Assembly: GCA_009928955.1 (NCBI GenBank) | Contig: SABN01000022.1 | Span: forward strand, 1-38,407 | DNA from: Opitutia bacterium | GTDB lineage: Bacteria; Verrucomicrobiota; Kiritimatiellia; CAIQIC01; Lenti-01 | DNA length: 38,407 nucleotides | Reading direction: 5' to 3' | Shown: positions 1 to 38,407 of the stretch, piece after piece | Layout of the letters: each line of letters starts with the position of its first letter | How positions within the stretch are numbered: position 1 is the first letter of the stretch | Position numbers and translations under genes: made by a program | The notes under the pieces: generated by a model | The model's input: the letters and a program-made list of their open reading frames with translations, nothing else | Databases searched by the model: none | Told to the model about the DNA's origin: nothing

Positions 1-2
1 CC

Positions 3-587
<585 letters not shown>

Positions 588-604
588 CTCATCTTCCGGC
601 TGTT

Positions 605-648
605 CACTTGAACATTGGATATTGAATATTGGAGATTGGAGATTGAGA
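605..648. repeat. AT-rich micro-repeat (TTGGA/TTGAATATTGGA)
   Basis: Short degenerate repeats of ATTGGAtATTGAATATTGGAGATTGGAGATTGAG lie just before the DUF2752 gene. They contrast sharply with the GC-rich surroundings. They may contain promoter elements (TTGAAC occurs at the left end), but no convincing -10 box was found. Confidence 0.5.
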
Positions 649-655
649 TCCCTTC

Positions 656-1255
656 ATGTCCCGTTCCCGCAACACCTGGCTCGTTTATGTCCTCCTCGCC
701 CTCTTCGCCCTCGGCGCGATCGCCGTCCTCTTCCTCTTCGATCCCGCCGCCCACGCCTTCTATCCCCCCTGCCCCCTCCACGCCCTCACCGGCCTCGACT
801 GCCCCACCTGCGGCGGCCTCCGCGCCGCCCACCTGCTCCTCCGCGGACACTTCCGCGCCGCGTTCGCGCTGAATCCGTTTCTGTTCTTCGCGCTGCCCGT
901 CGCCGCGCTCTTCCTCCTCCGCCCCTGCCGGGTCCGTTGGCTGCCGTGGGCCGCCCTCGCCCTCCTCCTGGCCTGGTTCATCTGGCGCAACCGGTCGTTG
1001 GCCGACCGCCAACCACGAACCTCCCTCCATGAACCAGCTCGGCGGGGGGGGGTCGTGGAAGGCCGCGGGACCCCGCGAACGGAGCGGGAACTCGCGGCCC
1101 GCCGTTGTTCCACGCGCGATGGAATATCCAGCCCGGTTGTTCCGCGCCATGGTCGCGTCGCCCCATGGCGCGCAGAACGCGGCGGGGGGCGCTCCGCCTA
1201 TTTCTGCAGCGCGAACGTGCCCGATCCGAAAGTCCCGTTCCAATCGCCGATGTAG
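656..1255 (+). CDS. DUF2752 membrane protein
   Basis: Residues 1-115 match the DUF2752 family: an N-terminal membrane helix (WLVYVLLALFALGAIAVLFLF), the signature CPLHALTGLDCPTCGGLRA with paired cysteines, then two further hydrophobic helices ending near LLLAWFIWR. The function of the family is unknown. The last 75 or so residues (after RNRSLADRQ) are encoded by DNA that looks like intergenic hairpin-rich repeat and overlap, on the other strand, the relic at 1198-1323. The natural C-terminus was therefore probably near 1010 and the reading-through tail is not conserved. No strong ribosome-binding site precedes the ATG, which follows the AT-rich repeat directly. Confidence 0.75.
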   Translation: MSRSRNTWLVYVLLALFALGAIAVLFLFDPAAHAFYPPCPLHALTGLDCPTCGGLRAAHLLLRGHFRAAFALNPFLFFALPVAALFLLRPCRVRWLPWAALALLLAWFIWRNRSLADRQPRTSLHEPARRGGVVEGRGTPRTERELAARRCSTRDGISSPVVPRHGRVAPWRAERGGGRSAYFCSANVPDPKVPFQSPM

Positions 1256-1323
1256 GCCGACGACGACGCGTTCACGTGTCCGTCCAGTTCGATCCACGCG
1301 GGGCTCCCGTTCACCGTCAGCAT
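1198..1323 (-). pseudogene. 3' remnant of a gene truncated by the IS3 element
   Basis: On the minus strand an open frame enters from the IS left end and stops at TAG, 1198-1200. It encodes about 41 residues with protein-like composition (LTVNGSPAWIELDGHVNA, then GDWNGTFGSGTFALQK). It resembles the beta-rich, Gly/Ser/Asn-rich tail of a secreted or surface protein. The rest of the gene would lie to the right, but DNA right of the IS (after 2640) does not continue this frame, so the 5' part has been lost. The family is not recognised. Confidence 0.55.
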
Positions 1324-1398
1324 TGCGGTTCCCCCGTAAAACTGGACCGTTTTCAAAGAGAGTCCTCTGGTCTACAACAGACACGTGGAGGACGACGA

Positions 1399-1665
1399 AT
1401 GAAGGGCAAACGGTTCACGGAAGAGCAGATCATCGGAGTGCTGAAGGAGGCAGAAGCGGGCTTGCCTCAGCCTGACCTGCTGCGCAAGCACGGCATCAGC
1501 CAGGGCACGTTCTACCGCTGGAAGGCGAAGTACGGCGGGCTGGACGTCAGCGAGGCGCGGCGGTTGAAGTCGCTGGAGGACGAGAACCGGCGGCTGAAGC
1601 GGCTGGTGGCCGACCAGGCGCTGGACATCCAGATCCTGAAGGACATCAACTCAAAAAAATGGTGA
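1399..1665 (+). CDS. IS3-family transposase OrfA
   Basis: This 88-residue DNA-binding subunit has an N-terminal helix-turn-helix of the HTH_8 type (RFTEEQIIGVLKEAEAGL through GTFYRWKAKYGG). A leucine-zipper-like coiled coil follows (LKSLEDENRRLKRLVADQAL) and ends in SKKW. It binds the inverted repeats and, when translated through the slippery site, becomes the N-terminus of the OrfAB transposase. GTGGAGGACGACG precedes the ATG and contains GGAGG at good distance. The product closely resembles OrfA of the IS407/IS51 group. Confidence 0.92.
   Translation: MKGKRFTEEQIIGVLKEAEAGLPQPDLLRKHGISQGTFYRWKAKYGGLDVSEARRLKSLEDENRRLKRLVADQALDIQILKDINSKKW
1653..1659 (+). promoter_or_regulatory. A-AAA-AAA slippery site for -1 frameshifting
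   Basis: Seven adenines, read as A AAA AAA in the orfA frame, lie two codons before the orfA stop. The orfB frame is -1 relative to orfA, so slippage here yields the fused OrfAB transposase typical of IS3 elements. Confidence 0.8.
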
Positions 1666-2585
1666 CGCCCACCGCCCGGCGGGACGCGGTCGGCCACATG
1701 ATCCAGGCTTACGGGATCAGCCGGCGGCGGGGTTGTGGGTTGGTCGGACTCCGCCGGAGCAGTCTGTACTACCAAGGCTCGAAGCGGCCGGATGGGCCGT
1801 TGCGGGATGCCATCCGGGAGGTGGCCGGGCGGCGCAAACGCTGGGGCGTGCCGATGATCGCCCGCTATCTGCGCCGAAAGGGCTGGAAGGACAACTACAA
1901 GCGGATCGAACGGATCTACCGCCAGGAGGGCTTGCAGGTGAGAAGACGGAAACGGAAGAAGATGGCGGCCGTGGCCCGGACGCCCTTGGAGCAGACGACC
2001 CGGTCGAATCAAGTCTGGGCCATGGACTTCGTTCACGATGCGGCGCAGGGCGGCCGCAAGCTCAAGCTACTGACGCTGATCGACTGCCATACGCGGGAGT
2101 GCCTGGCCATCGAGGTAGACAGTTCCATCGGCGGCCACCGGGTGGCGCGGGTCTTGGAGGCCATCGGCGCCGAACGGGGCCTTCCCGGGCAGATCAGGAC
2201 CGACAACGGCCCTGAGTTCACGGGGAACGCGCTGGAAGCCTGGGCCTATGCCCGCGGCGTGAAGCTCGACCCCATCGAGCCCGGCAAGCCCAGCCAGAAC
2301 GGATACATCGAAAGCTTCAACGGAACGCTGCGCAACGAATGCCTCAACGAACACTGGTTCACGGGCATGGCGGATGCCCGGCAAATCATCGAGGAATGGC
2401 GAGTGGACTACAACGAGGAGCGGCCCCACAGCTCCCCGAGCGACCAGCCCCCCGCCGAGTTCGCCCGGAGCGAAAACCGTCCCGACCTCGCCTCCGCTCC
2501 GACGAGCTCGGGGTGGCCCATTCTCGCGGAGCCGAGGTCGGGAGAACCACTTGAGGCTGGACTGCCAGCCCAGGAAAAAGCATAG
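1659..2585 (+). CDS. IS3-family transposase OrfB (DDE catalytic domain)
   Basis: The 308-residue frame carries an HTH_21 region (AIREVAGRRKRWGVPMIARYLRR) followed by an rve integrase core. The catalytic residues are in WAMDFVHD, RTDNGPEF and NGYIESFNGTLRNECL, with exactly 35 residues between the second Asp and the Glu (D-35-E), as expected for IS3. The core is intact, so the element may still be active. The first ATG overlaps the slippery run, and normal expression is expected through frameshifting from orfA. The C-terminal 45 or so residues (after PPAEFARSE) are atypical and rich in Pro/Ser. Confidence 0.93.
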   Translation: MVTPTARRDAVGHMIQAYGISRRRGCGLVGLRRSSLYYQGSKRPDGPLRDAIREVAGRRKRWGVPMIARYLRRKGWKDNYKRIERIYRQEGLQVRRRKRKKMAAVARTPLEQTTRSNQVWAMDFVHDAAQGGRKLKLLTLIDCHTRECLAIEVDSSIGGHRVARVLEAIGAERGLPGQIRTDNGPEFTGNALEAWAYARGVKLDPIEPGKPSQNGYIESFNGTLRNECLNEHWFTGMADARQIIEEWRVDYNEERPHSSPSDQPPAEFARSENRPDLASAPTSSGWPILAEPRSGEPLEAGLPAQEKA

Positions 2586-2640
2586 GGAAAATCAGGCCAT
2601 GACTCTCACTGGAAACTGTCCAGGAAATGGGGGAACCGCA

Positions 2641-2690
2641 GGGTCAGTCCTATAATCTAGAAAGGGGGAAAGGGGTCAGTCCTATAATCT
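2641..2690. repeat. Two direct repeats of an 18-bp GGGTCAGTCC unit
   Basis: GGGTCAGTCCTATAATCT occurs at 2641-2658, touching the IS right end, and again at 2673-2690, separated by a G/A-rich spacer. Units beginning GGGGTCAG often surround REP-associated tyrosine transposase loci in environmental bacteria. No such transposase is visible here, so the assignment is only a suggestion. Confidence 0.6.
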
Positions 2691-2757
2691 ATAATTTCCG
2701 TCCGCCGATCCCCGCCCCCCAAAAAACTCGCCCGGTCTTTCCACCCCTGCCCCCCGC

Positions 2758-3612
2758 TCAATTTGGCATTTTCTCGCAGTGTTTGCGCAGAAACTCCTGA
2801 TCGGGCCGAAATCGTTTCGGCATGGAGAGGGGTTGCCCCTCGAATGCCCTAAACTGCACCTGAAAAGCCTGATTGCCGTAGTATTCATTCAATACAGGAC
2901 TGAAAACCATCCGGTAGTCTTCGTCGAACGAGATTAAGTGCCGGTCAAACGCTGCATCGTAGGTTGCGGACAGACATAGCCCGTTGGCGGGATTGAGCCG
3001 GTTGGCTTCGTCATCCGCCCATCCTATGATATGACTCGCCCTCAAAACCTCGGGCACGTTCAGCCCGGACACGCAGCATTGCGTCCGGTACTCATCCAAG
3101 ATCAGTTCCCGGAAGAAATCCTGATTCACGCGCGCCTTGGCTGAGCAAATCCGATCCTTCCCCTCCCGGCTCGCATAATCCACCCCGCGGTCAACCAGCA
3201 GCCGTTCGGCCTTGCCGATCTCCTGTTCGTTAAGACGTCGCACCAACTCTCCCGGGTCACCGCCCTGTTGCGCCAACGCCCATAACTTCTGCTTGTAGGG
3301 CGCCAGAATCAGGAACTCCTGATAGCTTCTCAGCGCCGCCGAATAAAACCCGCCACGCCAATAGCTCGCGGGGGCTTCCCCGCCAAACATCCCGGCATCC
3401 TCCCGCCGCTGCTGTTCCAGCACATGCTCGTAGAGATCCCCGATCCGTTCGGGCGATTCCACGGCAAAGACATCCGCGCAGTCCCGAAATACCTGTGTCT
3501 TGGCTAAGATCGGCCCCAGCAATTCCAATGCTCTTATATATGAACTGGCCTTGTTGCTTCCTTCAATGCCCGCATCTCGCAAGTATCGCGAATAGTGGTC
3601 CCTGGCCGTCAT
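2758..3612 (-). CDS. HNH_2-type restriction endonuclease
   Basis: A 284-residue protein with a C-terminal HNH_2 nuclease domain (residues about 178-240): CCVSGLNVPEVLRASHIIGW, then NGLCLSATYDAAFDRHLISF. The HxxxW and N...D.H pattern forms the beta-beta-alpha-metal site. The N-terminal half contains an EAPASYWRGGFYSAALRSYQEFL block also seen in other HNH restriction enzymes, probably for DNA recognition. The start at 3612 is chosen because TGAGG precedes it and because the longer frame would run through the upstream gene. It is the last gene of the minus-strand operon, 19 nt after the first HNH gene. It is probably a second nuclease of the restriction-modification system. Confidence 0.78.
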   Translation of the reverse strand: MTARDHYSRYLRDAGIEGSNKASSYIRALELLGPILAKTQVFRDCADVFAVESPERIGDLYEHVLEQQRREDAGMFGGEAPASYWRGGFYSAALRSYQEFLILAPYKQKLWALAQQGGDPGELVRRLNEQEIGKAERLLVDRGVDYASREGKDRICSAKARVNQDFFRELILDEYRTQCCVSGLNVPEVLRASHIIGWADDEANRLNPANGLCLSATYDAAFDRHLISFDEDYRMVFSPVLNEYYGNQAFQVQFRAFEGQPLSMPKRFRPDQEFLRKHCEKMPN

Positions 3613-3631
3613 ATACCTCACAAGAAAATAA

Positions 3632-4192
3632 TTATTTATACTTTTGGGTAAGCCACGCCAGAACCGCCCTTTGATCGTCAATTGTCGCTCGGCGAATACT
3701 TGCCAACAACGCAATGCGGGATGGTTTTTGCGGCGCGATATTTGAAAGCCCTTCGTTGCAATTCGTACATACAGCACGAAGATTTGATCTATCGTCCGAG
3801 CCACCTTTAGATTTATCTGTTATATGGCCCATCGTGAGCCGCACTGTACGCCCGTTATGATAAGGGTCGGGATCTCCGGCGGCCATTCCACACATTTGAC
3901 AGGTATATCCGTTTCGCTCCAAAACAAAAGCTCGTGTTTCCTTTGATATATCACGCGCAAATGCAGGTCGCTGTTTTTTGCTCTCAAGAATATATTGACC
4001 TGGTTTTAAATTCGCACGATCCTTGTGCGACAAAACTGGCCACCCCTGTTCATCCCTCAATTCGCGCAATCGACGCCCCCACTCTGCCCTCCAGCCAGAC
4101 GCCTCTTGTATTTCTTTCGAGTCAACCACCTCGCCCACATGCAAAAGGAGATAGTCGAGAATTAACTGTTTGGAGCCTTTGTTTTTCGGCAT
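3632..4192 (-). CDS. HNH endonuclease of the restriction-modification operon
   Basis: A 186-residue protein with an N-terminal winged-helix-like segment (LILDYLLLHVGEVVDSKEIQ, then RELRDEQGWPV) and a C-terminal classical HNH zinc-finger nuclease. The nuclease pattern is CQMC, MGHITDKSKGGSDD, SNLRAVCTNCN, with paired CxxC knuckles and the catalytic GHI. It overlaps the methyltransferase 3' end by 31 bp, and GAGGA lies 6 nt before its ATG, so the two are translated in tight linkage. By position it is the likely cognate restriction nuclease. The recognition sequence cannot be read from the protein. Base composition here is clearly lower in GC than in flanking genes, a sign of horizontal transfer. 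Confidence 0.8.
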   Translation of the reverse strand: MPKNKGSKQLILDYLLLHVGEVVDSKEIQEASGWRAEWGRRLRELRDEQGWPVLSHKDRANLKPGQYILESKKQRPAFARDISKETRAFVLERNGYTCQMCGMAAGDPDPYHNGRTVRLTMGHITDKSKGGSDDRSNLRAVCTNCNEGLSNIAPQKPSRIALLASIRRATIDDQRAVLAWLTQKYK

Positions 4193-5199
4193 TTGTATCC
4201 TCGCTTGGCCTTAGCTTCCATAAGCACGAGTTGGCCAGTCTTTACTTCTGGGAGTGCTATTTGTTTCCGATTGAGCGCGCTTAAAATCGAGGTTGCAACG
4301 GCTCGCGCAACTAATGGAGGAAAGGCATTTCCAATTTGCCGGTATGATGCTGTTTTCCCTCCCATGAATTGCCATTCGTCAGGAAAACTTTGAATTCGGG
4401 CAGCCATTCGAATAGTCAACCGGGGAAGACCGTCCATTGGAAAATCAATGCTTGGCGCGGAATTAGCAATTCCAAGGCCATCCACGCCTAACTTGCGCCA
4501 CTGCTGCTTCGCACGTGTAGGTCCTAAATCTGGACCTCCGTGCTTTTTTGATCCGCCAACTAAGGTGGGGGCAATATCCGACGCCTTGGCAGCCCACGCC
4601 TCCGCACCTGGCCATCCATTTTCCCCCATCAAATCAATAAGAGCCTCTCCGACGGAACATCGATGGGGATGGGTCCGCGGCCAAGAATAATATGGAAAAT
4701 CAGCTTCACGAAGAGCGACAATGATAAAACGTGGGCGTAATTGAGGAACGCCATAATCGGACGCCTCTAAAACACGGCTCGTTACGGCGTACCCCATAGA
4801 GGACAACTGGGCAAAAAGCACACGTCGGTAGTCTTCGAATTTTGCAGAATCCAACCCCTTTACATTTTCGAGCATAACTGCGCGGGGGCGGGCTACCCGA
4901 ATAATATCAAGAGTCGCCGGAAACATATCGCGCTCATCGTTCCCGCCAAGTTGCTTGCCGGCAATGCTGAATGGAGGGCAAGGCACGCCCGCAGCCAAAA
5001 GATCAACCCCCTTGAAGCTTTCCGCCCGCAAGTGCCGAATGTCCATCTGAAGCACATTCCAATGCGGTCGGTTTTTGCGCAGCGTTGTACAGAACAATGG
5101 TTCATATTCGACAACACCGAGATGATGAAATCCCGCCATTTCCAAACCCAGCGCCTGGCCACCTCCACCCGCGCACAATTCTAAAGCAGTAAGGTTCAT
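4162..5199 (-). CDS. DNA (cytosine-5) methyltransferase
   Basis: A 345-residue type II modification enzyme that transfers a methyl group from SAM to C5 of cytosine. Motif I is ALELCAGGGGQALGLEMAGF. Motif IV is GVPCPPFS with the nucleophilic Cys. Motif VI is ENVKGL, motif VIII RPRFIIVAL, and motif X QIGNAFPPLVA near the C-terminus. The target-recognition region lies between about residues 190 and 280. The start at 5199 (MNLTALEL) is preferred over the longer frame because it follows the regulator stop by 5 nt and motif I then begins at the usual distance. It protects host DNA from the HNH nuclease(s) encoded downstream. Confidence 0.93.
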   Translation of the reverse strand: MNLTALELCAGGGGQALGLEMAGFHHLGVVEYEPLFCTTLRKNRPHWNVLQMDIRHLRAESFKGVDLLAAGVPCPPFSIAGKQLGGNDERDMFPATLDIIRVARPRAVMLENVKGLDSAKFEDYRRVLFAQLSSMGYAVTSRVLEASDYGVPQLRPRFIIVALREADFPYYSWPRTHPHRCSVGEALIDLMGENGWPGAEAWAAKASDIAPTLVGGSKKHGGPDLGPTRAKQQWRKLGVDGLGIANSAPSIDFPMDGLPRLTIRMAARIQSFPDEWQFMGGKTASYRQIGNAFPPLVARAVATSILSALNRKQIALPEVKTGQLVLMEAKAKRGYKCRKTKAPNS

Positions 5200-5204
5200 C
5201 GGTT

Positions 5205-5432
5205 TTACGCCTTTGCAATGGCCCGGCAGACTTCCGCCACGGTGCAACCAAGCCCATTTGCCAGCCGTGAAAGGCTCACGATGCTTGGATTTCGGACTGC
5301 CCGTTCGATGCCACTGATGTAGGAGGGATCGAGGCCAGAGAGTTCAGCCAGCGCCTCTTGCGTGAGCTTCTTCTGCTCGCGCAGCTCGCGAACATTCTTC
5401 CCCAGGGCCACCAGAACCGGGTTCTTTTTCAT
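5205..5432 (-). CDS. XRE-family C protein (restriction-modification controller)
   Basis: A 75-residue helix-turn-helix protein: LGKNVRELREQKKLTQEALAELSGLDPSYISGIERAVRNPS with the typical Q..LA...G.....IS..ER pattern, followed by a short dimerisation helix. Small XRE proteins encoded just before a methyltransferase are usually C proteins, which time restriction against modification and autoregulate. It is the first gene of the minus-strand operon, 5 nt before the methyltransferase. Two direct repeats upstream (5456-5482) look like its operator. A general phage-type repressor is the alternative, but the context argues for a C protein. Confidence 0.85.
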   Translation of the reverse strand: MKKNPVLVALGKNVRELREQKKLTQEALAELSGLDPSYISGIERAVRNPSIVSLSRLANGLGCTVAEVCRAIAKA

Positions 5433-5455
5433 GGCCCATAGAATGCCCCCGGGAT

Positions 5456-5482
5456 GGACGATAAGTCCACGGACGATGAGTC
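5456..5482 (-). promoter_or_regulatory. Candidate C-protein operator (two C-boxes)
   Basis: Two 12-bp direct repeats, GGACGATAAGTC and GGACGATGAGTC (plus-strand spelling), are separated by CAC. Each has GGAC/GT(C)C arms around a five-base centre, like the GACT...AGTC C-boxes of known C-protein operators. They lie 24-50 bp upstream of the regulator start codon, where autoregulation would act. Confidence 0.6.
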
Positions 5483-6172
5483 ATGATCAGACTGTCAGAC
5501 TGAAGGCTGTCAGGCGGTTAGCCCAACCGTGAACCGCTGAACCCTGAACCGCTGAACCCTGCCCCCCCATCCCGTGAATCCTGTCCATCCCGTCAAAAGC
5601 CCCCCTCCCGGATTCCGCCCCCCCCATCCCGCGCTCGCGTTCCCCCCGCGCCCCTTGCGCCTCTTGCGTCAATGAAATCTGCTCCCCTTCGAGGTCCCGG
5701 TTCCCCCCCAGGCGAATTTCCCCCGCAGGTGGACAAGCGCGGCGTTTCTAAAGCGGACGATTCACGAACGGCTCAATCCTCGCCCCATCGGATCATCTCC
5801 CGCACTTCCCGCCATCGGTCCCCAATATTCCCCCTCCCACAACCCCGCTCTCTTTTGCCCCCCAAGGCAGAACTATCCTTTGACAATTTTAGACTCACGC
5901 TGACAACTTCCCCGGCCACATTCAGTGATTCCGCTATATCCTGATTGTGCAAATAGCCGCCGTGGCCATGGCGAAGTCATTTTGCCTCCCAGTCGTGACA
6001 GCCAGGTGTCGAACGGCCTTTCAATCCAATTCTCATCTAACCTCGACTGCAAATGAACTGGTAATTAACGATTGGCGAATACGGTCCTAACCGCCATCTG
6101 AGAGATTTGCCAATCTGTATTCAAAGCGTTTTCTTGTGCGTATGTCCTCGATCATCAAGAGAGGTGGGCGTC
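5483..6172. other. Gene-free, repeat-bearing intergenic stretch
   Basis: I see no convincing gene in these 690 bases. The stretch holds a 15-bp tandem repeat (5530-5559) and C-rich low-complexity DNA to about 5850, then AT-richer DNA (5870-6170) that leads into a small ORF. A 90-codon open frame at 5672 has Pro/Ser-rich, non-protein-like composition and was not accepted. Confidence 0.6.
5530..5559. repeat. Tandem repeat, 2 x TGAACCGCTGAACCC
   Basis: A perfect 15-bp unit is repeated twice (5530-5544 and 5545-5559); each unit itself contains two TGAACC half-units. It is one of several short text-like repeats in the gaps of this window. Confidence 0.85.
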
Positions 6173-6367
6173 ATGAAAAATAGCAACCAGAAGTGCGACA
6201 ATGGATTGAGAATCGAGATCTCCATTGGCGATAAGTTGGCCCGGTTCCTTGGCGCCATGCTTGGGCTCACCGTTTATCTCGTGTTGATGGACAAATTCGG
6301 GGGGTTGTCTGAATCTTTGCAGAGCCTTTGCATTCTGATCGGTAATCTCGGAAAGATCATCCCATGA
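6173..6367 (+). CDS. Hypothetical 64-residue protein with one membrane helix
   Basis: Not recognised. The ATG at 6173 is chosen because GAGAGGTGGGCGTC precedes it with a usable Shine-Dalgarno core. An in-frame ATG at 6107 exists, but the intervening codons look non-coding. The product has a polar N-terminus (KNSNQKCDNGLRIEISIGDKLAR), one hydrophobic segment (FLGAMLGLTVYLVLMDKF) and a C-terminal hydrophobic stretch. GC content is lower than in neighbours. It stands alone between the restriction-modification operon and a repeat block. Confidence 0.5.
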   Translation: MKNSNQKCDNGLRIEISIGDKLARFLGAMLGLTVYLVLMDKFGGLSESLQSLCILIGNLGKIIP

Positions 6368-6381
6368 ACTGCGACGATCCC

Positions 6382-6590
6382 AAGACGAGAGACTGTAGAC
6401 GATAGACCACAGACTAGAGACTAGGGGTTTCTGGAGGGAGACGACCGATCACAGACTAGAGACTGCAGACGATAGACCATAGACTGTAGACGATAGACAA
6501 CAGACTACAGACTTGGGGCTTCTGGATCCGCCGGCTCAAGTCTATGGTCTATTGGTCTCCCGTCTACGGTCTCCCGCCTGCCCCGAGGCC
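6382..6590. repeat. AGACTGTAGACGATAGACC repeat block with inverted copies
   Basis: Variants of AGACTGTAGACGATAGACC and AGACTAGAGACT repeat along 6382-6512. The reverse-complement version (AGTCTATGGTCTATTGGTCT, then GTCTACGGTCTC) occupies 6538-6577, so the block can fold into long hairpins. It lies between two converging genes (plus strand to 6367, minus strand from 6591) and could act as a bidirectional transcription end. Confidence 0.75.
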
Positions 6591-6992
6591 CTAGCGGAAC
6601 AGGAAGTAGACCACCAATCCGCCCGCCGACAGAAGGGTGAGGAACAACTGGGTCTGGTAGTTGTAGTCCGAACGGCGGCGGGCCCGCTTGAAGCTCAGGA
6701 TCAGTCCGATGGCGCCGACCGCCACGCCCGCGACCATGATCGGCAGGATCGCATGCCCCCCGCCGCTGCGGACGGCTTCCGTGGAAACCGCATCGATGTT
6801 CTGGGTCACCTTGCTCCGCTGGAGGCTGTCGCCCAACGAGACGATGACGAGGAAATAGATGATCAGCAGCGGATAGACCAGCACGGTGAGATAGCGGAAG
6901 ACCCGGGCCCAGGCGTCCGGCTTCCTGCGGCGGCGATCCGGCATGCCCGGCTTGTAGGCCGCCGGTTGCGATTGTCCAACGGCTGGTTCCAT
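6591..6992 (-). CDS. Hypothetical inner-membrane protein, three helices
   Basis: 133 residues. A basic, Pro-rich N-terminus (DRRRRKPDAWARVFR) leads into three hydrophobic segments: YLTVLVYPLLIIYFLVIVSL, AILPIMVAGVAVGAIGLILS and TQLFLTLLSAGGLVVYFLFR. The ATG at 6992 is fixed by a strong AAGGAG six nt upstream on the minus strand; the longer frame is non-coding. No domain is recognised. It is transcribed divergently from the PAS-GGDEF gene that begins about 200 bp away. Confidence 0.75.
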   Translation of the reverse strand: MEPAVGQSQPAAYKPGMPDRRRRKPDAWARVFRYLTVLVYPLLIIYFLVIVSLGDSLQRSKVTQNIDAVSTEAVRSGGGHAILPIMVAGVAVGAIGLILSFKRARRRSDYNYQTQLFLTLLSAGGLVVYFLFR

Positions 6993-7153
6993 GGAAAACT
7001 CCTTGTGTTGCGATGATTCCGAACTGTGGCGCAGTATAGAAACGCCCCGGCGCAGAACGCAACAGGTTTCAGCCGGGCCCGGCCTCCGCTCTCCGTCTTC
7101 CGTTCCCCCCGTTCCGCGGGCTCCGGAGAGAAAGGCCCCCGACCCCTCCCCGG

Positions 7154-7182
7154 TTGACCGCCCTCCCCGGCCAGCGTATTCT
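7154..7182 (+). promoter_or_regulatory. Sigma70-type promoter, leaderless start
   Basis: TTGACC (7154-7159), a 17-bp spacer and TATTCT (7177-7182). The start codon of the GGDEF gene follows only 6 bases after the -10 box, so transcription should begin at or next to the ATG. Confidence 0.7.
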
Positions 7183-7188
7183 GGCGCG

Positions 7189-8490
7189 ATGGACTTCACC
7201 AAGGAAATCGCCCGGTTCATCACCGGCGCCATCGGCGGCATCTACATCGTCAACCCGGAAACCCGCGAGATCGTGTTTGCCGACGCCTTCGTGGAACGCC
7301 ATTACGGGCCCGCGCTGGTGGGCAAAAAGGCGCCCGACGTCCTGCCATGGGAAGCCCGGAGCCTCCACGCGCCGCTCTCCCGCGCCGAAGCCACGGAATG
7401 GGAATGCGTCGACCGGGACCGCCAGATCTACTGGCGCCTGAACCACGGGCTGTTCGACAAGGACGGCGTCACCTACAAGATCGGACAGCTGACCAACACG
7501 ACCGAATTCATGCTCTTGAGCCAGGAGGTCACGGAATATTCCGTCCTGTCCGAACGGGTGTCGGCCTTCCAATCCGCCATGCTGGCGCAGATTTCCGCCT
7601 CCAGCTCCGCCCTGCTGCCGGTCATCGCGGATTTCTTCAAGACGCCGCGGCTCTATTTCCTGCTGAGCCGGAACGGCGCGCTCGAGGCCACGGCCTGCGA
7701 CGCCCGCGCCGGCGTCTGCGCGCACGAGCGGCTGGCCCCCGGCGCCGCGTTCGCGGACGCCTTCGCCGCCCCCGGCCGGGCCGAGCTGGCGCCCGCCGAG
7801 CTCGCGGAAGGCTTGCGCGCCTTCGCCTTCGCCCGCGGGGGCGATCCGCGCAACCGCTTCGTCCGCCTCTGCGCCGGAACCTTCTCCGACCAGCGCTACG
7901 CGCTCTATCTGGAGCTGGACGACCGCACCGACCGGAAAGCCCTGGACATCGGCATCGTCGCGACCGTCATCGCCCTGTGCGTGGAAAACAGCATCCTGCG
8001 CGAAGAGATCGTCTACGAAAGCGAACACGACAAGCTCACCGGCCTCTACAACAAGGGCAAGTATCTGCGCCGGCTCGCGGAGGAATACCCCCGCCTGGAT
8101 TCCGTCGGCATCTTCAACTTCGACGTCAACTATCTCAAGCAGACCAACGACCGCTTCGGCCACGAGGCCGGCGACCAGCTCCTCCTGAAGGCCGCGGAGA
8201 GCATCCGCAACGTCACCTCGGAAACCGTCCATGGCTACCGCCTCGGCGGCGACGAATACCTCATGATCGCGTGCAACGGCACGGCCGGGGACGTCGCCGC
8301 CTTGAAGGCGCGCTGGGAGCGCTCCTTGGCGGACGTCAACCAGGCCGACCCGGCCATCCCCTGCATCATCGCCGTGGGCACCGCGTTCGCGGAAAAGCCC
8401 TACGATTTCGCCGAGCTGATGAAGATCGCCGACGCCCGCATGTACGAGGACAAGCGCCTCAAGAAGAAACCCGGCGAAGAAATCCGCTGA
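7189..8490 (+). CDS. PAS-GGDEF diguanylate cyclase
   Basis: A cytoplasmic 433-residue signalling protein. Residues about 10-110 resemble a PAS sensor (GAIGGIYIVNPETREIVFADAF, then the WRLNHGLFDKDGV and YKIGQLTNTTE region). A central part (about 120-260) is GAF-like in length but not clearly assignable. The C-terminal GGDEF domain has LTGLYNKGKYLRRL, DVNYLKQTNDRFGHEAGDQLL and the active-site loop GGDEY at about 353-357. The Phe-to-Tyr change in the loop is common in active enzymes. No RxxD inhibitory site is evident before GGDEY. It probably makes c-di-GMP from GTP in response to a PAS-sensed cue. The start is the ATG directly after the predicted promoter. Confidence 0.85.
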   Translation: MDFTKEIARFITGAIGGIYIVNPETREIVFADAFVERHYGPALVGKKAPDVLPWEARSLHAPLSRAEATEWECVDRDRQIYWRLNHGLFDKDGVTYKIGQLTNTTEFMLLSQEVTEYSVLSERVSAFQSAMLAQISASSSALLPVIADFFKTPRLYFLLSRNGALEATACDARAGVCAHERLAPGAAFADAFAAPGRAELAPAELAEGLRAFAFARGGDPRNRFVRLCAGTFSDQRYALYLELDDRTDRKALDIGIVATVIALCVENSILREEIVYESEHDKLTGLYNKGKYLRRLAEEYPRLDSVGIFNFDVNYLKQTNDRFGHEAGDQLLLKAAESIRNVTSETVHGYRLGGDEYLMIACNGTAGDVAALKARWERSLADVNQADPAIPCIIAVGTAFAEKPYDFAELMKIADARMYEDKRLKKKPGEEIR

Positions 8491-8525
8491 ACCGCCGCGG
8501 CCGCCCGGCCACCGCCGCGCGCGCG

Positions 8526-9638
8526 TCAGGCCGGTGGAACGGCAAGGGCATCGCCGATGAGCTCGGCGCGCCAGCCGCGCAGCAGGGGGTGGGCTTCGGG
8601 CCGGGCCGCCGCGCCTTCCTGGAGCACCATCGCCAACTCGTTCCGGCTGCACACCAGCTGCGGATCGATCTTGCGGGCGGTGGCCCGGGCCAGGATCTCG
8701 CCGAGCGCGGCATCGACCGCGCGCCGGCGGGCGGCGTCGCGGCTGGGCTGGAAAACCGGGGGCGGCAGTTCCGCGTCGGGAAGAGAAAGTCCGCGCCGGA
8801 CGGCCGCCAGCAAGGCTTCGCCATGGCGCCGGACCGTCTGGGGATCGAGATGCAGATCGTCCGGAGCGCGCGGCGGCGCGGTGGCGAGCGACACGAGTTC
8901 CCCGTCTTCCATGAGCCAGCGCCGCGGGAGATCCGCGCGGCGCGCCTCCTGCTCGCGCCAGGCGGCCAGCTCGCGCAGCACGGCGAGCGAACGCGGAGGC
9001 AGGGACGCCGCCGCGCGGATGCGGAGATAGGCGCCATCGAAGTCCTTCTCTTCGTAGAGGGCCGACGCGTCGAGCGTGGCGAGCTCCTCGTCCAGCCACA
9101 CTTCGACCCCCGCTTCGCGCGCCCGGCCGCGCAGCAAGGCGGCCACCTGCGGCAGGTAGCGCACGTCGTCGGCCGCGTACTCGAGCTCCTCCGGCGCGAG
9201 CGGACGCGCGGTCCAGTCCGCGCGGGTGTGCGCCTTGGCGAGATGGACGTCGAGCAGTCCGGCCAACAGGTTGCCGAGCGAGAGGGTGGAGCCGAGCCCG
9301 GCGAAACCCGCGGCCAGCCGCGTGTCGAACACGTTGCGCGCCGAGGCGCCCGTGGCCCGGCGCAGGATCATCAGGTCTTGGGGGGCGTCGTGCAGGATCT
9401 TGACGATGCGGGCATCCGCCAGGAGCTCCCCGATCGACGCCAGATCCGGCAGCGCGACGGGATCGACCAAGAAGCACGTCCCGCCGGACAAGCCGATCTG
9501 GACCAAGCCGAGCCGCGCGTAGTAGGTGCGGTCCCACACGAACTCGGTGTCGAGCGCCAGGCAGGTCTCGTCCCGAAGCCGCGCCACCATGTGGCGCAGC
9601 GCCTCGGGGGTCTCGATCATCCGGAAGGGTTCAGTCAT
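8526..9638 (-). CDS. rnd: Ribonuclease D
   Basis: A 370-residue 3'-to-5' exoribonuclease of the DEDD superfamily, used in tRNA 3'-end trimming. The DEDDy residues are visible: ALDTEFVWDRTYY (motif I), KILHDAPQDLMIL (motif II) and LEYAADDVRYLPQVA (motif III, with Tyr). An HRDC domain follows (about 215-290: LAVLRELAAWREQEARRADLPRRWLMEDGELV). A weak promoter TTGTGG-N17-TAAGGT (9648-9676, minus strand) ends nine nt before the ATG, giving a very short leader. The length is normal for the family. Confidence 0.93.
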   Translation of the reverse strand: MTEPFRMIETPEALRHMVARLRDETCLALDTEFVWDRTYYARLGLVQIGLSGGTCFLVDPVALPDLASIGELLADARIVKILHDAPQDLMILRRATGASARNVFDTRLAAGFAGLGSTLSLGNLLAGLLDVHLAKAHTRADWTARPLAPEELEYAADDVRYLPQVAALLRGRAREAGVEVWLDEELATLDASALYEEKDFDGAYLRIRAAASLPPRSLAVLRELAAWREQEARRADLPRRWLMEDGELVSLATAPPRAPDDLHLDPQTVRRHGEALLAAVRRGLSLPDAELPPPVFQPSRDAARRRAVDAALGEILARATARKIDPQLVCSRNELAMVLQEGAAARPEAHPLLRGWRAELIGDALAVPPA

Positions 9639-10055
9639 AAGCGCCGGACCTTAGCACAGTCTTCCGGAGGCCACAATGCGCGGAAAATGGCGCGGAGCGC
9701 CGGCCATCCCCTCCGCCAAGAACCGGTTGCGACAATCGCGCCGCATGGGCGGCATTCGGGTTGAAATTTCCGGATCCTGCCGTAGGGTGAAAGTGGAGCT
9801 CGGCGGAACTGATTGGATGACCAGCTGTCCGGAAAGTGAACGAGCAAGTCGCGATGATGAACTGGTCTCCGCTGAGCTCCCAATTTTTTGCTCCCCCCCC
9901 TCTTTCCCACGGCTGTTCGACATGGCCGTTCCCGCCATTGCGCATCGCGGCCCCGGGCGCGCGCCCATGGTTCCGATCCGGACCTCTCGCCGCCGGCGAC
10001 CGCCACGAACGCCCCGCCGCAAGTCCCCGCAGCGGAGACGGGCGCGGCGCCGGAT
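9639..10055. other. Gene-free stretch between rnd and umuC
   Basis: I find no convincing gene in these 417 bases on either strand. The open frames present have low-complexity Arg/Pro-rich products. Apart from the possible rnd promoter at its left end and a T/C-run near 9885-9905, nothing is recognised. Confidence 0.5.
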
Positions 10056-11342
10056 TCAATGGGCGACGGGCAGTTCGGCCCAGCGCGTGGTGTAGCGGTT
10101 GGAGCGGCGTTCCTGGCGCATGTGCCACGCTTTCGGGCCGAGGCCGGCGGCGGCGAACACGAGGGTTCCGCGGCCGTAGGTGGCGTTGACCTTGTCGAGG
10201 GCCTGCATCAGGGCCTTGTGCCGCGGCTGTTCCACATCCAGATCCCAGAACGTGAGTTGGCGGGCGCCTTCGGGCACGAGGTCGAGCAGGAGCACGCCGA
10301 TGCGCTGGTAGGCGTGGCCGGGGCGGTAGATCGCGCGCAGGATGCGCAGGGCCGCGGCGTGCAGCTCGGGCGTGTAGGCGGTCGGCGCGGCGAGGGCCTG
10401 GCAGCCGCTGTGGGCGAAGTATTCCTCCGGCCGGAAGCGGCTGGTTTCGAGGAAGGCCTGCACGGCGCCGGCCCGCAGCCCTTTCTGGCGCAGCTTTTCG
10501 GCGGCGCGCTGCACGTGCGTGGAGAGGGCTTCCTCCAGGCTCCCCAGGTCCGCGACGCGCTCGCCGAAGGACCGCGAGCACAGGAGGCTGCGGGCCGGGG
10601 GCGGATTTTCCTCGAAGGGGATGCAGGGCTCCCCGCCCAGCTCCATCACGGTATGCAGACCGCCGATGGTGAGATGCCGGCGCACCCAGTCGCGGGGCTG
10701 GCGGGCGAGCTGCAGGGCCGTGGCGATGCCGCGGCCGCGCAGGAAGGCGGCGTAGCGGCGGCCGATGCCCCACACGTCGTCGACCGCGACCTGCGCCAGC
10801 CGGGCGGCGATGTCGGCCGGATCGTCCAGCAGCCAGACGCCGCCGCTGGCGGGCGTCTTCTTGGCGAGGCGGTTGGCGATCTTGGCGAGGGTCTTGGTGC
10901 GGGCCACGCCGACGCACGCCGGAATGCCCGTCCAGCGCAGCACCGTGCGCCGGATGTCTTCGGCGAGAGTCCGCAGCTCGTCCGGCGGGCGCGCGGGGAA
11001 CAACAAGAAGGCTTCGTCGATGGAGTAGCGCTCCACGTCGGGCGAGAAGCGCGCCAGCACCTGCATGACGCGCGCGGACATGTCGCCGTAGAGCGCGTAG
11101 TTGGAGGACAGGATCCGCACGCCGTGGCGGGCGAAGAAGTCCTTGCGCTTGAAGACGGGGTCGCCGATCTCGATCTCCAGCGCCTTGGCTTCGTTGGAGC
11201 GCGCGATGACGCAGCCGTCGTTGTTGGACAGCACGACGACGGGACGGCGTGCGAGGGTGGCGTCGAACACGCGCTCGCAGGAAACATAGAAATTGTTGCA
11301 GTCCACCATGAGGGTGAACGCGGGGACGGCGGCGGAGTCCAT
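10056..11342 (-). CDS. umuC: UmuC-type Y-family DNA polymerase (Pol V catalytic subunit)
   Basis: A 428-residue translesion polymerase. Palm motifs are MVDCNNFYVSCERVF at the N-terminus (first metal-binding Asp) and YSIDEAFL (second Asp/Glu pair). The helix-hairpin-helix region (VDDVWGIGRRYAAFLRGRGI) and the UmuC C-terminal domain (YQRIGVLLLDLVPEGARQLTFW) are both present. Length and motifs match UmuC (about 420 residues) rather than DinB. The start ATG at 11340-11342 shares its A with the umuD TGA (TGATG), so translation is coupled to umuD. It acts with the processed UmuD' dimer in SOS mutagenesis. Confidence 0.95.
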   Translation of the reverse strand: MDSAAVPAFTLMVDCNNFYVSCERVFDATLARRPVVVLSNNDGCVIARSNEAKALEIEIGDPVFKRKDFFARHGVRILSSNYALYGDMSARVMQVLARFSPDVERYSIDEAFLLFPARPPDELRTLAEDIRRTVLRWTGIPACVGVARTKTLAKIANRLAKKTPASGGVWLLDDPADIAARLAQVAVDDVWGIGRRYAAFLRGRGIATALQLARQPRDWVRRHLTIGGLHTVMELGGEPCIPFEENPPPARSLLCSRSFGERVADLGSLEEALSTHVQRAAEKLRQKGLRAGAVQAFLETSRFRPEEYFAHSGCQALAAPTAYTPELHAAALRILRAIYRPGHAYQRIGVLLLDLVPEGARQLTFWDLDVEQPRHKALMQALDKVNATYGRGTLVFAAAGLGPKAWHMRQERRSNRYTTRWAELPVAH

Positions 11343-11806
11343 CACACCCTCTTGATCACGCCGGTCACCACGCCCCAGATCTGCAGCTCCTGCCCCGGTT
11401 CGATGCGCAGCGGCTTGTACTTGGGGTTCTCCGGCACCAGCAGGCGCGCGTTCTTGCGGATGTGCAGGCGCTTGACCGTCAACTCCCCGTCAAGCACCAC
11501 CACCACGATCTTGCCGTGGACCGCCTCCTCGGAGCGGTCCACGACGAGGAGGTCGCCATCGGCGATGCCCGCGCCGGCCATGGAGTCGCCGCCGACCCGG
11601 ACCATGAAGGTGGCGGCGGGATTGCGCACGAGGTACGCATTCAGGTCGAGGGCGCTTTCCACGTAGTCGTCCGCCGGCGACGGGAACCCCGCCGAGATCC
11701 GCGCCAGGAAAAGCGGCGCGACGGAAGGACTGCCGGTCCGAAGGGCGGACGCCACCACCTGCGCGCGGCCGGCGGGAATCAATGGGGTTGGAAGCGGGTT
11801 TCTCAT
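11342..11806 (-). CDS. umuD: UmuD, self-cleaving Pol V accessory protein
   Basis: A 154-residue S24-family (LexA-like) autoprotease. The cleavage site is Ala39-Gly40 in ARISAGFPSPADDYVE. The catalytic serine is Ser75 (GGDSMAGAGI) and the general base is Lys112 (ELTVKRLHI); the 37-residue spacing is the same as in E. coli UmuD. The start at 11806 is chosen because it lies after the predicted promoter and the SOS box. The alternative ATG at 11827 would place the box inside the gene. It begins the SOS-controlled umuDC operon. Confidence 0.93.
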   Translation of the reverse strand: MRNPLPTPLIPAGRAQVVASALRTGSPSVAPLFLARISAGFPSPADDYVESALDLNAYLVRNPAATFMVRVGGDSMAGAGIADGDLLVVDRSEEAVHGKIVVVVLDGELTVKRLHIRKNARLLVPENPKYKPLRIEPGQELQIWGVVTGVIKRV

Positions 11807-11810
11807 AAAT

Positions 11811-11822
11811 GAACGATTGTTC
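11811..11822 (-). promoter_or_regulatory. LexA-type SOS box GAAC-GATT-GTTC
   Basis: A perfect GAAC-N4-GTTC palindrome lies 5 bp upstream of the umuD ATG and overlaps the predicted transcription start. This is the arrangement of the Firmicutes/Actinobacteria-type LexA box (CGAAC-N4-GTTCG), not the E. coli CTGT-N8-ACAG box. Its position before umuDC supports SOS control. Confidence 0.8.
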
Positions 11823-11828
11823 ACCATC

Positions 11829-11857
11829 AATCTACGCGCCGCCCCGCCCCGGCGCAA
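11829..11857 (-). promoter_or_regulatory. umuDC promoter
   Basis: On the minus strand, TTGCGC (11852-11857), a 17-bp spacer and TAGATT (11829-11834). Transcription would begin near 11822, inside the SOS box, so bound LexA would block it. Confidence 0.6.
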
Positions 11858-11950
11858 TCGGAAAGAAACGCCGGAGGAGGAGGATGCTTCCCGTTCCCGC
11901 CGAGGCAGATGCGATAGCCTTCGGCGCCGAATCCTCTTCCGGACGCTTCA

Positions 11951-11979
11951 TTGACCCGCCTGCCCCGGGTCCGTATACT
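11951..11979 (+). promoter_or_regulatory. Promoter of the SRAP-amidohydrolase operon
   Basis: TTGACC (11951-11956), a 17-bp spacer and TATACT (11974-11979), about 42 bp before the start codon at 12022. It is one of the best matches to the sigma70 consensus in the window. Confidence 0.8.
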
Positions 11980-12021
11980 GAAAACCGTCGACGCCAGAAA
12001 CCTCGACGGGAAAGCAACTGC

Positions 12022-12750
12022 ATGTGTGGCCGCTACGTAATGCCGGATGACGATGCGATCGGAGAATACTGGGCCATCTCCTGCCGCCTTTGGCTGGCGA
12101 CGGTCCATCCGCGCTTCAACGTGGCCCCCACCGCGCAGGTTCCCATTTTGGTCCGCAATACCGCCGCCGCGCTGGAGCCCAAGCTCGCCCGCTGGGGCCT
12201 CATCCCGCCGTGGTGGAACAAGGACAAGCCGCCCGCGCTGACTTTCAACGCCCGCTCCGAAGACGCGGCGCAAAAGCCGACTTGGCGCGACAGCCTGAAA
12301 AACACGCGCTGCCTGATGCCCGCCCGGGGCTGGTACGAGTGGAATCCGAACGAGCCGGCGCTGGATGCCGCCGGTCGCGAAGGCAAGCAGCCCTATTTTC
12401 TCTTTTGTCCCGAAAGCCCGGTGATCGCCTTTGCGGGAATCTGGGCCGCCTGGAAACGGCCGGGCGCCGCGCCCGTGCTTTCATGCGCGCTGCTCTCGAA
12501 AATGGCCGCGCCAAGCATCTCCGCCATCCATCCCCGCATGCCGGCCGTGTTGAAACCGGAGCACTTTTCGCGGTGGCTGGATCCCGCCACCCCGCCGGAG
12601 GAGGTCCAGGCGATCCTCGCCGATGCCCGGCAGGATCTGGCGGCCCATCCCGTCGGCACCCGCGTCGGCGATGCGCGCAACGATGGCCCCGAGCTGATGG
12701 AAAAAGTCCAACCGCCCCGGGTGGGCCTGTTCCCGCTGGATGGAATGTGA
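12022..12750 (+). CDS. SRAP-domain protein (HMCES/YedK family)
   Basis: 242 residues. The family forms a stable thiazolidine crosslink with abasic sites in single-stranded DNA, shielding them from mutagenic bypass. Seen here are Cys2 directly after the start Met (MCGRYV), the Asn in RFNVAPT, the Glu in RGWYEWNP and the His in AIHPRMPAVL, which are the conserved active-site residues. Start choice is fixed by the need for Cys2 at the mature N-terminus. It is divergent from umuDC and fits the DNA-damage theme of this region. The next gene starts 13 nt later and is probably co-transcribed. Confidence 0.93.
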   Translation: MCGRYVMPDDDAIGEYWAISCRLWLATVHPRFNVAPTAQVPILVRNTAAALEPKLARWGLIPPWWNKDKPPALTFNARSEDAAQKPTWRDSLKNTRCLMPARGWYEWNPNEPALDAAGREGKQPYFLFCPESPVIAFAGIWAAWKRPGAAPVLSCALLSKMAAPSISAIHPRMPAVLKPEHFSRWLDPATPPEEVQAILADARQDLAAHPVGTRVGDARNDGPELMEKVQPPRVGLFPLDGM

Positions 12751-12763
12751 AGGAGACCGGCGC

Positions 12764-14092
12764 ATGAGCCTGATCATCCGGAATGCCCGCGTGCTGCAGA
12801 CCACCCCCGCCGGCGAGATGCGCATCCTCGATCAACAAGAGGTCGTCATCCGCGGCAACGCCATCGAGTCCGTGCGGCCGGCCACCGCCGCGCCGCCCCC
12901 GGACGCGGGCGAGATCATCGAGGCGAACGGGCAACTGCTGATGCCGGGATTGATCAACTGCCACTCGCACGTGCCCATGGTGATCTTCCGCGGCCTGGCC
13001 GAGGACGTGTCGCTCGAAAAATGGTTCAACGAGTACATGTGGCCCCTCGAAAGCAACCTGCAGGAGGAGGACGTCTACTGGGGCATGCTGCTGGGGCTCG
13101 TCGAGATGATCGAGGCCGGCGTGACCTGCGTGGCCGACCACTATTTCTTCATGGACCGCGCGGCGGAGGCCGTGCGGCAGGCCGGGACGCGCGCGGCGCT
13201 GGGCTGGGCGGTCTTCGGCAGCCAGGGCGTCGCCATGCTCGACCGCACGGCGGAATTCTGCCGCAAATGGCAGGGCGCGGCCGACGGCCGCCTCACCACC
13301 TGGATGGCGCCGCACGCGCCGTATACCTGCGACGACGATTTCCTGCGCGGCGCGCGCGACCGGGCCGCCGACCTCGGCGTGGGCATCCATATCCATGTCG
13401 CCGAAACCCGCGGCCAGACGGAAGCCCATGTGCAGAAGCGCGGCATCACCCCCATCCGCTTGCTGGACGATCTGGGCATCCTGAAGTTGCCGACGATCCT
13501 GGCCCACGCCGTGGGCGCGACGGACGACGACATCCGGTTGCTGGCCGACCGTCCCGCCGGCGTGGCGCATTGCCCGAAGACCTATCTCAAGCTGGCCATG
13601 GGCATCGCCCCCGTCCACGCCATGCGCCGCGCCGGCGTCGCCGTGGGCCTCGGCACCGACGGCGCGGTCAGCAACAACACCTTGGACGTCTGGGAAAGCA
13701 TGCGGCTGATGGCCCTGACGCAGAAGGAGGCCACCGGCGCGCCCGAAAACCTGGCGCTGGGCGAAACCCTGGCCATCGCCACGCGCGGCAGCGCGCGGGT
13801 CGTCGGATTGGGCGACCGGATCGGCGCGGTGGAGCCGGGCCGGCTGGCCGACCTGATCCTGGTGGATCTGGACGGAGCCCATCACCAACCGTTGCACAGC
13901 GTGCCCGCGAGCCTCGTCTATGCCGCGCGCGCCTCCGACGTGCGCACCGTGATCGTCAATGGCCGCGTGATCATGCGGGACCGCCACCTGCTGACGCTCG
14001 ACAAGGCGGAGATCTTCCGGCAGGTCAACCGGTCGCTGGAGCGCCTCTCGCGCCGGACGCCGGCCAGCCGGATCCAAGTGTACCGACCCTGA
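12764..14092 (+). CDS. Amidohydrolase, MTA/SAH or guanine-type deaminase family
   Basis: A 442-residue cytosolic metal-dependent deaminase. Metal ligands are visible in LMPGLINCHSHVPM, HIHVAETRGQTEAHV, ILAHAVGATD and LGTDGAVSNNTLD. The NCHSH and EDVSLEKWFNEYMWPLE blocks match 5-methylthioadenosine/S-adenosylhomocysteine deaminases (MtaD/TrzA-like) most closely. Substrate cannot be fixed from sequence; other ATZ/TRZ-family hydrolases are possible. AAGGAG lies 8-9 nt before the ATG. It follows the SRAP gene by 13 nt, so they form an operon. Confidence 0.87.
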   Translation: MSLIIRNARVLQTTPAGEMRILDQQEVVIRGNAIESVRPATAAPPPDAGEIIEANGQLLMPGLINCHSHVPMVIFRGLAEDVSLEKWFNEYMWPLESNLQEEDVYWGMLLGLVEMIEAGVTCVADHYFFMDRAAEAVRQAGTRAALGWAVFGSQGVAMLDRTAEFCRKWQGAADGRLTTWMAPHAPYTCDDDFLRGARDRAADLGVGIHIHVAETRGQTEAHVQKRGITPIRLLDDLGILKLPTILAHAVGATDDDIRLLADRPAGVAHCPKTYLKLAMGIAPVHAMRRAGVAVGLGTDGAVSNNTLDVWESMRLMALTQKEATGAPENLALGETLAIATRGSARVVGLGDRIGAVEPGRLADLILVDLDGAHHQPLHSVPASLVYAARASDVRTVIVNGRVIMRDRHLLTLDKAEIFRQVNRSLERLSRRTPASRIQVYRP

Positions 14093-14168
14093 TTCGAACG
14101 GCCGGGCTGAAGGCGGATGGACTTCTCGCCGCGGGTTGGCCATACTGATCAATGGAAAGTCCGCATCT

Positions 14169-14603
14169 ATGCACCGCGTGAACAAAAGCATCTATGCCGA
14201 GGGGGTTCGCTTTGCGTGCCAAGGGTGCGGGCGATGCTGCCAGACCCGCGGCAAATACGGTTATGTGTATGTTTCGTTGCCGGAGCGAAGGCGCCTGGCC
14301 CGGCATCTGCGGCTTTCCACCCGATCGTTCACCCTGCGCTTCTGTGAAAACAAAGATGGATTCTTCCACTTGCGGTCCCTGGGCAAGGATTGCGTTTTTC
14401 TGGAAGGGAAGCGGTGCCGCGTGCACCGGGCGCGCCCGGAGCAGTGCGAGACGTGGCCGTTCTGGCCGGAAATCATGGCGGAACCGGTTTGGTCCCGGGA
14501 AATCCAGGCGGGCTGCCCCGGGATCGGCAACGGCGCCCTCTTCGATGCCCGGCAGATCGAGCGGCGGCTTCGAAAAGAAATCCGGCGGGAGAACAAGCGC
14601 TAG
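14169..14603 (+). CDS. YkgJ-family zinc/iron-chelating cysteine-cluster protein
   Basis: About 144 residues with the CxxCxxCC signature (ACQGCGRCCQT) near the N-terminus, then LGKDCVFLEGKRCRVHRARPEQC and ETWPFWPE. This is the standard pattern of the CxxCxxCC (YkgJ) family. The biochemical role is unknown; members are thought to bind zinc or an iron-sulfur centre. The start at 14169 (MHRVNKSIYAEGVRF) fits the family length. An upstream in-frame ATG at 14136 is possible but adds non-conserved residues. Confidence 0.85.
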   Translation: MHRVNKSIYAEGVRFACQGCGRCCQTRGKYGYVYVSLPERRRLARHLRLSTRSFTLRFCENKDGFFHLRSLGKDCVFLEGKRCRVHRARPEQCETWPFWPEIMAEPVWSREIQAGCPGIGNGALFDARQIERRLRKEIRRENKR

Positions 14604-14638
14604 CGCCAGCGCCCCCGCCCTCCCGCCGATTTGCGCCC

Positions 14639-15670
14639 CTACATCAGCCAGCGCTTCTTGAGCAAGCGATGGGACGAGAGAGCGGCCAACCCGCCGATGG
14701 CCAAGAGGATGATTCCCGCCGGGGCGTGGGCTCCCAGACCGCTCCCGTCCAACAGCATGGCCCGGATCGGTTCATGCAACTGATACGACGGGATCCATGG
14801 CGCGACGGCTCTCAATTCCCGCGACATGTCGGACAGCGCGGCGGGCAGCAGCAACGGCAGATAGCAGAGGACGCCCAGCGTTCGCGCGCTGGCCTGGTTG
14901 CGGCACAACAGTCCCAGGCAAATCCCCAGGGCCCCGAAGCAGAACCCGCCGGCGCACAGCAGCGCGAGGAAACCCGCTCCCGGCCTCCAGGAGCATTCTC
15001 CACCCAGCCCCTGAAGCGTCGCCACCGCCGCGAGCATCAGGACGATTCCGTACGCCAGCTTGGAAGCCAGCCATTCGCTTTCCCGCACGGGCGTTTGCAT
15101 CCATCCCAGCAGCAGCTGTTTTTCTTTTTCCTCGGCGACCTGGGCCGGCAGCACGATGAACCCGACGAGCAGCACCATCATCAGGATCCACGTGGGCAGG
15201 GTTTGCCGCTGGATCGAGCTGGTCTGCAGCGGATGCACCGCCGTGATCCAACTCGAGCCCCGGCCTTCCGCGATGGCTTGCAAGGCGGAGAATCGCTGCA
15301 GGATCTCCAAGGTTTCGACGGAGGCCTCGCGGGCCACCGTCAATTCAAGGCGCCATTCGTCGCCGCCGGCCGGCGCCAGGAACCCGTCCACCGTCCGGTC
15401 CTTGAGCCATCGCGTCGCTTCCGCTTCATCCGCGGCCCAACGGACTTCCACTTGTTCGGGCGCATGCCGGACGTTGGCGAACACGAGATACGGGTACATC
15501 TCGGTTTGAAGCCAGGCGATCTTCACCGGTTCCTTGCGGGCACCCGTCGGATCGACCAGCGTCAGCGTGGCGTACACGAAGAGGGGAATGCCCACGACGA
15601 GGTAGACGGTCTTGTTCTTGAAGGCGACGGCCAAATCATGCGCGAGCAGGATGAGGAGGGTGCGGATCAT
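14639..15670 (-). CDS. ABC-2 type transporter permease
   Basis: A 343-residue membrane protein. It has an N-terminal helix (KTVYLVVGIPLFVYATLTLV), a periplasmic domain of about 120 residues, then five hydrophobic helices (TLPTWILMMVLLVGFIVLPAQVAEEKE, GIVLMLAAVATLQGL, FLALLCAGGFCFGALGICLGLL, LPLLLPAALSDM, GIILLAIGGLAAL). The EEKEKQLLLGWMQTPV segment after the second helix is typical of ABC-2/NatB-like exporters. Its start overlaps the ATPase stop by 4 bp (15667-15670), so the pair is translationally coupled. The substrate is unknown; sodium export (NatAB) or peptide/lipid export are options. Confidence 0.85.
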   Translation of the reverse strand: MIRTLLILLAHDLAVAFKNKTVYLVVGIPLFVYATLTLVDPTGARKEPVKIAWLQTEMYPYLVFANVRHAPEQVEVRWAADEAEATRWLKDRTVDGFLAPAGGDEWRLELTVAREASVETLEILQRFSALQAIAEGRGSSWITAVHPLQTSSIQRQTLPTWILMMVLLVGFIVLPAQVAEEKEKQLLLGWMQTPVRESEWLASKLAYGIVLMLAAVATLQGLGGECSWRPGAGFLALLCAGGFCFGALGICLGLLCRNQASARTLGVLCYLPLLLPAALSDMSRELRAVAPWIPSYQLHEPIRAMLLDGSGLGAHAPAGIILLAIGGLAALSSHRLLKKRWLM

Positions 15671-16347
15671 GCGTACAGCGCCTGATAGGAAGAGGACTGG
15701 AAGTAGGCGTCGGGCGCCCCGTCGAAAACGACCGCCCCTTCGTGCAGGACCAGGATGCGCGTGGCGAGGGACTTGATCTCTTCCGGACGGTGCGACGTGA
15801 ACAAAACCGTCTTGCCCAGTTCGTGGATGCGGTGGATCAGGCGGTAGATGTCCTTGGTCGTCTCGAAATCCAGCGCGGACGTGGGTTCATCCAGCAGCAA
15901 GACGGGCGGATCCGCCAACAGCGATCGCCCGATGCTGACCCGCTGTTTCAAGCCCTTGGACAAGGTCCGCACGGCGCTGCGCCGGAAGGGCACGAGCTTG
16001 AATTCCCGCAACGCGTCTTCCACGCGCGACGCCGGCGCGCCGAACAGGCGGGCGAAGAGCCCGAGATTGTAGTCGACGGAAAAGGCGTCGTGAAGGTTGG
16101 GCGTTTCCGGAACGAACCCGATTTTCCGGACCAGAGCCAACCGGTTCCGGAGATCGATGCCGTCCACCGTGACCTGCCCGCCGTCCGGGACCAGCCAGCT
16201 CGCCAACAGCTTGAGCAACGTCGACTTGCCGGCGCCGTTGTGCCCGACGATGGCGATCAGCTCGCCCCGGGCCGCGCGGAAACTCGTCGGCAAAAGCCCT
16301 CGGTTTCCCGGATAGACCTTCGAGAGACGATCGACCTCCAGATGCAT
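15667..16347 (-). CDS. ABC transporter ATP-binding protein (NatA-like)
   Basis: A 226-residue nucleotide-binding domain. Walker A is VGHNGAGKSTLL, the Q-loop region FVPETPNLHD (Glu in place of Gln, frequent in this subfamily), the signature LSKGLKQRVSIG, Walker B VLLLDEPTSAL and the H-loop FTSHRPEEI. The start at 16347 (MHLEVDRLSKVYPG) matches the family; an in-frame ATG at 16377 would add ten residues. It powers the permease encoded immediately downstream. Confidence 0.92.
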   Translation of the reverse strand: MHLEVDRLSKVYPGNRGLLPTSFRAARGELIAIVGHNGAGKSTLLKLLASWLVPDGGQVTVDGIDLRNRLALVRKIGFVPETPNLHDAFSVDYNLGLFARLFGAPASRVEDALREFKLVPFRRSAVRTLSKGLKQRVSIGRSLLADPPVLLLDEPTSALDFETTKDIYRLIHRIHELGKTVLFTSHRPEEIKSLATRILVLHEGAVVFDGAPDAYFQSSSYQALYA

Positions 16348-16384
16348 GTCCAGGGTTGCCCTCAGGGGGGGAGGCATCGCCCCT

Positions 16385-16450
16385 TTACATGATCCTCAAA
16401 ATGACGATGACCAAGACGATGACAACCAATAAAGCAATGAGAAAGCCCAT
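16385..16450 (-). CDS. 21-residue hydrophobic micropeptide
   Basis: A very short frame, MGFLIALLVVIVLVIVILRIM, preceded on the minus strand by a perfect AGGAGGA seven nt before the ATG at 16450. Another in-frame ATG two codons earlier is too close to the Shine-Dalgarno. The product is one transmembrane helix with a single arginine near its end. It lies 38 bp before the ABC ATPase start in the same direction, so it may be the first gene of the exporter operon. It resembles the small single-helix regulators of membrane proteins in general, not any named family. Confidence 0.65.
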   Translation of the reverse strand: MGFLIALLVVIVLVIVILRIM

Positions 16451-16634
16451 GTTCATTCCTCCTGTGCAATTTCCATTTCCTTGTCCTGCCATCCGCAACC
16501 TACGGAATGGAGGGGTCCCACACCATAGGGTGTAACCCTGCCGGTGGAGAATTGATCCGGGCCGGGTCCGAGGACAGGGGGTTCACGACCGCGCGATTTC
16601 CCGGATGGATATCCGATAAAGCGTCTTCCGCCCC

Positions 16635-16664
16635 TTGACTCCCCCCTCACCCGCGGCTTATCAT
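16635..16664 (+). promoter_or_regulatory. Promoter of the small secreted protein
   Basis: TTGACT (16635-16640), an 18-bp spacer and TATCAT (16659-16664), about 40 bp before the ATG at 16706. Confidence 0.7.
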
Positions 16665-16705
16665 TTCCCGTGTTCTGGATGGCGCCGGTCTCGGCAGGAA
16701 AGGGA

Positions 16706-16999
16706 ATGAAAATGAAGCATTTGACATGGCCTCTGGGTCTGATCCTGTTCCTCGCGTTCGCGGCGGGAACAAAGGTCTCGTCCGCGCAAACCGTCGGAGT
16801 GCAGGCGCCGTCGACCGTTTCCTATCTGAACCCGGGCCGCTATCTGGTTTTCCAAGGAAACTTTGTGAACGCCAAAGGCGACGCGGAATCCGGCTTGGTC
16901 AAGTTCGATTCGCAGACCGGACTGACGTGGTTGCTCCAGCCCGCGCCGTCCACCAATGCAACCGACCGGGGATTCAACTGGGTGCCCGTCAAGAACTGA
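16706..16999 (+). CDS. Small secreted protein, function unknown
   Basis: 97 residues. A classical signal peptide (MKMKHLTWPLGLILFLAFAA) is cleaved probably after SSA, leaving a mature protein of about 70 residues: TVGVQAPSTVSYLNPGRYLV, then FVNAKGDAESGLVKFDSQTGLTWLL. The 'FDSQTGLTWLL' stretch is like the phrase found in periplasmic proteins that carry a Kelch-like or lectin-like strand. No domain is assigned. AGGAAAGGG precedes the ATG. It is a single gene with its own promoter. Confidence 0.7.
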   Translation: MKMKHLTWPLGLILFLAFAAGTKVSSAQTVGVQAPSTVSYLNPGRYLVFQGNFVNAKGDAESGLVKFDSQTGLTWLLQPAPSTNATDRGFNWVPVKN

Positions 17000-17125
17000 T
17001 CGCCCTTGCGCGCCGCCCGGTCGCGCTTGCGGCTCCGCAACACCCTTGATCATCGCTGAGAGGATGGCGTTGTTCGGCCGGCGAGGAATTCCCCCCGCCC
17101 GGGCCCGCTGGAGATCTGGGGATGC

Positions 17126-17749
17126 CTACTCCGTCGCGGCCTTGGCTTCCAGCCAGTTGACGCTCCGATGGCCGGGTTCACCCCCGTGGAGCAACAACGC
17201 CTGATTGCCGCCGTTGCCCGCATTCGCGTCCGCGCCCTTCCCCGCAAGGTATTGGGCCACGTCCAGACGGCCGAAGTTCGTCGCCCACTTCAGCGCCGTC
17301 TCCCCGTTGTTGTCCTTGGCGTTCACGTCCACGCCTTTCCCCACGAGATATTTGGCGACGGCCAAATCGCCAGACGCCCACATCAGCGGCGTCCCGCCCC
17401 GTTCGCTCTTGGCGTTCACGTCCGCGCCCTTGCGCACGAGGTACCGGACGACGTCCAGCCGGCCCAGAAAAGCCGCTTTCATCAGCGGGGTTTCACCATT
17501 GATGTCCTTGGAGTTCACGTCCGCGCCCTTGTCCACCAGATAGTGGACAACGCCTAGATCGTCCGTCGCCCACATCAGCGGCGTCCGGCCGTAGGTATCG
17601 CGGGCATCCACGTCCACGCCCTTTTGGAGAAACTGCCCGGCCTTGGCCAGATCGCCCTCTCCAACGGCCTTGTGGAGGCCCAGGCATCCGGTGACGAACG
17701 GCAACAGCATGCATGAAAGCGCAACCAACATTTTTCCGCCATTTTCCAT
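17126..17749 (-). CDS. Ankyrin-repeat lipoprotein, copy 1
   Basis: 207 residues. A lipoprotein signal ends LLPFVTGC (Cys22), so the protein is membrane-anchored outside the cytoplasm. Four to five ankyrin repeats follow, each with the pattern G.TPLMWA...(L)..V.YLV.KGADVNAKD. The C-terminal 25 residues (GGNQALLLHGGEPGHRSVNW) break the pattern. The start at 17749 has AAGGAA eight nt upstream. It is clearly paralogous to the gene at 18009-18566, with near-identical N-terminal and first-repeat segments, so a tandem duplication is likely. It is probably a protein-protein interaction module; no partner is evident. Confidence 0.85.
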   Translation of the reverse strand: MENGGKMLVALSCMLLPFVTGCLGLHKAVGEGDLAKAGQFLQKGVDVDARDTYGRTPLMWATDDLGVVHYLVDKGADVNSKDINGETPLMKAAFLGRLDVVRYLVRKGADVNAKSERGGTPLMWASGDLAVAKYLVGKGVDVNAKDNNGETALKWATNFGRLDVAQYLAGKGADANAGNGGNQALLLHGGEPGHRSVNWLEAKAATE

Positions 17750-17888
17750 CGATGGGTTCCTTATTTTCTGAAATTTTGCCGGGTTGCCCCCCCTTGTCCA
17801 GAGGCCATCGCCTCCCGCCGGCATCCCGGCGAACACATTCGGACGTTCAACCTTCGGGGCAGAATGCCCCGGTTCCGCCTGCCCCATG

Positions 17889-17920
17889 GTTAAAAACCGG
17901 TTTTATAACGGTTAAAAACA
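17889..17920. promoter_or_regulatory. AAAACCGGTTTT palindrome flanked by GGTTAAAAAC repeats
   Basis: GGTTAAAAAC occurs at 17889-17898 and 17911-17920; between and overlapping them is the 12-bp perfect palindrome AAAACCGGTTTT (17894-17905). The site lies between the two ankyrin genes and is the only AT-rich spot nearby. It could be an operator for copy 1 or part of a terminator for copy 2. Confidence 0.45.
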
Positions 17921-18008
17921 GGCAAGGCCTGGCCTCCGCTGGACCCCGGTGGAAGCGCCCCTCTCCGGCGATTTTCCGGAGTTCCTGCGCCGCCCCCCCC
18001 CGCCCTCG

Positions 18009-18566
18009 TCAGCGGGTTCCACCCGGTTCGGCTCCGGCATCTACCGTCGCGCCCTTGTCCAAGAGATAGCGGACGACGCGCAACCGGCCCGAGACCGCCG
18101 CTTTCATCAGCGGGGTCTCGCCCGCGCTGTCCCGGGCATTGACCTCCGCGCCCTGCTCCGCGAGATATTGGACGACGCCCAGATCGCTGACCCCCCACAT
18201 CAACGGGGTTTCGCCCCTTCCGCTCCGCGCGTTCACATCCGCACCTTTTTTCACCAGATATTTCACCACGTCCAACTGGCCCAGAAAGGCCGCCTTCATC
18301 AGGGCGGTTTCGCCATTGATGTCCTTGGCGTTCACATCCGCGCCTTTGTCCACCAAGTATTGGACGGCGCTCAAGTCGGTCGTCGCCCACATCAACGGGG
18401 TCCGGCCGTAGGAATCGCGGGCATCCACCTCCACGCCCTTTTGGAGAAACTGCCCGGCCTTGGCCAGATCGCCTCGGCCCACGGCCTTGTGGAGGCCCAG
18501 GCATCCGGTGAGGAGCGGCAACAGCATCCATGAAAGCGCGAACAAAACCGTGCGGCCATTTCTCAT
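18009..18566 (-). CDS. Ankyrin-repeat lipoprotein, copy 2
   Basis: 185 residues. A lipobox LLPLLTGC gives Cys22. The ankyrin repeats that follow are LHKAVGRGDLAKAGQFLQKG, YGRTPLMWATTDLSAVQYLV, INGETALMKAAFLGQLDVVK, RGETPLMWGVSDLGVVQYLA and AGETPLMKAAVSGRLRVVRY. The start at 18566 is preceded by GAGGAG. It differs from copy 1 mainly in the last repeats, as expected after duplication and divergence. It lies upstream of copy 1 in the same direction with a 259-bp gap, so each copy probably has its own transcript start. Confidence 0.85.
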   Translation of the reverse strand: MRNGRTVLFALSWMLLPLLTGCLGLHKAVGRGDLAKAGQFLQKGVEVDARDSYGRTPLMWATTDLSAVQYLVDKGADVNAKDINGETALMKAAFLGQLDVVKYLVKKGADVNARSGRGETPLMWGVSDLGVVQYLAEQGAEVNARDSAGETPLMKAAVSGRLRVVRYLLDKGATVDAGAEPGGTR

Positions 18567-18842
18567 TGCTTGGCTCCTCGTTGTCTGGAATCGTCCTTGT
18601 TCACCGCTCCGGTCCCGGCGGACATCCCCATTCTGCGGGGCTGCGGCAACCCTTTTCGGCGACTCAACCATGGGTGAAAGCATGCCACCAGACGCCCATT
18701 TTGCGATTAAAATCGGCCGGAAACCGGTTGCCAAATGAAAAACAAGGGGGGCCTGAACGCGGGAAACCGGCGACCGCGCTTCCATGGACCAGATGATCGC
18801 CGCGCTTGCCTTCCGGCGCCCGGCGGGGCGAAGATGCCGCCC

Positions 18843-19541
18843 ATGGCCACCATGCATGAAATCTACCGCCGCCACCGCGTCGAATACGACCGGCTGATCG
18901 CGGCGGAAGACCATCTCCGCAATCTTCCGGCGCTCCTGCATCGGATCGCCGACTGGCGCGGACGCCGCGTCGTCGAGGCGGGAACAGGCACCGGCCGGGT
19001 GACGGAACTGTACGCCGAAGCGGCATCCCATGTCGTCTGCTTCGAGCGGGAAGCCCATATGCTGGATGCCGCCCGCGTGAAGCTTTCCGCCCATTCGCAC
19101 AAGATCGAGTATCGGCTCGGCGACAACCTCGATCTGCCCGCGCTGCCCGAGATGGCGGATATTTTCATCGAGGGCTGGAGCTGGGGCCATTCCATCGTGG
19201 AGGGATCCGGATCCGTCGAAGCCATCGCCCGGCGCCTGTTCGCGAACGCGCGCCAAAACTTGGGCGGCGGCGGCACCGCGATCCTGATCGAGACGCTGGG
19301 CACGAACCAAGACCATCCCAAGGCGCCGCATCCCCGGCTGGAGGAGTTCTATGATCGGCTGCAGGCGACGCATCGGCTGCGGCAGGAGATCGTCCGGACC
19401 GACTACCTCTTTCCCTCGGCGCAGGACGCGGCGGAAACCCTCGGATTCTTCTTCGGCGAACCGATGCGGCAAGCGGTCTTGGAAAAAGGATCTCCCGCGA
19501 TTCCCGAATGGACCGGGGTTTGGCACGGTCCCCTTTCGTGA
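18843..19541 (+). CDS. SAM-dependent methyltransferase (class I)
   Basis: 232 residues with a Rossmann methyltransferase core. Motif I is VVEAGTGTGRVTELYAEAA, followed by HVVCFEREAHMLDAA (acidic residue binding the SAM ribose), then YRLGDNLDLPALPEMADIFI and the later TAILIETLGTN strand. No substrate-specific domain is recognised. The start at 18843 (MATMHEIYRRHR) is preferred; ATGs at 18834 and 18852 are close alternatives and none has a strong ribosome-binding site. It is divergent from the ankyrin genes and stands alone. Confidence 0.75.
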   Translation: MATMHEIYRRHRVEYDRLIAAEDHLRNLPALLHRIADWRGRRVVEAGTGTGRVTELYAEAASHVVCFEREAHMLDAARVKLSAHSHKIEYRLGDNLDLPALPEMADIFIEGWSWGHSIVEGSGSVEAIARRLFANARQNLGGGGTAILIETLGTNQDHPKAPHPRLEEFYDRLQATHRLRQEIVRTDYLFPSAQDAAETLGFFFGEPMRQAVLEKGSPAIPEWTGVWHGPLS

Positions 19542-19654
19542 ATGGCTCCTCGCCCGCCCAGCGGGACGCGTCCAAGAAGAGGGGGCGGCATTCCGGGCCG
19601 CCCCCGCAGGGAATCCGTTGATCCCGCCGCCCGGCGGCGGGATCCTTGGCGTTT

Positions 19655-20191
19655 CTACTCCCAAGACGTCCAGGACAGCGCCATATCCTGATTGCCGGAA
19701 AATCCATTGATCTTGAACTTGCCGAAGCGTCCGGCGTCCGTCTTGAACGCCACCACCGTGCCGGCCGGGAGGGCCGTGTGCGCGATGGCTGCGCTGCTCA
19801 GCGCCAGCGTCTGGACCTGCGCCTTCGAGACGGCCCCATAGTCCACCACGCCCATGGCGGCGAATTTGGCGCCATTGCGCGAAACCAACTGGCTATCGGT
19901 CGCATTCACCCGCCGCCAGAACATATCCGCCTTGTCTCCGGCCGGCACGGGGGTGGCGCCCCCGGAACCGTTGTCGAAATCGAATTCGAAGGTGCCCTTG
20001 ACCGTGGCATTGCCGGCCGAGTGGACCACGTCGGCGACCACCACCGGATCGTCCTCAACCCCCGCCGGGGCATCCCCGGGAGCCACGACATCGTCGTCGT
20101 CGTCGCCATCGTCGCAGCCCGCGCCCAGAAGCGCAACGGCCATGCACATCGCCATCGCCACCCTCACCGCCGTCTGACCGAACCGTTTCAT
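19655..20191 (-). CDS. Secreted lipoprotein with Asp-rich linker
   Basis: 178 residues. The signal peptide ends LLGAGC (Cys26, lipobox) and is followed by an acidic run, DDGDDDDDVV, which would act as a flexible linker and may bind calcium. The remaining 140 residues are beta-strand-like (GTFEFDFDNGSGG, AQVQTLALSSAAI, GRFGKFKINGFSG). No domain is recognised. AGGAGG six nt before the ATG fixes the start at 20191. Confidence 0.75.
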   Translation of the reverse strand: MKRFGQTAVRVAMAMCMAVALLGAGCDDGDDDDDVVAPGDAPAGVEDDPVVVADVVHSAGNATVKGTFEFDFDNGSGGATPVPAGDKADMFWRRVNATDSQLVSRNGAKFAAMGVVDYGAVSKAQVQTLALSSAAIAHTALPAGTVVAFKTDAGRFGKFKINGFSGNQDMALSWTSWE

Positions 20192-20416
20192 CTGCTCCTC
20201 CTTGCCATCCGGATCCGGAAAACATCCATCGGCCGGCAGGAGCACGCGCCCGCAAAACCGTCCGACGATGCGCTTCCATATCTGGAAGTCTGCGCCGCCC
20301 CCGCAGGGAGATCAAGTTGGATTTCGTGCCATTTACACCCGCCATTTCCACTCGGGGACGAGACGGGCATGCGCCCCATGCCCCCCGGTTTCTTCATCGT
20401 TTCTCCACTCCAAAAT

Positions 20417-20445
20417 TGACAGGCCCCGCCCCGCCTGCCAATCTT
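20417..20445 (+). promoter_or_regulatory. Promoter of the DUF5684 gene
   Basis: A perfect TTGACA (20417-20422), a 17-bp spacer and CAATCT (20440-20445), about 80 bp before the ATG at 20529. Confidence 0.55.
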
Positions 20446-20528
20446 GGGGGACGAAACAGCGCGGCTCATGCCCTCCGCAAGGGCCGGGACGCTGCCATCA
20501 CCCCCACCCGGGATAAAGGAGACAAAAC

Positions 20529-20906
20529 ATGGAAACGACAACCACACAGGCCGGCGCAGGCGCGGGCTTGTTCCTGTTCATCCAATTGGCCATCGCGGTA
20601 TTCTGCATCGTGACGATGTGGAAAATCTTTGTGAAGGCCGGCAAGCCCGGCTGGGCCTGCCTGATCCCGATCTACAATCTCTTCGTGATGCTGGACATCG
20701 CCGGCAAGCCGGCGTGGTGGTTCCTGCTGTTCCTGATTCCGTTCGTCAACATCGTGATCCTCATCCTGGTGCTGGCGGGCCTCGCGGCCAACTTCGGCAA
20801 GGGCGGCGGATTCGTGGCGGGACTGATCTTCCTGCCGATCATCTTCTATCCGATCCTGGCCTTCGGAAGCGCCCAATACAAGGCCCTCCCCCCCGCCACC
20901 GCATAG
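20529..20906 (+). CDS. DUF5684 membrane protein
   Basis: 125 residues. The family signature is WKIFVKAGKPGWACLIPIYN, then LDIAGKPAWWFLLFLIPFVN and LIFLPIIFYPILAFGSAQY. There are three membrane helices after a short polar N-terminus. DUF5684 proteins are small membrane proteins of unknown role, sometimes fused to signal-peptidase-like domains; no catalytic Ser/Lys is seen here. AAAGGAG eight nt before the ATG and the terminator at 20953-20980 mark it as a single-gene unit. Confidence 0.85.
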   Translation: METTTTQAGAGAGLFLFIQLAIAVFCIVTMWKIFVKAGKPGWACLIPIYNLFVMLDIAGKPAWWFLLFLIPFVNIVILILVLAGLAANFGKGGGFVAGLIFLPIIFYPILAFGSAQYKALPPATA

Positions 20907-20952
20907 GCTCCCCAATTCCAGCCATCTGGATTTCTCGGAATTCAGATGCCTC

Positions 20953-20980
20953 AACGGGCCGGAGATTTTTCCGGCCCGTT
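20953..20980. terminator. Intrinsic terminator after the DUF5684 gene
   Basis: A perfect 10-bp stem, AACGGGCCGG / CCGGCCCGTT, encloses an 8-nt loop ending in TTTTT and is followed by TGATTT. The 3' T-run is short, so termination may also depend on the stem alone. The symmetric stem could work in both directions. Confidence 0.8.
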
Positions 20981-21211
20981 TGATTTCCAACCCCCGCCGG
21001 AGACTCCGATTCTTCCGCCGCGAATGAAGATCCGCTGGACGCGGGTCATCGCGGCTGATTCTTCCCCTCAGACCGCCCGGCGAGTTGATCCCTGGATCTC
21101 ACGCCTGCGTGCAGATTCCAAACCGGAAAGACATGGACGAGTGGACATCGACGCCCGCCGTTCGTTGCGCCTCTGCGCCCCCCCTCCGCCCCGAACCGAC
21201 TACGGCGCCGT

Positions 21212-22144
21212 CTATGGCGAAACCAAAACCACGCGGAAAACGCCCGATGCCTTGGCTTCGGAAAGTTCAACCGCCAGGTCGATCTCGGTTTGGCCTTCCT
21301 TGGCCGTCACGACCTCGCCCACATTGTTGAAGGCCTGCTGGCCAACCAAGGTGTCCGCGAACTGGAGCTGGTAGCTCTTGCCAGGCACGGATTGGAAACA
21401 CATGCGGATCGGGCTGGATGCGGCCCCGGGCGACTTGGCGGACGAAGACTCCTGCTGGATGGAGCGGAAGGCCAGCCGGACATCCGCGTTCTTGAGATCC
21501 GTTCCGGCGATCATCTCTTGCTGATCGCCCATGCCGTCTCCGTCGTAATCGCTTGTCAGCCGGTCGTCGGTCCCCAACGCCTTCTCCCACGAATTCGCAA
21601 GCCCATCGCCATCGTCGTCGCCAGAATCCAGCGGCTGGGCCGTCCCGAAGGTCAGCACCAGCGAGGTCCGGCCTTCCCCCGGGGCCACGCCGATCGCCGT
21701 ATCCGCATAGAACGAGGCTTCCGCCACCGTGGGGGCGTTGTAGGCGCGCGCGAAGATCTTCGTGCCCGGCGGCAGGCGGTTCGGAAACACCATGCAGAAC
21801 AATCCGGAATGGTCTGTCGCCGTGTTCATGCCGATCCCGCCGACGCTGTTCGTCGACACCAGCGGGTTGTCCGGATGCGCCGTTCCGTCCGCCGAGGGCG
21901 GCTGGACGGGCCCGTGCGCGATCGTCCGGATCTCCACGCGCGAACGCCGGGCGGCCTCCGCAGACCGGTTCGATCCCGCCATCGGCCGGCCATATTGGTC
22001 CAAGACCGGAACGAGATTGCCGACGTACAACGGCGAAACAATGCCGCCTCCCCATGCGCCGGCGGCGGTCATCCACAGCGCCACCGCGCATGCGCCGATC
22101 CGGCGCAGGCTGGCTTTTGTTCGCTTGTGGGTCATTGATTTCAT
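21212..22144 (-). CDS. Secreted protein with TSP3/EF-hand-like calcium motifs
   Basis: 310 residues. A signal peptide (about 1-32: ACAVALWMTAAGAWG) is followed by a beta-rich region. At about residues 175-225 there are thrombospondin type-3-like acidic repeats (DDDGDGLANSWEKALGTDD and DYDGDGMGDQQEMIAGTD) that bind calcium in other proteins. The C-terminal 'SVPGKSYQLQFADTL' module is common at the ends of secreted proteins in Verrucomicrobiota and relatives. The exact role is unknown; it may be an extracellular matrix or surface component. No strong ribosome-binding site is seen before 22144. Confidence 0.75.
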   Translation of the reverse strand: MKSMTHKRTKASLRRIGACAVALWMTAAGAWGGGIVSPLYVGNLVPVLDQYGRPMAGSNRSAEAARRSRVEIRTIAHGPVQPPSADGTAHPDNPLVSTNSVGGIGMNTATDHSGLFCMVFPNRLPPGTKIFARAYNAPTVAEASFYADTAIGVAPGEGRTSLVLTFGTAQPLDSGDDDGDGLANSWEKALGTDDRLTSDYDGDGMGDQQEMIAGTDLKNADVRLAFRSIQQESSSAKSPGAASSPIRMCFQSVPGKSYQLQFADTLVGQQAFNNVGEVVTAKEGQTEIDLAVELSEAKASGVFRVVLVSP

Positions 22145-22393
22145 GTGTTGCCGACCGCGGCGGAAGGCTTCCGGTCCATCTTCTGAAACCGAATCTTCCT
22201 CGCCCTCCGGAAAACCGTTATTCCTTCAGGAATTGATTTGGTTTAAGAGACAGAAATGTAATCCTCGACCCCGGCAAAAGCGAACAAAGTATTGTTAAAA
22301 TATGATGCGATCCCGCAAAGATTCCACAACAAGGCCATAACCGCCTCTGCCGTCGCTGGAAGAGCAATAAGAGAAGGAAGGAGAGAAACCCGA

Positions 22394-23908
22394 TCAGCGC
22401 GCGCCCAGGCGCTTGGCCTTGAGGACGAACACGGGATAGCGCAGCATCAGCGTGTTGGGATAGGTCGGATGCGGCGGAAGCGTGCTGACCACCGCGTAGT
22501 TGTCCAGGATGGCCTTGATGGTGGGATCGTCCTGGTCCACGACGGACGCGCCGAGGATCACATAGTCGAAACGTTGCTCGCGATAGGGCGCGCTGAGGAA
22601 GTCGGGCTTGTTCGCATAGCTCCACTGCCCGTTGATCCATCGGCACATCTCGCTGCCGTGATGGCCGCCCTCCGGATATCCGAACGAGCTCGTGATGTAG
22701 GGATAGTGGTACATGACCGTCCACCCCTTTTTGAACACCTCGGCGATCTGCCCGTACTTGTGCCGATCATACCGGTCGATCAGGCGATGATGCGATTGCG
22801 TCCATGCCGGAACCAGCAGCGTGGCCGCCTGCAGCACCACGAACAGGTTGCGGGTCTGGTCCGCCCATTTCGACTCCTTCATCCGATCGACCATCTGCCG
22901 CAGGCCCCGGAACCCGCAGATGACCAGGCCGACGAGGGCGATGACGGCATGGTTGTTGCCGCTGCCGAACTTGGGCTGGGCGATGCAGGCCACCACCACG
23001 CCGGAGGCCGCCAGGACGTATTCGGGCGAGAGCAGCTGCTTCCACGCCTCGGAGAAGGACCGGCTCGAAAAGACCGGCCACAGGCTCAGGAGGAACAGCA
23101 GGGCGACCTGCCCCAGGAACTGGACGCCCCAGACCTCGTTGAGCAGCCGGGCGCCGTCCCAGAAGGGACCGCGGTTGAACTTGACGATGATGTCGTAGAA
23201 GAGCCCGCCGGAACTGAGCTGCAGATAGGCCAGCCCTCCGCCGCACAGGACGGCGGCGGGCACGAGATAGTGCGGGAATCTCCGGGGATGGGCGAGCAGC
23301 ACATAGGCGGCCCCCGCCGCGACGTAGGCCAGGCCCGTCTGCTTGGTCAAAGCGCCCAGCGAAAGGCACGCCGCCGCCAAGGCCACGCCCTTCGGGTCGT
23401 TCCGCCGGAGAAAGAAAAATCCAGCGACGGTGAACGCATAGTGCATGGCGTCGATGCCGATGTTGAACAGCCAGAATCCCGTGAACAGGTTCACGAACGA
23501 GAGGCAGAACAGCCCGAAACCCGTGAGGAACAGGTCTTCCGATGTGTTGCTCCAGAGGAAGCGCGCCGTGAAATAGAAAAGCGCCCCGGAGCACAGCAGC
23601 GAAACCAGCTGCGGCGTGAAAAACCCGGGGCCCGTCAGCTTCCAGACCCATCCGCACACCCACCAATACAGCGGCGTGTAGGTGATCGCGCTGAATTCGA
23701 ACGTCATGGGGACGTAGATCGGATTCCCCTCGTAGACGCGCTTGATCTGCGCCAAATGCTCATACATGGCCCGGTCCAGCGAGAAGCCGCAGCCGATGTT
23801 GTTCAGGATCAGATAAAGGACGGGGATTTGCAGCGCGCCGAAAAACAGGAGCAACCCCTTGGAGACCGGCCCCAGCTTCCCCCAACCGATCCGGATGCCT
23901 TTGAACAT
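22394..23908 (-). CDS. Polytopic GT-C-like glycosyltransferase (putative)
   Basis: 504 residues with about ten hydrophobic helices. The first periplasmic loop contains an acidic residue early (GFSLDRAMYEH) and the segment FSAITYTPLYWWVCG, a layout typical of GT39/ArnT-like GT-C enzymes that use polyprenyl-phosphate sugars. Its C-terminal 130 residues (from RYDRHKYGQIAEVF) are soluble. It starts 3 nt after the GT2 gene stop, so the two form an operon. In such pairs the GT2 makes the lipid-linked sugar and the GT-C transfers it to an outer target. The acceptor is unknown. Confidence 0.7.
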   Translation of the reverse strand: MFKGIRIGWGKLGPVSKGLLLFFGALQIPVLYLILNNIGCGFSLDRAMYEHLAQIKRVYEGNPIYVPMTFEFSAITYTPLYWWVCGWVWKLTGPGFFTPQLVSLLCSGALFYFTARFLWSNTSEDLFLTGFGLFCLSFVNLFTGFWLFNIGIDAMHYAFTVAGFFFLRRNDPKGVALAAACLSLGALTKQTGLAYVAAGAAYVLLAHPRRFPHYLVPAAVLCGGGLAYLQLSSGGLFYDIIVKFNRGPFWDGARLLNEVWGVQFLGQVALLFLLSLWPVFSSRSFSEAWKQLLSPEYVLAASGVVVACIAQPKFGSGNNHAVIALVGLVICGFRGLRQMVDRMKESKWADQTRNLFVVLQAATLLVPAWTQSHHRLIDRYDRHKYGQIAEVFKKGWTVMYHYPYITSSFGYPEGGHHGSEMCRWINGQWSYANKPDFLSAPYREQRFDYVILGASVVDQDDPTIKAILDNYAVVSTLPPHPTYPNTLMLRYPVFVLKAKRLGAR

Positions 23909-23911
23909 GCG

Positions 23912-24853
23912 CTATTCCCCGCCGATGAATTCCGCGATGATGTAGCGCGGCCGGTCGATGGACTCGCGGTGGATGCGCCCCACGTAGATCCCGAGGATCC
24001 CCACGGTGAGCAGGATGATCCCCCCCAGCAGCAGGGAGATGCCCGGCTGGACCCGGGGCCAGAACAGATCCGAACTCGGGGAGGCCACCAACGCGGTCAG
24101 CACCATCACCGCGAACAGCACAAAAGACAGGGCCGACACCAAGATCCCCAGGAAGAGCGCGAAATACAGCGGGAGGGTCGAAAACGTCGTGATCCCCCGC
24201 AAAAACTCCTTGTAGGGATTCAGGCTGCGCCACAGCGAATACTTGGTTTCACCCGCGAAACGGGCGTCGCGCTCGTAGAACACCTGCTCCTGCTTGAAGC
24301 CCACCCAGGCGACCAGGCCGCGCAAGAAGGGATCGAATTCCGACAGCTGGAGGATTTCGTTCAACGCCCGCCGGGAGATGAGCTTGAAGTCGCCGGTGTT
24401 CTGCAGGATCGTGATGTCGGACAATCCATTGATGGCCCGGTAGGCCTGGCGCGTGAGCCACATCTTGAACGCGTTCTCCCCCTTGCGGGCCGTCCGCGTG
24501 GTGTGAACGACGTCGGCGCCTTCGCGCCATTTCTGAAGCATCTGGGGAATCAGCTCCGGCGGGTCCTGCAAATCGGTGTCCATGTAGATCACGGCATCGC
24601 CTTTCGATTGGGCGAAACCGGCCAGGACGCAAGGGGTGTTGCCAAACCGCCGCGACATATTGACGATCTTGATCGACTTGTTGCGCGCCCGCGCCTTCAG
24701 CAGCAGATCGAGGGACGAATCGGTGGAGGCGTCGTTGACGAAAACCAGCTCGTAGCCGACCGGTTCGGACGCGAAAACCAGTTCAAGCCGCCGGATCAGC
24801 TCCGGCAGGTTTTCGGATTCATTCCGAAAGGACAGGACAACGGAGATCAGCAT
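23912..24853 (-). CDS. Family 2 glycosyltransferase, GtrB/DPM1-like
   Basis: 313 residues. The N-terminal GT-A domain has ISVVLSFRNESENLPELI, ELVFVNDASTDSS and the DxD motif in VIYMDTDLQDPPELI. Two C-terminal membrane helices (ALFLGILVSALSFVLFAVMVL and GISLLLGGIILLTVGILGIY) and the final RPRYIIAE are typical of undecaprenyl-phosphate glucosyl- or mannosyltransferases. It is expected to load a sugar onto polyprenyl phosphate at the inner membrane for the GT-C protein encoded downstream. The start at 24853 gives the standard N-terminus; an ATG at 24865 is possible. Confidence 0.88.
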   Translation of the reverse strand: MLISVVLSFRNESENLPELIRRLELVFASEPVGYELVFVNDASTDSSLDLLLKARARNKSIKIVNMSRRFGNTPCVLAGFAQSKGDAVIYMDTDLQDPPELIPQMLQKWREGADVVHTTRTARKGENAFKMWLTRQAYRAINGLSDITILQNTGDFKLISRRALNEILQLSEFDPFLRGLVAWVGFKQEQVFYERDARFAGETKYSLWRSLNPYKEFLRGITTFSTLPLYFALFLGILVSALSFVLFAVMVLTALVASPSSDLFWPRVQPGISLLLGGIILLTVGILGIYVGRIHRESIDRPRYIIAEFIGGE

Positions 24854-24967
24854 CGGGGATCCCATTTGTGGAAAGGAGCCTGAACAAAGGCCTTCATTGG
24901 GGAAAAGCGTGCCAAAAGAAGCTGGGAAACGCAAGTGCGACCTTGCGGCCTTGCGCGGGGCCCAGGC

Positions 24968-25507
24968 TCAGCCCATCCCGCGGATTTTCTGGATGCGCGC
25001 ATAGGCGGCGTTGACGCGCTGGAACTTCTCCGTGGCTGTCTTCTGAAATTCGGGCCCGAGGTGCGCGACCTTGTCGGGATGGTGCTTCATCGACATGCGG
25101 CGATACGCCTTGCGGACCTCGTCATCCGTGGCCGGGGGCGAAACCTCCAGCACCCGGTAGTCGGCGTTGGGATCGGCCTTCGGCGCGAACATCGCGGCAA
25201 TGGACCGGATGTCGGCGGCGGCAATGCCGAGTTCGGCGGCGAGGCGCGACAGCAGCCGGTCCTCCGCCGGATGGAGCTCGCCGTCCGCATGCGCGATGCT
25301 GAACAGGAAATGCAGCAGCGCCATCCGCTGGGAGTAGTTCATGTTCGCGCGAATCTGGGCGCACACGGGCCCGGCCGGGATGTCCTTTTGCAGGAGGTCG
25401 CGCAGCATTTGCATGGCCTGTTGCGTGATCCGCGCCCCGAATTGCCGCCCGAAGAACTGCTTCACCACCTCCAATTCGGCCTTGGTCGCGCGCCCGTCGG
25501 CCTTCAT
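24968..25507 (-). CDS. djlA: TerB-DnaJ part of a split DjlA-like co-chaperone
   Basis: 179 residues. The N-terminal half is a TerB-like helical domain (MKADGRATKAELEVVKQFFG, then HFLFSIAHADGELHPAEDRL). The C-terminal 60 residues are a J domain (ADYRVLEVSPPATDDEVRKA, then YRRMSMKHHPDKVAHLG) with an intact HPD motif, which stimulates DnaK ATPase. In DjlA the TerB domain is preceded by a membrane anchor on the same chain. Here the anchor is encoded by the upstream frame (25507-25701) and the two join at TGATG in a different frame. This could be a real gene split with translational coupling, a one-base deletion, or a sequencing error. Confidence 0.82.
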   Translation of the reverse strand: MKADGRATKAELEVVKQFFGRQFGARITQQAMQMLRDLLQKDIPAGPVCAQIRANMNYSQRMALLHFLFSIAHADGELHPAEDRLLSRLAAELGIAAADIRSIAAMFAPKADPNADYRVLEVSPPATDDEVRKAYRRMSMKHHPDKVAHLGPEFQKTATEKFQRVNAAYARIQKIRGMG

Positions 25508-25701
25508 CAGGCCGCCGTCAGCGCCAGCAAGCTGGCGATGAAGTCGTTGCGCGCCGCGCCGGAGTCCGCCTGCGGCCCGCCGCCCGCCGCGCTCCCGCGC
25601 TGCGCCGCGTTGAACAGCGAGCCCGCCGCATAACCGAACAGCCCGCCCAGCGGCCCGAAAAACGCCCAACCCAACGCACCCGTGATCCAGGGACTCACCA
25701 T
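25507..25701 (-). CDS. Membrane-anchor part of the split DjlA-like gene
   Basis: 64 residues. A glycine-rich membrane segment, ITGALGWAFFGPLGGLFGYAAGSLF, is followed by a Gly/Ala/Gln-rich linker and the start of a TerB domain (RNDFIASLLALTAA). This is exactly the N-terminal layout of DjlA. The frame then stops at TGA (25507-25509), and the next gene begins at the overlapping ATG. Aligning the two with intact DjlA proteins needs one extra base at the junction (TAA-V-MKADG expected). AAGGAG lies 8-9 nt before the ATG, inside the end of mfd. Confidence 0.75.
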   Translation of the reverse strand: MVSPWITGALGWAFFGPLGGLFGYAAGSLFNAAQRGSAAGGGPQADSGAARNDFIASLLALTAA

Positions 25702-25702
25702 C

Positions 25703-28700
25703 TCAACGCTCCTTCTTCTGCCCGGCCAATTGCCGCAGGCGCTTGTCGATCTCGGCCAGCCGTTCATCCGCGCCGTGCTTGTGCAAGCGGACGTGCTTGC
25801 CGCTCACCATGAGAAATTCGTCGCGGCCCTTGCCCAGCAGGAGCCGGTCGCCGTCCGTCGCCACGCTCTTGAGCCCCAGCCCCGCCGCCAAGAGGCGCAG
25901 CCGCGCGATCGCCAGCAGCCTCCGCACCGGCGCCGGCATCGGCCCGAACCGGTCGCGGAACTCGTCGGCCAGCGCGTCGACCTCGCGCTCGAACGAAATG
26001 CCCGCCGCTTTGCGATACAGCCCGATGCGCTGGCTCTCGTCCTCGACGTACGCGCGCGGAATCACCGCCGCGTCCGCCTCGCGCTCCGGATCGGGCGTCA
26101 GGTCCAGGAAATCCAGATGCACCTGCACCTCGATGATCGGCCGCTCGGCCTCGCCCTTCAGCCGCGCCACCGTGCGGTTCAGCAGCTGGCAATACAGGTC
26201 GAACCCGACCGCCGCGATGTGCCCGCTCTGCGCCGCCCCCAGCACGTTGCCCGCCCCGCGGATTTCCAGGTCGCGCAGCGCCAGCTTGAAGCCCGCGCCG
26301 AGGCTGGTGTGGCGCTTGATGGCGCTGATGCGCCGCCGCGCCGTGTTGAAGAGCGCCCCGTGGCGCGGCAGCAGCAGGTAGGCGTAGGCCTGGTTCTTGC
26401 TCCGCCCCACGCGCCCGCGCAGCTGGTACAAATCCGCCATCCCGAACCGGTCCGCCCGGTCGATCAAGATGGTGTTCACGTTCGGGATATCCACGCCGCT
26501 CTCGATGATCGTCGTGCACAGCAGCACGTCGTAGTCGCCGCGCACGAACCGGTGCATCACGTCCGCCAGCGCCTTTTCCGTCATCCGTCCGTGGCCCACG
26601 CCCACGCGGATGCCCGGCAGCAGGCGCTCGAGGCGCTCGCGCATCCACTGGATGGTCTGGATGCGGTTGTGCAGCACGAACACCTGCCCGCCGCGGTTCA
26701 CCTCCCGCAGCACCGCCTCGCGGATCAATTCGTCGGAATCCTGCGCGATGTAGGTCTCGATCGCCAGCCGCTCGCGCGGGGGCGTCTGGATCAGGCTCAT
26801 GTCGCGCGCGCCCGTCAGGCTCAGATAGAGCGTGCGCGGAATCGGCGTCGCGGAGAGCGTCAGCACGTCCACCATCTCGCGCATGCGCTTGAGGTGCTCC
26901 TTCGCGGCGACGCCGAAGCGCTGTTCCTCGTCGATGACCACCAGCCCCAGGTCCGCGAATTTCACGTCGCGCTGCAGCAGGCGGTGCGTGCCGATCAGCA
27001 CGTCCACCTTCTTCTTGGCCACCTGCGCCAGCACCGCCGCCTGTTCGGACTTCGTGCGGAACCGGCTCACCATCTCGACCGCCACGGGAAACCGCCCCAT
27101 GCGATCCAGGAACGTTTCATAGTGCTGCTGGGCCAGCACCGTGGTCGGCACCAGCAGCACGACCTGCTTGCCGTCCATCACGGCCTTGAACGCCGCGCGC
27201 ATCGCGACTTCGGTCTTGCCGTAGCCCACGTCGCCGCAGATCAGGCGGTCCATCGGCCGCTTCGATTCCATGTCGCGCTTCACGTCGGCGATGGCCCGCA
27301 ACTGGTCGTCGGTCTCGGAATACGGGAAGGCCTGCTCGAAATCGAACTGCCACGGGTTGTCTTTCGCAAAGGCGTGGCCGTCGAGCGCCGCGCGGCGCGC
27401 CTGCGTCTCCAGCATCTGCGCCGCGAGATCGCTGGCCGCCCGCTCGGCGGCGACTTTCTCCTTCAACCAGCGCTTGCCGCCGAGGGCATGCAGCTGCGGC
27501 TTGACGCGCCCCACGCCGATGTAGCGGCTCAGCAGATGCGTCTGGCTCGTCGGCACGTACAGCCGCGCGCCCTCGGCGTACTCCACCGCCAGCGCTTCCT
27601 GCAGCTGCCCGTCGAAGACGATCTCGTACAGCCCCAGGTATTTCCCGATGCCGTGGTCGATGTGCACCACGAGCTCGCCGGGCCGCAGATCCGTCCAGTC
27701 GGTCAGGCGCTCGCCCGTCGCGTCGCGCGCCGCCGCACCGCTCGCCGACTTGCGGCGCGCCGGCAGCGCCCGGCGCGAACCGTAGAAATCCGCTTCGGCC
27801 ACTGCCATCCACTTCGCGCCCGACAGCTCGAAGCCGCCGCTCAACGCGCCGAGCTGGATGCCGAATCCGGCTGGTTTTCCATACGCCGCCTCGAACCGCC
27901 GGGCCCCCGCCTCCGTGCCGAAAAACAGCTGGATTGTCCAGCCGACCGCCGCGCGCGACTTCAGCGCCTCGAACCATTTCCGGCGCTCGCTTTCGAGCGC
28001 GTCCGGCGGCACCGCCCGCGAGGAAAGCGCGGCGAGCCCTTCGCTCGGCCGCGCGCCCAGGTCGCGCGCCCCGTCGCTCCCGCCCGCGTCGAGCTGCCCC
28101 CCGCCCGCGAATTTCCTCTCCAGCCCCAGCCGCCAGTTCGCGAACTCGCGCTCCATCGAAACGTCCGCGCCGCCGCGCCCCGCCAGCTCCGCGCTCATCG
28201 CGTAATGATGCAGGATCGCGTCCGGATCCAGCCACAGGAACGAGGCGTCCGCCGGAAAATAGTCCGTCGGCGGGACTGCGGCCGCGCCGTCCGCCTCTTC
28301 GCTCGCCGGCGGAATCGCAAGCTCCTGGATTTCCTCGCGCGAGCGCTGCGCCGAGGGATCGAAGCGCCGGATACCTTCCAAGGCGTCGCCGAAGAATTCC
28401 AGCCGCGCCGGCCAGTCTTCCGTCAGCGGCCACACGTCCAGCAGGCCGCCGCGGCGCGACGCCTGCCCCTTCGCCAGCACTTCGACTTCGAATTCGTAGC
28501 CCGCCGCGGCCAGCCGCTCGCACAGCGCGTCCAGGTCGTATTCCTGCCCCGCCGCCACGCGCTCGCTGCTTTGCCGCATCCGGTCCGGCGCGGCCACCGA
28601 TTCCAGCAAGGCCTGCACGCAGGTCGCGATGATCCCCCGCCCCTTCCAGGCCAGGCACCGCTGCAACGTCTTCAACCGCTCGCCGCTCACGTCGGGCGAG

Positions 28701-28972
28701 GGCTGGCCCGACGCCAGCCGCGACGCCTCCACGTTCAGCGCCGGCAACTTCGCGGCGGATTCCCCCGCGCCGAAGGTCTGCAAATCCTGCCAAAGCAACT
28801 CCAGCGCCAGCGAGCTCTCCGCTACCACGACCAGCGGCCCGGAGACCGCGCGCGAAGCCGCCAACGCCAGCCACGCCCGCGCCGCATCCTCCGCCTCCTG
28901 CACGCGCCCTTTCCCGCCCGGCGCGAAAGCGTCTTTTAGAAATGCGCGATCCGCCGGCCCCGGCGGCGGCAC
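25703..28972 (-). CDS. mfd: Transcription-repair coupling factor Mfd
   Basis: About 1089 residues. It displaces RNA polymerase stalled at DNA lesions and recruits UvrA. Seen in order are the UvrB-homology region, the RNAP-binding CarD-like domain ([20 protein letters not shown]), the RecG-like helicase with Walker [15 protein letters not shown] (about residue 580), [22 protein letters not shown] and motif [18 protein letters not shown], and the TRCF C-terminal domain. The frame stays open to 29128, but those codons come from a dispersed intergenic repeat (28995-29085). A GTG at 28972 is therefore proposed as start, with modest certainty. It lies 1 nt before the DjlA-anchor gene, forming an operon. 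Confidence 0.95.
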
Positions 28973-28994
28973 GGAGAATTTCGCCTGTTCCGGA

Positions 28995-29085
28995 GATTTT
29001 TCACCACGGATAGACACGGATACACACGGATTTTCGCTCGAATCCTCTCCCCATCCGTGTCCATCCGTGTTCATCCGTGGTTGTT
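28995..29085. repeat. Dispersed CCGTGT(T)CATCCGTGG repeat
   Basis: Repeated units such as ATCCGTGTCCATCCGTGTT and CCGTGTTCATCCGTGG occur on the plus strand, with the inverse ACCACGGATAGACACGGAT at the left. A related copy is at 36093-36130. Such units are frequent in gaps of PVC-type genomes. The repeat stays in frame with mfd, so it could be mistaken for coding sequence. Confidence 0.75.
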
Positions 29086-29135
29086 CCCGGTTTCGTTGCA
29101 TGATGCATAGGGCGCACCGGCGCAGCATCCAACGT

Positions 29136-29561
29136 CTATGCTTTAGGCGGGGTCAACAGTTTCAAATTCGGGAAATAGGTGCGGTAGCGCCCGATGTCGG
29201 CCGTGGCCAAGGGCACATTGAGCAAATCGGCATGCGCGCCGATGAAAAAATCGGGCAAGGGCGTTGCCGGAGCCGATGGCCCCTTGGTTTTCTTCCGGGT
29301 CGCGCGGAACGCCCGATAGGCCCGAGCGCAGCTTTCCGCGCAGGCGGCCGGCAAATCCACGATTTCGATGCCCCAGGAGCGGATGGTCTGCGCCGCTTCC
29401 TCGGGCCGGGCCTCGCCGACGCAAATCTCGGCCAGCACTACCGGATTGATCAACGCCCCGTCGCCGGCCACGTGCCGGACGATGGTCTCGACCGACCAGC
29501 GATGGAACGGCGAATCCGGATCGGACGCGTAGATCAGGACGTTCGTGTCGAGAAAGATCAC
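29136..29561 (-). CDS. PIN-domain toxin (VapC family)
   Basis: 141 residues. The PIN nuclease acidic residues are present: MIFLDTNVLIY (Asp5), NPVVLAEICVGE (Glu), LPDFFIGAHADLL (Asp) and LATADIGRY (Asp). VapC toxins are Mg-dependent ribonucleases, often against tRNA or rRNA. The start overlaps the antitoxin stop by 4 bp (29558-29561), the usual toxin-antitoxin coupling. Length matches the family (about 130-145). The exact RNA target cannot be read from the sequence. Confidence 0.9.
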   Translation of the reverse strand: MIFLDTNVLIYASDPDSPFHRWSVETIVRHVAGDGALINPVVLAEICVGEARPEEAAQTIRSWGIEIVDLPAACAESCARAYRAFRATRKKTKGPSAPATPLPDFFIGAHADLLNVPLATADIGRYRTYFPNLKLLTPPKA

Positions 29562-29791
29562 AACTCCCTCGTTGCCCGCTTAAGTTGTTTCCAGGAGAGG
29601 GTCGGCCGCAGCGGACTCTCCCGCAAGGCATTGACCACCTGACCCGCCTGCAGCCGGCGCTTGGGCTTTTCCGGCAGCAGGCGCACCAGAATCCAGCGGC
29701 CGGCCGGATCCTGGTTCACCGCAAAGACGTCTCCGGGCCGGGCATTGGGCAACACCACCCGCTTTTTCTGGTCGGCAATGATCGTGCTCAT
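29558..29791 (-). CDS. VapB-like antitoxin with AbrB-type DNA-binding domain
   Basis: 77 residues. The N-terminus MSTIIADQKKRVVLPNARPGDVFAV matches the swapped-hairpin AbrB/SpoVT fold (…VVLP…KPGD…), and the C-terminus (VVNALRESPLRPTLSWKQL) would wrap the toxin. It is the first gene of the pair. A perfect palindrome directly before its ATG is the likely autoregulatory operator. The -10 box lies 6 nt from the ATG, so the transcript is probably leaderless. Confidence 0.85.
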   Translation of the reverse strand: MSTIIADQKKRVVLPNARPGDVFAVNQDPAGRWILVRLLPEKPKRRLQAGQVVNALRESPLRPTLSWKQLKRATREL

Positions 29792-29826
29792 GGTGGGACT
29801 ATCCCACCGCCGGACCGCTTTGTCAA
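29792..29826 (-). promoter_or_regulatory. vapBC promoter with overlapping 17-bp palindromic operator
   Basis: On the minus strand TTGACA (29821-29826), a 17-bp spacer and GATAGT (29798-29803). The palindrome GGTGGGA-CTA-TCCCACC (29792-29808) covers the -10 box and touches the ATG. Bound antitoxin or toxin-antitoxin complex would block transcription. Confidence 0.75.
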
Positions 29827-29901
29827 CCCGCCGATCCGGCCCACGTGGAAGCCGACCATCCCGTCTTTCCCTTTCCCGCTGCCGCGTCCAGGGAAAGACG
29901 G

Positions 29902-29919
29902 GCGGCACTCCCGTGCCGC
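29902..29919 (-). repeat. Hairpin with GGGA loop after the VR-like relic
   Basis: GCGGCAC-TCCC-GTGCCGC on the plus strand: a perfect 7-bp stem. On the coding (minus) strand the loop is GGGA, and it begins about 20 nt after the stop of the FGE-like fragment. GC-rich stems with four-base loops just after a variable repeat are a known DGR homing signal. It could also be a generic intergenic hairpin. Confidence 0.6.
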
Positions 29920-29939
29920 GTTGTTGTTTTGGTTTTTCT

Positions 29940-30070
29940 TCATGGCAGGGTCCTGGCGGGGCGAAAGCCCAGGTAGCTGCTCCGAACGTCCGGGGCGGTG
30001 CCGCTGCGACTCGCGGAACGGCAGACCCCCGCGATGCCGCGCCAACCCCCGCCCCGCCCCACGCGGTCCA
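29940..30070 (-). pseudogene. Relic of an FGE-sulfatase C-terminus, VR-like
   Basis: The frame ending at TGA 29940-29942 reads VDRVGRGGGWRGIAGVCRS and then on to YLGFRPARTLP. It aligns residue for residue with the DGR template product (RGGSW...A..CR...R....PD......GFR). Variable positions in the known VR are also different here, but so are some adenine-free positions, so it does not derive directly from the TR at 31106-31237. The upstream part of the FGE domain (GNVWEWC...) is absent and group II intron DNA begins 100 bp away. It is either the remnant of a second DGR target or of an ordinary FGE-fold gene. Confidence 0.6.
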
Positions 30071-30122
30071 CGCCCGAAACCGCCCCTGCTCCGGAGGCCC
30101 AATCGTTTTTGAAACCCCTTCC

Positions 30123-30147
30123 GGCCGGCGTGGAAGCCGGCCCTCCA
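30123..30147 (-). repeat. Co-varying hairpin repeat H1
   Basis: Arm GGCCGGC, loop GTGGAA, arm GCCGGCC, flank CTCCA. It is in reverse orientation relative to H2 (30870-30889), which lies across the intron; without the intron the two would be about 27 bp apart. Confidence 0.8.
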
Positions 30148-30173
30148 CAAATCCGTTCCGCATTCCGCTCTTG

Positions 30174-30866
30174 ATCGGATGGGGGCACGGGGGATTTCAC
30201 CCCGTGCCCCTTCCACACCACCGGACATGCGGTTTTCCGCATCCGGCGGTTGAACTGGGCCTCCACCCTCACGGGCTTCTGCAAAACAATGGCACGGTAC
30301 ACGTATTTCGCTCCTGCCATTCTTTTCATTGAACAGGTCACCCGACTTCTCGCGGCGGGGATTTGGGAAACTACAAGCGGCCTTGCGAATGAATCCACAT
30401 TCGCGCCACCACCTGCCTTCAGGCTTTGCCCGGTCGGGCATGGTCCTTCGGTTTCAGTTCCCTGTAGGTCTTTCCCCACAACGGAGGTCGGTCTGTTTTC
30501 TCCAGTTCTTCGGCCCTTCGCTCCTGCCGCCTTTCGACGGCTCTCTTCACTACTACGGCCTCTGCTGACTCCTCCGCCGCTCTCGCGCCGGAGGTCTCCC
30601 CAGGTAAGGTGCATGAACTTTCGGCCCGCGCCGCCAGGCTCTACCCGATCTGGCTTTCGGTAACGGTTGGATTTCGCGTTCCCTAGCACGCTCATCGCCC
30701 AGATCGAGCCTCGCTGCCTGTTCGTGTTCCTGCGGTCGGACCTTCGCTACGGACTTCTTTCAGCTCGCTCCCTCGCGGGCGCGGCCTTGTCTTTCGCTAC
30801 GGTTGCTGTCACTGCTCTCCGGTCTTCTCCTTTCAGATGACAAGTTCATGCCCATGCTGGGCACAC
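30174..30866 (-). mobile_element. ORF-less group IIC intron
   Basis: Read on the minus strand, it starts GTGTGCCCAGCATGGGC, the classical group II 5' end. It contains GGAGTCAGCAGAGGCCGTAG (30553-30572), a block conserved in group IIC introns such as that of Oceanobacillus iheyensis. A 34-nt domain V (30217-30250) is followed by a strong domain VI-like stem (GGGGCACGGGG/CCCCGTGCCCC), and it ends ...CCGAT. At 693 nt it has no room for a reverse transcriptase, and none is present. The 5' exon is a hairpin (H2), as usual for class C. GAGGG at 30770-30774 can pair as EBS1 with the last exon bases CCCTC. Removing 30174-30866 restores TGGAGGGACGGG, the hairpin-repeat consensus, which fixes both ends. 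Confidence 0.85.
30217..30250 (-). ncRNA. Group II intron domain V
   Basis: This 34-nt hairpin has a 9-bp lower stem (ACCGCCGGA/TCCGGTGGT, one G-T pair), a 2-nt bulge on the 3' side, a 5-bp upper stem (TGCGG/CCGCA) and an AAAA loop. The CGC catalytic triad follows the first base of the core, as in group IIC. Confidence 0.82.
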
Positions 30867-30869
30867 GAG

Positions 30870-30889
30870 GGACGGGTTCCACCCCGTCC
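30870..30889 (+). repeat. Co-varying hairpin repeat H2 (5' exon of the intron)
   Basis: Arm GGACGGG, loop TTCCAC, arm CCCGTCC. The TGGAGGG flank seen in other copies is split by the intron: GAGGG is at 30867-30871 and the missing TG is at 30172-30173. Confidence 0.82.
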
Positions 30890-31105
30890 GAATTTCCGAT
30901 CCCCATCTCCGCCCACCTCGCATGGATTCCACTTCCAGCCCATTCCGCCCTGTCCACGTGCAGTGAAACAAGCCCCGCCGGAGCCTTCGCCGGACCATCC
31001 AGTCCGTCTACCAACCCCGGCGGGGCGTTGCCTTTTCGTCCCGCTTGGAGGCGGGAACGGGATTTCATCCGGGTCGGCAAGCCGCCCTCCGGCAGACTTG
31101 GCGAG

Positions 31106-31237
31106 CTGGGGGCAGGACAGCCCGGAAGCCGTTGTTGTTGTTGGCGTTGTCCGGGTTGTCGTTGTTGCGGTTGCCCACCCGGCAGTTGTTGGCGTTGTTG
31201 TTCCAACTGCCGCCGCGATCCACGCGGTTGGAGCCCT
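31106..31237 (-). repeat. DGR template repeat (TR)
   Basis: 132 nt, read on the minus strand, 54 nt after the reverse transcriptase stop. It aligns without gaps to the VR at 33135-33266. All of the roughly 25 mismatches fall on adenines of this strand. In the target frame it would read RGGSWNNNANNCRVGNR and onward, with AAC codons at nearly every variable site, the codon type favoured in DGR templates because A-changes there never make a stop. It has no start codon of its own and serves as RNA template. Its 3' end shares CTTCCGGGCTGTCCTGCCCC with the VR. Confidence 0.97.
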
Positions 31238-31290
31238 GTGGATGAAACCCCAAATCCCGAATGCCCGGCACGTCGTTCATCGGCGTGGTT

Positions 31291-32295
31291 TCAAGATGCG
31301 CGGCTGGTCTGCGCCACGACTTGACGCCGGAAGCCGGCCGAATCCGCAAAGCGGACGTACGAAAGCAGCGCCTCCGCATGCCGGGCCAGATCGGATTCCG
31401 ACCAACGGCCGGTTTCGAATTCCTGCTCGAACCCCGCCAAACGCCGACCAAACCGGCGGCGGGCACGTGGCCCCAAATCAAGCCTGTGCGCAAATATCCG
31501 GTATCCCAGAAAGGGCAACCCCCGCGCACTGCGGTTGAGCTGGACGTCGTCCTTGAGCCGGAGTTGAAGACGGGACTCCAAAAAGGCCGTAATTGCCGAC
31601 AAATGACCTTTCAACGAATGCTTGTCGGATGCCCAGAGGACGAAATCGTCCATGTACCGGACATACCCCGCCACCCGCAGCGTCTCCTTGACGAAATGGT
31701 CGAGATGCCCCAGATAGAAATTCGCCAGATGCTGGGAGATCAGGTTGCCGATGGGCAGCCCTTTGCCGGGGGCCATCTCGTAGCTTGAGAGAATCCGGCC
31801 AAGGAGCGCCAGCAAATCGGCATCCTTGAACCGGCGGGCCAGAAGGTCAAGCACCGTGGCATGGCCGATCGAATCGAAGTATTTGCGGATATCCAGCTTG
31901 AGATACCAAGGATGGCGGCGCGCGAAGGATTGCGCCCGCAAGACAGCCTCGTGCAGGCCCTTGCCCTTGCGGCAGGCATACGAATCGTGGATGGCAAACC
32001 GCTCCAACGCCGGCTCGCATACGTTCATGACGGCATGGTGCAGCACGCGCTCCGGAAACGCCGCCGCGCAAATCGTCCGTTCCTTGGGGTCGTGCACGGT
32101 AAAGAAGTGGTAGCGTCCCACGTTTACGGCGCGGGCACAAAGCTGATCGCGCAGCCGGCGCAAGTTCTCGTCCAGCCGGACCGCGTATTCGATCACTTCC
32201 TTCTTCCCGCGTTTCCCTCGGGCCGCTTTCAGATAGGCCAGCCGCAGGTTTTCGGGCTCGGCGATCCGGTCGTAGAGACCACCCGCCCGTTTCAT
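31291..32295 (-). CDS. DGR reverse transcriptase
   Basis: 334 residues, the usual length for DGR enzymes. Motif order: YHFFTVHDPKERTICAAAFP (RT2), WYLKLDIRKYFDSIGH (RT3, first catalytic Asp), GLPIGNLISQHLANFYL (RT4, with the DGR-specific 'SQ' in place of the group II 'PQG'), YVRYMDDFVLW (RT5, YMDD catalytic pair at 214-217) and LPFLGYRIF (RT7). No maturase or endonuclease domain is present. It copies the TR RNA with errors at adenines and the cDNA replaces the VR. The start overlaps the HRDC gene stop (ATGA, 32292-32295), so both are co-translated. Confidence 0.96.
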   Translation of the reverse strand: MKRAGGLYDRIAEPENLRLAYLKAARGKRGKKEVIEYAVRLDENLRRLRDQLCARAVNVGRYHFFTVHDPKERTICAAAFPERVLHHAVMNVCEPALERFAIHDSYACRKGKGLHEAVLRAQSFARRHPWYLKLDIRKYFDSIGHATVLDLLARRFKDADLLALLGRILSSYEMAPGKGLPIGNLISQHLANFYLGHLDHFVKETLRVAGYVRYMDDFVLWASDKHSLKGHLSAITAFLESRLQLRLKDDVQLNRSARGLPFLGYRIFAHRLDLGPRARRRFGRRLAGFEQEFETGRWSESDLARHAEALLSYVRFADSAGFRRQVVAQTSRAS

Positions 32296-32849
32296 TTTTC
32301 CGCCCGGTTTTCCGGAACGGCCGACGCGGAGGTCGGCCCTCCATTCCCGCCCTCTGGAGGGACGGGTTCCACCCCGTCCGGCTGTGGGGTTCCGGTCAAC
32401 GCCACGACCGCCAGCACCGCCGCGCCGTATTTGCCGGCCTTGGCGTCGCCGAGGCCTTCGATCTCCTTCAGGCCCGCCAGGCTCTCCGGGCGCTTCGCGG
32501 CGATGCCCGCCAACTGCTCGTTCGTCAGCACCGCATAGACTGGTATGCCCTCTTGTTCGGCCGTTGCCTTGCGCCAATCGCGCAGGCGGGCGAACAAGGC
32601 GAAATCCCCGGGCGAGAGCACCTCCTTGTAGTCCACGCGCGGCTTGCCGCCGCGCCCCTCGCCCGGACCCGGACCGGACGGAGCCGGTCCCTCCAGAAAT
32701 TCCACTGCCAGCGCCCAGTACGAGTTCTCCCCGTTCGCCACGAATTCCCGGTGCGCCGTCAGCACCCGGTGCGACCGCAGAAAACGGTTCAGATCCTCCT
32801 GCAGGCCCGCGTCGCCGCGGGCGGGTATGGCGTAAAAGCTCAGTTGCAT
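32292..32849 (-). CDS. HRDC-domain DGR accessory protein
   Basis: 185 residues. The N-terminal 60 residues (MQLSFYAIPARGDAGLQEDL, then HREFVANGENSYWALAVEFL) are found in similar DGR-linked proteins. An HRDC nucleic-acid-binding domain spans about 85-155 (FALFARLRDWRKATAEQEGI, then AKRPESLAGLKEIEGLGDAK). HRDC proteins are known partners in DGR cassettes where the Avd protein is missing, and no avd-like gene is visible here. The last 30 residues (PQPDGVEPVPPEGGNGG...) are encoded by an inserted pair of hairpin repeats (32319-32379), so the native C-terminus has probably been replaced. The start at 32849 is chosen by domain fit. Confidence 0.85.
   Translation of the reverse strand: MQLSFYAIPARGDAGLQEDLNRFLRSHRVLTAHREFVANGENSYWALAVEFLEGPAPSGPGPGEGRGGKPRVDYKEVLSPGDFALFARLRDWRKATAEQEGIPVYAVLTNEQLAGIAAKRPESLAGLKEIEGLGDAKAGKYGAAVLAVVALTGTPQPDGVEPVPPEGGNGGPTSASAVPENRAEK
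32319..32379. repeat. Co-varying hairpin pair H3/H4
   Basis: H3: GGCCGAC-GCGGAG-GTCGGCC then CTCCA (32319-32343). H4: TGGAGGG flank and GGACGGG-TTCCAC-CCCGTCC (32355-32379). The facing CCCTCCA and TGGAGGG flanks are themselves complementary. The pair lies within the 3' end of the HRDC reading frame. Confidence 0.85.
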
Positions 32850-32877
32850 GGGCCGCTTGCAAAACGAAGGCCAAAAT

Positions 32878-32958
32878 GGTCGGGGTGGAACCCGCCCCTC
32901 CATAAAACCGCCCAAACGGCCTGTTTTCGCCTCTGGAGGGACGACTTCCACGTCGTCC
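32878..32958. repeat. Co-varying hairpin pair H5/H6
   Basis: H5: GGTCGGG-GTGGAA-CCCGCCC then CTCCA (32878-32902, one mismatch in the stem). H6: TGGAGGG flank and GGACGAC-TTCCAC-GTCGTCC (32934-32958). H6 differs from H2, H4 and H7 in both stem arms at once, so pairing is kept. The pair lies between the target gene and the HRDC gene. Confidence 0.85.
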
Positions 32959-33052
32959 GGGGCCGTTTTGCAAGAGGCTTGCATGTTTCACCATTTGCCG
33001 GGTGCAAGCCCCCGGACCCCCGGATTGAAAATTCCCATTTTCTTGCCTCGTC

Positions 33053-33108
33053 CTCGGTTGGCCTCTCGCTCCGCTCGGTCCCGCTCCGCGAGACGCGGCG
33101 CAACCGAG
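33053..33108 (-). repeat. Nested inverted repeat downstream of the VR
   Basis: The outer stem is CTCGGTTG (33053-33060) with CAACCGAG (33101-33108), and the inner stem is TCTCGC (33064-33069) with GCGAGA (33088-33093). It begins 16 nt after the target-gene stop codon. DNA hairpins or cruciforms just beyond the VR promote homing in characterised DGRs, so this is a candidate for that signal. It could equally serve as the terminator of the target gene. Confidence 0.6.
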
Positions 33109-33123
33109 TACGCTGGCTTGTGC

Positions 33124-35913
33124 TCACGGCCGACCTGGGGGCAGGACAGCCCGGAAGCCGCGGAAGTAGTAGGCGTAGTCCGGGGAGCCGGAGCCGCGGG
33201 AGCCCACCCGGCAGCGGTAGGCGTAGTAGTGCCAACTGCCGCCGCGAGCCACGCGGGAGGAGCCCTCATATCCCGGGTACCAATCGAAACACCACTCCCA
33301 CACGTTGCCCGCCATGTCGTGCAGCCCATAGCCATTCGCCGCAAACGAACCCACGGGCGAGGTGTAAGGATATATTCCATCGTTGTATGTCGGGTGATAG
33401 CCCCGCGTCGGGCTCGTGTCGTAGTCGTATGAACTGGAACTGTAGTAATTCGCCCGCGCATGCTGGATCGTGTCTGAATCGCTCCACGGGAAACGGCGGC
33501 CGGTGGCGCCGCCTCGAGCCGCGTATTCCCACTCCACGTCCGTTGGCAATCGGTACCCGGCGGCGGAGGTCTGGACGACGTCGTTGCTCTGTCCGCCCTT
33601 GTACACGGCCCCGTTGACCGTATAGACCGGTTGCCGCCCCTCCTTCTGGCTGCGGGCGTTGCACCACTTCGCCACGTCCCACCAGTTCACCGTGTGCACC
33701 GGGTGGTTCGCCGCCTTGCCGCTCCCCGCGTTATCAAAGCTGTAGCCGTTGGCAATGGCCCACGTGTACACCTCGTCCCACAGCGCCTTCGTCACCTCGT
33801 ACTTGTCCATGTAAAACGAGTTCACGGTCAGGCTGTACGCCCCATAGTCCGGGTCCGTCCCCGCATTCGTCCCGCCGGGGATCAGGACCATGCCGGCGGG
33901 CGGGGCGGAGGTTGAGCCGCCGCCGGTGACCGTGACCGTGCAGGAGGTCTGCACGCTGCCGACATCGTTGTAAGCCCTGACCGCATAGGTCCCGGCATGG
34001 CCGGCACTGGCCTGCCGGATGGCATATTCGGGCTGGGTGGCGCCGACAATGCGCGTACCGTTGAAATACCACCGATATTGAGGATCCGGAATGCCCGAGG
34101 CCCAACCGGATAGGGTCACGGAGCCGCCAATTGGCACGGTGCGGTTGGGGAAAGTGCCCGAAAAAACGGGAGCGGAGGAGGGGTCCGGATAGTTGGTGCT
34201 CCACAGCGGCCAGCGCTCGTCGTATAGGGTCCATTCGGGCTTTTCTCCCCAGTTGTCGCCCCATACCCGGCTCTCGATGCCCAAGGTGGAGGACAGGCCG
34301 AAATAGAGCGCCCAGTCGTATTGGAGGGGGTTCAACTGGAACGAGCCTTCCAGTTCGGTGTAGGGCACCACGTCGGCCCACAGGCCGGCCAGGCTGTAGG
34401 CCAGCACCGTCAGCTTGGGCTGCACGTAGACCTTGGCGTGGGCGTTCCCTTCCAGTTGCCACGTGATGGGTTCGGCCTCCAGCACGATGTCCGGATTCCG
34501 AAAGCCGTGGGTCCATTGGTTCTGCCGCAACTGCACGGTGAACTCCAGCTCCTTGCCCATGTCCACCACGGTGTGGGCGTTGCCGGCCACGCTGGCGTCG
34601 TATTCATAGCCCGCGTGGAGTTCCACGACGACTTCGATCCAGACCGGCACCGGCCCGATCATCCCGCCGAACACCTTGCTGATGGGCTGGATCAGGGGAA
34701 ATTCGTCGCCACCCTCGACGGCGGCATAGAAAAGCGCCTCGGGCTTGATGTGGATGGTCAATTCGCTGCGGGCGGAGGCGTCGAAGGATTCCAGCCCACC
34801 CCAGCCGATGGCCGCCGCCACGTCTACGTCGGCCGTCAGCAGCCAGCTGCACTCCGGCAGCCACAGCTTCAGGTTGGGATGCTCATAGAGGATGGTTCCG
34901 CCCAGGTCGTCGCCGAATTCGGCGTGCAGCAGGTTGGCCTCCACGCCCACGCCGCGCACCGACAGCCCTGGATCGGCCGGCTGGAAATCCACGGCGGCAA
35001 AAGACCCGGCCGTCAGCAGATTGGTCAGCGAGATGTCCTCCGTCCAGGCCGTGATGCGCAGCAATCCGGCATCCACCGCGTTCGAGACGACTGCGCGATA
35101 GAAGGGATAGGCGGCATCGAAACTAACCAGCCGGGTCCCGTTGCTGATCGCGGGCGGCGCGCCTTCGTAGGAAAACACCACCGCGTTGGAGGTCACGTCC
35201 ACGATCTGCAGGGCGGGCGAACCATCCTTGGGCTTCACGTTGGGCAGCGTGCGCAGGCGTCCGCTGGCTGTCCGCTTGCTGCCGGCAGGGGCCGTCAGGG
35301 CCAGGAACTCGCCTGCCGTTTCCGGGGTGCGTTCCAGCTCGAACGTCCACGTGTAGTTGCTTAAGGCATGTCCCAGGGTGTCGGCGATGGCCAGGGAGTT
35401 GCTGATCGTGGCGCCCGGCGCTCCCAGCGCCGCCGGCGGCGTGAAGATTACGGTGTTGTTTGTCCAGGCGAGATACGGACTGGCATGTCCCATGTTGGTC
35501 CAGCCTGCAATGGAAAGCGTCAACGACTGGGTGTCGATGCCTGCGGCATCCTCCAACGTGATATAGACCGCAGCATTCGTCGCCACCGCGACGGCATTGG
35601 AGGCCGGCACCAGCGCCGAGACTTCGGGCGGTTCCAAGTCCGGCCGGGCGATGCGGTAGAATTGCTTGCCCGCACCGGTCGTCACCGTGTTGGAGGCCAG
35701 CACGTTGGAGAACGATACCCCGGCCGGCGTGAGATTCGTCCAACTGGGCGTCACCAGATCGGGCGTGGCCATGACCTGATAGGTTTTCTCCGGCACCGCC
35801 TCCCAGTCCAGCCGGACCGAACCGGGCCCGGCCGGTTCGATTTCCACCGCCCCGCCCCATGCTCCAGCCGCAAGCCCCAGAACCAATCCCGCCAAGCCCA
35901 ATGTTTTGATCAC
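33124..35913 (-). CDS. DGR target: secreted protein with Ig-like and FGE-sulfatase domains
   Basis: 929 residues from a GTG start with GGAGAA six nt upstream. An N-terminal signal peptide (IKTLGLAGLVLGLAAGAWG) is followed by a 'VPEKTYQVMATPDL' strand module, a large beta-rich region (about 90-600), and an Ig-like domain at about 605-685 (YRWYFNGTRIVGATQPEYAI, then AGTYAVRAYNDVGS). The C-terminal FGE-sulfatase (C-type-lectin-fold) domain runs from about 690 (MVLIPGGTNAG, YEVTKALWDEV, YRLPTDVEWEYAARGG, MAGNVWEWCFDWYPGY). The VR encodes residues about 883-927, on the ligand-binding face of this fold. It is probably an exported, surface-exposed binding protein whose tip is diversified. TTGCCA (35974-35979) and CATAAA (35950-35955) may form its promoter. 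Confidence 0.95.
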   Translation of the reverse strand: MIKTLGLAGLVLGLAAGAWGGAVEIEPAGPGSVRLDWEAVPEKTYQVMATPDLVTPSWTNLTPAGVSFSNVLASNTVTTGAGKQFYRIARPDLEPPEVSALVPASNAVAVATNAAVYITLEDAAGIDTQSLTLSIAGWTNMGHASPYLAWTNNTVIFTPPAALGAPGATISNSLAIADTLGHALSNYTWTFELERTPETAGEFLALTAPAGSKRTASGRLRTLPNVKPKDGSPALQIVDVTSNAVVFSYEGAPPAISNGTRLVSFDAAYPFYRAVVSNAVDAGLLRITAWTEDISLTNLLTAGSFAAVDFQPADPGLSVRGVGVEANLLHAEFGDDLGGTILYEHPNLKLWLPECSWLLTADVDVAAAIGWGGLESFDASARSELTIHIKPEALFYAAVEGGDEFPLIQPISKVFGGMIGPVPVWIEVVVELHAGYEYDASVAGNAHTVVDMGKELEFTVQLRQNQWTHGFRNPDIVLEAEPITWQLEGNAHAKVYVQPKLTVLAYSLAGLWADVVPYTELEGSFQLNPLQYDWALYFGLSSTLGIESRVWGDNWGEKPEWTLYDERWPLWSTNYPDPSSAPVFSGTFPNRTVPIGGSVTLSGWASGIPDPQYRWYFNGTRIVGATQPEYAIRQASAGHAGTYAVRAYNDVGSVQTSCTVTVTGGGSTSAPPAGMVLIPGGTNAGTDPDYGAYSLTVNSFYMDKYEVTKALWDEVYTWAIANGYSFDNAGSGKAANHPVHTVNWWDVAKWCNARSQKEGRQPVYTVNGAVYKGGQSNDVVQTSAAGYRLPTDVEWEYAARGGATGRRFPWSDSDTIQHARANYYSSSSYDYDTSPTRGYHPTYNDGIYPYTSPVGSFAANGYGLHDMAGNVWEWCFDWYPGYEGSSRVARGGSWHYYAYRCRVGSRGSGSPDYAYYFRGFRAVLPPGRP
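33135..33266 (-). repeat. DGR variable repeat (VR)
   Basis: 132 nt at the 3' end of the target gene. Compared with the TR, about 25 bases differ, and all are adenines of the TR coding strand changed to T, C or G. Bases that are not adenine in the TR are unchanged. Typical codon changes are AAC to TAC, TCC, GGC, CGC, TTC or CAC. The shared region ends on one side at GAGCCCT (plus strand) and on the other at CTGGGGGCAGG, eleven bases before the stop. Confidence 0.97.
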
Positions 35914-36002
35914 GTTCTTCTCCCGGATGGAATATCAAATGCAATGCTATTTATGAGCTCTCATCCGCCCGCCTGGCAAGCCCGGAATGGCTTTCTGCGG
36001 CC

Positions 36003-36072
36003 TGGAGGGACGGGTTCCACCCCGTCCGGATTTCCGGTCCCGATCCCGGCCCGCGTGGAAGCGGGCCCTCCA
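36003..36072. repeat. Co-varying hairpin pair H7/H8
   Basis: H7: TGGAGGG flank and GGACGGG-TTCCAC-CCCGTCC (36003-36027). H8: GGCCCGC-GTGGAA-GCGGGCC then CTCCA (36048-36072). This pair has the outward orientation, opposite to H3/H4 and H5/H6. It lies about 100 bp upstream of the DGR target gene. Confidence 0.85.
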
Positions 36073-36092
36073 GAAGTCGATTCCTCATCCCC

Positions 36093-36130
36093 CCCACTAT
36101 CCGTATCCATCCGTGTTCATCCGTGGTTTT
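36093..36130. repeat. Second copy of the ATCCGTGTTCATCCGTGG repeat
   Basis: TATCCGTATCCATCCGTG then TTCATCCGTGG match the block at 28995-29085. It lies in the gap just after the deacylase stop. Confidence 0.75.
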
Positions 36131-36143
36131 TCCAGGCTCCGTT

Positions 36144-37721
36144 TTAGGCTATCAAATACCGCCCGCCGCGCGCGCCGGTGTCTTTCCCGTCGCGGAAGGT
36201 CGCTGCGCCGTTCACCCAGACCGCCGAAATTCCCTCGCCAAATTGGTGCGGCTTTTCGTAGGTCGCCAAATCCCGGAACGTCTTCGGATCGAGCGCCACG
36301 ACGTCCGCGAAGGCGCCGGCGCGCAACACGCCGCGGTCCTTCAGGCGGAAATGCTCGGCCGGCAGGCTCGTCATCTTGCGCACCGCTTCGCCGACGGATA
36401 CGGCCTTCCCGTCCAGCGCCGCGCGCAGGAACCGGCCGAACGTGCCGTAGGCGCGCGGATGCGGATGATCGTGGCTCAGCGGCCCCGTCGTGGAACGGAT
36501 CGACGCATCGGAACCGATCATCACCCACGGCTCGGCGAGGATCTTCCACATGTTTTCTTCGCTCATCCCGAAGAAGATGCCGCCGGTGAACAACTCGTCC
36601 GTCTCCATGAAGCGCAGCGCCGCGTCCAGCGGGTCCAGCTTCCACGCCTCCGCCGCCACGGCGATCGGTTTGCCCGCGAACGGCGCATTCTCCGGATGGT
36701 GCGTGCTGCCGATCCAGACGTTCTCCCAATATTGGTCGTCGCGCGCCGCGGCCATCTCCGCGCGGATCTTCGCGCGTTCCGCCGGATCGCGCAGGCGCGC
36801 CAGGATCGCCGCCCGCCCGCCCTGCGCCGCCCAGGTCGGCAGGATGACGTCCAGATCCGTGCACGACGCGGTGTAGGGATACCGGTCCGACGCCACCTCG
36901 AGGCCTTCCGCCTGCGCCGCGCGGATCTTCTCCAGCGCCGCGTCCAGCTTGTGCCAGTTGGCGCGTCCGGCCGTTTTCAGGTGCGAAATCTGCAGCCGCA
37001 CGCCCGTCGCCCGCGCCACGTCCAGCGCTTCGTCGATCGCTTCCAGCAGCCGCCCCCCCTCGCTGCGCATGTGCGTTGCGTAGATGCCGCCCCGCCGCGC
37101 CACCACCTTGGCCAGCGCCTGGATTTCCTCCGGTTGCGCGTACATCGCGGGCGCATAGACCAGCCCCGTGCTCAGCCCCGCGCCGCCTTCTTCCAGCGCC
37201 GCTTCCAGCAGCACCTCCATCTGCGCGATTTCGTCCTTCGTCGCCGCCCGCGGCGCAATCCCCATCACCGCCGCGCGGATCGCGCGGTGCCCGATCAGCA
37301 TCGCGGCATTCACCGCCGGATGCTGCGCGTCCAGCAACGCGCGGTATTCCGCCACCGAATGCCAGTCGCCGGGATATTTTTGTTCCAGCCAGTCCGACGG
37401 CATGGTGTAGCCGGGCCATCTCGGCGCGGCGCTCGCGCCGCAATTGCCCGTGATTTCCGTCGTGACCCCCTGCCGGATCTTCGACGGCGCTCCCGGCTCA
37501 ATCAGCAAGTAGGCGTCCGAATGCGTGTGGACGTCGATGAACCCCGGACACACCAGCAGGCCCGTGGCGTCGAATTCGTTTGCCGCCGAAGCCTTCGACA
37601 GATCCCCGACCGCCGCGATGCGGTCGCCCGCGATCCCGACGTCGGTCCGCGCGCCTTCCCCGCCGAGCCCGTCCACCACGCTCCCGCCGCGCAAAATCCA
37701 GTCCAACCGCTCCGTTTCCAT
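36144..37721 (-). CDS. N-acyl-D-amino-acid deacylase (D-aminoacylase family)
   Basis: A 525-residue zinc amidohydrolase. Metal-site residues are seen in CPGFIDVHTHSDAYL, EITGNCGASAAP (bridging Cys), GIYATHMRSEGGRLLEA, LQISHLKTAGRANW and VMIGSDASIRSTTGPLSHDH. The C-terminal NPxxA-like cap (GVLRAGAFADVVALDPKTF) is typical. The family removes the acyl group from N-acyl-D-amino acids; some members act on dihydropyrimidine-like rings. The start at 37721 (METERLDWILRGG) fits the family. A possible promoter GTGACG-N17-TACCGT ends 7 nt before the ATG. It is divergent from the response regulator gene. Confidence 0.9.
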   Translation of the reverse strand: METERLDWILRGGSVVDGLGGEGARTDVGIAGDRIAAVGDLSKASAANEFDATGLLVCPGFIDVHTHSDAYLLIEPGAPSKIRQGVTTEITGNCGASAAPRWPGYTMPSDWLEQKYPGDWHSVAEYRALLDAQHPAVNAAMLIGHRAIRAAVMGIAPRAATKDEIAQMEVLLEAALEEGGAGLSTGLVYAPAMYAQPEEIQALAKVVARRGGIYATHMRSEGGRLLEAIDEALDVARATGVRLQISHLKTAGRANWHKLDAALEKIRAAQAEGLEVASDRYPYTASCTDLDVILPTWAAQGGRAAILARLRDPAERAKIRAEMAAARDDQYWENVWIGSTHHPENAPFAGKPIAVAAEAWKLDPLDAALRFMETDELFTGGIFFGMSEENMWKILAEPWVMIGSDASIRSTTGPLSHDHPHPRAYGTFGRFLRAALDGKAVSVGEAVRKMTSLPAEHFRLKDRGVLRAGAFADVVALDPKTFRDLATYEKPHQFGEGISAVWVNGAATFRDGKDTGARGGRYLIA

Positions 37722-37728
37722 TCCCGCC

Positions 37729-37757
37729 ACGGTACCATACCGCCGTCCGGCCGTCAC
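37729..37757 (-). promoter_or_regulatory. Possible leaderless promoter of the deacylase gene
   Basis: Minus strand: GTGACG (37752-37757), a 17-bp spacer and TACCGT (37729-37734). The ATG at 37719-37721 follows after 7 nt. The -10 box is a weak match. Confidence 0.4.
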
Positions 37758-37766
37758 GCCCCCCCC

Positions 37767-37792
37767 TGAAAGGCATCCGGAACGGCCTTTCA
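37767..37792. promoter_or_regulatory. Inverted repeat between divergent genes
   Basis: TGAAAGGC (37767-37774) and GCCTTTCA (37785-37792) form a perfect 8-bp stem around 10 nt, followed by CTATTTT on the plus side. Neither neighbouring gene ends here, so it is more likely an operator than a terminator. Confidence 0.4.
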
Positions 37793-37821
37793 ACTATTTT
37801 GCCATCTCTCTCCGACACCAG

Positions 37822-37850
37822 TTGACGGCCCCCCCCCCGGTGTCTATCAT
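37822..37850 (+). promoter_or_regulatory. Promoter of the response regulator gene
   Basis: TTGACG (37822-37827), a 17-bp C-rich spacer and TATCAT (37845-37850). The ATG is 39 bp further on. Confidence 0.75.
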
Positions 37851-37889
37851 TTAGCGTGTTGGTGGGTCCGACGCCAAACAGGAGCACAT

Positions 37890-38407
37890 ATGAGCCAAGA
37901 AACCATTCTGCTGGTTGAAGATGAGCGCGACATCCAAGAACTCCTGAAGTTCCACCTCGAACGGGAGAACTTGATGATCGAAACCGCTGGCACCGGCGAA
38001 GATGCCCTCCGATACCTGAAGTCCCACACCCCATCCCTCGTCCTGCTGGATCTGATGCTGCCGGGCATGGACGGGCTCGAGGTTTGCCGCCGCCTCAAGG
38101 CCCAGCCCGAAACCCGGGAAATCCCCATCATCATGCTCACCGCCAAGGACAGCGAGGCCGACATCGTCACCGGCCTGGAGATGGGCGCCGCCGACTATGT
38201 CTGCAAGCCCTTCAGCCCCCGCGTGCTCGTGGCCCGCATTCGCTCCGTCCTTCGCCGGCCCGTCGATCCCCTCGCGGACGACGCATCCGGCCCCGCCATC
38301 GAAATCGGCCCGCTCACGGTGGACCCCGAACGCCACAAGGTCGAGATCAAGGGCAAGGAAATCCATCTGACCTACACGGAATTCCGCATCCTGCATCTGC
38401 TCGCGGC
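37890..38407 (+). CDS. OmpR/PhoB-family response regulator, 3' end missing
   Basis: 172 codons are visible. The receiver domain (about 1-120) has TILLVEDERDIQELL (acidic pair), SLVLLDLMLPGMDGLEV with the phospho-acceptor Asp54, IIMLTAKDSEAD (Thr) and ADYVCKPFSPRVLVARI (Lys). After a short linker the winged-helix DNA-binding domain begins (IEIGPLTVDPERHKVEIKGK, then LTYTEFRILHLLA) and is cut by the window end. This is the PhoB/OmpR type; a sensor kinase gene would be expected downstream. AGGAG five nt before the ATG fixes the start. Confidence 0.93.
   Translation, partial: MSQETILLVEDERDIQELLKFHLERENLMIETAGTGEDALRYLKSHTPSLVLLDLMLPGMDGLEVCRRLKAQPETREIPIIMLTAKDSEADIVTGLEMGAADYVCKPFSPRVLVARIRSVLRRPVDPLADDASGPAIEIGPLTVDPERHKVEIKGKEIHLTYTEFRILHLLA

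Follow-up and report, generated by a model that had tools for sequence, protein, structure and literature searches.

An orphan DGR variable repeat, very probably left by a second retroelement, beside a complete DGR in an Opitutia bacterium

Results

Layout of the insertion between mfd and the amidohydrolase gene

The window, i.e., the whole analyzed stretch of 38,407 nucleotides from an Opitutia bacterium (contig SABN01000022.1, C294 in our numbering), encodes Mfd, a PIN-domain protein (29136 to 29561, minus strand), an antitoxin-like ORF, an insertion, and an amidohydrolase in the same order as congener G003, in which the PIN gene occupies the same place. The names amidohydrolase and mfd, like that of a nucleotidyltransferase mentioned below, are ones that we assigned from reading the sequences. 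Direct repeats of 54 nt flank the insertion, one on the mfd side (29044 to 29097, plus strand) and another, 83% identical to it, on the amidohydrolase side (36090 to 36143, plus strand).

A complete DGR lies in this insertion on the minus strand and comprises a target gene with Ig-like and FGE domains that bears a variable repeat (VR1) at its end (33124 to 35913), an HRDC-domain accessory protein (about 32292 to 32850; PF00570, E = 7e-21), a DGR-type reverse transcriptase (RT) of the RVT_1 family (about 31291 to 32295), and the template TR1 (31119 to 31235). VR1 and TR1 are a textbook pair that differs at 22 of 31 adenines and at none of the 59 other bases. The same genome carries another complete DGR on contig C108 (locus L051, 780 to 5005) with FGE target, HRDC accessory, RT, and TR in an identical order, and its VR and TR differ at 15/26 adenines and 0/64 other bases.

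Behind the local TR, the minus strand continues with a group II intron, a palindromic repeat, the block that is the subject of this study, and a hairpin. The ORF-less intron (30179 to 30866, minus strand, ends placed by eye) scores well for Rfam domains (stretches 30782 to 30609, 30608 to 30513, and 30251 to 30174) and stands directly behind a GGACGGG-CCCGTCC hairpin. No intron-encoded protein for it was found in its own assembly, in which both RTs are DGR RTs, and the idea that it is a repeated element of this genome was rejected because there is no other copy and only short repeats match. Congener G006 (C186) carries an intron that falls into the same Rfam classes and includes an RT frame. 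Copies that match the palindromic repeat GGAGGGCCGGCTTCCACGCCGGCC (30121 to 30154, minus strand), which immediately precedes the block, are found at 36039 to 36078 and in G003. Short palindromic repeats of the GAGGGACGGGTTCCACCCCGTCC type and its variants are scattered across the insertion and next to module borders (30867 to 30914, 32357 to 32404, 32930 to 32960, and 36005 to 36052) and are also found in relatives (e.g., at locus L134).

An FGE-type tail with the features of a variable repeat

The block (29940 to 30077, minus strand) reads as the orphaned 3' end, including the VR, of a DGR target of the FGE type, with the last 45 codons and a TGA stop (29942 to 29940) that translate from 30077 to 29940 as SGVDRVGRGGGWRGIAGVCRSASRSGTAPDVRSSYLGFRPARTLP*. 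A preliminary description of this DNA had stated that the frame follows the pattern of the protein encoded by the local TR and also departs from that TR at sites other than adenines, and both statements hold: the local TR product is RGGSWNNNANNCRVGNRNNDNPDNANNNNGFR, and the block differs from this TR at 17/59 non-adenine positions in addition to 24/31 adenines. We therefore rejected the local TR as the template of the block, and likewise the C108 TR with its 12/64 non-adenine differences.

The relation to a TR of congener G003 (see below) is of another kind, because over the 87 nt of the VR core (29965 to 30051, minus strand) the block departs from the TR at 19 of 27 adenines but at only 1 of 60 other bases, i.e., the near-identity except at adenines by which a VR is recognized. 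The end of the block differs from the end of this TR (GCCAGGACCCTGCC and GTCAGCACCATGCC, respectively) as an IMH differs from an IMH*, and its IMH-like VR end GGACCCTGCC (29944 to 29953, minus strand) is complementary without mismatch to GGCAGGGTCC, a stretch of the spacer that follows the G003 TR.

The block does not include an intact ligand-binding domain (FGE or CLec) that would carry the VR. FGE fragments upstream of it, which the preliminary description had proposed to look for, were not matched in the contig, where the sole FGE match belongs to the local DGR target (33145 to 33897). Identity of the tail to non-DGR FGE proteins of relatives, which had been named as the observation that would speak against a VR, was not seen either, with the best protein match of the block being 62% identical (193 related genomes, own genome apart); ordinary FGE tails of its own genome are 56% (C160) and 58% (C194) similar to it in protein. 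At the level of sequence, these comparisons confirm the block as a variable repeat of a DGR rather than an ordinary FGE tail.

A DGR-type hairpin follows the stop codon

As the preliminary description had noticed, with reference to studied DGRs, a hairpin with a 7-bp stem and a GGGA loop (GCGGCAC-GGGA-GTGCCGC; 29919 to 29902, minus strand) follows 20 nt past the stop. In the accessible part of PMC3240598, DGR target hairpins are described as GC-rich stems of 7 to 10 bp with 4-nt GRNA loops that lie 4 to 34 bp behind the VR, and the block hairpin fits this description. Its stem-N4-stem pattern occurs a single time in the 3.42-Mb assembly, which led us to reject the idea that it belongs to a genome-wide repeat; with 1 mismatch allowed, the inner 14 nt have one more match in this genome (C280). 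In 135,512 strand-nt of sequence from this genome, the block hairpin is the only perfect stem of at least 7 bp with a 4-nt GRNA loop, so that the count expected in 45 nt is about 0.0003. Chance is a poor explanation of the block frame or of the hairpin.

A matching template in a congener

Using an adenine-permissive pattern with up to 3 mismatches over 84 nt, we found neither a TR for the block nor a second copy of it in its own assembly, which is 90% complete and consists of 345 contigs. Since its cognate TR was not found there, we call the block a putative orphan VR and not an active one. We then imputed a template from the block and searched with its DNA in the 345 genomes of the class, 64 of which gave matches, with the best match at 18482 to 18592 of contig C66 of congener G003 (JAAZBB010000079.1, Lentisphaerae bacterium isolate AS06rmzACSIP_509). 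This stretch is a TR that fits the block by the adenine rule, and a pattern in which the TR adenines were set free matched only the block and this TR among 193 related genomes. The second TR that the preliminary description had suggested seeking in the genome of the block thus turned up in a congener. Both of its explanations, an older target with a lost template or the recipient of a different TR, were right in substance and are supported, the latter by the fit of the G003 TR and the former by the finding that the own assembly yielded neither a TR nor a second copy at up to 3 mismatches and that no FGE domain precedes the tail.

In a 90-nt frame, block and G003 TR show 2/63 non-adenine differences, as compared to 0/59, 0/64, and 2/61 in three VR-TR pairs on single contigs and to 15/63 and 10/63 in the tails of two ordinary FGE genes from this genome. 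A stricter 96-nt frame from RGG to GFR, in which 52 FGE-like tails were compared to 38 TRs, gives 0 to 2 such differences for 22 tails, 5 for the block and one other, and 6 to 40 for the remaining 28. Of the five in the block, two lie at the 5' edge where a repeat cuts the G003 TR and two lie beyond GGGCTT (alignment read by eye). The divergence of 1/60 outside adenines is well below the 16% by which the mfd genes differ (P = 3e-4), so the block does not show the decay of old junk DNA; either it was separated from its TR recently or this TR is still present but unassembled. A viral origin was rejected after the 30-nt degenerate VR/TR pattern gave no exact match in viral_contigs.

Elsewhere in the class, the TRs of loci L061 (G108) and L062 (G158) are nearly identical across different families, which suggests a recent transfer of this DGR type between families.

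Complementarity of VR ends to TR spacers in FGE-type DGRs of the class

The 10-nt complement between the VR end of the block (GGACCCTGCC) and the G003 spacer compares to 4 nt with the spacer of the local TR and 7 nt with that of C108. The TRs of L091 and L132, which share the spacer type of G003, also reach 10 nt, so that the complementarity supports this type of TR and not G003 alone. A scan of DGR loci of the class yielded 40 TRs, 23 of them with a VR on the same piece as FGE-type test pairs. When the target flank past the VR is compared to the TR spacer, the longest perfect complement has a median of 10 nt (range 4 to 18) in the 23 cognate pairs versus about 5 nt (maximum 10) in 506 swapped pairs (Mann-Whitney p = 8e-13), and the cognate spacer outscores all 22 others in 14/23 pairs. 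By comparison, the own end of a TR complements its own spacer over only 4 to 7 nt. VR ends covary with spacers across DGRs (e.g., GGACCCTGCC, GGACCTTGCC, and GAACCCTGTC, each with a matching spacer), and VRs on other contigs retain the address of their TR over 7 nt (C240 and C159 of G153) or 10 nt (C77 of G175). Several VRs on other contigs than the TR (L187, L192, and L186 in G153; L162 and L196 in G175) fit a single TR by the adenine rule and have the same spacer-complementary end; G153 contains 19 FGE-tail matches and several TRs.

The signal has its exceptions, given that three of the 23 pairs reach 6 nt or less (no complementarity for L147 and L154, 6 nt for L149) and that a duplex-energy version is weaker than the exact-match test, with the cognate spacer first in 9/23 pairs. 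Among phages, for which 16 loci were examined and LBR48 gave no pair, cognate complements are not significantly longer than swapped ones (p = 0.07; 17 VR-TR pairs from 15 phages), and complementarity as a general rule of DGRs is therefore not supported. In phage BPP-1 (L168), the VR end TGACCACCT complements over 9 nt the spacer stretch AGGTGGTCA, which presumably lies near the priming adenine; the TR end is not complementary, and about 5% of shuffled spacers reach 9 nt. Spacer complementarity thus appears to be a feature of the FGE-type group in this class, with a putative function.

The same site in congeners

In G003, the TR stands alone between the amidohydrolase gene and a small nucleotidyltransferase-like gene, followed by the antitoxin-like ORF, the PIN gene, and mfd. 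No DGR-type RT was found in this genome, where the sole RVT_1 match is partial, lies on another contig, and looks group II-like by eye. The site is empty in four other congeners (G001, G002, G004, and G005), in which the amidohydrolase gene directly adjoins mfd; G006 was left out of the comparison because its contig ends inside the amidohydrolase gene. The empty site of G001 keeps a single copy of the flanking direct repeat, reminiscent of either an excision scar or a target site. In an mfd DNA tree, G003 is the outermost congener and G005, with its empty site, is the sister of the genome with the block, so shared ancestry of the two filled sites would require several losses; alternatively, there may have been horizontal transfer.

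Discussion

We consider it very likely that a second, different DGR was once located, at least in part, at this site and that the block is the remaining 3' end of its target gene. What speaks for this reading is the nearly adenine-only relation to the G003 TR together with the VR-type end and the GRNA hairpin, as well as the lack of a partner TR in the own assembly and of a preceding FGE domain, while the partner TR of G003 stands alone in the syntenic gap. A DGR of the G003-TR kind with an HRDC-type RT would have copied its TR into adenine-mutated cDNA, and this cDNA would have replaced the VR of an FGE-domain target, so that the block would owe its diversity to mutagenic homing. Later loss of the target body and the machinery may have left VR, VR end, and hairpin in the present genome and a truncated TR in G003, with the group II intron and palindromic repeats now apparently marking the break. 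The same gap is occupied by the complete local DGR. As neither the core of the local TR nor its spacer fits, this DGR should not act on the block, which probably is no longer diversified. Some observations weigh against our preferred reading, namely the five non-adenine differences in the 96-nt frame where other pairs have 0 to 2, an mfd tree that calls for losses or transfer, and a block that is less diverged (1/60) than mfd (16%).

Several of the same observations bear on other explanations. The pristine VR end and hairpin and the low non-adenine divergence would also be expected of a live remote target whose partner TR sits in the unassembled part of the genome (the assembly being 90% complete in 345 contigs) and on which one of the two RTs acts in trans, and relatives do have VRs on contigs other than that of their TR (C240 and C159 with the C73 TR in G153, C77 with the C31 TR in G175). 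We nevertheless regard this as quite unlikely, given that the own assembly yielded no TR and that diversification of a block with neither FGE domain nor gene start before it would give no usable protein. It is highly improbable that the block is a fragment of an ordinary FGE gene without any DGR history that resembles the TR through shared FGE ancestry. The proteins encoded by ordinary FGE tails of the genome do resemble that of the block (56% for C160, 58% for C194), and these tails also show some adenine bias relative to TRs, because the asparagine sites of TRs are variable sites of FGE proteins, but they differ from TRs at 10 to 15 of 63 non-adenine positions against 1/60 in the block, and this explanation does not account for the DGR-type hairpin or the spacer complementarity.

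A more serious alternative, though one that we find doubtful, is that VR and G003 TR arrived independently, each through a horizontal transfer of a mobile DGR lineage, and never formed one element at this site. The very similar TRs in other families (G108 and G158), the losses otherwise required by the tree, and the repeats that flank the gap are in line with such transfers; against them stands that both genomes share the gap, the flanking PIN and antitoxin genes, and the palindromic repeat adjoining the amidohydrolase gene. If our preferred reading of a second DGR lost from this site is correct, the two genomes preserve a split fossil: one species retains the recipient half of a DGR and the other the donor half, both within the same gap flanked by two conserved genes. 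With this gap filled in two genomes and empty in four congeners, the site would be a record of DGR gain and loss, i.e., of DGR turnover at one place.

The complementarity between TR spacer and target bears on target finding by DGR cDNA, the mechanism of which the accessible text of PMC12875486 describes as unresolved. As a tentative idea that may or may not hold, the spacer of FGE-type DGRs in this class could be antisense to the VR end and 3' flank of the target, with a full match to the IMH and a mismatch to the IMH*, and thus serve as a base-paired address in an RNA-cDNA guide. Spacer and cDNA would both pair with one and the same strand, in the manner of an Okazaki-like RNA-cDNA guide. Such an address would explain why the VR rather than the TR is the recipient, and the orphan block would still bear the address of its lost TR. 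The accessible parts of PMC3240598, PMC12875486, PMC4891356, PMC10907252, and PMC8144416 contain no description of spacer-IMH complementarity that we could find, and our literature search found none; subscription papers on DGR RNA lay outside its scope, and we make no claim of priority.

Regarding known systems, the block resembles Bordetella phage BPP-1 in that a VR is followed by a GC-rich hairpin with a 4-nt GRNA loop, but that Avd-type phage system, as far as the accessible part of PMC3240598 describes it, contrasts with a block that has an FGE target, an HRDC-type accessory, and no intact gene. The closest parallel is Treponema denticola SP32, where, according to the accessible part of PMC4891356, the VR of a remote target fits the TR of another strain type, with 19 of 21 differences at adenines, and was read by the authors as the leftover of a lost DGR; our literature search found no further precedent of an orphan VR. 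In both cases, the VR fits a foreign TR rather than the resident one. According to the accessible text of PMC4891356, the Treponema VR belongs to an annotated target gene at a distance from the core DGR, whereas only VR end and hairpin are left of the block, which in addition shares its gap with a different complete DGR and has a partner TR that stands as an orphan in this gap in a different species. Leftover targets of replaced DGRs are already known from Treponema denticola, to the extent covered by the accessible text of PMC4891356, and the block would be a more eroded case of which the donor half is found at the same site elsewhere.

Follow-up and report, generated by a model that had tools for sequence, protein, structure and literature searches.

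Positions 30174..30866 of the minus strand in the analysed stretch of contig SABN01000022.1 (38,407 nucleotides, hereafter the window) are nearly certainly an ORF-less group IIC intron of 693 nt. The preferred reading, held with a probability of about 0.82, is that this element is an ORF-deleted, trans-mobilised IIC intron that targets REP-like hairpins and is structurally complete. Movement in trans is an inference, and a likely one.

The assignment is founded on Rfam matches, on a homologue in a congeneric genome (G003) and on the predicted fold. The intron reads on the minus strand from its 5' end at 30866 to its 3' end at 30174, and intron nucleotide n corresponds to window position 30867-n. 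Three Rfam covariance models match it above their gathering scores: RF02001 at 30782-30609 (103.3 bits, E 3.2e-20), RF01998 at 30608-30513 (38 bits) and RF00029, the domain V/VI model, at 30251-30174 (41.7 bits). The termini, GUGUGCCCAGCAUGGG (GUGUG) at the 5' end and CCGAU at the 3' end, agree with the group II ends GUGYG...AY. The free fold of the intron alone has an energy of -298 kcal/mol versus -253 +/- 7.6 for shuffled sequences (z -5.8), and its six stems follow the order I to VI of the group II domains. Among the frames within or spanning 30174-30866 there is no Pfam match, and neither an RT nor a GIIM domain was found by Pfam inside the intron; class C members usually, but not obligatorily, carry an RT/maturase. 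The first-pass annotation had described a 693-nt group IIC intron without a maturase gene and had named a covariance-model search as its check; the search has now been run with the outcome given above, and the coordinates prove exact.

Domain I (nt 6-268, 30599..30861) is defined by the free fold and the RF02001 match, and is followed by the domain II stem (nt 269-300, 30567..30598), defined by the free fold and the RF01998 match. The conserved block GUCAGCAGAGGCC (nt 298-310, 30569-30557) adjoins domain III (nt 307-355, 30512..30560), which is delimited by Rfam and the fold. Domain IV (nt 359-615, 30252..30508) measures 257 nt, lacks an RT ORF and was compared with the introns L053, L094, L107, L133 and L134. 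Domain V (nt 617-650, 30217..30250; RF00029 and fold) has the 34-nt length and the CGC triad that mark group IIC. The domain VI stem, nt 652-691 in the fold, together with the 3' end CAUCCGAU, occupies 30174..30216; the candidate branch A is 30180, the seventh nucleotide from the 3' end, and is conserved in relatives. The signs from which the intron had been recognised, namely the 5' motif, the SAGCAGAG-type block, the 34-nt domain V with its CGC triad and the domain VI-like stem, are each present.

The intron lies between genes and interrupts a hairpin repeat. Its 5' exon (30867..30890, minus strand) is the hairpin GGACGGG-GTGGAA-CCCGTCC followed by CTC, so that IBS1 reads CCCTC; its 3' exon begins with CA, the final two bases of the interrupted repeat (30172..30173, TG on the plus strand), and IBS3 is C. 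A stem-loop followed by a short IBS1 upstream of the intron, here the hairpin and CTC|C, is a further mark of group IIC. When 30173 is joined to 30867 the result is TGGAGGGACGGGTTCCACCCCGTCCG, which is identical over 26 nt to two uninterrupted copies on the minus strand, at 32355..32380 and 36003..36028; the exact insertion into a hairpin repeat, proposed beforehand, is thereby borne out. Another uninterrupted hairpin, GGCCGGC-GTGGAA-GCCGGCC-CTCCA, lies on the plus strand at 30123..30147 and faces the interrupted one. The local family has a 7-bp stem, a 6-nt loop (mostly GTGGAA) and the tail CTCCA, and eight uninterrupted members are found at 30123-36072, mostly as facing or back-to-back pairs between the genes of a diversity-generating retroelement (DGR). 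The target is not a Rho-independent terminator: the hairpin is followed by CTCCA with no T-tract, and it recurs as a REP-like element. A search of the whole 3.4-Mb MAG with a stringent hairpin pattern found members on SABN01000022.1 only. In congeners hairpins occur at other loci with no linkage to RTs, and for this reason they look like REP-type elements. That they are parts of the DGR is unsupported, as G003 and G016, genomes without a DGR RT match, carry hairpins. A hairpin flush with CT[AC]| precedes the intron in 11 of the 14 introns with a readable 5' exon (the window copy included), against 8.5% of random windows.

The DGR itself occupies 31110-36000 on the minus strand. It comprises an FGE-sulfatase target gene that has Ig domains (33124-35913, with the VR at about 33124-33290), an HRDC-domain gene in the frame 32292-32984, an RT (RVT_1) at 31549-32085 and a TR at about 31110-31250; the differences between TR and VR1 fall mainly at adenines of the template. 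One hairpin (32671-32695) sits within the HRDC frame. Downstream of the intron, at 29950-30100 on the minus strand, there is a second, far more diverged VR-like FGE fragment (..DRVGRGGGW..GFRPAR), whose frames have no Pfam match. A related DGR locus, L191 (G009:C60:9000-16500), is found in another genus of the family; its RT region is 72% and its TR region 86% identical, and it has the same hairpin family and no intron. The similar uninterrupted hairpin near its TR was considered as an orthologous empty site and set aside, since the flanks align too poorly.

Recognition of the 5' exon can be assigned to the loop UAGGG at nt 182-186 (30681..30685, minus strand) on two grounds. Across 13 introns this loop covaries with the exon, relatives with UAG at EBS1 having a CTA exon and those with GAG having CTC, and 49 of 52 EBS1/IBS1 pairs are Watson-Crick compared with 39.1 in shuffles; none of 20000 shuffles equalled this number, which is no strict probability because the 13 sequences are related. 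The loop also coincides in place with A184-G187, the EBS1 of the Eubacterium rectale IIC intron in the solved structure (PMC10190682). In the window it pairs with the exon CCCU at -5 to -2 and leaves a mismatch at -1, U against C. This combination of UAG with CTC is the sole exception among the 13 introns compared, and as the nearest relatives have G at nt 182, the change probably occurred in the intron, as G to U, and not in the exon. It suggests that the window copy may now splice or re-mobilise worse than its relatives. The pairing proposed by the first-pass annotation, of an EBS1 GAGGG with IBS1 CCCTC, does not hold. That GAGGG (nt 93-97, 30770..30774, minus strand) forms the 3' arm of a hairpin capped by a GNRA loop, CCC-GCGA-GGG; nearly all relatives have GAGG here irrespective of their IBS1, and it shows no covariation. 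For EBS3-IBS3 covariation is uninformative, nearly every relative having C at IBS3.

An ORF-less relative is the 688-nt copy in G003, 80% identical to the window intron end to end and situated at an unrelated locus behind the hairpin GCGGCG-TCATGC-CGCCGC and ACTC|CAAA; ORF-less copies thus occupy different sites in the two genomes. The cores are 90% identical, domain IV is 68% identical over about 270 nt, and the branch is short (0.022). A search with a domain V pattern gave more than 100 loci among the matches listed, in Verrucomicrobiota, Acidobacteria, Methylococcaceae, Nitrosomonas and others; viral contigs gave none. Among the matches listed, the 5' end and domain V of full-length relatives lie about 1.8 kb apart, with a 1.4-kb RT ORF (a frame of up to 459 aa) in domain IV, where an RT is present in L053, L107 and L134; at least five short relatives have about 540-600 nt over the same interval and no RT. 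Full-length relatives that encode an RT, which the earlier annotation had suggested looking for, thus exist in other genomes, L053 for example, but the MAG itself yielded no second intron copy or intron end. L053, with a 459-aa RT frame, is 83% identical to the window intron over nt 1-363 and 94% over nt 612-693. The nearest ORF-containing relative, in Kiritimatiellae bacterium SV3-B9.1 (G016), is known from its two ends, which are 92-96% identical to the window copy, and was left out of the core tree; its 3' end encodes an RT C-terminus ahead of domain V. In the core tree the window and G003 copies cluster (95/96), and ORF-less and ORF-containing introns interleave, as in a Chthoniobacter pair (100/99) and a Methylobacter group. 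This interleaving indicates that the ORF was probably lost more than once in the family.

Comparison of domain IV indicates which part was lost. Among the matches listed, ORF-containing relatives have a structured non-coding stretch of about 170 nt, with the hairpin loop GUGGAUU, ahead of the RT start. The window copy retains the 5' part of domain IV that matches this pre-RT region, and the gene is gone. The retained part includes the hairpin GCGAAU-GUGGAUUC-AUUCGC (nt 463-482, 30385..30404, minus strand), which is conserved among relatives and, in the matches listed, is common to those with the ORF and to most without it. The GUGGAUU hairpin was tried as a special mark of an ORF-less lineage and rejected, because ORF-containing relatives have it and the two forms interleave in the tree. 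A remnant of the RT C-terminus in the window domain IV, where a frame ends SP* against EAPA* in G016, was judged suggestive and too weak. The solved IIC intron of E. rectale binds its maturase with high affinity at D4a, an arm of domain IV (PMC10190682), and the position of the 5' part retained in the window copy suggests that this part is the equivalent of D4a. Its retention would fit the use of a maturase made elsewhere, and a need of the window intron for a maturase in trans is plausible.

The supply of such a maturase was sought in the source MAG, which is about 90% complete. A GIIM domain was not found there (best E 2.6), which at this completeness is weak evidence of absence. It is further weakened by G016, where the ends of an ORF-containing intron are present yet the RT gene is likewise missing from the assembly. 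Two RTs were found in the MAG, both of DGR type. The one in the window has RVT_1 and no maturase domain by Pfam, as had been claimed for it. The other, L004 on contig C108 (G000:C108), stands beside HRDC-like and FGE-like frames, and as a DGR-type RT in which no GIIM was found it was rejected as the maturase. Other IIC-like introns do occur in the genus, one with a frame-broken maturase/RT (L025, G003:C11) and one with an intact 481-aa RT (L022, G006:C186). For the ORF-less introns of Methylobacter and Chthoniobacter a maturase-encoding relative is present in the same genome: Methylobacter marinus A45 holds L115 together with L094/L107, and Chthoniobacter flavus holds L113 together with L102. 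Both are good systems for tests of trans-mobilisation.

The history favoured here would begin with deletion of the RT/maturase gene from domain IV, the 5' part equivalent to D4a being retained. The intron RNA, presumed able to splice, would depend on a related ORF-containing intron for an RT acting in trans. By means of EBS1 and EBS3 the RNP would recognise the DNA stem-loop with its CTC|CA tail, the RNA would reverse-splice into the strand and then be copied by the RT, and the element would thus have reached its REP-like hairpin between genes in the way usual for IIC introns. Insertion predicts an empty site ...TGGAGGGACGGG / TGGAGGGACGGGTTCC in genomes of the same species without the intron, and splicing, if any, would give the junction CCCGTCCCTC^CAAGAGCGG.

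The most serious competitor, possible but the less probable account, is that the copy is a fossil, an old insertion made in trans which neither splices nor moves any longer, after drift in EBS1 (nt 182, from G to U) and loss of the maturase. The -1 mismatch, seen in no other of the 13 introns compared, speaks for it, as do the MAG in which no maturase gene was found and the intergenic position, where loss of splicing would be tolerated. Against decay, all the domains, the CGC triad, the domain III block, the 3' end and the candidate branch A are intact, the core has stayed close to that of G003 on its short branch, and four contiguous EBS1-IBS1 pairs (-2 to -5) still exist. That no maturase was found in the MAG would also suit a stand-alone ORF-less intron, like C.te.I1 of Clostridium tetani, which needs no protein for self-splicing and passes down with its locus. 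This is improbable, because the congeneric copy at an unrelated locus means that the element moved or was transferred, and absence from a 90%-complete MAG counts for little when the G016 gene is missing in the same way.

Two further explanations are far less credible. Multi-copy introns often break MAG contigs, and most of the relatives found, among the matches listed, sit at contig ends; an ordinary ORF-containing intron could then have been collapsed or misjoined across its RT gene. The G003 copy argues against such misassembly and largely refutes it, since an independent genome has the same ORF-less form with a homologous domain IV at another locus, behind a hairpin ending in CTC; in the window, moreover, domain IV folds as one continuous arm. 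It is just as hard to credit that the adjacent DGR RT services the intron, with co-transcription of the two. The intron does share the strand of the DGR, with about 240 nt separating it from the template repeat upstream, and no RTs other than those of DGR type were found in the MAG, but the RT lacks a maturase domain, and the only RT match of G003 is a broken group II maturase and not a DGR RT. We know of no case in which a DGR RT services a group II intron.

The reading as an ORF-deleted, trans-mobilised intron can be set against several known systems. Group IIC introns insert behind terminators and attC sites (PMC4424553). The IIC introns of E. rectale and Oceanobacillus iheyensis share with the window intron the six domains, the GUGUG 5' end, the 34-nt CGC-triad domain V, the DNA stem-loop upstream and a short IBS1, and that of E. 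rectale has EBS1 at the same place. The window intron differs from both in having no RT/maturase ORF. It also sits in a REP-like repeat whose tail is CTC|CA, whereas the known IIC targets are attC sites and terminators with a T-tract. Mobilisation of ORF-less introns in trans has been documented in Thermosynechococcus, where the TeI3 series of T. elongatus has, like the window intron, lost the ORF of domain IV and kept the maturase-binding subdomain DIVa (PMC2882425). That series spreads in trans (PMC2882425), as the window copy would, but it belongs to a different class and has many copies and resident driver maturases, whereas the window intron is a single copy and the MAG yielded no maturase. 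By the published account (PMC4424553), ORF-less introns are rare in bacteria and usually accompany a related IEP; the exception C.te.I1 resembles the window intron in that no IEP was found in its genome. Self-splicing has been shown for C.te.I1, whereas the window intron is known from its sequence, in an incomplete MAG. In Pseudomonas putida KT2440, REPs accompany 2 of the 9 group II introns (PMC1525189), and it is this association that they share with the window intron.

The window intron is a known kind of mobile element with no new mechanism, and each of its individual features has precedent; in the limited literature searched, no description of their combination in this lineage was found. 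Two species each have an RNA-only IIC form at a hairpin site of its own, single genomes of other phyla hold relatives both with and without the gene, and the part retained is the presumed maturase-binding arm. These natural variants lend themselves to asking what the minimal size of a IIC retroelement is, how widely one maturase can serve other introns and whether REP-like hairpins are safe landing sites in general. A wider and more doubtful proposal is that there exists a non-autonomous IIC lineage of Kiritimatiellae and their relatives on REP-like hairpins, which repeatedly lost its ORF, kept a D4a-like platform and persists without a cognate maturase by means of distant or transient maturases. 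If true, it would be a SINE-like parasite of group II introns, for which repeated hairpins would be safe havens.

Follow-up and report, generated by a model that had tools for sequence, protein, structure and literature searches.

A chromosomal HRDC-type diversity-generating retroelement in Kiritimatiellia with a structured RNA element behind its template repeat

The window, i.e., the whole stretch of 38,407 nucleotides that was analysed, is a complete contig of a 3.42-Mb MAG (90% complete, 7.9% contaminated). It very probably carries a chromosomal diversity-generating retroelement (DGR) of the HRDC type from the class Kiritimatiellia, in which a structured RNA containing the template repeat (TR) would be copied with mutations at adenines, and the copy would replace the variable repeat (VR) of a target gene. 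On the minus strand, the order is the target gene with the VR, an HRDC accessory gene, a reverse transcriptase (RT) gene, 53 bp, the TR, 79 nt, and a structured RNA element, R1 (Table 1). The first-pass annotation had proposed a complete DGR at this place, and this is supported by the TR/VR pair, an RT of the DGR clade, a C-type-lectin-like target, and an accessory gene. Its list of parts holds for the core, while the HRDC gene, the target, the RNA, a second DGR, a fossil VR, an intron, and the empty site in relatives lay outside it.

The TR and VR were recounted base by base. Their coordinates and gapless alignment over 132 columns are as first reported, and the approximate count of 25 mismatches, all at adenines, proved exact: 25/25 fall on an A of the TR coding strand. 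The check named in the earlier annotation, a search for mismatches at other TR bases, gave zero among the 25. On the coding (minus) strand, 12 mismatches are A>T, 8 are A>C, and 5 are A>G; on the plus strand, the TR has a T at all 25. The TR contains 36 adenines, 69% of which differ in the VR, and the probability that 25 random mismatches would all fall on these 36 of 132 positions is ~1e-18. The similarity stops abruptly at both ends, and the 3′ ends of the two repeats share a GC-rich identity, a possible IMH. An adenine-tolerant repeat finder detected no other pair of this kind within the window and found A-biased pairs in 71 of the 118 sequences scanned (related loci plus the window). Mismatches confined to adenines are the hallmark of mutagenic retrohoming, and we infer from the sequence that retrohoming has acted on this pair. 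The earlier statement that the VR has been rewritten since it last matched the TR fits the pattern as an interpretation drawn from one genome. Just beyond the VR, inverted repeats might form a hairpin or cruciform; with a fold z of −2.5 here and −1.1 at the second DGR, support for a hairpin is weak.

Table 1. Features of the DGR locus, its site, and related elements. Positions refer to the window unless another locus is named.
Feature	Position	Strand	Basis or remark
Fossil VR of an older DGR (end of its FGE-type target)	29940..30075	-	Match to G003 TR remnant
G003 TR + R1 remnant, partner of the fossil VR	L258 7369-7593	-	Same chromosomal site
Group II intron RNA, ~610 nt, ORF-less	30174-30782	-	Rfam families; between fossil VR and DGR
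R1 RNA element, covarying stem closing the RGUAG/CGAAR internal loop	30966..31028	-	Alignment, covariation, model match
Hairpin upstream of R1 (GUUCCCGC...GCGGGAC)	31038..31058	-	Alignment, pair counts, fold
Template repeat (TR)	31106..31237	-	Gapless 132-bp match to VR, 25/25 mismatches at TR adenines
DGR reverse transcriptase, 334 aa, PIGNLISQ + YMDD	31291..32295	-	Motifs, profile, tree
HRDC-domain accessory gene, 185 aa	32292..32849	-	PF00570, E 1e-20
Possible hairpin/cruciform (inverted repeats just beyond VR)	33061..33108	-	Weak
Target gene, 929 aa	33124..35913	-	Signal-like N-terminus, Big_5, Ig, C-terminal FGE-sulfatase (C-type-lectin-like) domain
Variable repeat (VR)	33135..33266	-	In frame, 3′ end of target gene
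FGE-sulfatase domain containing the VR	33145..33897	-	Pfam PF03781
Second DGR, same MAG, contig C108 (L024 684-5004)	TR 811-947, VR 2729-2865	-	A-only mismatches

The RT that the first-pass annotation had placed between the repeats on account of its ‘SQ’ motif and YMDD box was recovered there with both motifs in 334 aa. Its PIGNLISQ motif stands against PQGxxxSP in the other RTs of related genomes. In a tree of 50 proteins, a split with 100/100 support divides the DGR RTs, among them BPP-1 Brt and RTs from phages, from those with PQGxxxSP; the RT of the window nests with those of L165 and L162, which come from other families of the same class. The best PDB match of the RT profile is 8ub7 (E 1.5e-70), followed by a group IIC RT (2.8e-32). 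We take 8ub7 to be the BPP-1 RT complex; its entry in the PDB table reads only ‘Reverse transcriptase’. A defence-system RT was considered and rejected, the best PADLOC match being a generic RT model. The stop codon of the HRDC accessory gene overlaps the start codon of the RT gene (ATGA), and an accessory gene of this type is present in 87 of the 91 related RT loci. Avd, HRDC, and MSL are DGR accessory types named in PMC10053308. Since the mismatches are adenine-only, the RT motifs and tree point the same way, and accessories of the HRDC type have been described for other DGRs, the cassette is a genuine DGR of a known kind. By its HRDC accessory gene and the nesting of its RT, the predicted system is a member of the HRDC-type lineage.

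The RT frame of the window stops 53 bp before the TR. Among the relatives, the open frame of the RT continues through the TR in L034-L039, L046, L089, L090, L094, and L114, where the TR may be translated as a tail of the RT. The frame is interrupted or split in others: L059/L159 carry one stop (L059), and at G009/L161 the RT match is in two pieces. These broken frames in L059/L159 and L161 perhaps reflect decay or insertion.

The target protein begins with a hydrophobic N-terminus that, judged by eye, resembles a signal peptide, and it is probably exported. Sequence comparison relates its C-terminal FGE domain (Pfam, E 3e-44) to formylglycine-generating enzymes and to TvpA (2y3c, E 1.5e-17). 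In a Foldseek comparison, the folds nearest to a model of this domain are those of CarF and TvpA; the model itself is of modest confidence, with a pLDDT of 65.6 and its weakest part around the VR. The ORF continues for 11 bp past the VR, which lies in the C-type-lectin-like end; this end would be expected to bind a ligand. The TR contains 20 A-containing codons, mostly AAC, none of which can mutate to a stop codon, and the theoretical repertoire from the TR adenines is ~1e20 protein variants.

A second DGR is present in the same MAG. All of its TR/VR mismatches (18/18) are at A, and it carries an RT, an HRDC gene, an FGE-domain target, and its own copy of R1. The two RTs are ~42% identical. 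Its target is cut by the contig end, and Pfam called the FGE domain alone; the first residues of this target resemble the end of a protein kinase. A genome search with the TR of the window found no further VR in the MAG, the only other match being the TR of the second DGR, and the loci of other FGE genes in the MAG gave no match to the TR of either DGR. Misbinning of the contig was considered and rejected: the only mfd gene of the MAG lies in the window and is 87-93% identical to those of congeners. The RT of the window shares 73% identity with its counterpart in G156, a genome of another family, whereas the Mfd proteins are only 47% identical, which points to horizontal transfer. Elsewhere in the window, translation alone indicates an IS3-type transposase pair (1105-2585) and a C5 cytosine methyltransferase-like gene with nuclease-like and regulator ORFs (2758-5432). 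The latter region is a possible restriction-modification unit.

The DGR lies in an island (~28992-36152) between mfd and an amidohydrolase gene. In four congeners, the island is absent and the two genes adjoin. In a fifth congener, G003, the same site holds a PIN gene, a TR remnant, and a match to R1 (E 0.0033); no DGR RT was found there. The fossil VR of the window differs from the G003 TR remnant at 25 of 111 columns, and 20 of these mismatches are at A against 6.8 expected (p 1.7e-10). Because of this match, an older DGR appears to have preceded or accompanied the present one at this site. Between the fossil VR and the DGR lies the group II intron RNA. A PF00078 search of the MAG detects two RT genes, both of them DGR RTs, and none of the group II type. 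The island also holds a cluster of palindromic repeats related to GGAGGGACGGGTTCCACCCCGTCC; the genome has three exact copies of their 20-bp core, all within the window.

This history bears on whether the DGR still works. It could be complete in sequence but inactive, with a VR that is the frozen product of past retrohoming in an element heading to decay. Decay has taken place at this very site, as seen from the fossil VR in the window and from the congener that retains only a TR. However, the RT, HRDC, and target frames are all open, and the pair in the window has zero mismatches outside the TR adenines against five in the fossil pair, which is a comparison between species. We regard an inactive element as possible but rather unlikely, and the DGR may still be active. 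A VR that is invariant across a population would speak against current activity, not against the identity of the element as a DGR.

When the regions behind the TR were aligned for 19 loci, strong conservation was found well past the end of the TR. The core of R1 is a 10-bp stem of nearly free sequence around a nearly fixed RGUAG ... CGAAR. Across an alignment of 30 loci, pairing in the stem reaches 91.7%; each of the ten pairs varies, nine of them with changes on both sides. The covariation score of the structure is 0.94; it drops to 0.19-0.25 if the pairing partners are shifted by 1-3 columns and to 0.23 after shuffling. Because the choice of segments for this alignment rewarded pairing, the held-out loci are the weightiest evidence. 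A model built from the 30 loci (model R1) matches 33 of 52 held-out loci at E <= 0.01, with a stem that is 89.3% paired and a score of 0.87 in an alignment fitted to the model. Loci with other RTs (L117-L132 and L136-L140) gave no R1 match at E <= 1. The window contains a single match (E 2e-13). The upstream hairpin between the TR and R1 covaries too, less cleanly. The RGUA/GAA pattern resembles the bulged-G (loop E, sarcin-ricin) motif.

The distance from the TR to the start of the R1 stem has a median of 85 nt (65-149, 56 loci). Four gene orders occur in the related loci, namely VR-HRDC-RT-TR (59), HRDC-RT-TR-VR (7), VR-RT-TR-HRDC (3), and VR-TR-HRDC-RT (2). Since R1 lies behind the TR in examples from each of them, its position is tied to the TR and not to a gene. 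The element also extends to viruses: 12 of 80 RT-bearing viral contigs match at E <= 1 (5 at E <= 0.01), and 11 of these 12 matches are behind a TR or just upstream of an RT. For seven of the 11 contigs, the TR was also pinpointed, and in each it precedes R1 by 91-109 nt. As nine of the 11 carry a homologue of BPP-1 Avd and two an HRDC accessory, the R1 module crosses accessory types. Over 193 genomes of the class, the model gave 17 matches, 13 of them near a DGR RT and one (L164) at a decayed TR; the remaining three without a DGR (L168, L171, and L172) look like chance matches. The model is thus fairly specific in whole genomes. At L164 (G095:C90, ~850-1115), a decayed TR fragment is followed by an intact R1, and no RT match was found on the contig, so R1 can mark dead DGRs. 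A further model, R2, proved weak as a general model, with few phage matches, and was set aside. In Rfam, no family matches R1 in the window, where group II intron families are the only ones nearby, and at gathering scores none matches the element in eight relatives.

R1 might be merely an intrinsic terminator of the cassette, with no part in reverse transcription. A T-run follows the R1 stem in 38 of 57 loci, and the TR and R1 close the cassette in most loci, so termination may be part of its role. As a full explanation, it is improbable: the RGUAG/CGAAR internal loop is nearly fixed within a freely varying stem, R1 stays behind the TR even where HRDC and RT, or RT, come after, and phage copies lie upstream of the RT without a T-run. 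From its position behind the TR, the RNA is more plausibly assigned a function in the copying of the TR. It is quite possible, although just short of probable, that a conserved RNA module ~65-150 nt behind the TR in many HRDC- and Avd-type DGRs serves as a general docking and priming platform and constitutes an undescribed family.

The notion that the TR/VR pair is an ordinary duplication of a gene end beside the RT of another retroelement (group II intron, retron, or defence RT) is refuted by these data: a group II intron does adjoin the TR and RT profiles of several kinds match weakly, but the mismatches are adenine-only (p ~1e-18), the RT has the motif and clade of DGRs, and A-biased pairs with the same layout occur in dozens of relatives.

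To date, the closest comparisons are with a few described systems. The Treponema denticola DGR, whose target is TvpA, belongs to group 1a and has an HRDC accessory gene that overlaps the RT gene and lies between the TR and the RT (PMC4891356). The overlapping HRDC gene and an FGE-sulfatase/C-type-lectin target are common to both systems; the order is VR-HRDC-RT-TR in the window, and the host and the rest of the target differ. In its downstream TR, the DGR of the window resembles the group 2 DGRs of Schillinger et al. (2012), a class defined by order only; the searched passages of that paper (PMC3521204) contain no RNA element behind the TR. The DGR of phage BPP-1 (Mtd, Brt, and Avd; AY029185; PMC3240598, PMC12875486) shares a DGR RT, a TR/VR pair, and a spacer RNA directly 3′ of the TR. 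Adenine mutagenesis has been reported for BPP-1, and the window has the adenine-only TR/VR pattern. BPP-1, however, has Avd, a TR upstream of the RT, and a phage tail target, whereas the window has HRDC and a TR downstream of the RT. According to PMC10907252, the cellular DGRs found in multicellular bacteria (clade 5) likewise show more than one DGR per genome and are surrounded by MITE-like repeats, a likeness by features and not by tree.

The route by which the RT of a DGR locates its template and begins to copy it has been elucidated for BPP-1. As summarised in PMC12875486, RT-Avd is recruited there by the folded spacer RNA that lies 3′ of the TR, and this RNA also supplies the adenine used for priming. 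We read R1 as the counterpart of this ‘Sp’ RNA on account of its place behind the TR. This place is all that the two share in the comparison; the BPP-1 spacer matches neither model R1 nor model R2, and R1 is therefore not called a member of the Sp family. The searched passages of several DGR papers contain no R1-like element. By this analogy, the TR would be transcribed within an RNA that forms hairpins in its 3′ part, R1 being the last of them. This 3′ part would most likely recruit the RT and the HRDC accessory protein and position the start of the cDNA, as the Sp RNA does. The RT would then copy the TR with misincorporation opposite adenines, and the cDNA would replace the VR. Up to 20 codons of the C-type-lectin-like end of the target could be rewritten in this way, with no stops, within the ~1e20 variants.

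Collectively, these observations add a clean and complete HRDC-type DGR in a little-studied class, and the structured RNA matters more. The comparison of the site, with four empty congeners, one remnant, and one complete element beside a fossil VR, places the gain and decay of DGRs within one genus. If R1 is indeed a general module, covariance searches with it could find DGRs and fossil TRs. Its constancy while gene order and accessory vary would offer testable bases for how the template is found and copying is started outside BPP-1.

Follow-up and report, generated by a model that had tools for sequence, protein, structure and literature searches.

The window, by which we mean the whole 38,407-nucleotide stretch of DNA analysed here, comes from a genome of the class Kiritimatiellia and carries a diversity-generating retroelement (DGR) whose target gene raises two questions: what kind of protein is diversified at its tip, and where have the parts of that protein come from? 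The original prediction described the target as a large exported multi-domain protein, not a bare lectin-fold gene, that would hold its variable tip outside the cell on a long stalk in a binding or adhesion role. The reading that we favour, with a probability of about 0.66, is that a cellular DGR diversifies the C-terminal tip of an exported target built on a scaffold with exchangeable heads, likely for recognition or adhesion outside the cytoplasm.

The DGR cassette and its probably exported target

The cassette is arranged on the minus strand in the order target, HRDC, RT and TR, and comprises the following features.

33124..35913, minus strand: DGR target protein gene, 929 aa, GTG start (ORF and translation; layout matched in loci L065 and L066)
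35854..35913, minus strand: signal-peptide-like N-terminus MIKTLGLAGLVLGLAAGAWGG, residues 1-20 (hydropathy and by eye)
35635..35841, minus strand: N-terminal module, residues 25-93 (similar to proteins C160 and C194 of the own genome)
35341..35634, minus strand: Big_5 bacterial Ig-like domain, residues 94-191 (Pfam PF13205, E 3.8e-07, above cut-off)
34174..35340, minus strand: uncharacterised core, residues 192-580 (without Pfam, NCBIfam, PHROG or PDB match)
33928..34170, minus strand: Ig_3 / I-set immunoglobulin-like domain, residues 582-662 (Pfam E 4.5e-08 and 2.1e-07, above cut-offs)
33145..33897, minus strand: FGE-sulfatase (C-type lectin type) head, residues 673-923 (Pfam E 3.4e-44; aligned to solved FGE chains)
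33135..33266, minus strand: variable region (VR), residues 883-927 (132 nt aligned to TR)
32292..32849, minus strand: HRDC accessory gene (PF00570, E 1e-20)
31291..32295, minus strand: DGR reverse transcriptase (RT), 334 aa (RVT_1 E 2.4e-15; PHROG reverse transcriptase E 7.8e-100; DGR RT tree)
31106..31237, minus strand: template repeat (TR) (132 nt aligned to VR)

TR and VR differ at 25 of the 132 aligned nucleotides, and all 25 mismatches fall on the 36 adenines of the template, an outcome with a chance of about 1e-18 under random placement. The VR lies within the last 45 codons of the target, where 21 codons contain a template adenine and 17 are changed. It was the only VR for this TR recovered by a DNA search of the own genome, and no additional one was found elsewhere in it. 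The HRDC gene, whose stop overlaps the start of the RT as read from the sequence, shares 74% identity with its counterparts in L065 and L066; HRDC proteins are established accessories of DGRs (PMC4891356, PMC10053308). In the RT tree, the RT of the target stands among RTs that mostly have their own TR/VR pair and FGE target (32 of 44 loci). The adenine-specific TR/VR pair, the adjacent RT of the DGR group and the HRDC accessory protein identify the locus as a DGR, and the FGE-type domain with its C-terminal VR places the target, by sequence, in the FGE subtype of putative C-type-lectin-fold DGR targets. By analogy with known DGRs, the RT would make a copy of the TR that is erroneous at adenines, this cDNA would take the place of the VR, and the 21 codons that the sequence pattern delimits at the very C-terminal end of the target would thereby be randomised.

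Two further observations concern the surroundings of these genes. Interspersed palindromic repeats with cores like CCGTCCCTCCAG sit inside or beside DGR genes: the C-terminus of HRDC holds one in frame (window 32355-32960 and others), and in L065 (12826-12936) such a repeat interrupts the DGR RT midway, adding about 37 residues without a change of frame. An ORF-less group II intron (30174-30867, Rfam D1D4 and domain V/VI, ends set by eye) lies about 240 bases past the TR on the same, minus, strand and adjoins a stem-loop belonging to the interspersed repeat GGACGGGgtggaaCCCGTCC. The intron is the sole D1D4-3 match in the own genome, in whose assembly (90% complete) no intron-encoded protein was found, since the only two RVT_1 genes are both DGR RTs. 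The intron was considered as a regular DGR part and rejected, because it is missing from the second DGR locus of the same genome (L017) and from 42 other DGR loci; we treat it as a chance neighbour.

Regarding the target itself, the open reading frame runs from a GTG at 35913 to a stop at 33124. The predicted extent, the 929 residues, the signal-peptide-like start and the DGR were all recovered, with the amendment that the strand is minus. That a lectin-type (FGE-sulfatase) diversified domain ends the protein and that an Ig-like domain precedes it was borne out by Pfam. Within every target domain dN is well below dS in pairwise comparison (dS being near or at saturation), which, together with the same layout in L065 and L066, indicates that the target is not a chance ORF.

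The top 19-residue hydropathy window of the whole target covers residues 5-23, and the best one beyond the N-terminus reaches only 1.6 (residues 414-432). The target is thus predicted to be made with a signal peptide and to leave the cytoplasm, and its hydropathy does not resemble that of a cytoplasmic protein, the location that would have spoken against the original prediction. As to an anchor, cysteines sit only at residues 355, 658, 751, 875 and 901, so that there is no lipobox; the sequence scan likewise gave no LPXTG and no second membrane segment (none above 1.6 mean hydropathy outside the N-terminus). The target therefore has the signal peptide of a surface-anchored adhesin (hydropathy and by eye), and the scan revealed no membrane or wall anchor of these kinds, so that surface display is a possibility only. 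Presentation outside the cell on a long stalk may be envisaged, with the variable tip at the extreme C-terminus, and a periplasmic or released protein is equally compatible with the data. The word stalk is only a name for the body: AlphaFold2 models from three-row alignments had a mean pLDDT of 29.8 for residues 186-582 and 28.3 for the full length, low even for the FGE head.

The lack of lipobox, anchor and second membrane segment also suits a soluble sensor or decoy, periplasmic or released, of a conflict (immunity-like) system instead of a surface adhesin. In the Thiohalocapsa study one DGR target is predicted to be secreted or at the surface, with a signal peptide and no TM, and DGR targets are read there as antigen sensors (PMC10907252). 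The own genome offers a related case. Its assembly (345 contigs, 90.15% complete, 7.94% contamination) contains two RVT_1 genes, that of the target and one on a 5005-bp contig, C108 (L017), which carries a second complete DGR with TR, RT, HRDC and an FGE target; its TR and VR, 137 nt long, show 18 mismatches, 18/18 at template adenines. This second target is cut by the contig end, and what remains has one hydrophobic segment and a coiled region, with the FGE domain as its only Pfam match. Visual comparison suggests a resemblance between its start and the end of the L022 protein kinase; Pfam detected no kinase in the remaining part. Kinase and caspase DGR targets do exist in the class. Against a sensor or decoy, no conflict-system module was seen beside the target of the window, where the upstream neighbour is an amidohydrolase gene and the downstream ones are a PIN gene and a gene that we presume to be Mfd-like. 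We regard the sensor or decoy as unlikely, and retain recognition or adhesion by an exported target as the favoured reading.

Are such targets exceptional? Several domains and a C-terminal VR are typical of DGR targets, and in the majority of cellular target clusters a TM or signal peptide is present at the N-terminus (Roux et al. 2021, PMC8144416). With the RT of the target as query, matches were obtained in 48 of 345 genomes of the class, at 61 places; 44 loci, corresponding to 45 of these places, were examined and the other 16 places were not included. A script found an A-specific TR/VR pair ending in an FGE-type protein at 32 of the 44 loci. L065 is among the 12 without such a target by script, and failed because its VR is out of frame. 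Near its 5' end this VR (L065 is the same locus as L037) lacks one base relative to the TR, and the final portion of the head is therefore frameshifted, whether by natural loss or by assembly error. After four targets open at the 5' end had been set aside, 28 complete targets remained, in 23 of which a signal peptide or N-terminal anchor was read (22 by script, minus the kinase L101, a false call, plus L110 and L113 by eye). Open frames of at least 900 aa were present in 8/28. Their bodies are diverse by Pfam, with protein kinase (L101, L108), caspase (L128), InlB-like repeats (L099, L103) and List_Bact repeats (L133). The target of L128 (4459-6603, plus strand) combines a caspase (Peptidase_C14) with a diversified FGE head behind a signal-peptide-like start. 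An exported multi-domain DGR target is thus ordinary and not itself new, and the contrast with a bare lectin-fold gene, offered as unusual by the original prediction, describes the norm both in the published survey and in Kiritimatiellia. It should be noted that none of the literature matches listed reports on Kiritimatiellia DGRs, and a term search did not find the class name in the main text of PMC8144416 or PMC10907252.

A scaffold family of Kiritimatiellia

The long region said to belong to no recognised family proved to be shorter than proposed, as residues 94-191 form a Big_5 Ig-like domain. Residues 192-580 matched no family in Pfam, PHROGs or NCBIfam and no PDB sequence, and the N-terminal module (25-93) matched no Pfam family. 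One candidate for the core, DUF7223 of Pfam, was set aside as a weak lead: it was hit by one of seven members (E 0.00036) with 18.7 of 27 bits, below cut-off. A phage origin of the target was likewise rejected, no relative having been found in viral contigs.

With residues 190-580 as query, 9 of 96 relatives matched, and a profile of seven core members matched 17 of the 345 class genomes and 9 of 387 genomes of the phylum, all nine in Kiritimatiellia; each count includes the own genome. As judged from these searches, the core is an undescribed protein family, restricted to Kiritimatiellia among the genomes searched. L065 and L066 are complete DGRs, with HRDC, RT and TR, whose targets share the body, the Ig domain and the FGE head; their cores are 68.5% and 54.2% identical to that of the window. 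The other core relatives stand apart from DGRs in the stretches fetched. Four of them have FGE heads (L043, L138, L139, L140), and in L142 the core is followed by Laminin_G and Lectin_C, in each case with no DGR in the fetched stretch. No FGE domain was found in L039-L042, L141 and L143 (L042 by eye, the others by scan), and L044 gave a weak core match and a poor FGE hit; L056, L061 and L063 were left out of the follow-up. On a 7.1 kb contig without a DGR, L139 has an open frame of at least 2209 residues (477-7103, plus strand) with four FGE domains after the scaffold core. A search for a remote VR in the terminal part of the G146 scaffold protein (L053) gave no A-specific match to any of the three DGR loci retrieved from the genome concerned. 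These comparisons show that the body (N-terminal module, Big_5, core and Ig) is a lineage-specific scaffold, secreted by prediction, which also occurs without DGRs and with other C-terminal domains.

Is the core a passive stalk, or a working domain such as an undescribed enzyme or binding domain? It is conserved beneath different C-terminal domains, its halves have no repeat relationship (no internal repeat by hhalign, probability 0.10), and no other part changes as slowly between the window and L065 (dN 0.26, compared with 0.27-0.53 elsewhere), all of which would suit a working domain. Between L065 and L066, however, it is the head that changes least, not the core, and the match to an enzyme family that would have undermined the stalk was absent from Pfam, NCBIfam and PDB sequences for residues 192-580. 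A working domain seems to us to fall clearly short of an even chance, and we keep scaffold as the description of the body.

Probable mosaic ancestry of the head

The regions of the target were compared with L065, L066, L139, L140 and L103 by the best local identity to the window.

Core: L065 68%, L066 54%, L139 31%, L140 27%, L103 short match only
Ig: L065 66%, L066 59%, L139 39%, L140 29%, L103 38% (over 40 residues)
Residues 673-800: L065 49%, L066 45%, L139 83%, L140 75%, L103 72%
Residues 801-882: L065 81%, L066 77%, L139 69%, L140 74%, L103 77%

In the head tree, the head of the window groups with that of L139 (100/94) and then with L103, L140 and L102 (98/93), while the heads of L065 and L066 are placed together in another clade (99/100). 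For L139 and L140 the assemblies that supplied the heads are incomplete. In the RT tree, the window, L065, L066 and L098 cluster at 100/100, L098 being placed next to L066 (99/90), and TR identity to the window is 86% for L098, 85% for L066, 89% for L065 (over 98 nt) and 79% for L103. The L098 target is cut by its contig and has a head of another type, 35% identical over 88 residues at 673-800; no core match was found in the L098 genome. Body and cassette are therefore associated in three loci, the initial half of the head stands apart, and the L098 cassette serves a different head.

Uneven rates could in principle imitate such a pattern, if the heads of L065 and L066 had simply diverged fast. 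Indeed, in the alignment both carry an insertion of extra residues within the 673-800 part, which depresses their identity there. Yet these two heads are 85.5% identical to each other although their cores are only 61.5% identical, their identity to the window falls to 45-49% at 673-800 and returns to 77-81% at 801-882, and the head tree keeps them apart with starred branches. We consider a rate artefact quite improbable. The first half of the head appears to have an ancestry unlike that of body and cassette, the head having been swapped between proteins. From the discordant trees we infer that scaffolds may exchange heads by recombination, the TR-matched tip staying with the cassette. Domain shuffling has already been described in DGR targets (PMC10907252), and intragenic recombination in them has been suggested (PMC8144416). 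As far as sequence comparison can tell, the original prediction had missed two things: body and part of the head do not share one ancestry, and other heads occur on members of this body family.

A wider scheme for Kiritimatiellia is possible, and we put it forward tentatively, at somewhat less than even odds. One secreted scaffold family (Big_5, new core, Ig) would serve as a standing display platform for exchangeable heads (FGE, tandem FGE, laminin-G with C-type lectin, and others), with DGR cassettes plugged onto some of the FGE heads; binding diversity would then arise at two levels, by exchange of whole heads and by adenine hypermutation of the tip.

Head function and comparison with known systems

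The best sequence matches of the head are solved FGE chains, which with the FGE-sulfatase match might suggest an active formylglycine-generating or related enzyme. The cysteine pair of FGE, which we take to be the catalytic, copper-binding pair, is nevertheless not kept: one cysteine falls in a three-residue gap and the other aligns with an alanine, both inside the hypermutated VR. Enzymatic activity of this type is hardly conceivable. Relative to FGE / SUMF1 (e.g. PDB 5ssy, 6s07), the head shares the fold family by sequence, lacks the catalytic cysteines and has a hypermutated tip. Their absence, together with known DGR targets, argues for a binding role, as the original prediction reasonably proposed: its most likely task is to bind a ligand, not to modify a protein. 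Such a head, keeping the fold family, could act outside the cytoplasm by recognising or adhering to other cells, particles or phages.

The target resembles TvpA of Treponema denticola (PDB 2y3c; sequence match, E 1e-17) in its FGE/C-type-lectin-type head, C-terminal VR, export and HRDC accessory (PMC4891356). TvpA, however, is described with a lipoprotein signal, whereas the target here has no lipobox and its head follows a body of about 670 residues; the HRDC gene, which precedes the RT here, is placed between TR and RT in T. denticola. The cellular targets of Roux et al. 2021 (PMC8144416) are likewise multi-domain, with a C-terminal VR, an N-terminal signal peptide or TM and adhesion- or carbohydrate-type domains, and the core family sets the present target apart from them. 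The DGRs of Thiohalocapsa PB-PSB1 also combine domain shuffling with hypermutation; there, a duplicated C-terminal region occurs on distinct N-termini, whereas here body and cassette remain associated and the difference lies in an internal part of the head (PMC10907252).

Taken together, what is new here is the undescribed scaffold family and the mosaic target. A lineage-specific scaffold is added to the known DGR targets, and the locus provides a single example in which the apparently separate histories of body, head, tip and cassette can be traced. Should this be borne out, the locus would be a natural experiment on how DGRs acquire new targets, in which body and RT remain the same, part of the head changes and the TR-matched tip stays. 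As Kiritimatiellia are rich in DGR-type RTs (48/345 genomes), they are a good place in which to study target acquisition.
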